Positions 1 to 47,665 of a stretch of 47,665 bases of DNA are shown in pieces. The stretch lies in NCBI GenBank assembly GCA_947591495.1, contig CANQDG010000013.1, forward strand, positions 1-47,665. Direction: 5' to 3'. Position numbers and translations under genes: made by a program. Source of the DNA: an uncultured Bacilli bacterium. GTDB lineage: Bacteria > Bacillota_I > Bacilli_A > ML615J-28 > CAG-313. The notes below the pieces were generated by a model that was not told the DNA's origin, did no database searches, and saw nothing but the letters and a program-made list of their open reading frames with translations. Each line of letters starts with the position of its first letter. Positions within the stretch are counted from its first letter, which is position 1.

Positions 1-46
1 TTATAGCATAAGTTTGATTTTAAATCATATAAAAAGTCTTGATTAA

Positions 47-79
47 AAAACTAGCAGAATGATAACTTCTACTAGTTTT
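47..79. terminator. Bidirectional intrinsic terminator
   Basis: Arms AAAACTAGCAGAA and TTCTACTAGTTTT pair over 13 bp with one mismatch around a short loop. T-rich runs lie on both sides, so it can stop the leftward ABC exporter transcript and any rightward transcript entering from before the window. Confidence 0.75.
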
Positions 80-146
80 CATTTTTTATAAACCTTTTCT
101 AATTTATAAAACATTTATCAATAAATATGTTTTTATGGCTTTATTG

Positions 147-2015
147 CTAAATATCTTTTTCATATTGCAGGCGATATAAATTATAATAATATCCTCTTTT
201 TTCAAGTAATTCAATATGGGTACCACTTTCAATAATCCGACCCTTTTTTAAAACAATAATCTGATTGCAATGTTGAATTGTTGATAAACGATGAGCTACA
301 ATAAGCATCGTACCTATATTCATAATTTTATGAAGTGAATCTTGAATAAGGGCTTCAGTTTCTGTATCAATATTAGCCGTAGCCTCATCTAAAATCATAA
401 TATTAGGCTTATGAGATACAACCCGGGCAAATGATATTAATTGCCTTTCACCCGATGAAAAGTTTTTACCGCGTTCGCGAACAACATCATTATATTTTTC
501 CGGTAATTTTTCAATAACTTTGTCGGCATTAACAAATTGACATGATTTGACAATTTCTTCATGGGTAATCGTTTCATCTCGTAAATTAATATTAGATTCA
601 ATTGTTCCAGCAAACAAAAAGACATCTTGAAGCATTTGGCCGATTAATTTCCGTAAGGAAGAAATTTTATACGTCTTTATATCTAACCCATCTATTAATA
701 TTTGACCTTTTTGAATATCATAATTTCGAACAATTAATGATAAAATGGTGGTCTTACCCGACCCTGTGGCACCAACAAAAGCAACATTTTCTTTAGCATT
801 TACCTTAAAAGATACATCTTTTAAAATCCAATCGTTTTCAACATAGGCAAACCAAACATGTTTAAATTCAATTTCACCTCGAAGTTCTTCGACCTCGATA
901 GCATCTTTGCTATCTACTATTTCAGGTTTTGTATCTAAAACTTCATATATTCGTTCGCCTGCCGCTAAAGCCGATTGTAAAACATTAAATTGTTCAGCTA
1001 AATTTTGAATTGGCGTAAATAATTTTTCAATATAAGAATAAAAAATAACAATTAAACCTGATGTTAAAGCAAAATTAGTATTAATAATTTCTTTACTTGC
1101 AATATAGAAAAGCAAAGTTACCGTTAAAACATAAATAGCATAGATTGATGGACGGAAAATACCAAATAAAAGAATTTGTTTAGAATAATTATCTTTTAAT
1201 TCGTTGTTAACTTTTTCAAAACTTTGACATTGTTTTTCTTCTTGGTTAAAAATTTGTGTTAACTTAACTCCGGAAATATTTTCCGAAAGGCTTGTGTTAA
1301 CCATTGTAATACCTTTTCTAACTTTCCGATAGATAACACGTGCAAGTTTACGGAAAACAAAGCTAAGGAAAATTACAATTGGTGTTGTTAATAAAATCCA
1401 AAGAGTTAATTTTACATTAACGATTAACATACTAATTATTACACCAATAATTGTTAAAATATTACGAATTAAATTAACAATCGTTGAGGTATACATATCA
1501 TTTAAAGCATTAGTATCAGTTGTAACTCGCGTAACAAGTTTACCAACTGGCGTTTTGTTTAACTGATCAATGGAAAGTGATTCTAGCTTTGTAAAAACAT
1601 CTTCCCGCATTTGATAAATAATCCGATCACCAGCCTTAGCTAGTAAAATGGCTTGAAAATATTGAATTACACAAGAAATAGCCAATACAGATACATAAAC
1701 AACAATAATCAAAACAATCTTTTTTACGTCTATTACCGCATTTGATAACATATCAACTGCTTTTCCTAATAAAATAGGGGTTATTAAGCTGATGCCTACA
1801 GCAACAAGCATCATAACTAATGCTATTATAAATTTTTTAATTTCGATTTTCGTATATTTTAACAAAATACGATAAACGCCACGCTCCATTTTTTTCGTCT
1901 TTAGCGCTTCGTTATTTGAGTAATTAATGTTTTCACGTAAAATATGATTGGTTTTTTTATTATTATGTTTAAAAATAATGATTAACAAACAAATTATAAT
2001 AAAGATTAATAACAT
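147..2015 (-). CDS. ABC exporter subunit, canonical Walker B (half of heterodimer)
   Basis: This is a type IV ABC half-transporter of 622 residues: six-helix transmembrane domain followed by a nucleotide-binding domain. Walker A is GATGSGKTT and Walker B is IMILDEATANID with the catalytic glutamate. Its signature loop is degenerate (FSSGERQL instead of LSGGQ). The partner gene directly upstream has the opposite defects, the layout of TM287/288- or BmrCD-type multidrug or lipid exporters. The start is fixed by a perfect GAAGGAGGTGA ribosome site, and the ATG overlaps the partner's TAA by one base. Residues 1-15 are an additional hydrophobic stretch followed by a basic linker before the usual start of the membrane domain near residue 50. 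Substrate cannot be read from sequence; drug, lipid or peptide export is inference. Confidence 0.93.
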   Translation of the reverse strand: MLLIFIIICLLIIIFKHNNKKTNHILRENINYSNNEALKTKKMERGVYRILLKYTKIEIKKFIIALVMMLVAVGISLITPILLGKAVDMLSNAVIDVKKIVLIIVVYVSVLAISCVIQYFQAILLAKAGDRIIYQMREDVFTKLESLSIDQLNKTPVGKLVTRVTTDTNALNDMYTSTIVNLIRNILTIIGVIISMLIVNVKLTLWILLTTPIVIFLSFVFRKLARVIYRKVRKGITMVNTSLSENISGVKLTQIFNQEEKQCQSFEKVNNELKDNYSKQILLFGIFRPSIYAIYVLTVTLLFYIASKEIINTNFALTSGLIVIFYSYIEKLFTPIQNLAEQFNVLQSALAAGERIYEVLDTKPEIVDSKDAIEVEELRGEIEFKHVWFAYVENDWILKDVSFKVNAKENVAFVGATGSGKTTILSLIVRNYDIQKGQILIDGLDIKTYKISSLRKLIGQMLQDVFLFAGTIESNINLRDETITHEEIVKSCQFVNADKVIEKLPEKYNDVVRERGKNFSSGERQLISFARVVSHKPNIMILDEATANIDTETEALIQDSLHKIMNIGTMLIVAHRLSTIQHCNQIIVLKKGRIIESGTHIELLEKRGYYYNLYRLQYEKDI

Positions 2016-3769
2016 TATTCGTCACCTCCTTCTAAACGTTGGAGGTCAACAATTTGCTTGTACATTGGCACATTATCATACAAATCATCATTAGTGCCTA
2101 TCGCAACAATTTTTCCATCATCCATTAAAATAATTTTATCAAGTGATGATATTGTTGATACACGATGAGCAATCATTATAATCGTTTTTTCAGCAAAATC
2201 TTCTTTTAAAGTCTTTAAAATATTAGCCTCAGTCTTCGTGTCAACAGCTGATACTGCATCATCTAAAATTAAAATGGGAGCATCTTTCGCCATTGCGCGA
2301 GCCATGGAAATTCTTTGTTTTTGCCCACCTGATAAACTTACTCCACGTTCACCGATTATCGTGTCATATTTTTGCGGGAATTCTTGAATATTATCATCAA
2401 CTGAAGCATATTTAGCATATTTTATAGCTTCATCATAAGACATTGATTTTCTACTAAAAGCAATATTTTTTAAAATAGTATCATTAAACAAAAAATTATC
2501 TTGGGGAACATACGATATTAAATCACGAATTTGCTTGATTGGTAATTTCATGATGTCAATTCCATCAATAAATAAAGTATTTTCCTCGACATTATAAATT
2601 CTTGTAAGCAAATCAACAATCGTAGTTTTACCACAACCTGTTCGGCCAATAATACCAACCTTTTCACCAGGTTTAATCGTAAAATTAATATTTTCTAATG
2701 CTTTATTAGGACTTCCTGGATAAGAAAAGCTCAAATTATGACACTCAATTAAACCGTTAAGATGATCTACATGGACAACATCTTCATCATCTTTGACCAT
2801 TATTTCATAATTTAATAATTGATTAATCCGTTTTAAACTAGCAATTCCTTGGGAAACTATATTAATTAAATTAGCAAGCGCTAAAGCAGGCCAAGTAAGT
2901 TGGCCAAAATATGAAACAAATTCAATGAGTTTACCTGCGGTAAATGCATCTTCTGCGCCATTTGAGGCAATAATCAAATGGGTTCCATAACCAATAATAA
3001 TAACCGTAATTGATCCAATCAAAGTTGAAAAAATAACTTCAAGTGAAACCGAAAATTTAATGAAGCCGATATTTTTATTGGAAAAATCTTTATTTGCTTT
3101 TCTAAACTCTCTTAATTCTAATCGTTCTTTAACAAAGGCTTTAATGACAGCAATCCCCGAAAAATTTTCTTGGGTAAAACCAGATAAATTTTCAAAAGCT
3201 TGTTGTCTTGCTTCATAGCGTTTATCAATAATTTTACCAATAATCCCACCACATAAAGCTAAAATTACAAGTGGAATAGAAGCAATAACTGTCATAATAA
3301 CATTTAATTTGACCATTTTATAAATTGCAAGACCACCAAGGAAAAATGCATCTACTAAAAAAATAATGCCATCGGTGAAACAATTCTTAATACTCATTAA
3401 ATCATTCGTATAAAGCGCCATTTGGGCACCCGTTTTATGAATTTGAAAATAATCTTGCGATAAACTTTCCATTTTTCTAAACATGCGAACTCTTAAATCG
3501 GTTTCAACTCTAACTCCGACATTAAGTACCGCCATTCGCCAAGCAAAACGGCCGACAAACATACAAAGAGTAATAAAAAGCATATTATAAATTATTTTTA
3601 AAAGCGAGGCCATCGTTAAGGTTTTACTACCAATTAAATCAATTAAATTACCATAATTTTCTGGTATTAATAATTGTATATAATCAACAAGTAATAGTGC
3701 CGCAATTCCAATTAAAAATAAATGAAAATACTTAAAGTAATATCGATTAACATTTTTGCCAAATAACAT
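2015..3769 (-). CDS. ABC exporter subunit, degenerate Walker B (partner half)
   Basis: This 584-residue half-transporter has six membrane helices then an ATPase domain with Walker A GRTGCGKTT, signature LSGGQKQR and Walker B ILILDDAVSAVD. The catalytic glutamate is replaced by aspartate, so this subunit should supply the canonical signature for its partner's active site while its own site is non-hydrolysing, as established for heterodimeric ABC exporters. It is the first gene of a two-gene operon, translationally coupled to the second gene through a TAATG junction. The ATG has a GAGGAG-type ribosome site about eight bases upstream, and an operator-like dyad covers the promoter. Confidence 0.93.
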   Translation of the reverse strand: MLFGKNVNRYYFKYFHLFLIGIAALLLVDYIQLLIPENYGNLIDLIGSKTLTMASLLKIIYNMLFITLCMFVGRFAWRMAVLNVGVRVETDLRVRMFRKMESLSQDYFQIHKTGAQMALYTNDLMSIKNCFTDGIIFLVDAFFLGGLAIYKMVKLNVIMTVIASIPLVILALCGGIIGKIIDKRYEARQQAFENLSGFTQENFSGIAVIKAFVKERLELREFRKANKDFSNKNIGFIKFSVSLEVIFSTLIGSITVIIIGYGTHLIIASNGAEDAFTAGKLIEFVSYFGQLTWPALALANLINIVSQGIASLKRINQLLNYEIMVKDDEDVVHVDHLNGLIECHNLSFSYPGSPNKALENINFTIKPGEKVGIIGRTGCGKTTIVDLLTRIYNVEENTLFIDGIDIMKLPIKQIRDLISYVPQDNFLFNDTILKNIAFSRKSMSYDEAIKYAKYASVDDNIQEFPQKYDTIIGERGVSLSGGQKQRISMARAMAKDAPILILDDAVSAVDTKTEANILKTLKEDFAEKTIIMIAHRVSTISSLDKIILMDDGKIVAIGTNDDLYDNVPMYKQIVDLQRLEGGDE

Positions 3770-3806
3770 ATTTTTACTCCTCGTATATTATAAATTGTTC
3801 ATAAAT

Positions 3807-3836
3807 ATTTTAATTGATAATGAACTATCATCAATT
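3807..3836 (-). promoter_or_regulatory. Promoter of the ABC exporter overlapped by an operator-like dyad
   Basis: On the minus strand, TTGATG (3829-3834) and TAAAAT (3807-3812) are separated by 16 bases. A dyad with 10-bp arms AATTGATAAT and ATCATCAATT (9 of 10 paired, 3812-3836) covers the -35 and the spacer exactly. Position and size fit a repressor site such as those of MarR-family regulators; no such regulator is encoded nearby. Confidence 0.55.
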
Positions 3837-3947
3837 CTTCTTATTTTTCAAGTTTGGTAATTTAGTATATTATACAAAATATTTCATTTTTTTATTTATT
3901 ATTTGCTTTTTTAAAAATAATTTTTAGAACCCTTTACTTTCTTTTTT

Positions 3948-3997
3948 TTTACATCTATTGTATAATATATTTATAGAATAAGATTTACTTAAGTAAA
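3948..3997 (+). promoter_or_regulatory. Candidate promoter with palindrome at the start site, AroB-like gene
   Basis: TTTACA (3948-3953) and TATAGA (3972-3977) are spaced by 18 bases; a better TATAAT at 3961-3966 lacks a well-placed -35. A perfect 14-bp palindrome TTTACTTAAGTAAA occupies 3984-3997, about where transcription would begin, and could be an operator. Confidence 0.4.
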
Positions 3998-4022
3998 GTA
4001 TAAATTTTTTGAGGGTAACTAA

Positions 4023-5012
4023 ATGACGGAAAAAATTGTTAAATATCATTCATCATCTGTGAAAATATTAATTGACAAAGGTCTTGTCAATAATACTTGG
4101 TCTTTTTTAGATCCTAATTTTCATTATGTTGTTATCACAGATACAAATTTAACCAAACATTATGGTAAACTTCTTTCTAGTATTCCTAATCTTGAATCTA
4201 TTTTGGCAATTAAACCAGGGGAAAAAGCTAAATCTATTGAAGTTTATGAAAAAATTATCACAAGCCTTAATAAACTAGCAATTAACCGTGATACCATTCT
4301 TATTGCCTTTGGGGGCGGTGTCATTTGTGAATTAGGCGGTTTTGTAGCTAGCACATATTTAGATGGTATTAATTATCTTTTAATACCTACAACTTTAGTT
4401 GCCCAAATTGATACCGCAATCGGTGGTCATTGCACCCTTAATGTTGGTGATGAAGCCATTATTGGTCAATATTATCATCCGCTAATGATTATCGTTGATC
4501 CTCTTGTACTTAAAACTTTACCTCTTGAAGAATTTAATAATGGCATTATTACCACAATTAAATATGCAATCGTAAAAGATGCCAAATTATACGAAGAATT
4601 ATTAGCATCCCCAGTTAAACAAGATAGCGAAAATCTTGAAGATATTATTACTAGATGTCTAAATATTAAATTACTTTTGACATTGAAAGATGAATATAAT
4701 CTTAAAGAACAACAAATCTTATCATTAGGCAAACGCTATTTAGAAGTTATTTTACGCCTTGCAAATAATAAATTACCTTATTATAATGCTCTTGCTTTAG
4801 GTATCTATTATGAACTTGATAATCTTTTATTACGTGATTCTTTAAAAGAAATCTTTAATCTATATAATATTGTTAATGATTTTGTTAAATGGAATATCGA
4901 TTATCCAAAGTATCTTTTTAAAAACAAAAAAGATACCCAAATAACCGTTAAAAAAGTAGTAATTGATAAAATTGGCCGAGCTAAATTAGCGCTAGAAGAA
5001 ATATGCCGTTAA
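4023..5012 (+). CDS. 3-dehydroquinate synthase-like protein lacking metal ligands
   Basis: The 329-residue protein is clearly homologous to AroB: FGGGVICELGGF (about 96-107), the IPTTLVAQIDTAIGG stretch (121-135) and IKYAIVKDAKLYEEL are recognisable NAD- and substrate-binding blocks. AroB needs a metal held by one Glu and two His. Here the block usually reading AEVIKYG has Thr in place of Glu, the LNxGHTxGH block reads LSLGKRYLEV (233-242), and the second His block (HGEAVAxGM) reads YYNALALGI. All three ligands are therefore absent, and the Lys after GG is His. No other shikimate gene is in the window. The ATG at 4023 follows a GAGGGT ribosome site. It may be a degenerate enzyme, or one recruited to another reaction or a regulatory role; ordinary dehydroquinate synthase activity looks unlikely. 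Confidence 0.8.
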   Translation: MTEKIVKYHSSSVKILIDKGLVNNTWSFLDPNFHYVVITDTNLTKHYGKLLSSIPNLESILAIKPGEKAKSIEVYEKIITSLNKLAINRDTILIAFGGGVICELGGFVASTYLDGINYLLIPTTLVAQIDTAIGGHCTLNVGDEAIIGQYYHPLMIIVDPLVLKTLPLEEFNNGIITTIKYAIVKDAKLYEELLASPVKQDSENLEDIITRCLNIKLLLTLKDEYNLKEQQILSLGKRYLEVILRLANNKLPYYNALALGIYYELDNLLLRDSLKEIFNLYNIVNDFVKWNIDYPKYLFKNKKDTQITVKKVVIDKIGRAKLALEEICR

Positions 5013-5038
5013 CTTTATCATTTTATTAAAAAACAATA

Positions 5039-5085
5039 AGCAATTAAAGTTTTTACCTATTTATAAAACTTTAATTGCTTTTTTA
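5039..5085. terminator. Bidirectional terminator between converging genes
   Basis: A 15-bp perfect stem, AGCAATTAAAGTTTT with AAAACTTTAATTGCT, is followed by a T run on the plus strand and by TTATTGTTTTTT on the minus strand. Confidence 0.85.
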
Positions 5086-5102
5086 ACTATTTTATTCATT
5101 TA

Positions 5103-5414
5103 TTATGCAATAATTTCTTGATATGCCGACTCGTAATTTTTAAAGCCTTCTACTTCTTTCAAAATTTTACCATTTTCTATCACGATTAATTTAGGATATA
5201 CTTTTAAATCAAGATTACTGCCAACCTTTTCATAAGCTTTTTTTTCCATTAGACCAATAATAATATGGCGCTCAAATTTCTTCCGAAGCTGTTGCATCAT
5301 CGCTTTAAACAATGAGCTAACAATACAATTTTCCTCATAAATTCCTAAAATAATTTGCGAATTATCTTTAATAATCGTATCATAACTAATTTCATCAATA
5401 TAATATAAATACAT
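5103..5414 (-). CDS. Small thioredoxin-like protein with CxxS motif
   Basis: The 103-residue product has the order of a thioredoxin fold: an N-terminal beta strand, IYEENCIVSSLF with C30-I-V-S33 at the start of a helix, then VYPKLIVIENGK with the cis-proline position P74 and the usual two C-terminal strands. The second redox cysteine is serine, so disulfide exchange would be monothiol. I chose the internal ATG at 5414 because it has GAGGTG seven bases upstream; the longer reading back to 5456 has no ribosome site and runs into the divergent tmcAL promoter. An extended -10 (TGGTAAAAT, 5434-5442) precedes it. The client is unknown; cytoplasmic, as there is no signal peptide. Confidence 0.65.
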   Translation of the reverse strand: MYLYYIDEISYDTIIKDNSQIILGIYEENCIVSSLFKAMMQQLRKKFERHIIIGLMEKKAYEKVGSNLDLKVYPKLIVIENGKILKEVEGFKNYESAYQEIIA

Positions 5415-5450
5415 TATTTCACCTCTATCACCAATTTTACCATTTTTTAT

Positions 5451-5479
5451 TTGCAAAATATGGCTGATTTTGGTATAAT
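5451..5479 (+). promoter_or_regulatory. Promoter of tmcAL-mrp
   Basis: TTGCAA (5451-5456), a 17-base spacer and TATAAT (5474-5479) preceded by TGG make a near-consensus extended -10 promoter, about 20 bases before the ribosome site. Confidence 0.8.
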
Positions 5480-5501
5480 TATTTAGGAAAGGAATTTGTA
5501 T

Positions 5502-6656
5502 ATGAAGGTTTTTGGTATTATTTTAGAGGCAAGTCCTTTACATTTTGGCCATTTATATTTTATCAAAAAAATCAAGCAAAAATATCAACCTGATCTATTG
5601 ATTGCACTAGTTAGTACGAACTTTACAATGCGCGGGGAAATATCAGTTATTGATAAATTTACGAAAACCTCACTTCTTTTAGAAAATGGTGTCGATTTAA
5701 TTCTTGAATTACCCTTTTCTTATGCTGTACAAAGCGCTGATTATTTTGCGAAAGGTGCCATCCAAATCTTAAATTTACTAAATGTGACTGATATTGCTTT
5801 CGGTAGTGAAACTTCAAAACTTAAACTCTACGAAACAGTGTATGAACGCTTTAACAATTTTACAACTACTACTTATTACAATAAAAAAATAAGTTTTAAA
5901 CAGTCGTTTAATGCTTTTCTTGAAAATAGTAATTTTACTTTAGATGAGAAAGATTTAATTATTAAACCAAATTTTACGTTAGGCTTTCAATACATTAAAA
6001 ATATTTTAGACCAAAAATTAAATATTAATTATCATCTTATCAAACGCATTAAAAACAATTATGATGACATTCTTCCCACAAATAAAATTGCCAGTGCAAC
6101 CTCAATTCGAAAACTTTTAAAAGAAAAAAAGGATTTACATTATTTTCTTCCCTATCAACCAAATTTATTAATCGACTTACAAAATGCTGAAAACCAGTTA
6201 GTAACTATTTTAGGATATGTTTATCATATAGATGAGCGTAACTTAAGTTATTTTGGACAAAAAGAAGGTATTAATTCCTATATTAAGAAAAATGGCGATT
6301 TTTATCATACCTTTGATGATTTAATAACCAGTCTTAAAAATAAAAAATATACCAGTTCACTTATACGTCGCACTTTACTTCATAATCTACTAGGAACTAG
6401 TGCTCCCTTTTTTCCTCTTACATACCTTCGCATTTTAGGTCTAAATCAAAAAGGAACTAATTATCTAAATACTTTACCATTAGATGTTAAAAAAATAATT
6501 TTTAGTAGTCCTAAAGAAATTGAACATAATAATACTAATGAAAATAATTATAAAATATTAGAAATTGAACTTAAAGCTACGATGCTTTATCAAATTATTA
6601 CTCGTAATTTTGAACTTTATTATAATGAATATAAATTACCAATTAGAAAGGATTGA
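5502..6656 (+). CDS. tmcAL: tRNA(Met) cytidine acetate ligase TmcAL
   Basis: TmcAL acetylates C34 of the elongator tRNA-Met anticodon using acetate and ATP, securing AUG decoding. The 384-residue product has the nucleotidyltransferase-type N terminus, with GIILEASPLHFGH carrying the HxGH ATP-binding motif (H14, H17) and the later SATSIRKLL block that parallels the ISATxIR motif. Length fits the family (about 390-410). The ATG at 5502 is preferred over a TTG two codons earlier because AGGAAAGGA lies eight bases before it. It is the first gene of a pair with mrp, four bases apart. The N-terminal motif reads SPLHFGH where the family usually has NPFHNGH. Confidence 0.88.
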   Translation: MKVFGIILEASPLHFGHLYFIKKIKQKYQPDLLIALVSTNFTMRGEISVIDKFTKTSLLLENGVDLILELPFSYAVQSADYFAKGAIQILNLLNVTDIAFGSETSKLKLYETVYERFNNFTTTTYYNKKISFKQSFNAFLENSNFTLDEKDLIIKPNFTLGFQYIKNILDQKLNINYHLIKRIKNNYDDILPTNKIASATSIRKLLKEKKDLHYFLPYQPNLLIDLQNAENQLVTILGYVYHIDERNLSYFGQKEGINSYIKKNGDFYHTFDDLITSLKNKKYTSSLIRRTLLHNLLGTSAPFFPLTYLRILGLNQKGTNYLNTLPLDVKKIIFSSPKEIEHNNTNENNYKILEIELKATMLYQIITRNFELYYNEYKLPIRKD

Positions 6657-6660
6657 TAAA

Positions 6661-7668
6661 ATGAATTTAACAGAATTAAAAAACCAATTAGAACAAATCA
6701 TAGATCCATCTAATGATTTAAGTGTAGGCGAAACTTCTTCGATTAAAAACTTAAGTTATGACGAAAAAAAAGATTTAATTATCTTAAAAATAGCTATGGG
6801 TCATTTAGGGGGCGAAAATGAAAAAAAATTTAGACGAGATATCGCTCGCGTCGTAAAAATTGATTGTGGCTATAGTGGATTACAATTAGAACTTGAAGAA
6901 TCGAAAATTTTTAATAGCATTACGCAAAAACCTATAAATTTTATCGGTATTATTAGTGGTAAAGGTGGAGTTGGTAAAAGTAGCGTTGCGGCAAACATTG
7001 CTTATCGTATGAGCAAACGTGGCATAAGAGTTGGGGTAATTGATGCCGATGTTTATGGCTCAAGTTTACCTACGATTTTTGAAATTCCTCATCAAAACCC
7101 TCATTTTGATGATAATAAAAAAATATTACCAATTGTAAAAGATAATATGGAAATAATTTCAACCGAATTTTTTACTAATCCTGGTCAACCGGTTATTTGG
7201 CGTGGCGGGATGCTAAATAGTATGATTTCGCATTTCTTTTATGATGTTAAATGGCATGATGATACGCAATATATTATTGTTGATTTTCCACCAGGTACGG
7301 GTGATATTACTTTAGATATCAAATCAATTGTTCCTCAAACTAAAATGTTGATTGTTACAACTCCTCATCTTTCGGCAAGCCATGTAGCAATTAAAGCAGG
7401 TCATGCGGCAAAAACCTTAGGTCACGAAATTTATGGTGTTATTGAAAATATGTCCTATTTTATTAACCCGATTAACAATCAACATGAAAAAATATTTGGT
7501 GAAGGTGGCGGAATAAGCGTTGCTAAAGGGCTTGAAACCGAATTAATTGCCCAAATACCAATTGGAGCGCCTAAGCATCACCAAGATTTGTATGAAATAG
7601 ATGAATTACAAGGAAAAATATATGATGAAATAGTTGACTATATCATCTGTAAATGTGAAATAAAATAA
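6661..7668 (+). CDS. mrp: Mrp/ApbC-type P-loop ATPase
   Basis: This 335-residue protein has an N-terminal MIP18/DUF59-like domain (about 1-85) and a ParA/MinD-type ATPase with deviant Walker A GKGGVGKS (100-107), DADVYGSSLP and VDFPPGTGD. Mrp/ApbC proteins bind and hand over iron-sulfur clusters through a C-terminal CPxC pair. Here the matching segment after IENMSYF reads INPINNQHEKIFGEGGG with no cysteine, so cluster bridging by that motif is not possible; some Bacillota Mrp homologues such as SalA are recalled to lack it too. The ATG at 6661 follows AAAGGA and leaves four bases after tmcAL; an ATG further upstream inside tmcAL is not used. Confidence 0.85.
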   Translation: MNLTELKNQLEQIIDPSNDLSVGETSSIKNLSYDEKKDLIILKIAMGHLGGENEKKFRRDIARVVKIDCGYSGLQLELEESKIFNSITQKPINFIGIISGKGGVGKSSVAANIAYRMSKRGIRVGVIDADVYGSSLPTIFEIPHQNPHFDDNKKILPIVKDNMEIISTEFFTNPGQPVIWRGGMLNSMISHFFYDVKWHDDTQYIIVDFPPGTGDITLDIKSIVPQTKMLIVTTPHLSASHVAIKAGHAAKTLGHEIYGVIENMSYFINPINNQHEKIFGEGGGISVAKGLETELIAQIPIGAPKHHQDLYEIDELQGKIYDEIVDYIICKCEIK

Positions 7669-7698
7669 TTGTTTTAAGCAAATAGTTAAAATCAAAAC

Positions 7699-7746
7699 AA
7701 AAAGTGAACAATTTTGGTTCAGTACAAAATTGCTCACTTTTTTCTT
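7699..7746. terminator. Bidirectional terminator between mrp and the alaS cluster
   Basis: AAAAAGTGAACAATTTT pairs with AAAATTGCTCACTTTTT with one mismatch and a ten-base loop. T runs flank both sides, serving converging transcripts. Confidence 0.85.
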
Positions 7747-7748
7747 TT

Positions 7749-8060
7749 TTATTCAGAATCTTCATCTTCTTCAGCGCATTGTTCATTGAAATCATTAACA
7801 GCTGCTTCAATGAAAGCCCATTCTTCATCAGATTCAATTTCCGATAGTTCACCTTCACCATCACTGCCTTCAACATAACTAGCTGCCATTAAAGGAATTT
7901 CTTCATCATCTTCAGTTTCATTAAAAGATGAAATTTCATAAAATACAACATATTTTTTGTTAAATTCTTCTGAGTCTAACGTAAATAAAATTTGACATAA
8001 TTTTTCATTACCGTTAGCATCAATAATGGTAATTTGGCCATCAACTGGATTTTGATTCAT
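7749..8060 (-). CDS. DUF1292 (YrzB-type) acidic protein
   Basis: A 103-residue, very acidic protein with the DUF1292 pattern: an N-terminal strand ITIIDANGNEKLCQILFTLD, then KKYVVFYEI and a glutamate/aspartate-rich C-terminal half. Function is unknown in any species. It closes the conserved alaS-ruvX-yrzB order known from Bacillus, which supports the call. The ATG follows AAAGGAG. It is last in the operon, ahead of a strong terminator. Confidence 0.82.
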   Translation of the reverse strand: MNQNPVDGQITIIDANGNEKLCQILFTLDSEEFNKKYVVFYEISSFNETEDDEEIPLMAASYVEGSDGEGELSEIESDEEWAFIEAAVNDFNEQCAEEDEDSE

Positions 8061-8072
8061 ATTTTTTCTCCT

Positions 8073-8492
8073 TTATTTTTTTAAACTATCTAAGTAGGAT
8101 TGTAGAATTAAAGTTGCAGCTAACTGATCAACTTTATTTTTTCTTTTATTTCTACTTAAATCAGCTGATATCATAATTTTAGTAACTTCAACAGTTGACA
8201 AACGTTCATCATATAAAATAACTTCTAAACCGGTGTTTTCTTCTAACATCTTTTTAAATGTCAACACATATTCCGATTGTGGTCCCAAAGTTCCATTCAT
8301 ATTTTTTGGTAGTCCTAATACAATTTTTTCAATTTGTCTATCAGCGATATATATTTTAACACATTCAAGACATTTTTGCAAATCTTTTTCATTAAAACGT
8401 ATCGTTCCTATTGAGGTAGCAATTATTCCTAATGGATCACTAATTGCAATTCCACATGTTCTATTTCCTAAATCTAATCCTATGTATCTCAT
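8073..8492 (-). CDS. ruvX: RuvX/YqgF RNase H-fold nuclease
   Basis: The 139-residue product begins MRYIGLDLGNRTCGIAISDP, the RNase H-fold signature with the first catalytic aspartate, and has the YDERLSTVEV and DQLAATLILQSYL blocks typical of YqgF. The family acts in pre-16S rRNA 5'-end processing and has been proposed as a Holliday-junction resolvase. Its ATG overlaps the alaS TGA by four bases (8489-8492), so translation is coupled; DUF1292 follows 12 bases downstream. Confidence 0.92.
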   Translation of the reverse strand: MRYIGLDLGNRTCGIAISDPLGIIATSIGTIRFNEKDLQKCLECVKIYIADRQIEKIVLGLPKNMNGTLGPQSEYVLTFKKMLEENTGLEVILYDERLSTVEVTKIMISADLSRNKRKNKVDQLAATLILQSYLDSLKK

Positions 8493-11191
8493 TTAAGACT
8501 TCCTAAAATTTCTTCTACTACATCATTAATTTTACTAATATCTTTACCACCTGATTGAGCAAAATCAGGTCGACCTCCGCCATTACCACCTGTGATAAGG
8601 GCAGCCTTTTTAACTAGCATTCCACAATTTACGGGACTATTTTTAGCCTTTGCAATAAAGATTATTTTTTCATTATTAATAATATTAGCAAAGAAAATCA
8701 CACATTTTTCATAATCATTAGCTATTTTATCAACTATTTCTTTAAGAGCATTAATATCAATGTTTTCTACAACATCTACTAAAACGTGACCATTGATTGT
8801 TTCTAGCATTTTTTGTTCGAAATCACGATAATTACTAGATAAATTATTACGTTTTAGGGCATCATATTTTTTATCTAAATCTTTTTGATAAGCCCTAACT
8901 TCTTCATCGAATTTTCGATAATTAATAACGTCTTGATAGCTACCTATGATTTTAGGTGCGGTAAAAGTAACTGGTTCAATTGGATAGTTATTCGCTTTAG
9001 CTTTTTGATAAGTTTCATCAATTTTATTTAATAATTTATTGATATTTTCCTTTATATTAGATAAATTATCAGTAACTTTAGTTAAAACATTATTTCCAGC
9101 TACTGCTTCAATTCTAAAAATACCAGATCCTTTTGATTCAATACTTGTTATGGCAAAGTTTTTGATTTCATTTAAATGTTTAACATGTGTTCCACCACAA
9201 AGTTCTTTACTAAAATTCATATCCACTAAGCGAACAACATCACCATATTTTTCACCAAAAACCGCCTGTGCACCCATTTTTTTGGCTTCCTCAGGAGTTG
9301 TAAGAATCGTTTTTACTTGATAATCAGCATTGATTTGTTCTTGTACTAATTTTTCAATAGCTAATAGTTGTGCAACTTGAATATTTTCGTAATGGTTAAA
9401 ATCAAATCTAAGACTATTATTAGTTACTTGCGAACCTTGTTGGACAACATGAGAACCTAAAACACTGCGTAATGCTTCATTTAATAAATGCGTTGCCGAA
9501 TGATTAATTGATACATTATGCCGATATTCTAAATTAACGCTTGCTTCAATTTCTTCATTATTATATAAAACTACATCTTTAGTATCAATAATATGAGAAT
9601 GTTGACCGTTTGGTAATTTCACTGTATCTAAAACATTAAACTCCATCTTTCTAACTGATATTGTTCCAATATCACCAATTTGTCCTCCCATTTCCGCATA
9701 AAACGGTGTTTTATCTAAAACTATTTGTAATAAACCAGAGGAATAATCTTTCATTTGACCATCTTTAAAAATAGCAATAATTTTACTTTTACTTGTTAAA
9801 GTATCATAGCCAACAAATTCGCTATTTTCTTTAAAATTTAATAATTCAGCATTTTGTGATCCCATTGAATCATTATCACCATTTGCTGTTCTTGCTCGTA
9901 AACGTTGTTTTTCAAGTTCTAATTTAAACGCTTCTAATTCTACTTGATAACCATTTTGGGAGGCAATTTCAACTGTAAGTTCAATTGGAAAGCCAAATGT
10001 ATCATATAATTGAAAGGCAACTGCACCACTAATTACTTTATTATTACCTAATTCTTTCATAATATCAGATAACAATAACTCACCACGGCTTAAAGTTTTT
10101 AAAAAGTTTTCTTCTTCAATTCTAATCATCTTTTCAACAATTGGTTGTTTATCTTGTAAATAACCATAATAATCTTTCATATTATCAACAACAATGCCAA
10201 CTAATTGATATAAAAACGGACGATCAATTCCTAAATTACGTGCATAACGAACAGCTCTTCGTAAGAGTCTTCTTAAAACATAGCCTCGTCCTTCATTCGA
10301 AAGCATAGCACCATCGGCAATCGCAAAGGTTACACTTCGAATATGATCAGCAATTACTCGAAAAGCCATTTGATATTTTGGATCATAATAAGAATGATTA
10401 GTATTTTTTTCTAAAAATTTAATTAATGGCAAAAAAAGATCCGTTTCATAATTGGTTTCGGTATTTTGAAAAATACATGTTAACCTTTCTAAGCCACTAC
10501 CAGTGTCAATATTTTTACTAGGTAGTTCAGGATAATTTTCACGTTTTACACCAGGCGTTGAATTGAATTGACTAAAAACAATATTCCAAATTTCAATATA
10601 GCGATCATTTTCAATATCATCGGTTAATAATTTAATTCCTAAATTATTAGGATCATACTTTATTCCACGATCATAAAAGATTTCCGTATCCGGTCCACAA
10701 GGTCCTTCCCCTATTTCCCAAAAATTATCCTTAATTGAAACAAGATGATTTTCTTTAATACCTAAAGATAGCCATTTATTATATGTTTCTACATCTTCAG
10801 GATAGTATGTTATATAAATATTATCGGGGTCAAAAGCAAACCATTCATTTGAAAATAATAATTCATATGCCCAACTTAAAACTTCATCGCGAAAATAATC
10901 ACCAATGGAAAAGTTACCTAACATTTCAAAAAAAGTATGATGACGAGCTGTTTTACCAACATTATCGATATCATTAGTTCTAATACATTTTTGGGCATTA
11001 CACATTCTTTTATTTTTAGGGGTTTCCCGGCCATCGAAGTATTTTTTTAAAGGTGCTACTCCCGCATTTATCCATAAGAGGCTTGGATCATTTTGGGGAA
11101 TCAATGAAGCACTATTAATAATTTCGTGATTTTTACTTTTAAAAAAGTCTAACCACATTTGCCTTATTTGATTTGAAGTTAAATTTTTCAA
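8489..11191 (-). CDS. alaS: Alanyl-tRNA synthetase AlaS
   Basis: AlaRS charges tRNA-Ala. The product (900 residues) has the class II catalytic core near the start (LDFFKSKNHEII, FFEMLGNFSIGDYF), the editing-domain zinc motif HSATH with CGGTH further on, and the C-Ala glycine-rich block GGNGGGRPDFAQSGGKD near the end. The start is taken as TTG at 11191, encoding M-K-N-L-T-S-N; AGGAAAGGAAG lies eight bases before it. The ATG at 11231-11233 that would give 914 residues sits in the loop of the T-box terminator and has no ribosome site. It heads an operon with ruvX and the DUF1292 gene. Expression should rise when uncharged tRNA-Ala accumulates. Confidence 0.95.
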   Translation of the reverse strand: MKNLTSNQIRQMWLDFFKSKNHEIINSASLIPQNDPSLLWINAGVAPLKKYFDGRETPKNKRMCNAQKCIRTNDIDNVGKTARHHTFFEMLGNFSIGDYFRDEVLSWAYELLFSNEWFAFDPDNIYITYYPEDVETYNKWLSLGIKENHLVSIKDNFWEIGEGPCGPDTEIFYDRGIKYDPNNLGIKLLTDDIENDRYIEIWNIVFSQFNSTPGVKRENYPELPSKNIDTGSGLERLTCIFQNTETNYETDLFLPLIKFLEKNTNHSYYDPKYQMAFRVIADHIRSVTFAIADGAMLSNEGRGYVLRRLLRRAVRYARNLGIDRPFLYQLVGIVVDNMKDYYGYLQDKQPIVEKMIRIEEENFLKTLSRGELLLSDIMKELGNNKVISGAVAFQLYDTFGFPIELTVEIASQNGYQVELEAFKLELEKQRLRARTANGDNDSMGSQNAELLNFKENSEFVGYDTLTSKSKIIAIFKDGQMKDYSSGLLQIVLDKTPFYAEMGGQIGDIGTISVRKMEFNVLDTVKLPNGQHSHIIDTKDVVLYNNEEIEASVNLEYRHNVSINHSATHLLNEALRSVLGSHVVQQGSQVTNNSLRFDFNHYENIQVAQLLAIEKLVQEQINADYQVKTILTTPEEAKKMGAQAVFGEKYGDVVRLVDMNFSKELCGGTHVKHLNEIKNFAITSIESKGSGIFRIEAVAGNNVLTKVTDNLSNIKENINKLLNKIDETYQKAKANNYPIEPVTFTAPKIIGSYQDVINYRKFDEEVRAYQKDLDKKYDALKRNNLSSNYRDFEQKMLETINGHVLVDVVENIDINALKEIVDKIANDYEKCVIFFANIINNEKIIFIAKAKNSPVNCGMLVKKAALITGGNGGGRPDFAQSGGKDISKINDVVEEILGSLK

Positions 11192-11209
11192 GTTTTTTTC
11201 TTCCTTTCC

Positions 11210-11246
11210 TAAAAAATAAAAATCGTTCCTCATTAAGGAACGATTT
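11210..11246 (-). terminator. T-box terminator hairpin
   Basis: AAATCGTTCC and GGAACGATTT (11220-11246) form a 10-bp stem with loop TTAATGA, then TTTTTATTTTTT on the minus strand. It is the competing structure of the T-box antiterminator. The loop contains an ATG that is not the alaS start. Confidence 0.92.
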
Positions 11247-11424
11247 AAATTCGCGGTACCATCCTTCTTATAAAACTTTTAAAAGTTTTATCTCTTAATT
11301 AATTTTAACGCAAATTAATATTGCGGGAATGATTAATTCCTCTATAAAGGAGCTTCAAACAACTTTTTTGCAATTTTCACACCATCAATTGCTCTCTTGG
11401 AAAAAAGTACTTGTTTTACTAATC
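11218..11424 (-). promoter_or_regulatory. T-box riboswitch, alanine specifier GCT
   Basis: The alaS leader carries a complete T-box. Stem I begins near 11424 (GATTA paired with TAATC), with an AGTA loop-E element, AGAGAGC AG-box and GGTGTGAA distal loop. The specifier loop reads GAAGCT, placing GCT (alanine) at 11351-11353. The T-box core TGGTACCGCG lies near 11252-11263 and pairs with the NCCA end of uncharged tRNA to form the antiterminator. The gene downstream is alaS, which matches the specifier. No clear promoter is visible just upstream; it may lie within the end of the preceding gene. Confidence 0.95.
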
Positions 11425-11445
11425 TTTATTTAACGATTTTTTATA

Positions 11446-13191
11446 TTAAGCTGCCTCTTGTGAAGAATTGTTTTCTTCCGAGGTTTCAGTGTTTTCATCA
11501 CTAGGAGAAGGATTTTCAGCAGCTAAACGTTCTTGTTCTTCTTTTTCTTTAGCTTCTTTTTTCAATCTTCTTTGTAGTTTTTCATATTCACGTTCAATAC
11601 GTGCATTATTTTCTAATCTTTCTTTTTCTTTTGCTTCAGCTTCTGCAACTTCTACAGCAAGTTCAGATGGTAATGATTCAGCAATAAATTTCTTTAATAA
11701 TTCTTCATCAAACTCACCAGTATTAGAAACCATCAAGAAATTACCACCTTTTGGTGACTTAGCTGCTAATACCATTCCTGGATATGATTGTAAATAATTA
11801 AGAATATCAGCATCTGTAGCACAGAAAGTTACGCGGTAATAATTGTTTGTCTTTTGCATTACCAAATATGGGCGTTTACCAACAAGGAACTTATGTTGAG
11901 TATTATTAGCATTAGTAACAACACTTAAATTTTCACCCTCAATAGATTTAGCAAATTCAAGCATTTCTTCATAAGTTGGCTTGAATACTTTAGCAGCCTT
12001 TGCACGAGCAGCAAGTCGTTGTTCGCGTAGTTCACGAGCTCTTTCAGCTGCAGCTTCTTCTTCAGCTTTAGCTTGTGCAATTGATTCGAAACCAAGTTCT
12101 TTTAATAAAGCGCCACGCTCTTCTTCTAAAAGTTTTACTTTTTCATCAAAAGCATTCTTTTCATCATTATATTGATCCAAATCATCATTAACACGAACAT
12201 TTTCTTCATCAATAGTCGCATTTAATGTTTCTAATTCTTTATTCAAACTTTCTAATTCAGTTTTAGCAATACCTAATTGAACTTGATTTTGTAATTCAAC
12301 ATAATCATTATGAACTTTTTGATATTTTGCATCTACGACTGCTTTACTAGATTTTAATTCTTTAACTTGTGATTGTAATTTTTCTAAATCATCACTATTA
12401 ACATTAACAGTTCCTTCTTCAAGAGCTACAGTATTAGGTGTTTTAACAACAAAACGTTCATCGGTATAATTATTTAAAGAATATAAAATTAATAATTCGG
12501 CTTTTGAATAAGATTCTTCATGAATGTGATGCCAATGATTTAATAACTCTTCTTTATCTCTTGCAACAAATTCTTCGTTTGTCGAATATAGTTTTTTATT
12601 TCTAGCAAATAATAAGTAAAGAATTGCTCCACCTATGATAATTCCTAAAGCTATATTCCAAAAATTATTATTAGCAAGTTCAACTTTAGTATAATTTTCG
12701 AGAACAGTAAATCTTAAGCAAATAACGTCTAAAACGAATGCTAAATAAACAACAACGTCTACAACATTTACTTGATTTTTAGTTAATGAAAGATTGATCT
12801 TGTCCATTGACAATTGGAAAATAGTGAAAACAACAGCTAACAAAGCAAAACCAATCATCAAAAATAAATATGTATTATAAGAATAAGCAATTGTTGGAAC
12901 GGCTCTATTCATCATAAAAATCAAATAAGTGAATGCAGAAGTAAAATATGCAAAGATTGGCAAATAACTTGCATATGTTTGGAAACGATTTGTTGGGCGA
13001 TAATTAGCAAATTTTTTCAAAGTAATTGCGATATTTAAACCCATAACCACAATTGGTAAAACAATAAATTTAATAATGCTTTCAGCCATATTAAAAGTTT
13101 TACCGAAAGGAATAAACATAATAGCATTAAGCCATAATCCTATTGTAGATAGGATAAATATTAAACGACGATTTTCTTTTGGATTATTCAT
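11446..13191 (-). CDS. Unrecognised six-TM coiled-coil protein with YjbR-like domain (paralogue A)
   Basis: I do not recognise this 581-residue family. It has six predicted membrane helices (about 10-29, 39-58, 73-94, 105-126, 141-163, 177-197), a histidine cluster HWHHIH at 219-224, a long coiled coil (about 263-400) and a C-terminal globular domain (about 403-508) with YEEMLEFAKS, HKFLVGKRPYLVMQ and YYRVTF. A highly charged tail follows. The upstream neighbour has the same architecture and matching motifs, so the two are paralogues, 19 bases apart in one operon. The globular domain resembles MmcQ/YjbR-type double-wing domains (a gKxYlvlq strand, then a helix and SPKGGNFLMV near the end); that is a pattern judgement only. 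The ATG follows AGGTAGG. Function unknown; cytoplasmic coiled coils anchored in the membrane are implied. Confidence 0.75.
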   Translation of the reverse strand: MNNPKENRRLIFILSTIGLWLNAIMFIPFGKTFNMAESIIKFIVLPIVVMGLNIAITLKKFANYRPTNRFQTYASYLPIFAYFTSAFTYLIFMMNRAVPTIAYSYNTYLFLMIGFALLAVVFTIFQLSMDKINLSLTKNQVNVVDVVVYLAFVLDVICLRFTVLENYTKVELANNNFWNIALGIIIGGAILYLLFARNKKLYSTNEEFVARDKEELLNHWHHIHEESYSKAELLILYSLNNYTDERFVVKTPNTVALEEGTVNVNSDDLEKLQSQVKELKSSKAVVDAKYQKVHNDYVELQNQVQLGIAKTELESLNKELETLNATIDEENVRVNDDLDQYNDEKNAFDEKVKLLEEERGALLKELGFESIAQAKAEEEAAAERARELREQRLAARAKAAKVFKPTYEEMLEFAKSIEGENLSVVTNANNTQHKFLVGKRPYLVMQKTNNYYRVTFCATDADILNYLQSYPGMVLAAKSPKGGNFLMVSNTGEFDEELLKKFIAESLPSELAVEVAEAEAKEKERLENNARIEREYEKLQRRLKKEAKEKEEQERLAAENPSPSDENTETSEENNSSQEAA

Positions 13192-13210
13192 ATTTTAAAC
13201 CTACCTTCCA

Positions 13211-14860
13211 TTATTCCTCGGTTTTTTCAGCATCGCTTGCTTGCGCTTGAGCAGCAGCTTTTTCGGCAGCTCTCTTAGCAGCGCGTTCTTTAGCACGTTC
13301 AGCAGCTTTAGCTTTTCTTTCAGCAGCTTTCGCAGCGGCTTCTGCAGCAATTTGTTTTTCAGCAGTTTCATATGCGTCTTTAAGATATTTACGAATTTCT
13401 GCTATCTTAATATCTGTCTTACCTTTATTAACAAATCTAAGCCAGTTGTTACCTTTTAAATTTTTTGGTACACTAAATGTATCTGGACTTGTCTTAATGT
13501 AATCAACAAATTTTTCTGAACTAGCAATAAAATTAATACGATAATCATTATTGGTAGCTTGAAGAACTAAATACATTTTCTTACCTAAAGAGAATTTTAA
13601 TAAATTACCTTTAGCATTTTCGGCAACTTTAACCGTAGTATTAGTTGCAGCAAAACTCTTAGCATATTCCACAATTTTTTCAAATGGTGGATTAATATTT
13701 TTAATTTTTTGTTTAGGTTCTTCATCAGTTGAAACTTTGACATGATCAAGTTTGAACTGATTAAATTCTTCTAAATCAGCATCATATTTTTCTTTAGCTT
13801 TACGAAGTTCTTCTTCATTTTTTTCTAATTCGCCTTTCTTTTCGCGGATTGCAGCTAAAGTTTGATTTTTTTCCTCAATTTGAGCTAATAAATCTGCTTT
13901 TTGTTTATTAATTTCTTCAAGTTCTTCTGATTCAGTGGCATTAGTATCAATATCTTCATCAGCTACGACAACTTCTTCAGGTTCTTCGTTAACATCTAAG
14001 TTAACGACTGTTGGTGCTTCTTTTTCTTCCTCTTCTTCAAACTCTTCTACTTTGTTAATTTCTAATTTATCATATTCTTCAGCATAATAATCAAAATAAT
14101 TTTCAAAATCATCTAATGTATCATTATATGCTCTATTATACTCAAGTTTTTTAATTAAATTATCATAAGAAGCAGTATTAGCATAGAAAACAAGTGTTTC
14201 ATCTTTACGGACAACTAGGCTAATATATTTGATACCAACACCAAGGGCTACTAATAATAAAATGTATATAACAAATAATAATGGGTTACCCAAATAATAT
14301 TCGTCAATTGATGAATAACCATCATTGTAAACATAATTTACACGGAATAAAACTACAACAAAGCATAATGTGATAATAGCAACAAATACATCTGTTAGAA
14401 TATTACCAACTTTGTCAAGTTTAGTAATTATTGTATGTAATCTTAAGATACAATAAATAGAAAATACCATATATACTACGAGTACCGCAATAATTATTCC
14501 TAAGGCCTTATTAGATACAGCACTTAACATTGAATATTCACTATAATTAAATGATAAAGTATAAACAAGATTAGTAATTGCACCTATTGTATAACAAATG
14601 GTGGGAAAATAACACATTGTAAGAACGACTTTAGAACTTTCACGATAACAATCCATCATTTTATATTTCTTCACTAATGGATAAATTGTTAATAAGATGG
14701 CAACAGCACCTAAAACAAGATCTACAATGAGTTCGATGTTTAAATTCTCAATTTTATTCAATCCAGGAAAAGATCTAAAAGGAACAGCCACAATTATACC
14801 TATTATTAAGCCTAATAATCCTAAGATTGTCATAATGGTTTTTTGTTTTTTTGTTAGCAT
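13211..14860 (-). CDS. Unrecognised six-TM coiled-coil protein with YjbR-like domain (paralogue B)
   Basis: The 549-residue product matches its downstream neighbour in layout. Six membrane helices (about 9-28, 42-63, 77-102, 118-141, 155-176, 192-217) are followed by a strongly acidic linker (265-315), a coiled coil (311-375) and a globular domain (390-498) with FEKIVEYAKS, LKFSLGKKMYLVLQ, TNNDYRINF and GNNWLRFV. The tail (500-549) is almost only Ala, Lys, Glu and Arg and probably one long helix. Both paralogues have a PF turn after helix 1. The ATG has AAAGGAGTGA just upstream and a strong promoter with a large dyad. No known family is recognised; likeness of the globular part to MmcQ/YjbR is inference. 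It may form a hetero-oligomer with paralogue A. Confidence 0.75.
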   Translation of the reverse strand: MLTKKQKTIMTILGLLGLIIGIIVAVPFRSFPGLNKIENLNIELIVDLVLGAVAILLTIYPLVKKYKMMDCYRESSKVVLTMCYFPTICYTIGAITNLVYTLSFNYSEYSMLSAVSNKALGIIIAVLVVYMVFSIYCILRLHTIITKLDKVGNILTDVFVAIITLCFVVVLFRVNYVYNDGYSSIDEYYLGNPLLFVIYILLLVALGVGIKYISLVVRKDETLVFYANTASYDNLIKKLEYNRAYNDTLDDFENYFDYYAEEYDKLEINKVEEFEEEEEKEAPTVVNLDVNEEPEEVVVADEDIDTNATESEELEEINKQKADLLAQIEEKNQTLAAIREKKGELEKNEEELRKAKEKYDADLEEFNQFKLDHVKVSTDEEPKQKIKNINPPFEKIVEYAKSFAATNTTVKVAENAKGNLLKFSLGKKMYLVLQATNNDYRINFIASSEKFVDYIKTSPDTFSVPKNLKGNNWLRFVNKGKTDIKIAEIRKYLKDAYETAEKQIAAEAAAKAAERKAKAAERAKERAAKRAAEKAAAQAQASDAEKTEE

Positions 14861-14885
14861 ATGCTCACTCCTTTAATTTTTAAAA

Positions 14886-14943
14886 ATCACAAACTAACAA
14901 GGAAGAAAATTTGTGATATATTCTAGACATATTATATCACAAA
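14886..14943. repeat. Triple half-site dyad over the promoter and start of the paralogue operon
   Basis: TTTGTGATATA (14910-14920) and TATATCACAAA (14933-14943) are perfect 11-bp inverted arms 12 bases apart, reaching from the -10 into the early transcript. A third copy of the core ATCACAAA lies at 14886-14893, spaced 24-26 bases centre to centre from the others. The arrangement suggests an operator with three half-sites; the two downstream copies could also form a hairpin in the 5' UTR. Confidence 0.65.
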
Positions 14944-14959
14944 GTCTTTTTTTTGTAAA
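14931..14959 (-). promoter_or_regulatory. Strong promoter of the paralogue pair
   Basis: On the minus strand TTTACA (14954-14959), 17 bases, then TATAAT (14931-14936) preceded by TGA give a near-ideal extended -10 promoter. Predicted start is near 14924, leaving a 5' UTR of about 60 bases. Confidence 0.85.
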
Positions 14960-15104
14960 TAAAAAATACCTTTTATTTGCATTTTTTTATACATCTTCTT
15001 CGGTATATTCAACAAATTTTACTAAAATTACCTATTTTTCTTATTTTTTAAAAATATTTATTTTGTTGATTTATTAAACATTTGAAAATTACTAACGGTA
15101 ATTT

Positions 15105-16178
15105 TTATTTAATAATATCTTCTTTTTTTAGCTTTTCTTTTTTATATTCTTTAAGCGACATAATAATTATTTCAATAATTTTTTCTAGTGGTACAGCAAT
15201 TACCATTCCTAATATTCCTAATAATTCACCAAAAAAAGCAACTGACAATAAGACTAACAGTGGATGTGTCTTCATCGTTTTACTTTGAACTTTTGGAACT
15301 AAAAAATTACTTTCTAAAAATTGTAAACTAATTATAATTATAAGTACAATTAAAGCCCGTTCAGGTCTAGTAACAATAGTAAAAATAACAGCTATTGCCC
15401 CACCAATATAAGGTCCGATATAAGGTATAATATCAGTTACACCGATTATTATACCAAAAAGTAATGCATAATCGATACCTGCCACTAAAAAACAAAACGT
15501 GGTAGCAATTGATAATATAACCATTACAATGATTACTCCTTTTAAATACTTTCTTAATGATTGTTTAATCTTAGATAATGCTTCATAAAGAATATTTTTA
15601 TTTTTACTTTTAAGAATATTTTTGATTTTATCTTCAATTTTAGGATAATCACATAAAAAATAAATAGCAATAATTGGCGTTATAAGTAGTTGAAAAATAT
15701 AGGAAAAACTTCCTTGTATATTATTACTAATCTTGATCATCATTGTTGTTATTTTTTCGGTTACTATAGCTTCTATTTTATCATAATTAATTTGAAAATC
15801 AACCGGTAATTTTTGGAATTTTGTACTAATTCTTTCAACTATCGTTTTAAATGTATTTAAATAATTAGGTATCATTTCAAGAAACATCTTTAATTCTTTA
15901 ATAAATAAAGGAAAAGCAAACTTAAATATTAAAAAGCCTATTCCTAAAAAAATAAAAACTAAAATAACAATCGCAAATTTTCGATTAATTTTTTTATTTT
16001 CTAAAAACATTATAAATGGTTCAAAGATAAATGCTATAATAAAACCTAAGAAAAATGGCATTATAATTTTACTAATAAAATCTAAGAAAAGTTTTATAAA
16101 GGGAAAAAGTTTATAGGCTATTAAAAAAATAATAAGAATTCCGATTATTTCTAATATTTTATATAATCTTCTTGTCAC
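15105..16178 (-). CDS. AI-2E (PerM/TqsA) family permease
   Basis: The 357-residue protein has about eight membrane helices and the family hallmark GVTDIIPYIGPYIGGA (about 245-260). Members export small molecules or ions; some move autoinducer-2, others sodium or protons, so the substrate is not set. The start is GTG at 16178: AGGAAG lies seven bases upstream, and the only nearby ATG is closed at once by TGA. It stands alone, separated from the ABC genes upstream by a terminator. A short hairpin over its stop codon (about 15086-15106) is a weak terminator candidate. Confidence 0.88.
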   Translation of the reverse strand: MTRRLYKILEIIGILIIFLIAYKLFPFIKLFLDFISKIIMPFFLGFIIAFIFEPFIMFLENKKINRKFAIVILVFIFLGIGFLIFKFAFPLFIKELKMFLEMIPNYLNTFKTIVERISTKFQKLPVDFQINYDKIEAIVTEKITTMMIKISNNIQGSFSYIFQLLITPIIAIYFLCDYPKIEDKIKNILKSKNKNILYEALSKIKQSLRKYLKGVIIVMVILSIATTFCFLVAGIDYALLFGIIIGVTDIIPYIGPYIGGAIAVIFTIVTRPERALIVLIIIISLQFLESNFLVPKVQSKTMKTHPLLVLLSVAFFGELLGILGMVIAVPLEKIIEIIIMSLKEYKKEKLKKEDIIK

Positions 16179-16262
16179 TGCATCACTTCCTAATTATATA
16201 TTTTTATACAATTTATTTTATGACAAAAAAAGATATTTAAAACTAAAATAATGAATATAATA

Positions 16263-16298
16263 AAAAACAATATTATTTTTGAAAATAACATTGTTTTT
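16263..16298. terminator. Bidirectional terminator after the three-gene ABC operon
   Basis: AAAAACAAT/ATTGTTTTT and TTATTTT/AAAATAA pair as one stem with an A-C mismatch and a tiny loop, flanked by A and T runs on both strands. Confidence 0.8.
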
Positions 16299-16332
16299 AT
16301 AACTAAAATATAATTTATAAACTTGCTTTTTT

Positions 16333-17649
16333 TTAATTTATCGTTGTATTAAGTAGTTCTTTTATGGTTGATCCTCGCATTTGATAAATAGTATAGCCAA
16401 AAAAGAAAATTGAAATAGCAAAAACAATAAATGATGATAAAAAGAACATTCCAAACAATTTTTTCAAGGAAACTTCAAGAGTTAAATTAATTGCCACTTT
16501 CATTAAAAAATTGATCGTATAATATCCCCCAATTGTTAATCCTAAAGCCGCTGGCATAGCAACAAGGGAAATTATAATTATCTGAATCAATAAAAGAATA
16601 TAAAGTTTTTTTCTTTCAAGTCCAAAAGTTAATAAAATACCACTTGAACGCGAAAAGATTTTTACATATTTGTTAACCATCATTAAAATCATCAAAACAA
16701 GGCCGATGATTAGTGCTGTACCAATAATAATATATAAATTATTAGCCAAGATTTTAACGTTATTCAAATTTTTCATCGATGAATAAATAATATTTCCATT
16801 ATAAGAAATTTTAGCTTCTTTTAATTGATCAAGTACATCTTTATCAAAAATCCATTCTTTCAAACTATACATATTACGTATATTCATATTTTTACTTTTG
16901 AAAAGGGGATTTTCATCATTTAAAATTATTCCAGGTTTAAAACTTATCATATGCCCGGCTAATTCATAATATTCTTCCCGAATTATTCCTGTAACTTTAC
17001 CAACAAAAATAGGTTCATTTATACCATTAATTTGTAATTTGATATCTTTATTTAAAATATCATCCTTACTTAAACCATAATCTTCAATAAAATAAGCTGA
17101 TAAAACAATTTCATGTTCGGTTTGAGGCATTTTTCCAATAATAATTTCATCATAACCAAAACGTTTTTTCATTTCTAACAAATCATTTTGCGAAATGAAA
17201 TTAGTTGCAAATACATTTGCGCTGGTTTTGCCATTTGATGTTAAAGTTTTATCTTCTAAAAATAAAGTCAGGTAACTTGTTGTAACTGTATTTATGGTGG
17301 TTTTTTGAATAGCGGATACTTCACTGGCAAAACTATAATATGCACATTTTTGATAATCATATTGACCAAAATATTGATTAATTAATTCTTCTTGCTTAGC
17401 ACTTACGGTTTTGGCATCGATATATGCTAAATTAGCTGATGCCGTTTCTTCGACCATCGATTTTTCGCGATCATTAAGCGCAACATTATATACAGTAAAT
17501 AAACTAATTAAAAAAGTTAAACAAGCAAAAGCAACCACAATTTTAAAATTAATCCATGTGTATGTAAAAACATTTTTAAAAGCAAGACCGATGATACTAA
17601 AACCCTTTTTAACTTCTTCATTTGAAGTAGTTTGTACAATATTATTCAT
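16333..17649 (-). CDS. FtsX/MacB-type ABC permease (second subunit)
   Basis: This 438-residue permease has a cytoplasmic N terminus, one membrane helix (about 35-55), a large outside domain (about 60-300) and three C-terminal helices, the FtsX/MacB topology. It is last in an operon with an ATPase and a different permease; the two permeases would form a heterodimer. Its ATG overlaps the preceding gene by eight bases and has its own GAGGTGA site inside that gene. Family members move lipoproteins, antimicrobial peptides or transmit force rather than import nutrients. The substrate is not evident. Confidence 0.85.
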   Translation of the reverse strand: MNNIVQTTSNEEVKKGFSIIGLAFKNVFTYTWINFKIVVAFACLTFLISLFTVYNVALNDREKSMVEETASANLAYIDAKTVSAKQEELINQYFGQYDYQKCAYYSFASEVSAIQKTTINTVTTSYLTLFLEDKTLTSNGKTSANVFATNFISQNDLLEMKKRFGYDEIIIGKMPQTEHEIVLSAYFIEDYGLSKDDILNKDIKLQINGINEPIFVGKVTGIIREEYYELAGHMISFKPGIILNDENPLFKSKNMNIRNMYSLKEWIFDKDVLDQLKEAKISYNGNIIYSSMKNLNNVKILANNLYIIIGTALIIGLVLMILMMVNKYVKIFSRSSGILLTFGLERKKLYILLLIQIIIISLVAMPAALGLTIGGYYTINFLMKVAINLTLEVSLKKLFGMFFLSSFIVFAISIFFFGYTIYQMRGSTIKELLNTTIN

Positions 17650-18802
17650 GTTTAATCACCTCAATAATGTTAAATTTTGATATTTTTCGTACCGAATGGC
17701 GATAAATTAAAAGGGTAAAGAAAATTAAAATGGCACCGGTTATTAAAGAAATACCTGCTCTAAAATGTGATATAAATTCATATTCAAACAATTCATTACA
17801 CAAATTAATAAAATATTTATTAAAAAGAAGCGATAAAAAAGCACCTATCGTAACCGCCAAAATTGTTATCATAAAAGCAATAAAGCAATATACGCGCGCA
17901 ATTTTACCATCGGTTGCTCCTAAGAGCTTTAACCGACATATTTGGGCTTTACGCTGTCTAAAAAAGGTCGCAATTAATGAATATTGAACAAAAAAAGTTA
18001 CAATAGCAAGTACAATCGCAACAGACATAAAGAAAGCTCTTGCTAAATTGATAATTTCTAATCTTTTTGTCATAGCCTCAACAGCAATTGGGTTATAACC
18101 TTTACGATTAAAATTTTTCATTGAAAGTTGTAATTGCTTTGAAGATGTAAAATTTAAATAAGCTTCTTCTAAGATTGTATCATCTGGCATTACTAGAAAA
18201 TAACTAACCGCTGGTAAATTAGTTTCTTTATATAATTCAAAATATTTAGCTGAATCATATATTCCCACTATTTTAAAATTAAGATTATTTATAACTAAAT
18301 TATCATTAATATTTAACGCTAATTTTTGGGCTATATAATTACTAATTAAAACTTCATAAGCTAACTTTGGTAAATTACCTCTTAAAATGGATTCATCTTG
18401 TTTAGCTGCTTCTTGAAGAAGTTGAAAATCAGTATTTTCCCCAATAATGATTCCTCTTGTTCTAGTTGAAAAGAAATCCTTATATGTCATTTCGGTTTTA
18501 TTTATAACTTGTTTTTTATTTTGATAACCATTAAGAGTTAGATCGGTCGTAATTCCAGTAATACCACCATATAATAAGTCACACTCGTTTCTAGCATCTT
18601 TGATCGTAACATTTTTTATCATACAACCGATTTTTATATCTTCATTATCTATTTGTTTATACATTCCGTTTGGAACATCAATGCGAACTGATAAAACCGA
18701 TAAAAATGCACCAGAAAACAAGATTAAAATAAGACCTATCATAATAATTGTATTCTTTAGAAAGGCCGTTTCCTTTAAAATTATCTTTAAAATGCCTTTC
18801 AT
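17642..18802 (-). CDS. FtsX/MacB-type ABC permease (first subunit)
   Basis: A 386-residue permease with an N-terminal helix (about 12-36), an extracytoplasmic domain to about residue 255 and three helices at the end (about 260-285, 310-330, 350-372) holding the FtsX domain, including FFRQRKAQICRLKLLGAT, the usual coupling-helix block contacting the ATPase. The gene starts two bases after the ATPase stop; the only purine-rich site is GAGG about 13 bases away, so translation is probably coupled. It likely pairs with the next permease. Confidence 0.85.
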   Translation of the reverse strand: MKGILKIILKETAFLKNTIIMIGLILILFSGAFLSVLSVRIDVPNGMYKQIDNEDIKIGCMIKNVTIKDARNECDLLYGGITGITTDLTLNGYQNKKQVINKTEMTYKDFFSTRTRGIIIGENTDFQLLQEAAKQDESILRGNLPKLAYEVLISNYIAQKLALNINDNLVINNLNFKIVGIYDSAKYFELYKETNLPAVSYFLVMPDDTILEEAYLNFTSSKQLQLSMKNFNRKGYNPIAVEAMTKRLEIINLARAFFMSVAIVLAIVTFFVQYSLIATFFRQRKAQICRLKLLGATDGKIARVYCFIAFMITILAVTIGAFLSLLFNKYFINLCNELFEYEFISHFRAGISLITGAILIFFTLLIYRHSVRKISKFNIIEVIKHE

Positions 18803-18804
18803 AG

Positions 18805-19482
18805 TTATTGATTAACCTCATTATTAATAATTAGGCCATCAGACATTGTAAAAATGCGCTCAGCTTTTTTAGCATCTTCCAAATCATGGGTAACCATTAC
18901 AATCGTTTTTCCATTTTCATGTAATTTTTTTAAAATATTCATAATATTTTCACTATTAACATTATCTAAATTTCCACATGGTTCGTCTGCAAAAATATAT
19001 TTAGGATCATTAATAATAGCTCTAGCAATGGCAACTCTTTGTTGCTCACCACCTGATAATGTATTAGCCTTAGCTTTTATTTTATTTGATAAATTTACCA
19101 GCTCTAAGGCTTTTTCAACTTTTTTACGATTGACACTTCCTGTTGATCCTGAAAGAATTAAAGGTAGTTCAACATTATCATAAACAGTATAACCTGGCTC
19201 TAAATAAAAACTTTGAAAGACAAATCCAATCATTTTATTACGAATAATTGCTAATTTTTTTTGTGATAAAGTTGAAATATCATAATCATCAAGCCAAATC
19301 TCACCTTCTGTTGCTTTATCAAGACTTCCTATTAAATTTAATAAAGTGCTTTTACCACTACCAGATTTTCCACAAATTGCAACAAATTCACCATCATTAA
19401 TTTCTAAATCGACACCTTTTAGAGCCCAAAAAGGTTCTTTACCTGTAAAAAAGCATCGTTTTAAATTTTTTACTTTAATCAT
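18805..19482 (-). CDS. ABC ATPase of FtsX/MacB-type system
   Basis: The 225-residue ATPase is of the LolD/MacB/FtsE group: Walker A GKSGSGKST, Q-loop FVFQSFYLEPGYTVYDNVELPL region, signature LSGGEQQRVAIARAI, Walker B YIFADEPCGNLD and the H-loop VTHD. It is first in the operon with two permeases. The ATG follows GGAAGG by five bases. In this group ATP hydrolysis drives conformational work on outside domains. A 22-bp dyad upstream may control it. Confidence 0.92.
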   Translation of the reverse strand: MIKVKNLKRCFFTGKEPFWALKGVDLEINDGEFVAICGKSGSGKSTLLNLIGSLDKATEGEIWLDDYDISTLSQKKLAIIRNKMIGFVFQSFYLEPGYTVYDNVELPLILSGSTGSVNRKKVEKALELVNLSNKIKAKANTLSGGEQQRVAIARAIINDPKYIFADEPCGNLDNVNSENIMNILKKLHENGKTIVMVTHDLEDAKKAERIFTMSDGLIINNEVNQ

Positions 19483-19533
19483 ATATACCTTCCAATCTTA
19501 ACTAGTTAATAGCGTGCATAAGGAAAAGAAAAA

Positions 19534-19555
19534 CCATTCTTATAAATAAGTATGG
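19534..19555. promoter_or_regulatory. 22-bp operator-like dyad before the FtsX-type ABC operon
   Basis: Ten-base arms CCATTCTTAT and ATAAGTATGG match in nine of ten positions around a two-base centre. It lies 52-73 bases before the ATPase start on the minus strand. No promoter can be assigned with confidence; TTGCAT at 19566-19571 is the best -35 candidate, with weak -10s inside the dyad. Confidence 0.5.
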
Positions 19556-19699
19556 TCAATAACAAATGCAAATATTTTTACCTTATAATTATATCATTTT
19601 TTTGCTTTTTTTTGATTAAAAAAGCAATATTTAGATTTTTTATTATTAATTTTGTCTTTTTTATTAAAATAACATAAATATTTAATTTTCAAAAGCAAA

Positions 19700-19731
19700 A
19701 TAAAACGCCCATTTCAAAATAGGCGTTTTCT
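19700..19731 (-). terminator. Terminator of gap
   Basis: AAAACGCC (19702-19709) and GGCGTTTT (19722-19729) pair, extended by an inner ATTT/AAAT, and GGCGTTTTATTTTG follows on the minus strand. Confidence 0.82.
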
Positions 19732-19750
19732 AAAATCAAAATAGTTTTTA

Positions 19751-20764
19751 TTATTTAAAGTTTTCAACTAAATATTTTGCTGTACGAACCATTTGAGCAG
19801 TGTAACTCATTTCGTTATCATACCAAGCAATAACTTTAACAAGTTGTTTACCATCAACTTCCATTATTTTAGTGCATTGAGCATCAAATAATGTTCCACA
19901 AGTTTGACCAATAACATCACTAGATACAATTGGATCTTCAGTATAATAGATTGTATCACTAACTGCAGCTTTTACAGCAGCATTAACTTCTTCTACTGTA
20001 ACAGGACGAACTGGTTCCCATACTAAGTCAACAACAGAACCTGTAATAGTTGGAACACGTAAAGCCATACCATCTAATTTTCCTTTTAATTCAGGTAAAA
20101 CTTCTGCAACAGCTTTAGCAGCACCAGTTGTAGTAGGAACAATATTAGCAGCGGCAGCACGAGCACGACGTGATTGAATACCTTTTTTATGAGGAGCATC
20201 AAGTACATTTTGATCGCCTGTATAAGCGTGAACTGTTGTCATAAAGCCTTTTACAATACCAAAATTATCATTTAATACTTTAGCAATTGGAGCAAGACAG
20301 TTAGTTGTACATGAAGCAGCACTTATAATTTGTTCACTGCCTGTTAGTTTTTGATGATTAACGTTATAAACAACCGTCATATCTACACCTTTAGCAGGAG
20401 CCGAAATAATAACTTTCTTTGCGCCAGCATTAATGTGAGCCATTGATTTTTCTTTTGATACATAGAATCCTGTACATTCAATAACTACATCAACACCTAA
20501 TTCTCCCCAAGGGCATTCATTAGCATCTTTGATAGCATAAATTTTAATTTCTTTGCCATCAACAATGATAGAATCATCAGTAGCTTTAACATCGTGACCA
20601 ACATAGCGACCTTGAGCAGTATCATATTTTAATAAATAAGCTAAATCTGCAGCACCAGTTAAATCATTAATAGCAACGATATCAAAATCTTCGTTACCGA
20701 ACATAAGACGGAAAGCTAAACGTCCAATACGTCCAAAACCATTAATTGCAATTTTTACAGCCAT
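19751..20764 (-). CDS. gap: Glyceraldehyde-3-phosphate dehydrogenase
   Basis: GAPDH makes 1,3-bisphosphoglycerate in glycolysis. The 337-residue product has the Rossmann motif INGFGRIGR (7-15), catalytic C152 in [10 protein letters not shown]179 in [10 protein letters not shown], and the [18 protein letters not shown] block. D34 after the second strand and the proline in LDAPHK favour NAD over NADP. Unlike most of the window its protein lacks rare insertions or odd residues. The ATG follows AAGGAGGT by about nine bases, a strong promoter lies upstream and a strong terminator downstream, consistent with a highly expressed single gene. Confidence 0.97.
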
Positions 20765-20806
20765 TTTTTATTAACCTCCTTAAATGGACTATTTTTTTAC
20801 ATATAT

Positions 20807-20835
20807 ATTTTAACATCTTTGGTAATTTTATGCAA
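20807..20835 (-). promoter_or_regulatory. Promoter of gap
   Basis: TTGCAT (20830-20835), 17 bases, TAAAAT (20807-20812) on the minus strand, about 25 bases ahead of the AAGGAGG site. Confidence 0.75.
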
Positions 20836-20860
20836 CTATTTTACCATCTATAACAAAATA

Positions 20861-21637
20861 TTAATCACGCGATTGGCGACTAAATAAAATTAACAATAAA
20901 CGCAAAATTTCAATAAATAAATATACTACATTAAGCGTAATTGCATAAGCAGCATACCATTCCATATCTTTATCAGCGCCTGCTTCAATCAAATTATCCG
21001 CAACCGAAAAGCTAAAAATAACATACATTGTGGCTACTATACACATAATTATTGCTCCAAGTAAGCCAAAACCTGAAAAATAATATAAAGTATACAAATT
21101 TTGACCTGAAGTCAAAAAGACGATCAGTGATAATAAACCAAAGCCAAGACTAAGAATGATAATGCCTAAGCTAATGACTAAAAGAAATGATCTAAAGCGA
21201 TTATTAACACGAATAATACCTCTGCTATAAAGAAAGGTTGAAGCAAGAAAAATTGCCAAAGTTGCAAGCAAAGCAATACTTGCAATTTGTAATCCTACAT
21301 CACCAAAAGCTGCTGCTAAAATACCACAAAGGCAACCAACCGTTAAACCTTCACAAATCGCATAGGGAATAGAAAGTGATTTAGCTTTTCTAGGATTTAA
21401 ATTCATAATTATTTGTAAAATAATTCCGGCAATCCCCCCAACGATATAAAAAGCCAGTGTAATAATGCCAAAAATAGTTGTTAAAGCAATTAAAACTAAA
21501 CTTGTAAGAAACGTAATACCTAATAAAATTGAGGTTTTTATTCCTATCCCCTTAGCTGTTGCAAATTCATGTTCATAATCAATGTTAACAACTTCTTCGT
21601 AAGCCTTTCTAAACGCAAAATTGTTTCCTATTTTCAT
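20861..21637 (-). CDS. Bax inhibitor-1-like (YetJ/YccA-related) membrane protein
   Basis: The 258-residue protein has a short cytoplasmic head and seven membrane helices. The end reads DMEWYAAYAITLNVVYLFIEILRLLL, the hallmark last part of the Bax-inhibitor-1 superfamily (EWYxAxxLxxxxVWLYxEILRLL), whose YetJ member is a pH-sensitive calcium leak channel. The aspartate pair that forms the YetJ pH gate cannot be assigned with confidence here. The ATG is 15 bases after the polC stop, with AAAGGAGGG between, so it is probably co-transcribed with polC. Confidence 0.85.
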   Translation of the reverse strand: MKIGNNFAFRKAYEEVVNIDYEHEFATAKGIGIKTSILLGITFLTSLVLIALTTIFGIITLAFYIVGGIAGIILQIIMNLNPRKAKSLSIPYAICEGLTVGCLCGILAAAFGDVGLQIASIALLATLAIFLASTFLYSRGIIRVNNRFRSFLLVISLGIIILSLGFGLLSLIVFLTSGQNLYTLYYFSGFGLLGAIIMCIVATMYVIFSFSVADNLIEAGADKDMEWYAAYAITLNVVYLFIEILRLLLILFSRQSRD

Positions 21638-21651
21638 TAAATGCCCTCCTT

Positions 21652-24600
21652 TTATAATATTGTATCATCATCTGGTAAATCACCAAAAGCTTCTAATTTA
21701 ATTAAATTAGCAAATTGTTTTTTATTAATATTAGTTCTTAATTCAAAATCCTTTTTCGAAGTAAATAAGCCTTGCTTACGCGCTTCCACAATTGATAAAG
21801 CTACCGTTTCACCTAATGATTCTACTGCTACAAATGGCAAATATAATGATTTTTTATCTTTAGAAATAACTAAAGAGGTAGCATCGGAAATATTTACATC
21901 AATTTGTTTAAAAGAAAGACCCCGTAAATTCATTTCTAAAGCTAATTTTAATTCATCATATAAATCAATTTCTTTATTAGATGGTTTATTATCATCATCA
22001 TGACTTTTCATCTTCTTTTCAATTTCTAAAAGACGATTACGAATAGCATTTTCGCCACTTGCAAAAGCTTCAGCGTCGAATTCTTTTGCTCTTTTAGAAA
22101 AATATGCAGCATAATAATAAATAGGTCGATGAATTTTAAACCAAGCAATACGTAAAGCCATAATTACATAAGCAGTCGCATGTGCTTTTGGGAATAAATA
22201 TTCAATTTTCTTACATGAATTAATAAACCAATTAGGAACATTATGTTGTAATAATATTTCTTCTTGATCAATTGTTAATTTTTTACCTTTTCGAACACTT
22301 TCCATAATTTTAAAGGATGCTTCGGCTGGAACTCCATATTCAATTAATGATTTCATAATATCATCACGACAACCAATAACATCATTAAAGGCGATTGGAG
22401 CACTTAAATTAGTTCCTTTAACTAAATCTTCCGCATTTTTCATCCAAACATTAGTTCCGTGAGCAAGTCCTGATACTTTAATAATTTGACTTATTGAATT
22501 AGGTTTTATAACCTCTAACATACTTCTAACAAATTGTGTACCAAATTCAGGTATTCCAATCGTACCGCTTGATAAACTATCTAAATCATCATCACCTAAA
22601 TTTAAGGCATCTTTGCTACTAAATAAGGATAAAACTTTTTCATCAAAATAGGGAATATCATCAACCGTTGAAAAAGGAAATTCAGCTTGATTTTGGTGAA
22701 CAAAGTCCATTAAGAATTTAACCATAGTTGGATCATCATGTCCTAAGATATCTAATTTTAATAAATTATTTTCAAATTTATGATAATCATAATGAGAAGT
22801 ACGCCAATTTAAATCGTCCATTTCACCTTCACCTACTGGTGGATATTGAACTGGAATAATATCAGTATATTCAATATCATCAGGAACAATTACAATTCCA
22901 CCTGGATGTTGTCCAGTTGTACGTTTAGATTCAGAAAGAACAATTGATAAACGATCTAATTCAGTTTGTCTTTTGAAAATATTTCTTTGTTGATAATAAT
23001 CTCTTGCGTAAGCAAAAGCCGTTTTTGGTTGAACTGTGCTAACAGTTCCGGCTCTAAAAGCATTATCAACCCCAAAAGTTTCTTGACAGAAAAGATGTGC
23101 TTTAGCTTGATATTCACCAGAAAAATTTAAATCAATATCAGGAACTTTATCACCACTAAAGCCTAAGAATGTTTCAAATTCAATATCAAAGCCATTACGA
23201 TTTAACAAAGCCCCGCATTCAGGACAACGCATAGGTTTTAAGTCAGCCCCAACATTAACTTTTTGTAATTCTTCATCTAATTCATATGGTATTTGTTGAT
23301 TAAATTCACGTTTTTCTTCTTCGTTTAATTTGAAAGCTGTATAATGGCACTTAGGACATACATAATGCGGCTTTAAGGGATTTACTTCGGTAATTCCCAT
23401 CATTGTTGCCACAAATGAACTTCCGACTGAACCCCTACTTCCTACAACATACCCAGCATCATTAGAATTTTTAACTAATAAATGGGAAATATAATATACC
23501 GAAAAATAACCATGCCCAATAATAGCATCTAATTCTTTTTCCAAACGTTTTTCTACATAAGGATTTAATTTTTTAGTACCATCTTTTTCTTGGTGACCAT
23601 AAATATTATATGCAGTTTCATAAGATATATCCTGAACAGCTTTTTTCATAGATGATACACCATTTTTATCAGCCATAAAGTCATCTCTTGGAACATAAAG
23701 TTTTTTAGGGAATAACTCATATTCATCAATCATATTGTTAATCAAATTAGTATTCGTAACAACGATTTTGTAAGCTAAGTCACCATCTAAGAAAGAAAAT
23801 TCCTTAAGCATTTCTGATGTATTGCGATAATGCATATCTAAAGTGCCTTCATATTTGGCAAGTTCATGGGGTCCACCACCATTAGGTCTAGCAATACTTA
23901 AGTAAATTTTCCGATATTCGGCATCATCTTCAATTAATTCGTGAACATCACCAGTTGCAACAACGATTTTATTTTTCTTAGTAGCTAAATCAATTATTTC
24001 TTTAATTAATTGTTGAATCATCTTTATAGCTTCGTCTTCTGGCCACATTTCAAATAAATGTAAATAACATTTTGGTGGTTGAACTTCTATATAGTCATAA
24101 AAATCTAAAGCTTCTTCTAATTGACGAGGCGTTTTTTCTAAAGCTAAGCGGAATATTTCACCATTACAGCATCCACTACCAATCAATAAATCTTCACGAT
24201 ATTGTTCAATTAAACTTTTTAAAATACGAGCATCTTTTTGGAAATAAGTTGTATGTGATTCGGAAATAATTTTATAAAAATTTTTAAGTCCTTTACGATT
24301 CTTAACTAAAATATTAATATGGCTTGGAATTTTATAGCGGAATAATTCATTTTCTGTTACTAATTTATTTAAGGAATTATAATTATCATATTTACGCTCA
24401 AGAGCCTCACCTAGCAATTTCATAAAAATATTACCAGTGGTTTTCGCATCATAAACAGCACGGTGTTGTTCATTAGGTTCTACTTCAACTTTTAAAAATT
24501 TACCTACAGCTCTTAAATTGTTTTGTTTAAAACTGCCACCATATAAACCTCTAGCAAACATCATCGTATCAATACATGGCAATTCTTTTTCAAACATACC

Positions 24601-26202
24601 TAATTTTTCTAGTTCTGCATAGATAAAATCAGTATCGAAATGAGCATTATGAGCTACCAACACACATCCTTCAATAAATTTCTTAAATTCAGGTAAAACT
24701 TCTTCAATTGGTAATTGATCTTCTAACATTTCATCGGTTATATGCGTAATTTCAGTAATTTCTTTAAACAAACGATGTTTTGGTTTTACAAGTTTAGCAA
24801 ATTGATCGATAACCAAACTATTTTTTATTTTGACAGCACCTATTTCGATTATTTCATTAAAAGGAATATATAAACCAGTCGTTTCAATATCAAATACCAC
24901 ATAAGTAGCATCTTTTAAATCGATATCTTCATCCGTAAAGGCGATATTTAGCGAATCATCATTGATATAATAACCTTCAACGCCTGCAATCGGTTTAATT
25001 CCAACTTTTTTACATAAATTAAAAAATTCTGGTAATATATGGCAATTAGCATGATCAGTTACGGCAATAGCTTTATGACCATAATTTTTAGCTTGCCATA
25101 CATAATCTTCTACTGATAAAATACTATCTAAAACGCTCATTTTAGTATGAGCATGAAGTTCGACTCTTTTTTCTAATGCTTCATCATATCGAACACGTGA
25201 AACATCCGCACCAAGAACTGTAATTTCATCACACATAACAACCACATCTTTTGCAAAATCATCCCATTGTAAATTACCCTTAACAAAAATGGACAAATTT
25301 TTCACAAAAGTTTTTTTATATTTTTCAACCTCATTATCTTTAATAAAACGCTTTATTAAAATGGAATCTTTATAATCAGTAATGGTTGCTACAAAAAGAT
25401 TAAAATCACGTCCCTGTCGTGAACGTAAGGCTCTTACTTCTGAGGTTACAATCATCCCTGTTAATTGAATCTTGTTAGTACCTTCTATTTGTTTAAATTC
25501 TTCTACTTCTAAAGAATTTATAGGTAATTCACTAATTTTTTTACTTACCATTTTCCCTTTAGAAGCGTAAGAAAAAATAGCCTGTGGCTGTTTTTCACGA
25601 TATTCTTGTTCAAGTTTACGATATTTTTCAGCGCTTTGAATACTATCAAGTTGTTCTTTTACTTGTTGACTACCATTATGCAATTCTTTAAAATTTCGAA
25701 CACTATCACTTATAACAACATTGAATTTAATAAAATTAAGACCGTAATTTTGAAAGAAACGTTTGATTATATTTAGATTATCATTAACACTATTTTGTTC
25801 TTCTTCGGTCGAAACCATTAAACAAATTTCATTATCTAAATATTTTTTATAAAATTCTTTAAGTGTTAAAACCCCTTTTTTTGATTCAGCACAAACAAAA
25901 ATGGCATAATCAAAATATTGACGTAAATCTTCTTCAGTCATTAAAAAATTATCAAGTGTCTTTTCATCATAAGAAACTGTAAATTTTACTGTTTTAATTT
26001 CATATTTTTCAACAAGATATTTACTAACTTTTTCAACTAACTCTTTTAAAGTTTCAACTTTTACAATGTTATCAAATTTCAAGCAAAAACGCCAAGAAGC
26101 ATTTTGGTCATTAACTTTTATACTAATTAATTCCGCATTTGATAAATTATCATCGATTTTAATGCCACTATCTTTAATTATATTTAAAAATTGTTCTTCC
26201 AT
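21652..26202 (-). CDS. polC: DNA polymerase III alpha subunit, PolC type
   Basis: PolC is the leading replicative polymerase of low-GC Gram-positives, with built-in proofreading. The 1516-residue product shows an N-terminal domain, an OB fold (about 240-335), a PHP domain (from 346, RVELHAHTKMS) interrupted by a DnaQ-like exonuclease (FDIETTG near 436, HNAHFDTDF), a four-cysteine zinc site (CPKC and CPEC, about 960-1010) and the polymerase core with DIDLNFSG. It is slightly longer than most PolCs (about 1430-1460). The C terminus stops at GDLPDDDTIL, whereas Bacillus PolC ends in a QLSLF clamp-binding peptide; that motif is absent here. ATG with AAGGAAG upstream. Confidence 0.97.
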   Translation of the reverse strand: MEEQFLNIIKDSGIKIDDNLSNAELISIKVNDQNASWRFCLKFDNIVKVETLKELVEKVSKYLVEKYEIKTVKFTVSYDEKTLDNFLMTEEDLRQYFDYAIFVCAESKKGVLTLKEFYKKYLDNEICLMVSTEEEQNSVNDNLNIIKRFFQNYGLNFIKFNVVISDSVRNFKELHNGSQQVKEQLDSIQSAEKYRKLEQEYREKQPQAIFSYASKGKMVSKKISELPINSLEVEEFKQIEGTNKIQLTGMIVTSEVRALRSRQGRDFNLFVATITDYKDSILIKRFIKDNEVEKYKKTFVKNLSIFVKGNLQWDDFAKDVVVMCDEITVLGADVSRVRYDEALEKRVELHAHTKMSVLDSILSVEDYVWQAKNYGHKAIAVTDHANCHILPEFFNLCKKVGIKPIAGVEGYYINDDSLNIAFTDEDIDLKDATYVVFDIETTGLYIPFNEIIEIGAVKIKNSLVIDQFAKLVKPKHRLFKEITEITHITDEMLEDQLPIEEVLPEFKKFIEGCVLVAHNAHFDTDFIYAELEKLGMFEKELPCIDTMMFARGLYGGSFKQNNLRAVGKFLKVEVEPNEQHRAVYDAKTTGNIFMKLLGEALERKYDNYNSLNKLVTENELFRYKIPSHINILVKNRKGLKNFYKIISESHTTYFQKDARILKSLIEQYREDLLIGSGCCNGEIFRLALEKTPRQLEEALDFYDYIEVQPPKCYLHLFEMWPEDEAIKMIQQLIKEIIDLATKKNKIVVATGDVHELIEDDAEYRKIYLSIARPNGGGPHELAKYEGTLDMHYRNTSEMLKEFSFLDGDLAYKIVVTNTNLINNMIDEYELFPKKLYVPRDDFMADKNGVSSMKKAVQDISYETAYNIYGHQEKDGTKKLNPYVEKRLEKELDAIIGHGYFSVYYISHLLVKNSNDAGYVVGSRGSVGSSFVATMMGITEVNPLKPHYVCPKCHYTAFKLNEEEKREFNQQIPYELDEELQKVNVGADLKPMRCPECGALLNRNGFDIEFETFLGFSGDKVPDIDLNFSGEYQAKAHLFCQETFGVDNAFRAGTVSTVQPKTAFAYARDYYQQRNIFKRQTELDRLSIVLSESKRTTGQHPGGIVIVPDDIEYTDIIPVQYPPVGEGEMDDLNWRTSHYDYHKFENNLLKLDILGHDDPTMVKFLMDFVHQNQAEFPFSTVDDIPYFDEKVLSLFSSKDALNLGDDDLDSLSSGTIGIPEFGTQFVRSMLEVIKPNSISQIIKVSGLAHGTNVWMKNAEDLVKGTNLSAPIAFNDVIGCRDDIMKSLIEYGVPAEASFKIMESVRKGKKLTIDQEEILLQHNVPNWFINSCKKIEYLFPKAHATAYVIMALRIAWFKIHRPIYYYAAYFSKRAKEFDAEAFASGENAIRNRLLEIEKKMKSHDDDNKPSNKEIDLYDELKLALEMNLRGLSFKQIDVNISDATSLVISKDKKSLYLPFVAVESLGETVALSIVEARKQGLFTSKKDFELRTNINKKQFANLIKLEAFGDLPDDDTIL

Positions 26203-26241
26203 ATTCTACTTCCTTTCCCTAATTTTGCTAAAATTATGTTA

Positions 26242-26269
26242 ATTATATCATTTTATTTTTTTTATTCAA
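26242..26269 (-). promoter_or_regulatory. Promoter of polC
   Basis: TTGAAT (26264-26269), 16 bases, TATAAT (26242-26247) with TGA before the -10 (extended -10) on the minus strand. Confidence 0.7.
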
Positions 26270-26347
26270 TTGAATTAATCACTTAATAGTTAGAAAAAAA
26301 ATAAGTTTAAATATGAACAAAAAATTATTTAATTTTGTCCAATATTT

Positions 26348-26827
26348 TTAAATTTTTTTGATTAAAGAACCGCTCTCATCATAAACACAAATAAAATCAT
26401 ATTTTTCATCTTCACTTGGGGCAATTAAATTATTTGCGTAACTATCAATTACTTCAAGGGGTAAAAATAATTGATTCTCATCTTGGTTACGAAGCGCTAC
26501 CCGCTTTTTACATGTTTCAATGCTAGTTTGCAAATAATGACAACCTACTAAAAAATTAATATTATATTGTTTAATTGCATCTATGATTCTTTTTCTAACT
26601 TTTGGCGTAATATTGGTAGCATCATAAATGACATCATTACCCTTAACTAATTCTTCAGCACAAAATTCATAGGCTTTCGGTAAAACCATTGATGAAGCAA
26701 GGCTTGGAAATTTTTGCCTTATTTCATCAGTGGAAACCACTATAATATGTAATTCTTCGGCTAATTTTTTAGCAAGGGTTGACTTACCACTGCCCTGAAT
26801 GCCAACCATTAAATGTAATGTGTTCAT
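26348..26827 (-). CDS. PNK/zeta-like P-loop kinase
   Basis: A 159-residue single-domain P-loop kinase: Walker A GIQGSGKST (9-17), STDEIR (32-37, the acceptor/base region of polynucleotide kinase-type enzymes) and YDATN (68-72), followed by an arginine-bearing lid (CKKRVALRNQ). This set of motifs matches the kinase domain of T4 polynucleotide kinase and related small AAA-like ATPases. There is no phosphatase or antitoxin domain or partner gene. It probably phosphorylates a nucleic acid end or a small metabolite; which is unknown. It follows the ABC-F gene by 33 bases and AAAAGGA precedes the ATG. Confidence 0.8.
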   Translation of the reverse strand: MNTLHLMVGIQGSGKSTLAKKLAEELHIIVVSTDEIRQKFPSLASSMVLPKAYEFCAEELVKGNDVIYDATNITPKVRKRIIDAIKQYNINFLVGCHYLQTSIETCKKRVALRNQDENQLFLPLEVIDSYANNLIAPSEDEKYDFICVYDESGSLIKKI

Positions 26828-26860
26828 AATTTATTTTTTCCTTTTTAAATTTTATTTGTT

Positions 26861-28417
26861 TTAATTTATTAATAATTCTTCAATACTATAGATTTTTGTT
26901 GCAAGTTGATTAATAAAATCACGCTCATGACTTACAAAAATAATTGTTCCATCATATTTTTTTAAGGCTTTTAATAAATCTTCTTTAGCAATATGATCTA
27001 AATGATTTGTAGGTTCATCCAAAATTAAAACATTGGCTTTTTGTAACATAATTTTGCATAATTTTAATTTGGATTGTTCACCACCTGATAAATTTTTAAT
27101 TGGGGTAATGGCTAAATTATTGGTTAATCCACATCTTGCAAGTTGCGAACGAATTTTACCACTATCTAATAACGGATAAAGATTTTGAATTTCTTCGATA
27201 GGGGTTAAATTAGGATTTGAAAAATGATGTTCTTGTTCAAAATATGCTACCGCCGCATTGTCAACAAAATGATACGTTCCCGCAATTGGTTTTAATTCAC
27301 CAATTAAAGTCTTTAATAGCGTTGATTTACCAATGCCATTAAAACCTGTAATTGCTAGCCTTGTTCCACTTCTTATTTCGAAATTAATTGGTGGTAAAAG
27401 GCTATAACTATAACCTATTTCTAAATTTTGAACAGTTAAAAGCCGTTCAGAGGCAATTGGTTTATAATTAAAATATAGATTAAGATGAATATCATTTTTT
27501 AAAGGCTTAGCTAAAAGATCAAGTTTTTCTAATTTCTTTCCCCGGCTTTTAGCTTGTTTTGCGGTGGATGTTTTAACTTTATTTTTAGCAATATAATTTT
27601 GTAATTCTTTGATTTGCTTTTGTTGAGCATTATAACGCTTTTCATAATCAGCATCCATCATCATTTTTTTTAATAAATAAGCCTGATAATTACCTTTATA
27701 TTTGGTAATTTTACCTAATTCAATTTCTAAAATAACATTAACAACATTATTTAAAAATTCTTGATTATGGGATACAATCAAAAAATTACCTTTATAATCT
27801 TTTAAATATTTTACTAACCAATCGATATGAACAGTATCTAAGAAATTAGTTGGTTCATCTAAAATTAACAAATCAGGTTCTTCTAAAAGGAGTTTTGCAA
27901 GAATTACTTTAATTTTTTGACCACCTGATAAATTTTTTAAAATCGTCTGTAAACCATATTGATTAATGCCTAAACCTGAAACAATGCGCCCTATTTTAGA
28001 ATCAATTGCATAAAATTGATTAGTTTCTAAATATTCATTTATTTGTGATGTAATTCGAACAAGACGCATCGAGATTGCTTGATCTGTTGTTTGATTAAGC
28101 TCATCTAATAGTTGATGCATTTCTTTTTCTTTGGCATAAAGTTTGGAAAAGGCCTCTTTTAGATAACTATCAATTGAAAGGTTTAAATTTATATTCATAT
28201 ATTGGTCTAAATAACCAACTTTTATCGTTTTATCAAAAATAATATTACCATGATCAGGGATAACTTTCCCGCAAAGAATATTGATTAAAGTTGTCTTGCC
28301 AACGCCATTATTACCAACAATTCCGATTTTTTCATTTGGTAAAACGCGAAAAGATGCATTATTAAAAATCGTTTTTTTATCATACGTTAAAGACAAATTT
28401 TCAACTGTTAATAACAT
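26861..28417 (-). CDS. ABC-F family ribosome-associated ATPase
   Basis: The 518-residue protein has two ATPase domains and no membrane segment: GNNGVGKTT with LSGGQKIKVILAK and LILDEPTNFLD in the first; FNGIGKST with LSGGEQSKLKLCK and LILDEPTNHLD in the second. A lysine-rich linker of about 80 residues (AKQAKSRGKKLEKLD) separates them, the part that reaches toward the P-site tRNA in ABC-F factors. It looks like a housekeeping YkpA/YbiT-type factor rather than a known resistance protein. I chose ATG 28417 (MLLTVENLSLTYDKK) with GAGGAAAA upstream; a TTG nine codons earlier lacks a ribosome site. It lies 13 bases after murI. Confidence 0.92.
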   Translation of the reverse strand: MLLTVENLSLTYDKKTIFNNASFRVLPNEKIGIVGNNGVGKTTLINILCGKVIPDHGNIIFDKTIKVGYLDQYMNINLNLSIDSYLKEAFSKLYAKEKEMHQLLDELNQTTDQAISMRLVRITSQINEYLETNQFYAIDSKIGRIVSGLGINQYGLQTILKNLSGGQKIKVILAKLLLEEPDLLILDEPTNFLDTVHIDWLVKYLKDYKGNFLIVSHNQEFLNNVVNVILEIELGKITKYKGNYQAYLLKKMMMDADYEKRYNAQQKQIKELQNYIAKNKVKTSTAKQAKSRGKKLEKLDLLAKPLKNDIHLNLYFNYKPIASERLLTVQNLEIGYSYSLLPPINFEIRSGTRLAITGFNGIGKSTLLKTLIGELKPIAGTYHFVDNAAVAYFEQEHHFSNPNLTPIEEIQNLYPLLDSGKIRSQLARCGLTNNLAITPIKNLSGGEQSKLKLCKIMLQKANVLILDEPTNHLDHIAKEDLLKALKKYDGTIIFVSHERDFINQLATKIYSIEELLIN

Positions 28418-28430
28418 AAGTTTTCCTCTT

Positions 28431-29195
28431 TTAGTTAATTTCAACTTGTTTGATTTTTTTAAATTTAAATTTATTAATGTTTTTTTCTAAATCACTTATT
28501 TTACCAGTTGTTAAAAAAATATCACCATCACTAAAGTTATTTAAGAGATTTTGTTTAACTAAATACTGACTTAACTTTTCAGCTGTGGGCTTTCCACTTT
28601 CAACAATAGTAACTGATTTTAAAATAAATTGTTCGATTTCATCTTTTATATAGGGAAAATGAGTGCACCCCAAAATCAAAGTATCAATATTTGGCAAAGC
28701 TGCTAAATGTTTTTTAATCATTTCTTTCATTTGTTTAGTATGTAATTGTCCTTTTTCAATCGGTAAAACAAAGTCGCTACATTTTTCCGCATATAAGTCA
28801 ACATCTTTTAAATAGTGATCATATACTTTACTTTCAACTGTTAGATTAGTAGCAAATAATCCTATTTGTTTAGTTTTACTAACCTTTTTAGCTAAATTGG
28901 CGGTAGGCTCTACTACTCCTAACAAATAACCATCACTTTTTTTGATTTCATCGATTATTGATGATGTAGCTGTATTACAAGCAATTACAATTACTTTAGC
29001 ACCTAAATTTTTTAAATAATTGATATTCTTTAAAGTAATATTTTTGACCTCTTCTATTGTTTTAGTGCCATAGGGACAATTAATCGTATCGGCTAAATAA
29101 ACAACTTGTTCGTTAGGTAATTTTTGTTTAATATCTTGATAAACAGTTAATCCTCCAATTCCTGAATCAAAAATTCCTATAAAAGTATTTTGCAT
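28431..29195 (-). CDS. murI: Glutamate racemase MurI
   Basis: MurI makes D-glutamate for peptidoglycan. The 254-residue product has GIFDSGIGGLTV (D10, S11), the first catalytic cysteine C73 in IACNTATSS and the second, C177, in LGCTHFPY with H179. Length matches the family. ATG with AGGAGATG upstream. It is followed by the ABC-F gene in the same transcript and preceded by the HtrA terminator. Its presence argues that the organism builds a cell wall. Confidence 0.95.
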   Translation of the reverse strand: MQNTFIGIFDSGIGGLTVYQDIKQKLPNEQVVYLADTINCPYGTKTIEEVKNITLKNINYLKNLGAKVIVIACNTATSSIIDEIKKSDGYLLGVVEPTANLAKKVSKTKQIGLFATNLTVESKVYDHYLKDVDLYAEKCSDFVLPIEKGQLHTKQMKEMIKKHLAALPNIDTLILGCTHFPYIKDEIEQFILKSVTIVESGKPTAEKLSQYLVKQNLLNNFSDGDIFLTTGKISDLEKNINKFKFKKIKQVEIN

Positions 29196-29232
29196 TTACT
29201 TCATCTCCTGTTTCAACTAAAAAAATTAGTTT

Positions 29233-29257
29233 AAACGCTGATTGTTCATCAGCGTTT
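29233..29257 (-). terminator. Hairpin at the end of the HtrA operon
   Basis: AAACGCTGAT and ATCAGCGTTT form a 10-bp stem with loop of five, overlapping the htrA stop codon. The T tract on the minus strand (TTTAAACTAATTTTT) is interrupted, so termination may be partial and murI could receive read-through. Confidence 0.65.
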
Positions 29258-30467
29258 ATTTTAATGTAATTGTTTCAGTAACAATTTTAGCTTGTTTTCT
29301 TGAATAATAAGTGATTACAACCTTACTACCAATTACATAATCGTCTAATGAATTAAGTTTGGCCGATAAAACATTAAGGGTTGTAATTTTTTCTCCGTCA
29401 AAAGTTAAAATAATATCATCTTTAGCAACATTTGTCATTGAGATAGTTCCACCACTTGTAATATCACTAACATAAATGCCATATTTAGAACTATTACCAT
29501 AAATATCTGGAAGTGGCATTAAGCCATTTTCAGCAATAGTAGCATTTGTTAAATCTCTTACGGCAATTCCGGTTACACCAAGTGTTGGTCTTTTAATCGC
29601 AATATTTTTTTCAATATAATCACATGCTAATACTTTAGCAACATTAATCGGAATCGCAAATCCCATATTATCAATGGTATCATCAACAAATTTAAGTGAA
29701 TTAATACCTACTAATTTTCCATCTATTGTAAATAATCCGCCACCACTATTACCTGGATTAATTGATGCATCATGTTGAATATAAGTTGCATTATAGTCAT
29801 TGATATTATCACCATCAGTGTCATCACTGATATAACGTAATTTACCGCTAACTACGCCAAAAGTAACCGAGCCGTAAAAATCATATCCATCAGGGTTACC
29901 AATTGCAATAACAAATTGGCCTTTTTCAAGTGCATCACTATCACCAAATTCGACTGGTTGAATTAGCGATGTATGCTCAAATGTTATAACCGCAATGTCA
30001 ACTTTTTCATCGTATCCAATAATTTTAGCTTCAATTTCACAATCTTCATTACCTAAATAGACATAAATTTTCGTATTTAAACTAGACTCACTTGTAATAA
30101 CATGCCGATTTGTTAAAAGATAATATGTATAACCGGTTAATATACCACTAGCATTCTTATTTTCCACTCTTTTATAAATAACACCACTACCAATTGCTTC
30201 CGTATCTTCTGATGCGTATACCCTGCCATTAATCATAACGTTACTAACCGTTTTTATACTAACCCCAACCACGGCATTTTCAACCATTTTAACGGTGTTA
30301 TTAACCGCTTCTTCTAATTGATCGATTGTAATATTATCATAGTTAACAGTTTTATTGGTAATTTGATTTTCTATAATATTTTTTTGTTTAAATTGGCTGC
30401 AACTACTAGTAAATAAACACAACGATAAAATTAATAATAAACCTATTTTAAAACATTTATTTTTCAT
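29256..30467 (-). CDS. htrA: HtrA/DegP-type serine protease lipoprotein
   Basis: This 403-residue envelope protease starts with a lipoprotein signal (hydrophobic 8-19, Cys at 23 in LFTSSC). The trypsin-like domain has H122 (LLTNRHVIT), D157 (EKVDIAVI) and S241 (NPGNSGGG); one PDZ domain follows (about 295-403). A stretch rich in acid residues, DDTDGDNINDYN (about 215-226), sits just before the active-site serine loop and looks like a calcium-binding DxDxD loop. It is the last gene of an operon with a response regulator and a sensor kinase, four bases after the kinase, with its ribosome site (AAGGATG) inside that gene. Membrane-anchored quality control of secreted proteins is the likely role. 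Confidence 0.93.
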   Translation of the reverse strand: MKNKCFKIGLLLILSLCLFTSSCSQFKQKNIIENQITNKTVNYDNITIDQLEEAVNNTVKMVENAVVGVSIKTVSNVMINGRVYASEDTEAIGSGVIYKRVENKNASGILTGYTYYLLTNRHVITSESSLNTKIYVYLGNEDCEIEAKIIGYDEKVDIAVITFEHTSLIQPVEFGDSDALEKGQFVIAIGNPDGYDFYGSVTFGVVSGKLRYISDDTDGDNINDYNATYIQHDASINPGNSGGGLFTIDGKLVGINSLKFVDDTIDNMGFAIPINVAKVLACDYIEKNIAIKRPTLGVTGIAVRDLTNATIAENGLMPLPDIYGNSSKYGIYVSDITSGGTISMTNVAKDDIILTFDGEKITTLNVLSAKLNSLDDYVIGSKVVITYYSRKQAKIVTETITLK

Positions 30468-30471
30468 TTAA

Positions 30472-32001
30472 TCATCCTTCTTCCTTATTTTTAATAGGCA
30501 TTTTAAACCAAAAAGTACTACCCAATCCTTCTTTTGATTCAACTCCGTAAGCAAAGTTATGAATTTCTAATATTCCTTTGACAATTGATAAACCTAAACC
30601 CGAGCCTTGGGTAGATCGTTGATGACTTTTATCAATTCGATAATAACGATCCCAAATATAAGCTAAATCACTTTCTTTAATGCCAATTCCATGGTCAATA
30701 ACACTAATTATAACATCATGATTATCAATTGTTTGTTTGACAATAACCTCTTTAGTGGGACCACTATAATTTATGGCATTATTAATAAAATTATAAATTA
30801 CTTGATTAATTTTACTTTCATCAGCTATTACTTCAATATTGGCATCATATTCTAATTTAATTGTCAAATGATTGCTTTCTTGAAACTTTTGATATCTTTC
30901 CACAATCTCAATTAAATTATCCGTTATCGAAAATAATTGAGGATGAAGTTCAACGGTTTTACTCGAAAGTCGTGATAAATCAAGCATATCATTAACTAAA
31001 ATATTTAAGTGATTAACTTCATCAATAATAATTTGTAAATTTTCTTTATTGTTTTCCCCCGGTAAATCACGCATCATTTCAGCATATCCCCCAATCATTG
31101 TTAAAGGCGTCTTTAAGTCATGTGAAACATTAGCCATTAATTCTCTTCGTAAAGTTTCCGTCTTTTTCAATTCCGAAACTGTTTTATTTAAAGTTTCATT
31201 TAATTCATTAACTTCTAAAAAGCCTTCACCATTAAATACCACATCATAATCACCTTTAGCCATATTTTTAGCAATTTTATTCATCGCAACAATTGGTTTA
31301 GAAATGATTCTTGATATTATAATAGCAATAATAATCGTCAAAAAGACAACGATGATAACAATATAGGTTAATTGCATTTTAAGGGTTGAAACAGCTGATT
31401 CAACCGGAATAATTTTACTATCAATAATTAGCAAATAGGCATTACGATTACTAGTATTCTTAATAAATGAACAACACATAATTGAAGTGGTATCTTCACC
31501 TAATTCTCTAATTATTTCTTTTTTAGGGACATTTAGTTCTCTTATTTGATTTTGAAGAATCTCCATTTGATTGTTAGAAAGAATAATATAAAATTTTGAA
31601 TAATTTAGTTCACTAGCAATATTCCAAATATCGGTAACCTTGTCCAAATCTAAATTTTCAAACGATCCACCTGTATTGGTTTTATAAATTAAAATATCTT
31701 GATTAGTAATAGGGGAAGTCTCATTAGTTTGATTAGGATTACTATAAATATAAATAGCTGCATCTTCATCAGTTGATATTTTATCTAACTGATTAGTTAT
31801 AACCGAATCAATGGCATCTTTTTTATCAACGATTTTGGCAACATCATTAATTAAATCAGCGGTTCGGTTAATTTTATTCGACCGGTAAAAACTACCTAGT
31901 AAAGCAATTTGAAAGATTACAAAAACTAAAACAATAATGCTAGCAAAAATAAAGATAAAAAAGAATAATTTCCATTTTAAACTAATATTTTTCAGTTTCA
32001 A
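30472..32001 (-). CDS. Sensor histidine kinase
   Basis: The 509-residue kinase has membrane helices near 12-35 and 210-231, an outside sensor domain between them (about 36-209), HAMP (about 231-283), HisKA with phosphoacceptor H294 in ANVSHDLKTPL, and HATPase with NAINYSG, DHGIGI and GSGLGLSIV. It overlaps the response regulator by 20 bases and is followed by htrA, recalling CssRS-htrA of Bacillus where the kinase detects misfolded exported protein. That parallel is inference; the sensor domain was not recognised. Confidence 0.94.
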   Translation of the reverse strand: MKLKNISLKWKLFFFIFIFASIIVLVFVIFQIALLGSFYRSNKINRTADLINDVAKIVDKKDAIDSVITNQLDKISTDEDAAIYIYSNPNQTNETSPITNQDILIYKTNTGGSFENLDLDKVTDIWNIASELNYSKFYIILSNNQMEILQNQIRELNVPKKEIIRELGEDTTSIMCCSFIKNTSNRNAYLLIIDSKIIPVESAVSTLKMQLTYIVIIVVFLTIIIAIIISRIISKPIVAMNKIAKNMAKGDYDVVFNGEGFLEVNELNETLNKTVSELKKTETLRRELMANVSHDLKTPLTMIGGYAEMMRDLPGENNKENLQIIIDEVNHLNILVNDMLDLSRLSSKTVELHPQLFSITDNLIEIVERYQKFQESNHLTIKLEYDANIEVIADESKINQVIYNFINNAINYSGPTKEVIVKQTIDNHDVIISVIDHGIGIKESDLAYIWDRYYRIDKSHQRSTQGSGLGLSIVKGILEIHNFAYGVESKEGLGSTFWFKMPIKNKEEG

Positions 32002-32668
32002 AACGATAGCCTACCCTTCTTATTGTTATAATATTATCAGCATATTTACCTAATTTTTTACGTAGCGATTTCATATGAGTATCAAGGGTCCGATCATCAC
32101 CATAATAATCATATCCCCAGACTTTTTCTAAAAGTTGTTCACGAGTAATCGCAATATTGGCATTTTTAGTTAAATATACAAGTAATTCAAATTCTTTATG
32201 GGTTAATTCAATCCTTTTTGTATCTATGTAAACAATATGGGCACTGAAATCAATTTTTAAGCCTTCATACTGCCAAACTTGAACCTCTTCGGCTTTTTTA
32301 TTTTTTTGGGTAGCTCGATTTATGACAGCATTAACGCGCATCATCAATTCTTTAGGAGAAAAAGGTTTAGTTACATAATCATCTATTCCTAAATCAAAAC
32401 CATATAATTTATCATATTCTTCCGAACGTGCCGATAACATAATAATTGGTACATCAGAAGTTTTTCGAATTTCTTTAACCGCTGAAAAACCATCTAACTC
32501 TGGCATCATTATATCCATAATGATTAAATCATATTGATTATTTTTTACCATATTGATGGCTTCAATACCATTATTAGCCGTATCTGATTCAAAATGTTCA
32601 AAATTGGCATATTTTTTTACCAATTCTCTAATATTTAATTCATCATCAACAATTAAGATCTTACTCAT
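31982..32668 (-). CDS. OmpR-family response regulator
   Basis: A 228-residue regulator: receiver domain with D8-D9, phosphoacceptor D52 (IIMDIMMPELDG) and the KPFSP lysine near 102, then a winged-helix output domain (about 128-225, ending GYRFETEKY). It is first in the operon with kinase and htrA, driven by an extended -10 promoter flanked by 11-bp inverted repeats that may be its own binding sites. Confidence 0.95.
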   Translation of the reverse strand: MSKILIVDDELNIRELVKKYANFEHFESDTANNGIEAINMVKNNQYDLIIMDIMMPELDGFSAVKEIRKTSDVPIIMLSARSEEYDKLYGFDLGIDDYVTKPFSPKELMMRVNAVINRATQKNKKAEEVQVWQYEGLKIDFSAHIVYIDTKRIELTHKEFELLVYLTKNANIAITREQLLEKVWGYDYYGDDRTLDTHMKSLRKKLGKYADNIITIRRVGYRFETEKY

Positions 32669-32685
32669 ATTATGCTCCCATTAAT

Positions 32686-32751
32686 ATAATTACTTTGATT
32701 ATACCATACTTTCGTTTTTTTTTTGTGAAATTGAACTGAAAAAGTAATTAT
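32686..32751. repeat. 11-bp inverted repeat bracketing the RR promoter
   Basis: ATAATTACTTT (32686-32696) and AAAGTAATTAT (32741-32751) are perfect inverted copies 44 bases apart. One covers the predicted start site, the other lies about 50-60 bases upstream, inside the shared region with the MATE gene. Confidence 0.5.
32698..32706 (-). promoter_or_regulatory. Extended -10 of the RR-HK-htrA operon
   Basis: TGG followed directly by TATAAT (-10 at 32698-32703) on the minus strand. No -35 at 17 bases; a run of ten A lies upstream instead, so an activator is plausible. Confidence 0.6.
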
Positions 32752-32781
32752 TTTTATCTTTTAAGCGATATTGCACATACT

Positions 32782-32810
32782 TTGACTATTAAAGCATTTT
32801 TATGTATAAT
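32782..32810 (+). promoter_or_regulatory. Promoter of the MATE gene
   Basis: TTGACT (32782-32787), 17 bases, TATAAT (32805-32810), nearly consensus, with a short leader to the ATG at 32835. Confidence 0.82.
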
Positions 32811-32834
32811 TGATAAGACTTATGAGGTAATGTT

Positions 32835-34247
32835 ATGCAAAATGAATTGTTCGAAAAGCGTGAAACCCATCAAATGGCTACGCTTCCAATTGGAAAATTA
32901 CTTTTCAAAATGAGTATACCAGCTATTTTTTCAATGCTAGTGCAAGCTCTTTATAATATCGTTGATAGCCTTTATGTTTCAAGAATTAGTGAAACAAATA
33001 ATGAATTAACAGCCCTTAATTATGCCTTCCCAGTTCAAATGATTTGCCTTGCTATCGGTCTTGGAATTGGCGTTGGCACAAGTTCAGCCATTTCAAGGCA
33101 TCTTGGTGCTAAAAGGCAAAATGAGGCAAGTGATGCCGCAAGAACCGGCATTATCATTGCTCTATGTGCATACCTGGTAACTTTAGCTTGTAGTTTTTTT
33201 GTTCCAAAGCTATTTATGATGATTTATCAAGATCAAAATGAAATTGAGGCTTTATCAATTAAATATTTAAGAATTGTAATGGCCGTTAGTATTGGTTCTT
33301 ATCTTGAGGTTGTCATTTCCAAAATTTTGCAAGGCACTGGTAATATGATTATTCCGATGATTTCCCAATTAATCGGTGCTATTACAAATATTGTGCTTGA
33401 TCCTTTTTTCATTTTTGCTAAAGGTAGTGTTTTTCATCTTCCACTTGGCCTTAATTTAGGCGTTGAAGGAGCGGCGATTGCAACCGTTATTGCTCAGTGC
33501 ATTTCTGGTCTTTTTGTTACATTAATCATTTTGTTAAAAAAACATCAAGTATCTTTTAATTTTAAATATTTAAAAATTCGCAAAATGATTATTAAAGATA
33601 TCTTTAGTGTAGGGATTGCTGTCACAATTATGAATTCAATTAATGCTTTAACTACTATTATTCTTAATCGTATCTTAAGTTCAAGTGGTGTAACAATTTT
33701 AGGCACCTATTTTAAAGTTCAATCGTTCATTTTCATGCCAGTTTTTGGTCTAACGCAAGGAGCAATGCCGATTATGGGCTATAATTATGGTGCAAGGTCA
33801 AAAGAACGCTTCTTGAAAACTTTTAAATATACCATCATTACTTCTTTTACGATTATGGCACTTGGCCTTGTTGCTTTCCAACTTGGGGCTAATTTAATAT
33901 GTCAAATTTTTAAACTAGGATCTTTAACTAATCTTGGCAGTAAAGCTTTTAGAACGATTAGTTTATGTTTTATTCCTGCTGCTATTTCGATAATCATTTC
34001 GGCAATGTTTCAAGCGATTGGTCATGGCTATAAATCTAGTTTAATGAGTTTATTACGTCAAGCCGTCATTTTAATTCCGTGTGCTCTTATTCTTAAAGCT
34101 ATAACTAATTTAGATGATGCAGTATGGTGGTCATATCCCCTTTCTGAACTAGGATGTTGCATTATTTTTATCTTTGTAGCTAAAAAAACCATTAAAAATC
34201 TTTTTAATAATCCTAACTACACCCTTAACAATCAAGCTATCGATTGA
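32835..34247 (+). CDS. MATE family efflux transporter
   Basis: The 470-residue protein has 12 predicted membrane helices in two similar halves, each beginning with the MATE pattern: GKLLFKMSIPAIFSMLVQ at the start and the IKDIFSVGIAVTIMNSINA segment near residue 255. Members export cationic drugs or metabolites by Na+ or H+ antiport (MepA/NorM/DinF group); the substrate is unknown. ATG follows GAGGT. Divergent from the two-component operon, so the shared 160-base region could couple both. TGA is its stop codon. Confidence 0.92.
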   Translation: MQNELFEKRETHQMATLPIGKLLFKMSIPAIFSMLVQALYNIVDSLYVSRISETNNELTALNYAFPVQMICLAIGLGIGVGTSSAISRHLGAKRQNEASDAARTGIIIALCAYLVTLACSFFVPKLFMMIYQDQNEIEALSIKYLRIVMAVSIGSYLEVVISKILQGTGNMIIPMISQLIGAITNIVLDPFFIFAKGSVFHLPLGLNLGVEGAAIATVIAQCISGLFVTLIILLKKHQVSFNFKYLKIRKMIIKDIFSVGIAVTIMNSINALTTIILNRILSSSGVTILGTYFKVQSFIFMPVFGLTQGAMPIMGYNYGARSKERFLKTFKYTIITSFTIMALGLVAFQLGANLICQIFKLGSLTNLGSKAFRTISLCFIPAAISIIISAMFQAIGHGYKSSLMSLLRQAVILIPCALILKAITNLDDAVWWSYPLSELGCCIIFIFVAKKTIKNLFNNPNYTLNNQAID

Positions 34248-34266
34248 TGGTTTGATTGTTTTTTTT
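34227..34266 (+). terminator. Terminator of the MATE gene
   Basis: AACAATCAA and TTGATTGTT form the stem, followed by TTTTTT. The stem spans the TGA stop codon. Confidence 0.8.
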
Positions 34267-34293
34267 GCAAATTAGGAATTTTTTTGATATACT
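34265..34293 (+). promoter_or_regulatory. Promoter of the SLC45-like transporter
   Basis: TTGCAA (34265-34270), 17 bases, TATACT (34288-34293) preceded by TGA. It begins right at the end of the previous terminator. Confidence 0.78.
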
Positions 34294-34313
34294 ATTTGAA
34301 AGGAGAATTAAAT

Positions 34314-35729
34314 ATGGAATCAAAAATCGAAAATAATAATCGAACTCTTAAACTAAATATTAAAAATACTTTCTTTATTGGGCTAGCTTTTTTTGCCATT
34401 TTAATGCTTTGGCAAATGTATAATACTTATTGTCCGCTTTTCCTTGATTACCTTTTACGAAAAAATTTTGGCAAGACTAATGAACTCTTTATCGGAATAA
34501 TTATGGCCGGTGATAATCTATTTGCTATTTTTATGCTTCCACTTTTTGGTAAATTATCCGATAAAACCCATACTAAAATGGGAAAACGGATGCCATATAT
34601 CATTATTGGAATGGCTCTTTCTGCGATCCTTTTCCCTTTAGTTGCGGTAATGTTTTACATCGAGTCATTAGTCGGTGTCATTATCATGATGGCTGTTATT
34701 TTATTAATTATGAATATGTATCGCAATCCAGCGGTTGCTTTAATGCCTGATGTTACCCCTAAACCACTTCGTTCTAAAGCTAACGGCATTATCAATTTTG
34801 TTGGTTATCTTGGGGCTATTTTAGCTGGTGGTCTTGCTTTATTCTTAAAGATTGCGGACGGATCAAATGGCGATGATTGGCAACCAACTAATAAACTTAA
34901 TGCCATTATTGCTTTTTCCATCGCTAGTTTCTTTATGATTCTTGCTTTAGTCCTTCTTGTTTTAAAAATCAAAGAAAATAAATTACTTGAAGAAAACAAA
35001 GCTGATATTGAATATGGTGAATCACTTAGTCAAACAATTGAACAAGTAACCGATAATAAACCACTTAGTAAAGGTGATTTAAAAAATTTTTTCATTATTT
35101 TACTTGGTGTTCTTCTTTGGTACATGTCATTTAATGCTATTGAAACTTTTAATAGTTTATTTTGTAAAAAAATTTTGCACGATGAAGCAATTGCCTCAAC
35201 TATTGTTATCATTTTAACTGTTTCATCCATTATAACTTTTATTGCGGCCGCCAACCTACCTTCAAAAATTGGGCGAAAAAAAACCGTTTTACTTGGTATT
35301 TTAGCCTTAGTTGTTAGTTTTATCTTTGTTATTATTTATTTTGCTTCAAATGGTGTATTTAAAGAAGACTATCAATATCAAACTGAAATTGGCTTTTCTA
35401 TTATTCCAATTTATATTGCGATGGTTGTGTGTGGATTTGGTTGGGCTTTAATAAATGCTAACTCATATCCGATGTTAGTTGAAATGTCTTCTTCTAAAAA
35501 TATCGGCAAATTCACTGGTTACTATTACACTGTATCAATGTTAGCTCAAACCATTACCCCGATTTTAGTTGGTATAATTATGTATAAAAGTGATGCTAGT
35601 TTAAAACTTCTCTATATTTATTCTGGTATTTTAATGATAATGGCGTTTATTGTAATGCTATTCTTTAAAGAGAAAAAGCATACGCCTAAAGAAATAAAAA
35701 AAGGCTTTGATGCCTTAGATCTCGACTAA
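34314..35729 (+). CDS. MFS transporter, SLC45/GPH-like
   Basis: A 471-residue permease with 12 membrane helices. The loop after helix 2 reads GKLSDKTHTKMGKRMPYI, the form of the MFS loop (SDRTxSRxGRRRP) seen in SLC45/GPH-type sugar transporters. A hydrophilic central loop (about 215-245) links the two halves, and a second such loop motif (PSKIGRKKT) follows helix 8. Sugar uptake with protons is the family-based guess; no sugar enzymes are close. Start is ATG 34314 with AAAGGAG upstream; the longer TTG reading has none. It has its own promoter and terminator. Confidence 0.85.
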   Translation: MESKIENNNRTLKLNIKNTFFIGLAFFAILMLWQMYNTYCPLFLDYLLRKNFGKTNELFIGIIMAGDNLFAIFMLPLFGKLSDKTHTKMGKRMPYIIIGMALSAILFPLVAVMFYIESLVGVIIMMAVILLIMNMYRNPAVALMPDVTPKPLRSKANGIINFVGYLGAILAGGLALFLKIADGSNGDDWQPTNKLNAIIAFSIASFFMILALVLLVLKIKENKLLEENKADIEYGESLSQTIEQVTDNKPLSKGDLKNFFIILLGVLLWYMSFNAIETFNSLFCKKILHDEAIASTIVIILTVSSIITFIAAANLPSKIGRKKTVLLGILALVVSFIFVIIYFASNGVFKEDYQYQTEIGFSIIPIYIAMVVCGFGWALINANSYPMLVEMSSSKNIGKFTGYYYTVSMLAQTITPILVGIIMYKSDASLKLLYIYSGILMIMAFIVMLFFKEKKHTPKEIKKGFDALDLD

Positions 35730-35734
35730 AAAGT

Positions 35735-35770
35735 AAAGGTGCCCACTACCAAAATAGTTGGGCCTTTTTT
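35735..35770 (+). terminator. Terminator of the SLC45-like gene
   Basis: AAAGG/CCTTT, GCCCA/TGGGC and ACT/AGT make a bulged stem followed by six T. Confidence 0.8.
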
Positions 35771-35935
35771 CATTCTTAGGTAGATAATATTAGAAAGTTT
35801 TATCTTAATATGATAAAATATTCTCAATCTGGTTGATTTTTTCTCATCATTTGCGCCATAGATTATTATTTATAAATCATATATAATGTTAGTGTAATTA
35901 GCCATTACTAAAAATTATACAAGGAGAAAATTTTT

Positions 35936-37015
35936 ATGAATATTGGAAAAACAATTAAGGAATTACGAATTAAAAATGAAATGACTCAAAATGAATTAGC
36001 AAATATGTTAGGAGTATCAATGCAAGCAGTCTCACGTTGGGAAACAAATATAACATTTCCTGATATAACTTTGCTTCCGATAATCGCCAATTTATTTCAT
36101 GTTACTACTGATGAATTACTTGGAGTAAATTCCTTTAAACAAGATGAATGCATTAAACAAATTATCAATGAATCAAAAGAATTTGCAAGAATTGGCGATA
36201 CACTAAAAAGGATTGAAGTGTTAAAAAAAGGACTTAAAGATTATCCAAACAACTATATACTTTTAGAAAATTTAATAAGTGCTTTATCTTCATTTTATTA
36301 CGCTAATTATGATGAAAAAACTTCGCAAAATGATGTTTTAAGAGAAATAATTGAATTATCCGAAAAGCTTTTAAAAGAATGTAATGATAACATGATTAGA
36401 AATCGTGTTTTACAACAATTATGTTATGCATATAGAGAAATAGGCAAGAAGGATAAAGCAATCGAAGTTGCAACCCAAATGGCATCACTTTTTGAGTGTA
36501 AAGAGGTCTTAATGTCCGATTTATTAGATGGTGAAGAAAAAATTATTCAAGCCCAACACATAATAGAAGGCGCTTTATCACTTATTCTAATCGAATCGCA
36601 ACATAAATTAATTAATGATAATCTAGATTATAACATTAAAATATATGAAAGAATGAATCAAATCATTTATGCGGTATTTGAAAATAAGGAATATGGTTTT
36701 TATAATCTATTTTTAATGAATAATTATTTAGAATTAGCATATAATTATGCTATTTTACAAGATATTGAAAATGTAATTACATCTTTAACAATAGCCGTTG
36801 ATCATGCATCAGCCTATCAAGACCGAACTTCTAAAAAGAAATACACTAATGTTTTATTTAATATGATTGATGATGATCCAAAAAATATTATTAAAAATAC
36901 AAAGATAACGGAAAAAACAGTTATTATGAATAAACTTAATAAAGAGGAATTTGCTTTTATCAAAAATGATATTAGATTTAAAGAAATATTAGAAAAAGTA
37001 AAGGAATTATGCTAA
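35936..37015 (+). CDS. XRE-family regulator with helical-repeat C terminus
   Basis: Residues 1-64 of this 359-residue protein form a Cro/C1-type helix-turn-helix (TQNELANMLGVS, then QAVSRWET). The remainder is all-helical with TPR-like spacing (for example DTLKRIEVLKKGLKDYPNNY and REIGKKDKAIEVATQMASLF), a layout shared with ligand- or peptide-sensing regulators of the RRNPP type. No small peptide gene follows; only 68 bases separate it from the next gene. AAGGAG precedes the ATG; a TATAAT at 35882-35887 without a good -35 is the likely promoter. Its targets are unknown. Confidence 0.85.
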   Translation: MNIGKTIKELRIKNEMTQNELANMLGVSMQAVSRWETNITFPDITLLPIIANLFHVTTDELLGVNSFKQDECIKQIINESKEFARIGDTLKRIEVLKKGLKDYPNNYILLENLISALSSFYYANYDEKTSQNDVLREIIELSEKLLKECNDNMIRNRVLQQLCYAYREIGKKDKAIEVATQMASLFECKEVLMSDLLDGEEKIIQAQHIIEGALSLILIESQHKLINDNLDYNIKIYERMNQIIYAVFENKEYGFYNLFLMNNYLELAYNYAILQDIENVITSLTIAVDHASAYQDRTSKKKYTNVLFNMIDDDPKNIIKNTKITEKTVIMNKLNKEEFAFIKNDIRFKEILEKVKELC

Positions 37016-37046
37016 CATTTTTCTTAAATTTGCACATTATAAATAT

Positions 37047-37085
37047 AAAAAAGAGTTGTTTTTTGCAAAAAAAGCAACCCTTTTT
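37047..37085. terminator. Bidirectional terminator between converging genes
   Basis: AAAAAG and CTTTTT with GTTG/CAAC inside pair over a TTTTTTGC-AAAAAA core; runs of A and T flank it, serving the XRE gene and the U32 gene. Confidence 0.75.
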
Positions 37086-39285
37086 ATATTTTAATTGATT
37101 GAAGAACTTTGATAACTTCTTCTTTAGTTTCAGTAGTAAACGTTACTAAAAATAGGTTTATTCCTCTTTCTTTTAGCCAGTCAATTTTACTAATTAAGTT
37201 AACTAACTTATAATCAATAATTCGTAAAGTACACCCATCACTTGGATAAGTAAAAATGTTAAATCGATTATTATATTCATCTAATAATTGATATTGATGA
37301 TTTAAGCATTGCAAACATCCTTTATTTTGATAACCTTTAGCCTTCGCAATCATACAATGAGTAGTTGCCATAACATCCATTTTGCCATAAATAGGAATTC
37401 CTATATTAACATCTAAATTTTGAAATGAAAGCTTTTCTAATTCGGTAAGACTTAGTTCATAAGATAAATAAATTTTTGCAAAACCTAAATTTTTTAAAAG
37501 TTCAATAGCAAAATAGTTAGTAACATTAAAATAAGGTGATATAGCATTATGAATAGATGTTTGCGCAAAATTATGAATCATAGAATAATCAGTCGAATGT
37601 TTAGCCAAACGAGCTGTATTTTTTTGTTTAGAATCATAATCTGTGTAAATATCGGTTATTCCAAAAGTTAGGCAAGTATCATATTGTTCTTTATTATGGA
37701 CTATTACGGTTAATTTAGGCAGCGATTTATTAAAATGTTTTTCTTCTAGATGCCATTGATTGTTATTAAACTCGGTAGAATGATTTAGTCTTTTCATATT
37801 TAACAAATCAATTGCTTCACGACGTAATTTATTAAGATCTTTAAGACTAATAAAGGCTTTTTGGTCATATTCAATAATTAAATCTTGAAAATAAAAAACC
37901 GTATCATTTAATTTATTTAATTTTATTTTATAAAATTCATCACTTTGAGGGTTATTAGTTGTATTTAAAATCACTTCAGATGTCTCAACTTCAACCTCAT
38001 TTATACCATCACTTAATAAAAGTTTAGCCTTTTTATTAACTTCTAAAATAAACTTACCAAATAGCGGAAATTTTTGATGCTCAAGTTTCATATATTCAGT
38101 TAATTCATTGATGACTTTTTGTGATTTGGTTTTTAAAACTTCACAATTAATAACTTTAGGTAGCCTAATTGGTAATTTTACAACTTCAAAAGCCTTAGCT
38201 TTTTTTCTTTCACAATTATTGACAAACATTTTTTGAACATAAAAACCTTGATCATCCTTAGCAACAATTCTAAGGGCATCACCAATTTCTAAGCTATTTT
38301 CTAGTTTAATTTCAATATAGCTTGCGGTTTGATTAATAACACGACCTAACTTAATCCCTTGATGATTAACTGTCCCCCAATTTGTTATCGTAAAATTGTT
38401 ATCATTAAATAAATCACCTTTCGTAAATTGACGATTAAAACTTACTTTCATATCATTTTTTAGCATAGAAAGATCAATTGGTTGGGCTGAATAATAAGCA
38501 TCAATGGCGTTTCGATACGCTTTAATGGTCGTATAAACATATTCTTGATTTTTCATCCGTCCTTCGATTTTAAACGATGCAATTTTTGCTTCGATTAATT
38601 CATCTATTTGATCGATGGTGCATAAATCTTTCATTGACATCACCGGCTTATTAACAACTATTTGTTTTTGCAAGTCTTCTATTAAAGTATAATTTTTACG
38701 ACATGGCTGAGCACATAAGCCACGATTACCACTACGTTTACCTATGGCATAACTCATTAAGCAATTACCAGATGAACAGTAACATAAAGCACCATGAATA
38801 AATACTTCTATTTCAATGTCATATTTAGTAAATTTTTTTATTTCATTAATTGATACCTCACGAGCTAAAATAACTCTTTTTACACCTAGATCGCTAAATA
38901 GTTTTAAACTTTTTTCATCATAAATATTCATTTGAGTTGAAATATGAACTATGAAATTAGGAAAAGTCTGTCTGACATAAGATAATACACCTAAATCTTG
39001 CACAATGATGGCATCAACTTTTATTTCATATAAAAAGGCTAAATTTTTACAAAGTTCTTCCCATTCACTAGGAAAAATAATTGTATTTACTGTCACATAT
39101 ATTTTAGCATTTCTTAAATGAGCAAAGTTAACTGCTTCTTTTAATTCTTCATCACTAAAATTTTTTGCAAATTGTCTGGCACCAAATTTTTTACCAGCTA
39201 GATAAACAGCATCGGCGCCAGCCTCAATTGCCACTTTTAAGGTATCTAAATCACCAGCTGGTGCTAATAATTCAACTTTTTTCAA
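37084..39285 (-). CDS. U32 family protein (RlhA/TrhP-like RNA hydroxylation)
   Basis: The 733-residue protein starts with the U32 signature ELLAPAGDLDTLKVAIEAGADAVYLAGKKFGAR. It carries the family motif IHGALCYCSSGNC (H164, C168, C170, C175) with C191 and C195, which in E. coli RlhA and TrhP is linked to iron-sulfur-dependent hydroxylation of rRNA or tRNA. The middle part corresponds to DUF3656, and the end resembles a second U32 half (THCMIAKAKG, GCLQCLNHQ, FTYPSDGC). It is longer than E. coli RlhA (about 650). The old 'peptidase' label is probably wrong for this branch. AGGAGGT precedes the ATG, right after a hairpin at the end of degV; no separate promoter fits between. Confidence 0.88.
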   Translation of the reverse strand: MKKVELLAPAGDLDTLKVAIEAGADAVYLAGKKFGARQFAKNFSDEELKEAVNFAHLRNAKIYVTVNTIIFPSEWEELCKNLAFLYEIKVDAIIVQDLGVLSYVRQTFPNFIVHISTQMNIYDEKSLKLFSDLGVKRVILAREVSINEIKKFTKYDIEIEVFIHGALCYCSSGNCLMSYAIGKRSGNRGLCAQPCRKNYTLIEDLQKQIVVNKPVMSMKDLCTIDQIDELIEAKIASFKIEGRMKNQEYVYTTIKAYRNAIDAYYSAQPIDLSMLKNDMKVSFNRQFTKGDLFNDNNFTITNWGTVNHQGIKLGRVINQTASYIEIKLENSLEIGDALRIVAKDDQGFYVQKMFVNNCERKKAKAFEVVKLPIRLPKVINCEVLKTKSQKVINELTEYMKLEHQKFPLFGKFILEVNKKAKLLLSDGINEVEVETSEVILNTTNNPQSDEFYKIKLNKLNDTVFYFQDLIIEYDQKAFISLKDLNKLRREAIDLLNMKRLNHSTEFNNNQWHLEEKHFNKSLPKLTVIVHNKEQYDTCLTFGITDIYTDYDSKQKNTARLAKHSTDYSMIHNFAQTSIHNAISPYFNVTNYFAIELLKNLGFAKIYLSYELSLTELEKLSFQNLDVNIGIPIYGKMDVMATTHCMIAKAKGYQNKGCLQCLNHQYQLLDEYNNRFNIFTYPSDGCTLRIIDYKLVNLISKIDWLKERGINLFLVTFTTETKEEVIKVLQSIKI

Positions 39286-39300
39286 ATGAGTTACCTCCTA

Positions 39301-39336
39301 AAAATACCATTAGACAAGTTTGCCTAATGGTATTTT
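39301..39336 (-). terminator. Hairpin between degV and the U32 gene
   Basis: AAAATACCATTAG and CTAATGGTATTTT give a perfect 13-bp stem that ends in TATTTTT on the minus strand, immediately before the AGGAGGT of the U32 gene. It may be a partial terminator or an RNA-stability element. Confidence 0.7.
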
Positions 39337-39337
39337 G

Positions 39338-40225
39338 CTATGCAATATTTTCTTCTTTTTTAACAATTTCGTCAGCCATAATATATAAAATACCAATTGT
39401 ATTACGTCCACAATGTGAGCCAATTACACAACCAGCTACCGTTTCATAAAGATTTTCGATTTCACCACTTACCTCACTAATTAAAGAACGAATATAATCA
39501 GCGCCATCAAACGATAAAGTATGGGTAATAAAGACAAATTCTTTATCAATCTTAGGAAAATCGGTTAAGAATAAATTGGTCATTCCTTTTTGGGCCTTTT
39601 TTATGCTACCAACAAATTTAGCTCCAACTTGCATTGTTTTTTCGCGAACAACAATCATTGGCTTAATTTTTAAAACTTTAGAAAAAACATATGCAACCCC
39701 TGTACATCTTCCTCCTTTATATAGATATTCGAGGGTATCGATAACAAATTGGGATTTGACCCGTGGTACAAGGTTTTCTAATTTTTCCGCAATCTCAGCG
39801 GCACTTAAGCCCTCGTCACGGAATTTAGCAGCTTTCAATAATAATAAACCGATACCAGTTGATAAATTACCACTATCAACTAAAAAAATTCGATCTGGTG
39901 CAAGTTCGTTTTTAACAGTATTGGCAATTTCAAAAGTTGCTGACATTTTTGAACTAATGCCTGTATAAACAATGTCATAACCTTCATCAAGAAATTTACT
40001 AAAAAAATCTTTTATTTCACCAAAAGATGGTGCTGATGTTGTAGGTAAAGTCTTATTTTGTAAAACTTTATCATACAATTCTTCTAAAGTAATTTCTTTA
40101 CCATCTAAATATGAGTCATCACCAAAATTAACATGTAATGGTAAAGTATGAATATCATATTTAGTTAACAATTCTTGACTTAAATCGCAAGTACTATCAC
40201 TTAAAATTACAACTTTATTACTCAT
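39338..40225 (-). CDS. DegV family fatty-acid-binding protein
   Basis: The 295-residue protein begins VVILSDSTCDLSQELL and has TTSAPSFGEI, YTGISSKMSATFEIA and FLVDSGNLSTGIGLLL, the fatty-acid-pocket motifs of DegV/FakB proteins. FakB proteins present fatty acids to the kinase FakA; no fakA is in the window. The start is ATG 40225, with AGAGGA upstream, overlapping the nucleotidase gene by eight bases. A longer reading to 40273 lies wholly inside that gene and is rejected. Confidence 0.92.
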   Translation of the reverse strand: MSNKVVILSDSTCDLSQELLTKYDIHTLPLHVNFGDDSYLDGKEITLEELYDKVLQNKTLPTTSAPSFGEIKDFFSKFLDEGYDIVYTGISSKMSATFEIANTVKNELAPDRIFLVDSGNLSTGIGLLLLKAAKFRDEGLSAAEIAEKLENLVPRVKSQFVIDTLEYLYKGGRCTGVAYVFSKVLKIKPMIVVREKTMQVGAKFVGSIKKAQKGMTNLFLTDFPKIDKEFVFITHTLSFDGADYIRSLISEVSGEIENLYETVAGCVIGSHCGRNTIGILYIMADEIVKKEENIA

Positions 40226-41714
40226 TATTATCCTCTCTAATCGCAATCGTTCCGTATTTTTCAACATTTTCAATTAAGACATCTCTAAATAAATAGCCTG
40301 TATTAACTTGATTTTCTCCTTTAAGGAATGGATTGCTTGGTTTGTCAAAAATATAATCGATGGTTGCTACCGTATACATTTTGTTTCGTTCGATAGCTTG
40401 ACCATTAATATAATGGCTATTTCCACTTTCAGTAACATTAGCACTAAAGACAAAGTCACTATGATTAAATAATTGCATTACATAACTACCACTTAATGTC
40501 ACCGTCTTTACAACGTTGTCAAAAGGCATAATTTCGTAAATCTTTGCAACTGTAATACTTTCACCTTGATAAATAGGGAAAGCCTGAGAACGGATACCTC
40601 CAATATTGATTACAGCAAAATCAGTATTAGCATATTCCTTAAGCGCCGTAGCAGCCCAATCAGCACCACCATAGCGATCTACTCGACTTTCGGCCACGCC
40701 TAATATACGATTAAAAATTGGTGATGTTTCTTCTTTTAATTGATCAACAATAGTTTGAATATTTGAATCTTTTGTCGTGCCCGTATTATCTTTAGTTGTT
40801 GATGTAGCATTTAATACTTTTTTAGTTTTTGCATCTAATTCAAGTTTAATAACGCCATACTTTTGACCAGCTGAACCAGCTTGAAGATATGGAACTTTAG
40901 TTCCGTCACTTCTTGTTTCATAACCACTATAATTGTAATGTGTATGAGCATTAAGAATGGCATCAACTTTCTCATTACCGGTTAAATTAGCTAACTTACT
41001 ATTTAAAGTTTCACTTTCGTGACCAGCAACAATGACAATATCAACATTTTTATTAACTCGTAAATCGGCAACTGTTTGTTTTATATGACTAAGTGGTTCT
41101 TCAAAACGATAATCCTCAATCATTGCTTGTGTAATATCACTAGCATTATTTTCACCCATAAAGCCGACAATTCCGATTTTTAAATCACCACGTTCAACAA
41201 TTGTGTATGTATCTGTTCCCGTAGGTCGCATATTAGTTGATTTTTCAATAATATTACAGCCAAGATAAGGGAAATTGGCCTCACCATTATCAGGATTACC
41301 ATCAACATATTTAGCAATTTCAGGATAACTCCAATCAAATTCATGATTACCTAAAACCATTGCATCAAACTTTAAATAATTCATAATATCAACAATAGTT
41401 TTTCCATGATCATAATTAGAAAGGGCTGTCCCTTGAAACATATCACCACCAGAAATTAAAACACTTGCTTTAGCACTTCCTTTTTCGCGTGAAAGAGCAG
41501 CGCCAAGTCTTACAATTCCGTATCTACCATTTGTTTCATCAATAGCACCATGAAAATCATTAACATATAAAATAGTTAATTCATTAATTTGTTCCTTATT
41601 ATCATTATCGTTATTATTATTATTCCCGTTATCATCAATAATTTCGCATCCACTTACTATTACTAAAAAGACAAATAGCAACAATAAATGAACAACTATG
41701 TTAATTTTTTTCAT
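40218..41714 (-). CDS. Secreted 5'-nucleotidase/UshA-type lipoprotein
   Basis: A 498-residue lipoprotein: signal peptide with Cys23 in VIVSGC, an Asn/Asp-rich linker (29-39), then a metallophosphoesterase domain with D53 and H55 (VNDFHG), D91 (SGGDMFQG), N123-H124 (LGNHEFDW), AGHES and NAHTHY, and the 5'-nucleotidase C-terminal domain (GGIRSQ, IMPFDN). It hydrolyses nucleotides outside the cell, releasing nucleoside and phosphate. It is first in an operon with degV. AAGGAG precedes the ATG. Confidence 0.94.
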   Translation of the reverse strand: MKKINIVVHLLLLFVFLVIVSGCEIIDDNGNNNNNDNDNKEQINELTILYVNDFHGAIDETNGRYGIVRLGAALSREKGSAKASVLISGGDMFQGTALSNYDHGKTIVDIMNYLKFDAMVLGNHEFDWSYPEIAKYVDGNPDNGEANFPYLGCNIIEKSTNMRPTGTDTYTIVERGDLKIGIVGFMGENNASDITQAMIEDYRFEEPLSHIKQTVADLRVNKNVDIVIVAGHESETLNSKLANLTGNEKVDAILNAHTHYNYSGYETRSDGTKVPYLQAGSAGQKYGVIKLELDAKTKKVLNATSTTKDNTGTTKDSNIQTIVDQLKEETSPIFNRILGVAESRVDRYGGADWAATALKEYANTDFAVINIGGIRSQAFPIYQGESITVAKIYEIMPFDNVVKTVTLSGSYVMQLFNHSDFVFSANVTESGNSHYINGQAIERNKMYTVATIDYIFDKPSNPFLKGENQVNTGYLFRDVLIENVEKYGTIAIREDNNE

Positions 41715-41747
41715 TTAATATTCTCCTTGTGTAATAAATATACAACG

Positions 41748-41776
41748 ATTATAACAAAAATTTAGTTTTTTTTCAA
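41748..41776 (-). promoter_or_regulatory. Promoter of the nucleotidase-degV operon
   Basis: TTGAAA (41771-41776), 17 bases, TATAAT (41748-41753) preceded by TGT on the minus strand: extended -10. Confidence 0.82.
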
Positions 41777-41804
41777 CCTTATAGCCTATTTGCAAACAAA
41801 TTTT

Positions 41805-42305
41805 TTAAATAAAATGAACATTTTCACTTGAAAATTGGGTTTTTGCTTCTTTTTCTTCGGCTTTATAACCTAAATGGATTAATCCGAGAGGAATAATATT
41901 TTCTTTTTCCTTTATTATTTTTCGAACAGCTTCTACTCTTTCTTTAACCGGATAAATTCCACACCAAACACTACCAATTTCTAGTGAAGTAGCCGCTAAT
42001 AATATATTTTCTATAGCAGCCGAACAATCTTGAATCCAAAAGTCATTATCATTTTTAGTCATTGATTTATCTGTATTACCTGCAACAATAATGATTAATG
42101 ATGAATTAAACGCAAAATTTTTACTAACATCACGAAGGCTTTGTTGAGTAGTTTCATCTTTAATAACATAAAATTCCCATGGTTTAGTATTTCTAGCTGA
42201 TGGAGCTGCCATAGCACACTTTAATAATGTTAAAATATTTTCATCACTAATCTTTTCATTAGTAAATTTTCTAATACTTCTTCTTTGATAAATTGTTTCA
42301 ATCAT
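41805..42305 (-). CDS. Nitroreductase family FMN protein
   Basis: The 166-residue protein has the FMN-binding start RRSIRKFTNEKIS, AMAAPSARNTKPWEF and the later GSVWCGIYP and IPLGLIHLGY blocks of small nitroreductases. Members reduce quinones, nitro compounds or flavins using NAD(P)H; the true substrate is unknown. GAGGT precedes the ATG. It follows the aquaporin gene after a stem-loop, and could be read from that promoter. Confidence 0.92.
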   Translation of the reverse strand: MIETIYQRRSIRKFTNEKISDENILTLLKCAMAAPSARNTKPWEFYVIKDETTQQSLRDVSKNFAFNSSLIIIVAGNTDKSMTKNDNDFWIQDCSAAIENILLAATSLEIGSVWCGIYPVKERVEAVRKIIKEKENIIPLGLIHLGYKAEEKEAKTQFSSENVHFI

Positions 42306-42326
42306 TAAAATACCTCTTTTTAAGCA

Positions 42327-42353
42327 TTAAAAACCACAAGATGTGGTTTTTAA
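42327..42353 (-). terminator. Terminator hairpin after the aquaporin gene
   Basis: TTAAAAACCACA and TGTGGTTTTTAA form a perfect 12-bp stem with a three-base loop, overlapping the aquaporin stop. Only a five-T run follows, so read-through into the nitroreductase gene is possible. Confidence 0.75.
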
Positions 42354-43051
42354 TCATTTTTATTCTTTTTAAATAAGCAACGATAAACAACAGCTGCAAG
42401 TGCGCCACCTGCAAATGGTGCTAAAATCCAAATCCAAACTTGTTCAAGTGATGTTGTTTCTCCGGCAATTGCTTGGAAAATAGCTGGAGCAAGTGATCTT
42501 GCAGGATTAACCGATGTACCGGTAAATCCTAATCCAAATAAATGAACAAGAGCAAGGGTTAAACCAATAATAATACCTGCTAATTTACCATTAGCAAATT
42601 TTTCATCAGTAGCACCTAAAACAACAAATACAAAAATAAAAGTCAAAATTACTTCTACTACGAAGGCAGCAATATATGAAAAAGCATCAAGTTTATTTGC
42701 ATCTTTTAAAAGGAATTGAATTTCATTTCCACCTAATGCTCCAAAATGACCTCTTAAGCAAAGACCAAGTAAAGCAGAACCAACTAGTGCCCCAAGAACT
42801 TGAGCTCCCATATAAGCAAAGCATTCTTTCCAACTAATTCTTTTGCTAAGAGCCATACCTAAAGAAACCGCTGGGTTTATATGGCAACCAGATATATTAC
42901 CAATAGTATAAGCCATAGCAACAATAACTAACCCAAATGCTAAAGATGTTGCAACAACTGAAGCACCGGTAACAGAAGCTACTCCACAAGCAATAAAAAC
43001 TAAAACGGCTGTGCCGATCGTCTCAGCAATACATTTTTTAATTAAATTCAT
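42350..43051 (-). CDS. Aquaporin (AqpZ-like)
   Basis: A 233-residue MIP channel with six helices and two NPA boxes (N59-P-A and N182-P-A). The selectivity-filter positions read F39 (LAFGLV), H170 (LVHLFG), T179 (GTSVNPARS) and R185, the set of water-selective AqpZ and not of glycerol channels. This assignment rests on alignment by eye. GGAGGT precedes the ATG and an extended -10 promoter lies 35 bases upstream. Confidence 0.93.
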   Translation of the reverse strand: MNLIKKCIAETIGTAVLVFIACGVASVTGASVVATSLAFGLVIVAMAYTIGNISGCHINPAVSLGMALSKRISWKECFAYMGAQVLGALVGSALLGLCLRGHFGALGGNEIQFLLKDANKLDAFSYIAAFVVEVILTFIFVFVVLGATDEKFANGKLAGIIIGLTLALVHLFGLGFTGTSVNPARSLAPAIFQAIAGETTSLEQVWIWILAPFAGGALAAVVYRCLFKKNKND

Positions 43052-43085
43052 TTTTTTACCTCCAAAATATTTATGATTTACTATT

Positions 43086-43114
43086 ATTATATCAATCTAT
43101 TAAAAAATTATCAA
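43086..43114 (-). promoter_or_regulatory. Promoter of the aquaporin gene
   Basis: TTGATA (43109-43114), 17 bases, TATAAT (43086-43091) preceded by TGA on the minus strand: extended -10. Confidence 0.8.
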
Positions 43115-43125
43115 TAAATTGTATT

Positions 43126-45408
43126 TTAATCAACTGATTTTAAAGATTCAACCATTTTAACTTTTTTAACAAGTAATGAAAAAATACTATTCATAATAAT
43201 ACTTACACCACATGTTAATAAGATGGTTAATAAATATGTAGATGGGTTAATATGATAAATATATGTTAATAATGGATTTTCATTTACTTTTAAAACCGCA
43301 ACAAGTAATGGATAACCAAATAATAAACCAATTAAAGAACCAATTAATGTTGAAGTTAAAATTTCAAAAGTTAGTGATGTCGCAATTTCTAATCGATTAA
43401 AGCCTAAAACTTTTAATGTTGCAATATCACGTGTTCGTTCTTCAAAATTTAAGAGTGCTAAATTATATAAAACAACAACAGCTAACAAAATAGCAAAAAT
43501 TTTAATCGTTGTTGTCATAATCCTAATGGTTGATGTAACATTATTAGCTACTTCATGCATTTTTTTATTAGTTGTAACACTTTCAATTCCTGCTAATTCT
43601 TCTATTTTACTAGCTAAATTCTCGTTATTATGATAATCAGTTGTTTTAATCCATGCGGCATTAGGTTTAAATTCTAAATCTTCTAATTTATCATAAGAAA
43701 TAAAAACGCCTTGCGTGATACATAAATTAGCAATACCTGAAACTTTATCAATAAAAGTTTTATCACCATAGATAATTTCAATTTCATCACCTATTTTTGC
43801 GCCAGTTTCTTCAGCGACCTTTTTTGAAATGAGAAAACCATCTTGGTGATAATCACAAGTAAAAATAGCACTTTCTTTTGGTAACAAATATAAATTAGTT
43901 GATATGATCTTATTCGATTGCAAAGTAATACCTAATTTTGCATATTCTTCAACAACTTCTACCCCATCAAGTTGTTCTAAGGTTGGCTTTTTTGAACCGC
44001 TATTAGTATAACCTACTGATACATCATAATTAATTAATTCATCAATTTCTAAATTTAAGCCATAATTTAAAGTATTATCAATACCAAAACCACATACTAA
44101 AAGAGCTGAACAACCTAAAAGTCCTAAAATTACCATTAATGTACGACTAATTTTACGTTTCATATTTCGCAAAGCCATTCTAATCGTTAATGGTATTTTT
44201 TGAAAAAAGGACGTTTTTTCTAAGATTCCTCTTCTTATTGTAACACTATTTTCGCCTCTTAAACTTTCAATTGGTTTTTTATTTATTTCTTTATGACATG
44301 CGATGTAACTTGTAATAATCGAAACTATGACTAAAATAACGACACTAATTAAGTATTCAAAATGAAAAAATGGAACACGATAATGTGGTAATTGATATAA
44401 ATATTGATATTTCGTATCCATAACTTTAGGAATAATTAATGGTCCTAAAATAATACCAAAGATTCCACCAATTAAACATAGCAAAACTGTTATACTCATA
44501 TAATGGGTAAGTATTTCTTTTTTACTATAACCAAAAGACTTCATTATACCAATATTCATTCTTTCTTTATTAATTAACTGTGAAATGGAAGTTAAAATAA
44601 TTAAAACTCCAACTAAATAAAACATAACAGGGAAAATATATAGCATTTTTTTAGCTTGTATAACATCTGCTTCAATCGAAATATTTGATGGCATATCCAT
44701 TCTTTTAGCCGCATATACAAGATTATTATTTTCTTTATTAGCATAATATTGATTGATTTTAGTTAAAATATCATCACTATTTTCACATTTAATAACGTAT
44801 TGATTATAATAAAGGCTTATTAAGCTATCAAAAAGTGAACCAAGCGAACTAAATTTGGCTCTAATTACATCAATACCAACATAAATAAGACTTGAAGAAT
44901 AAGTTGAATTATCTAAAGCTTCGGGATGAATCATTGTTCCGGTGATTTTAGCATCCAATTTCATTGTTGAAATTTCAATTTCGGTCGTATCACCTATTTG
45001 TAAATTTTTTCGTTTAAGAAAATTGCTATCAACTAAAACATCGTTAGTATCATATTGATCTTTGGAAACTTCCGTAGGTAAATTCATCTTTGTATTTTCA
45101 TCAAAAACAATAATATTTACATTAACTGTTCCAGCTTTACCAGTTAGATAAATTCGTTTTTCATAATCTAAATCTAAATTTTGTAAAAATTCTTCATCTT
45201 TTTGATCATATCCATTAAATGTTACGATTAAATCACTCATATTAGTCTTTTCGTATATTTGATTTAATCGATCATCTAAATTCCTATAATTTGCAAAAAT
45301 ACCGGTAAATAGCGTAACTGATAGCATCGCAATCAAAATAACCGATAAATATTGTAAATAACTAGTTCTAATTTCACTTACAACTTTTTTACGTAATACT
45401 TTTACCAT
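43126..45408 (-). CDS. FtsX-type ABC permease, two-domain
   Basis: The 760-residue permease has an N-terminal helix (about 18-36), a first outside domain, three helices (about 255-375, ending in the ESLRGEN coupling segment), a second helix-outside domain-helices unit (from about 423), and ends with FtsX-like helices (LKVLGFNRLEIA near 675). It therefore holds two FtsX units in one chain, unlike the split permease pair at 16.3-18.8 kb. It overlaps its ATPase gene by seven bases. Related proteins export peptides or lipoproteins or give bacitracin-type resistance; the role is not clear. Confidence 0.9.
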   Translation of the reverse strand: MVKVLRKKVVSEIRTSYLQYLSVILIAMLSVTLFTGIFANYRNLDDRLNQIYEKTNMSDLIVTFNGYDQKDEEFLQNLDLDYEKRIYLTGKAGTVNVNIIVFDENTKMNLPTEVSKDQYDTNDVLVDSNFLKRKNLQIGDTTEIEISTMKLDAKITGTMIHPEALDNSTYSSSLIYVGIDVIRAKFSSLGSLFDSLISLYYNQYVIKCENSDDILTKINQYYANKENNNLVYAAKRMDMPSNISIEADVIQAKKMLYIFPVMFYLVGVLIILTSISQLINKERMNIGIMKSFGYSKKEILTHYMSITVLLCLIGGIFGIILGPLIIPKVMDTKYQYLYQLPHYRVPFFHFEYLISVVILVIVSIITSYIACHKEINKKPIESLRGENSVTIRRGILEKTSFFQKIPLTIRMALRNMKRKISRTLMVILGLLGCSALLVCGFGIDNTLNYGLNLEIDELINYDVSVGYTNSGSKKPTLEQLDGVEVVEEYAKLGITLQSNKIISTNLYLLPKESAIFTCDYHQDGFLISKKVAEETGAKIGDEIEIIYGDKTFIDKVSGIANLCITQGVFISYDKLEDLEFKPNAAWIKTTDYHNNENLASKIEELAGIESVTTNKKMHEVANNVTSTIRIMTTTIKIFAILLAVVVLYNLALLNFEERTRDIATLKVLGFNRLEIATSLTFEILTSTLIGSLIGLLFGYPLLVAVLKVNENPLLTYIYHINPSTYLLTILLTCGVSIIMNSIFSLLVKKVKMVESLKSVD

Positions 45409-46103
45409 TCTATTTCATCAACCTCTTTAGGATTAGGATTAAGGACATTTTCAATTATTTTACCATCACTTAGTTTAATGATTCGATTGGCAATATATTG
45501 AATACTTGCATTATGAGTAACAATAATAACTGTTTGGCCATCATGATTGCTGATGCCTTTTAATAATTTTAGAATACTTTGACCTGTTTTACTATCCAAT
45601 GCTCCGGTTGGTTCATCACACAATAATAAACTAGGTTTTTTTACAATTGCTCTTGCGATTGAAACTCTTTGTTGTTCACCACCACTTAACTTAGAAGGAA
45701 AGTTATTAATTCTACTACCTAAACCAACTAATTCTAAAACTTCTTTACTATTCAAATGATTTCTAACCGTTTCTTCAGATAACATCACATTTTCTAATGC
45801 TGTTAAATTAGGCATTAAATTATAAAACTGAAAAACAAAACCAATTTTCTTTCGCCTAAATAAGGTTAACTCTTTATCATTAAATTTTGTCACATCTTCA
45901 TCATCTACTAAATATTTACCACTAGTTGCTTGATCCATCCCTCCTAAAATATTAAGAAGCGTTGATTTACCAGCACCACTTGCGCCAAGAATAACAACTA
46001 ATTCACCCGATGATATTTCAAAACTAACATTATCTAAAGCTACAACTTTTGTTTCTTCATTACCATATATTTTGGTAATATTTTCTAAAATGATTTTTGC
46101 CAT
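45402..46103 (-). CDS. ABC ATPase of the two-domain FtsX-type permease
   Basis: A 233-residue ATPase with Walker A GASGAGKST, FVFQFYNLMPNLTALENV, signature LSGGEQQRVSIARAI, Walker B LLLCDEPTGALD and VTHN. It belongs to the LolD/MacB group and sits directly before its permease. AAGGTGA precedes the ATG, and a TAAAAT with TGC in front, about 20 bases earlier, is a possible extended -10. Confidence 0.94.
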   Translation of the reverse strand: MAKIILENITKIYGNEETKVVALDNVSFEISSGELVVILGASGAGKSTLLNILGGMDQATSGKYLVDDEDVTKFNDKELTLFRRKKIGFVFQFYNLMPNLTALENVMLSEETVRNHLNSKEVLELVGLGSRINNFPSKLSGGEQQRVSIARAIVKKPSLLLCDEPTGALDSKTGQSILKLLKGISNHDGQTVIIVTHNASIQYIANRIIKLSDGKIIENVLNPNPKEVDEIEW

Positions 46104-46203
46104 AAATTCACCTTCAAATAAATTTTAGCACAAAACAAAGTTTTATGCTATAAAAAAACTTTTTTGTTTTGGTTAATCTAAAACGATTTTTCATACTTAT
46201 AAA

Positions 46204-46232
46204 TTGCATTTTTTTACTTTTTTATTTATAAT
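46204..46232 (+). promoter_or_regulatory. Promoter of the flavodiiron gene
   Basis: TTGCAT (46204-46209), 17 bases, TATAAT (46227-46232), just before GGAGGT. Confidence 0.8.
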
Positions 46233-46251
46233 ATTATTGGAGGTACTAGCA

Positions 46252-47403
46252 ATGAATATTACAGAAAATCTTTTTTATATCGGAGTTAATGACCATCAAA
46301 TTGATTTATTTGAAGGCCAATATAAAGTTCCAAATGGTATATCATATAATTCTTATCTTTTAATGGATGAAAAAATAGCTATTTTTGATACAGTAGATGC
46401 TAACTTTGCCAATGAATGGTTAACTAATATTAAATCTATTTTAAACCAACGCCAACCTGATTATTTAATTATTCAACATATGGAACCTGATCATTCAGGT
46501 AGTATTATGAGTTTATTAACAGTCTATCCCAACATTACAATCGTAGGAAATAAGAAAACTTTTACAATGTTAGAACAATTTTTTAAATACCATTTTACTA
46601 ATCTTTTAATGGTAAATGAAAACGATCCTCTTCTTCTTGGCAAACATACTTTAAAATTTATTTTGGCACCAATGGTTCACTGGCCTGAGGTTATGTTTAC
46701 TTATGAAACAAGTGAACATCTCCTCTTTTCGGCTGATGGCTTTGGTAAATTTGGTGCACTTGATGTTGAAGAAGCATGGTTAGATGAGGCACGTCGTTAT
46801 TATTTTGGAATTGTTGGCAAATATGGTGCACAAGTTCAAAATATTTTAAAGAAGGCAAGCGCCTTAGATATTAAAATAATTTGTCCTCTTCATGGTCCTA
46901 TTCTAAAAGAAAATCTTAACACCTATTTGCAATATTACAATCTATGGTCTAGTTATGAACCAGAAACTAATGGGATTGTGATTGCCTATACATCAGTTTA
47001 TGGCAATACTAAAAAAGCTGTTGATACTTTTGTAAAAAACTTAAAAGAAAAAAATGTTTCTGAAATTACTCTAATTGATCTTGCTAGATCAGATATGGCT
47101 GATGCTATTGCAAAGGCTTTTAAATATAATAAACTAATTCTTGCGGGGGTAACATATAATGGAGAATTATTTCCTTATATGAAAACTTTTGTGTCTGCCC
47201 TACTTGAAAGAAATTACCAAAAGCGAAAAATAGGCATTATTGAAAATGGCAGTTGGGCGCCAATGGTTGCTAAAAATATTAAAAATAGTTTTGCGAGTGC
47301 CCAAAACATTGAATTTACTCCAACTGTAGTTAGAATTCTTTCAGCTATGAATGATCAAAATCTTCTTGAGTTAAATGAACTTGCAAAAGAAATAATAGAA
47401 TAA
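46252..47403 (+). CDS. fprA: A-type flavoprotein (flavodiiron NO/O2 reductase)
   Basis: The 383-residue product has a metallo-beta-lactamase domain with diiron ligands H76-x-E78-x-D80-H81 (QHMEPDHSGS), a later histidine in MVHWPEVMF, an aspartate in SADGFG and a histidine in CPLHGP, followed by a flavodoxin domain from about 244 (YTSVYGNTKKA). These enzymes reduce oxygen to water or NO to N2O, protecting anaerobes. The set of ligands is complete. There is no fused rubredoxin, and no rubredoxin gene is in view, so the donor is unknown. ATG 46252 with GGAGGT upstream is chosen over an earlier ATG that lies in the promoter. Confidence 0.95.
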   Translation: MNITENLFYIGVNDHQIDLFEGQYKVPNGISYNSYLLMDEKIAIFDTVDANFANEWLTNIKSILNQRQPDYLIIQHMEPDHSGSIMSLLTVYPNITIVGNKKTFTMLEQFFKYHFTNLLMVNENDPLLLGKHTLKFILAPMVHWPEVMFTYETSEHLLFSADGFGKFGALDVEEAWLDEARRYYFGIVGKYGAQVQNILKKASALDIKIICPLHGPILKENLNTYLQYYNLWSSYEPETNGIVIAYTSVYGNTKKAVDTFVKNLKEKNVSEITLIDLARSDMADAIAKAFKYNKLILAGVTYNGELFPYMKTFVSALLERNYQKRKIGIIENGSWAPMVAKNIKNSFASAQNIEFTPTVVRILSAMNDQNLLELNELAKEIIE

Positions 47404-47416
47404 TTATTTAATATTG

Positions 47417-47458
47417 AAAAAATTCTCTAAACTAAAACAAAAGTTTAGAGAATTTTTT
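47417..47458 (+). terminator. Terminator of the flavodiiron gene
   Basis: AAAAAATTCTCTAAACT and AGTTTAGAGAATTTTTT pair over 17 bp, with T run. Confidence 0.9.
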
Positions 47459-47665
47459 TATTTATTTTATTATTTTAATTTTCCAATTTGTCTTATATCC
47501 TAAAGATACGACATTACTACTATTGTAAACCTTATTAAAAAGTGGTAGGGTAAAGTTTTAACTGGTAGAAAAGAAAAAGATAAAGAAATTAATAGAATTA
47601 TAGACTTAATTGTTTTCTTAAAAAATTTTTCAAATTGGTATTAGTAGAATTCATAGCTGGTATTC
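47459..47665. other. Right edge, no gene seen
   Basis: After the terminator nothing coding is supported. A 30-codon open stretch on the plus strand (about 47549-47641) ends in TAG but has no start codon or ribosome site. It may be a decayed piece or chance. Confidence 0.4.

Follow-up and report, generated by a model that had tools for sequence, protein, structure and literature searches.

YjbR-type double-wing domains are common. The canonical MmcQ/YjbR proteins that we compared (PF04237; solved structures of E. coli YjbR, 2fki, of DR2400, 2a1v, and of PSPTO_3016, 3h9x/2kfp) are short and soluble or fused to soluble domains, and they keep the motif HxNKxxW without variation in all six sequences examined. 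The C-terminal double-wing domain of phage T4 MotA (1kaf, 5jlt), a protein without a membrane part, has been solved with DNA bound. We know of no double-wing domain in Rv3852 of Mycobacterium tuberculosis. This nucleoid-associated protein, likened here by description, shows in the excerpted text of its report that a DNA-associated protein can be anchored in the membrane through a helix of its own, in this case a single C-terminal helix rather than a six-helix domain (PMC8233713). For YjbR domains themselves, DNA binding like that of MotA has been proposed on structural grounds, and function is so far only predicted, as the excerpts of PMC7641849 put it. The same excerpts present MmcQ/YjbR-EVE fusions in which the YjbR domain serves as a module, sometimes with adjacent genes that both carry one; they describe neither a membrane domain in these fusions nor a membrane-anchored YjbR/MmcQ form.

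The two genes analyzed here, A and B, place a domain of this type in a membrane-anchored, sometimes paired, architecture, which is what is new about them, and the EVE partner is absent from both. They lie on the minus strand of the window, by which we mean the whole 47,665-nucleotide stretch of DNA analyzed (contig CANQDG010000013.1 of an uncultured Bacilli bacterium), with 19 nt between B and A:

14931..14959, minus strand: promoter-like site of the B-A unit (TTTACA, 17 nt, TATAAT, with TG ahead of the second hexamer)
14868..14874, minus strand: Shine-Dalgarno sequence of B, AAAGGAG, called from sequence
13211..14860, minus strand: gene B (549 aa), an open reading frame with full-length homologs in its own genus and family
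11446..13191, minus strand: gene A (581 aa), an open reading frame and paralog of B (BLASTP E 3e-17)

The promoter-like site has 11 of 12 consensus matches and an extended –10 element; its call rests on match quality and position, the whole region being no richer in promoter-like sites than shuffled sequence. Where the preliminary description had set the span of the pair at 11446–14943, both reading frames are borne out and the upper end is not, since it falls 83 nt upstream of the B ATG, inside the promoter-like site. The surrounding gene order we take to be polC, an unnamed membrane gene, GAPDH, an AI-2E-type transporter, B, A, alaS, a ruvX-like gene and a DUF1292-like gene; the AI-2E assignment was confirmed by Pfam. 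B and A also sit between the AI-2E gene and alaS in genomes G001, G003, G004, G005, G006 and G008. In G007 (97% complete) neither A nor B was found anywhere in the genome, and the AI-2E gene lies directly upstream of alaS. The pair looks like a two-gene unit of its own, inserted in a conserved neighborhood. Neighbor genes vary from family to family and are mostly housekeeping genes, offering no clue to function.

Beyond their pairwise match, A and B recognize one another in a genome-wide search (E 5e-12), which found them as the sole two copies in their own genome. The claim of an adjacent paralogous pair therefore holds, and all motifs quoted for the two C-terminal domains were located in their respective sequences. 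The common layout consists of membrane helices, a linker with coiled-coil periodicity, a domain of about 105 residues and a charged tail:

14204..14860, minus strand: B residues 1–219, six-helix membrane domain (AlphaFold2 pLDDT 87.3, pTM 0.84; family-wide homology)
14081..14173, minus strand: B residues 230–260, cytoplasmic helix after TM6, present in the model and kept in orthologs
13697..13930, minus strand: B residues 311–388, putative coiled coil (heptad score reached by 12 of 300 shuffles)
13361..13696, minus strand: B residues 389–500, YjbR-like (double-wing) domain (AlphaFold2 pLDDT 91.7; best Foldseek match 2fki)
13214..13360, minus strand: B residues 501–549, charged Ala/Lys/Glu-rich tail, from sequence and composition
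12592..13191, minus strand: A residues 1–200, membrane domain, homologous to that of B in one profile and tree
11986..12408, minus strand: A residues 262–402, coiled coil (heptad score reached by 2 of 300 shuffles)
11668..11985, minus strand: A residues 403–508, YjbR-like domain with the conserved Trp replaced by Phe (family profile E 2.7e-48; aligned with the folded B domain)
11449..11667, minus strand: A residues 509–581, charged tail, from sequence and composition

The six membrane helices, long coiled coil and charged tail of the preliminary description were each recovered. A hydropathy scan resolved six helices in B and five above threshold in A, where TM3 is weaker, and the AlphaFold2 model of the B membrane part has six long helices. 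Heptad periodicity exceeded that of shuffled sequences, clearly in A (2 and 3 of 300 shuffles reach the score) and less strongly in B. Both tails are rich in Ala, Glu and Lys, and heptad periodicity within them was not significant in the shuffle test. The A protein of G006 (L020:391-2970, minus strand) has a longer tail, in which Lys/Glu/Ala-rich repeats extend over several hundred residues and perhaps form a single stable helix.

The C-terminal domain very likely has a YjbR-type fold. From an alignment of 21 sequences, AlphaFold2 modeled the B domain at pLDDT 91.7 with the order H-E-E-E-E-H-E-H, and a Foldseek search of this model against the PDB returned E. coli YjbR (2fki) first (E 5e-4, probability 1.00, TM 0.61/0.66), as the only match with E < 0.001. 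DR2400 and PSPTO_3016, other solved proteins of the YjbR type, were also within the top nine. The MotA domain (1kaf, 5jlt) ranked next after YjbR, with probabilities of 0.98–1.00 within the top nine (0.99–1.00 within the top five) but a TM-score of about 0.45 and an rmsd of about 5. The frataxin-like YdhG/DUF1801 domains (9t2w, 2oc6) matched weakly (probability 0.92–0.93, TM 0.41) and ranked below YjbR; no sequence match to them was found beyond one member at E 0.06. The TM-scores are moderate, at about 0.6. Profile-profile comparison by hhalign of the family domain with the six canonical YjbR sequences gave 96.6% (E 6e-10, 101 columns), against 3.7% and 0.1% for comparisons with two other alignments. 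Pfam YjbR (PF04237) was matched by 9 of the 21 members, with a best E of 2.7e-5 but below the curated cut-off of 30.1 bits, which the B domain missed at 20.9 bits; 4 of 6 proteins from family f20 also matched it. In the reverse direction, a widened family profile retrieved short YjbR reading frames with the canonical motif from two f19 genomes (E 6e-5 and 1.6e-4). When the PDB was searched by sequence with the domain profile, in three versions, YjbR chains appeared only at E 0.3–1.6, behind unrelated matches, which does not by itself prove the YjbR link. Taken together, fold search, profile-profile match, sub-threshold Pfam matches and retrieval of canonical proteins uphold the resemblance to YjbR that had been suggested by pattern; for A the assignment rests on alignment and profile score, the fold model having been made for the B domain. 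Because the family keeps only the Lys and Trp of HxNKxxW, and the Trp has been lost from A in several genomes (the window's A has Phe), we conclude that the domain is a divergent, off-standard member of the YjbR-type double wings. Genome G000 also encodes a conventional YjbR-domain protein (224 aa, above the Pfam cut-off) at C2:3108-3407 (L064:1147-1821), next to what is presumably a tilS-like gene.

Searches of full-length A and B against curated families (Pfam, NCBIfam) yielded none that reaches its cut-off, and a literature search on DUF5655 gave no match. DUF4763 (PF15960) scored 24.4 bits against a cut-off of 30.1, over the charged linker only, and EPS_sugtrans/polyprenyl glycosylphosphotransferase (TIGR03025) scored 19.6 bits against 295.55, over positions 8–214 of a 445-position model; these, an LPXTG anchor and the other full-length matches were set aside as sub-cut-off effects of coiled-coil or helix composition. 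The pair had been called undescribed, and in the sense of curated families it is; yet it does not stand alone: the family occurs widely in the class, and A and B are its duplicated version. In the window's own family (f1), where the genes occur as the tandem A-B pair, 10 of 15 genomes have the YjbR-like domain and 12 of the 15 have a membrane part like that of B; incomplete bins or contig ends account for some of the absences. Three of 28 f2 genomes were positive, with the gene located elsewhere in the genome and, in most carriers, single. Two families of a second order of the class, f22 and f20, carry a single copy in 31/34 and 7/7 genomes, respectively, which encodes a protein of about 390–475 aa lacking both the long coiled coil and the tail seen in A and B. 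The family was found in none of 49 f13 genomes, and homologs were found neither on plasmids (query, the f22 domain) nor in phages (query, full-length B). The single named relative from a scan of genome contigs was a rabbit-gut Bacilli MAG.

Our account of the pair, held tentatively and at somewhat less than even confidence, is that A and B form a membrane-held double-wing pair, probably a hetero-oligomer and most likely touching nucleic acid. The six-helix domain would anchor each protein in the membrane, leaving both termini on the cytoplasmic side, and a flexible or coiled-coil linker would hold the YjbR-like domain away from the bilayer. A and B most likely join through their coiled coils and paired membrane domains, and the two matched double-wing domains would work as one binding head, which most probably would contact nucleic acid as the MotA domain does. 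Such a pair could link chromosome or RNA to the membrane, or it could regulate as a DNA-binding protein fixed there; most likely it serves to keep a double-wing head at the membrane's inner face.

The head's closest fold matches are a domain that binds DNA and a family for which DNA binding is predicted, and among the charged residues of f22 the basic ones are conserved most strictly; nucleic acid is therefore our best guess for its ligand. Across 21 f22 proteins, 14 of 15 basic positions are strictly kept compared with 6 of 13 acidic ones (p 0.011); f20 (13/14 basic, 10/16 acidic) and B (8/19 basic, 1/11 acidic) show the same trend without reaching significance. Counting against this reading, the domain does not carry a positive net charge throughout: values range in the window's A from –1 to –3 according to boundaries, stand at –3 in several A orthologs and vary from –7 to +5 in canonical YjbR. 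A net charge often near zero would sit well with the scaffold or sensor proposed in the preliminary description, read here as a pair that organizes a membrane complex and whose YjbR-like domain has a protein or peptide, not nucleic acid, as its ligand; long coiled coils with charged tails are typical of scaffolds. Directly ahead of the domain, moreover, f22 proteins share a strongly conserved linker motif, YEDV.VDPEF.KTSNQ followed by SIEYYIEKPKMFKP, as a docking peptide would be. We consider a scaffold or sensor possible but doubtful, given that the nearest folds belong to the YjbR and MotA double-wing group, that the conserved residues are biased to basic, and that no partner gene is linked to the family across the families sampled.

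The two halves of the proteins have separate histories. In the tree of membrane parts, A and B form separate clades (support 99/97 and 98/97), which places the duplication before the split of the sampled f1 genera. In the tree of C-terminal domains, built on few genomes and 109 columns, the A and B clades were both rejected (AU p 0.011 and 0.014). Consistent with this, the A and B domains of G008 are 45% identical to each other and 31–32% to their respective G000 orthologs, and those of G006 are 41% identical to each other compared with 39% and 29% to orthologs, while the membrane parts from both genomes follow the A/B split. The heads thus appear to have been kept alike by gene conversion or common constraint, as expected if they stand side by side in one complex or share one target. 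Strong divergence of the A proteins of G005 and G014, and the loss of the conserved Trp from A in several genomes, count against our account, as do the moderate Foldseek TM-scores. In G009 (L069:10447-12576, minus strand) one gene replaces the pair in the same chromosomal slot and encodes two six-helix domains followed by one YjbR-like domain; the halves of this 12-helix protein group together (94/93), and the gene is either an A-B fusion, which the AU test does not reject (p about 0.06), or a separate duplication. The retention of the pair after an old duplication, the concerted evolution of its C-terminal domains and this one-gene version with two membrane domains give indirect support for a hetero-oligomer, and we infer that A and B on balance probably assemble with each other. 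That they are independent homo-oligomers, adjacent through tandem duplication alone, seems improbable: single genes do suffice in f22, f20 and most f2 carriers, whereas nearly every f1 genome with a complete locus retains both A and B, the two are missing together in G007, and their C-terminal domains evolve in concert.

The membrane domain was modeled with AlphaFold2 on B residues 1–262 with 38 relatives (pLDDT 87.3, pTM 0.84), giving the six long helices followed by the cytoplasmic helix. A fold search found no match to it among solved structures; GPCR helices (probability ≤0.51, TM < 0.3) were taken as no match. By the positive-inside rule, the Lys-rich N-termini and the basic stretch following TM6 point to a cytoplasmic location for both ends of the domain. 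Mean identity across f22 is 81% for the C-terminal domain compared with 36% for the membrane part, so the former is probably the working part and the latter an anchor. One f2 protein (L071:9196-10635) carries the YjbR-like domain behind a single N-terminal membrane helix, as if anchoring counts for more than the six-helix domain. In the f20 genome G349, a second protein (L154:4278-6239, minus strand) joins the same six-helix domain to another small domain, present twice (RISFSFETINKGRTKLLRFGIKGKTLY...), which shows the six-helix domain to be a separable module. This small domain recurs in several f20 proteins; none of the curated families fits the G349 protein, and the repeated domain does not look YjbR-like in a profile comparison (3.7%). 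An alternative in which the six-helix domain is itself the active part, as a transporter, channel or membrane enzyme that the YjbR-like domain regulates from the cytoplasm, accords with the confident predicted fold of the six-helix domain and its recurrence beside another small domain but is quite unlikely in view of the lower conservation of the membrane part, with one invariant residue in the 38-sequence alignment, and of the single helix that stands in for it in one f2 protein.

Returning to the membrane-held double-wing pair, its stronger form would be a new kind of tether between membrane and chromosome, or a new kind of regulator bound to the membrane: a hetero-oligomer with specialized membrane domains, double-wing heads matched by concerted evolution and a membrane fold absent from solved structures; we regard this as rather unlikely. 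With an average identity of 81% over nine genera and a near-universal presence in two families, this membrane-fixed domain offers a strong and testable handle on the ligand of YjbR-type domains. Should DNA binding prove true, this would be an unrecognized means by which small-genome Bacilli fasten their chromosome, or a regulator, to the membrane.

Several loci depart from the common gene structure. In G014 (L157:7026-9031, minus strand) B is split into a membrane reading frame with EEAPAEE repeats and a YjbR-like reading frame that overlap by 1 base, either a real split or an assembly frameshift. The B reading frame of G012 (L155:1133-2521, minus strand) runs into sequence that we take to resemble GTP-dependent PEP carboxykinase, and L155 is probably a chimeric contig. 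Within the window, the B-A unit is bordered downstream of A by a further element outside the pair:

11233..11442, minus strand: T-box leader of alaS (Rfam RF00230, 93.5 bits, E 3e-20)

This leader starts 3 nt past the A stop codon and should control alaS. The listed alaS ATG at 11233 sits within the T-box terminator, and the true start is likely the TTG at 11189–11191, preceded by AGGAAAGGAAG.
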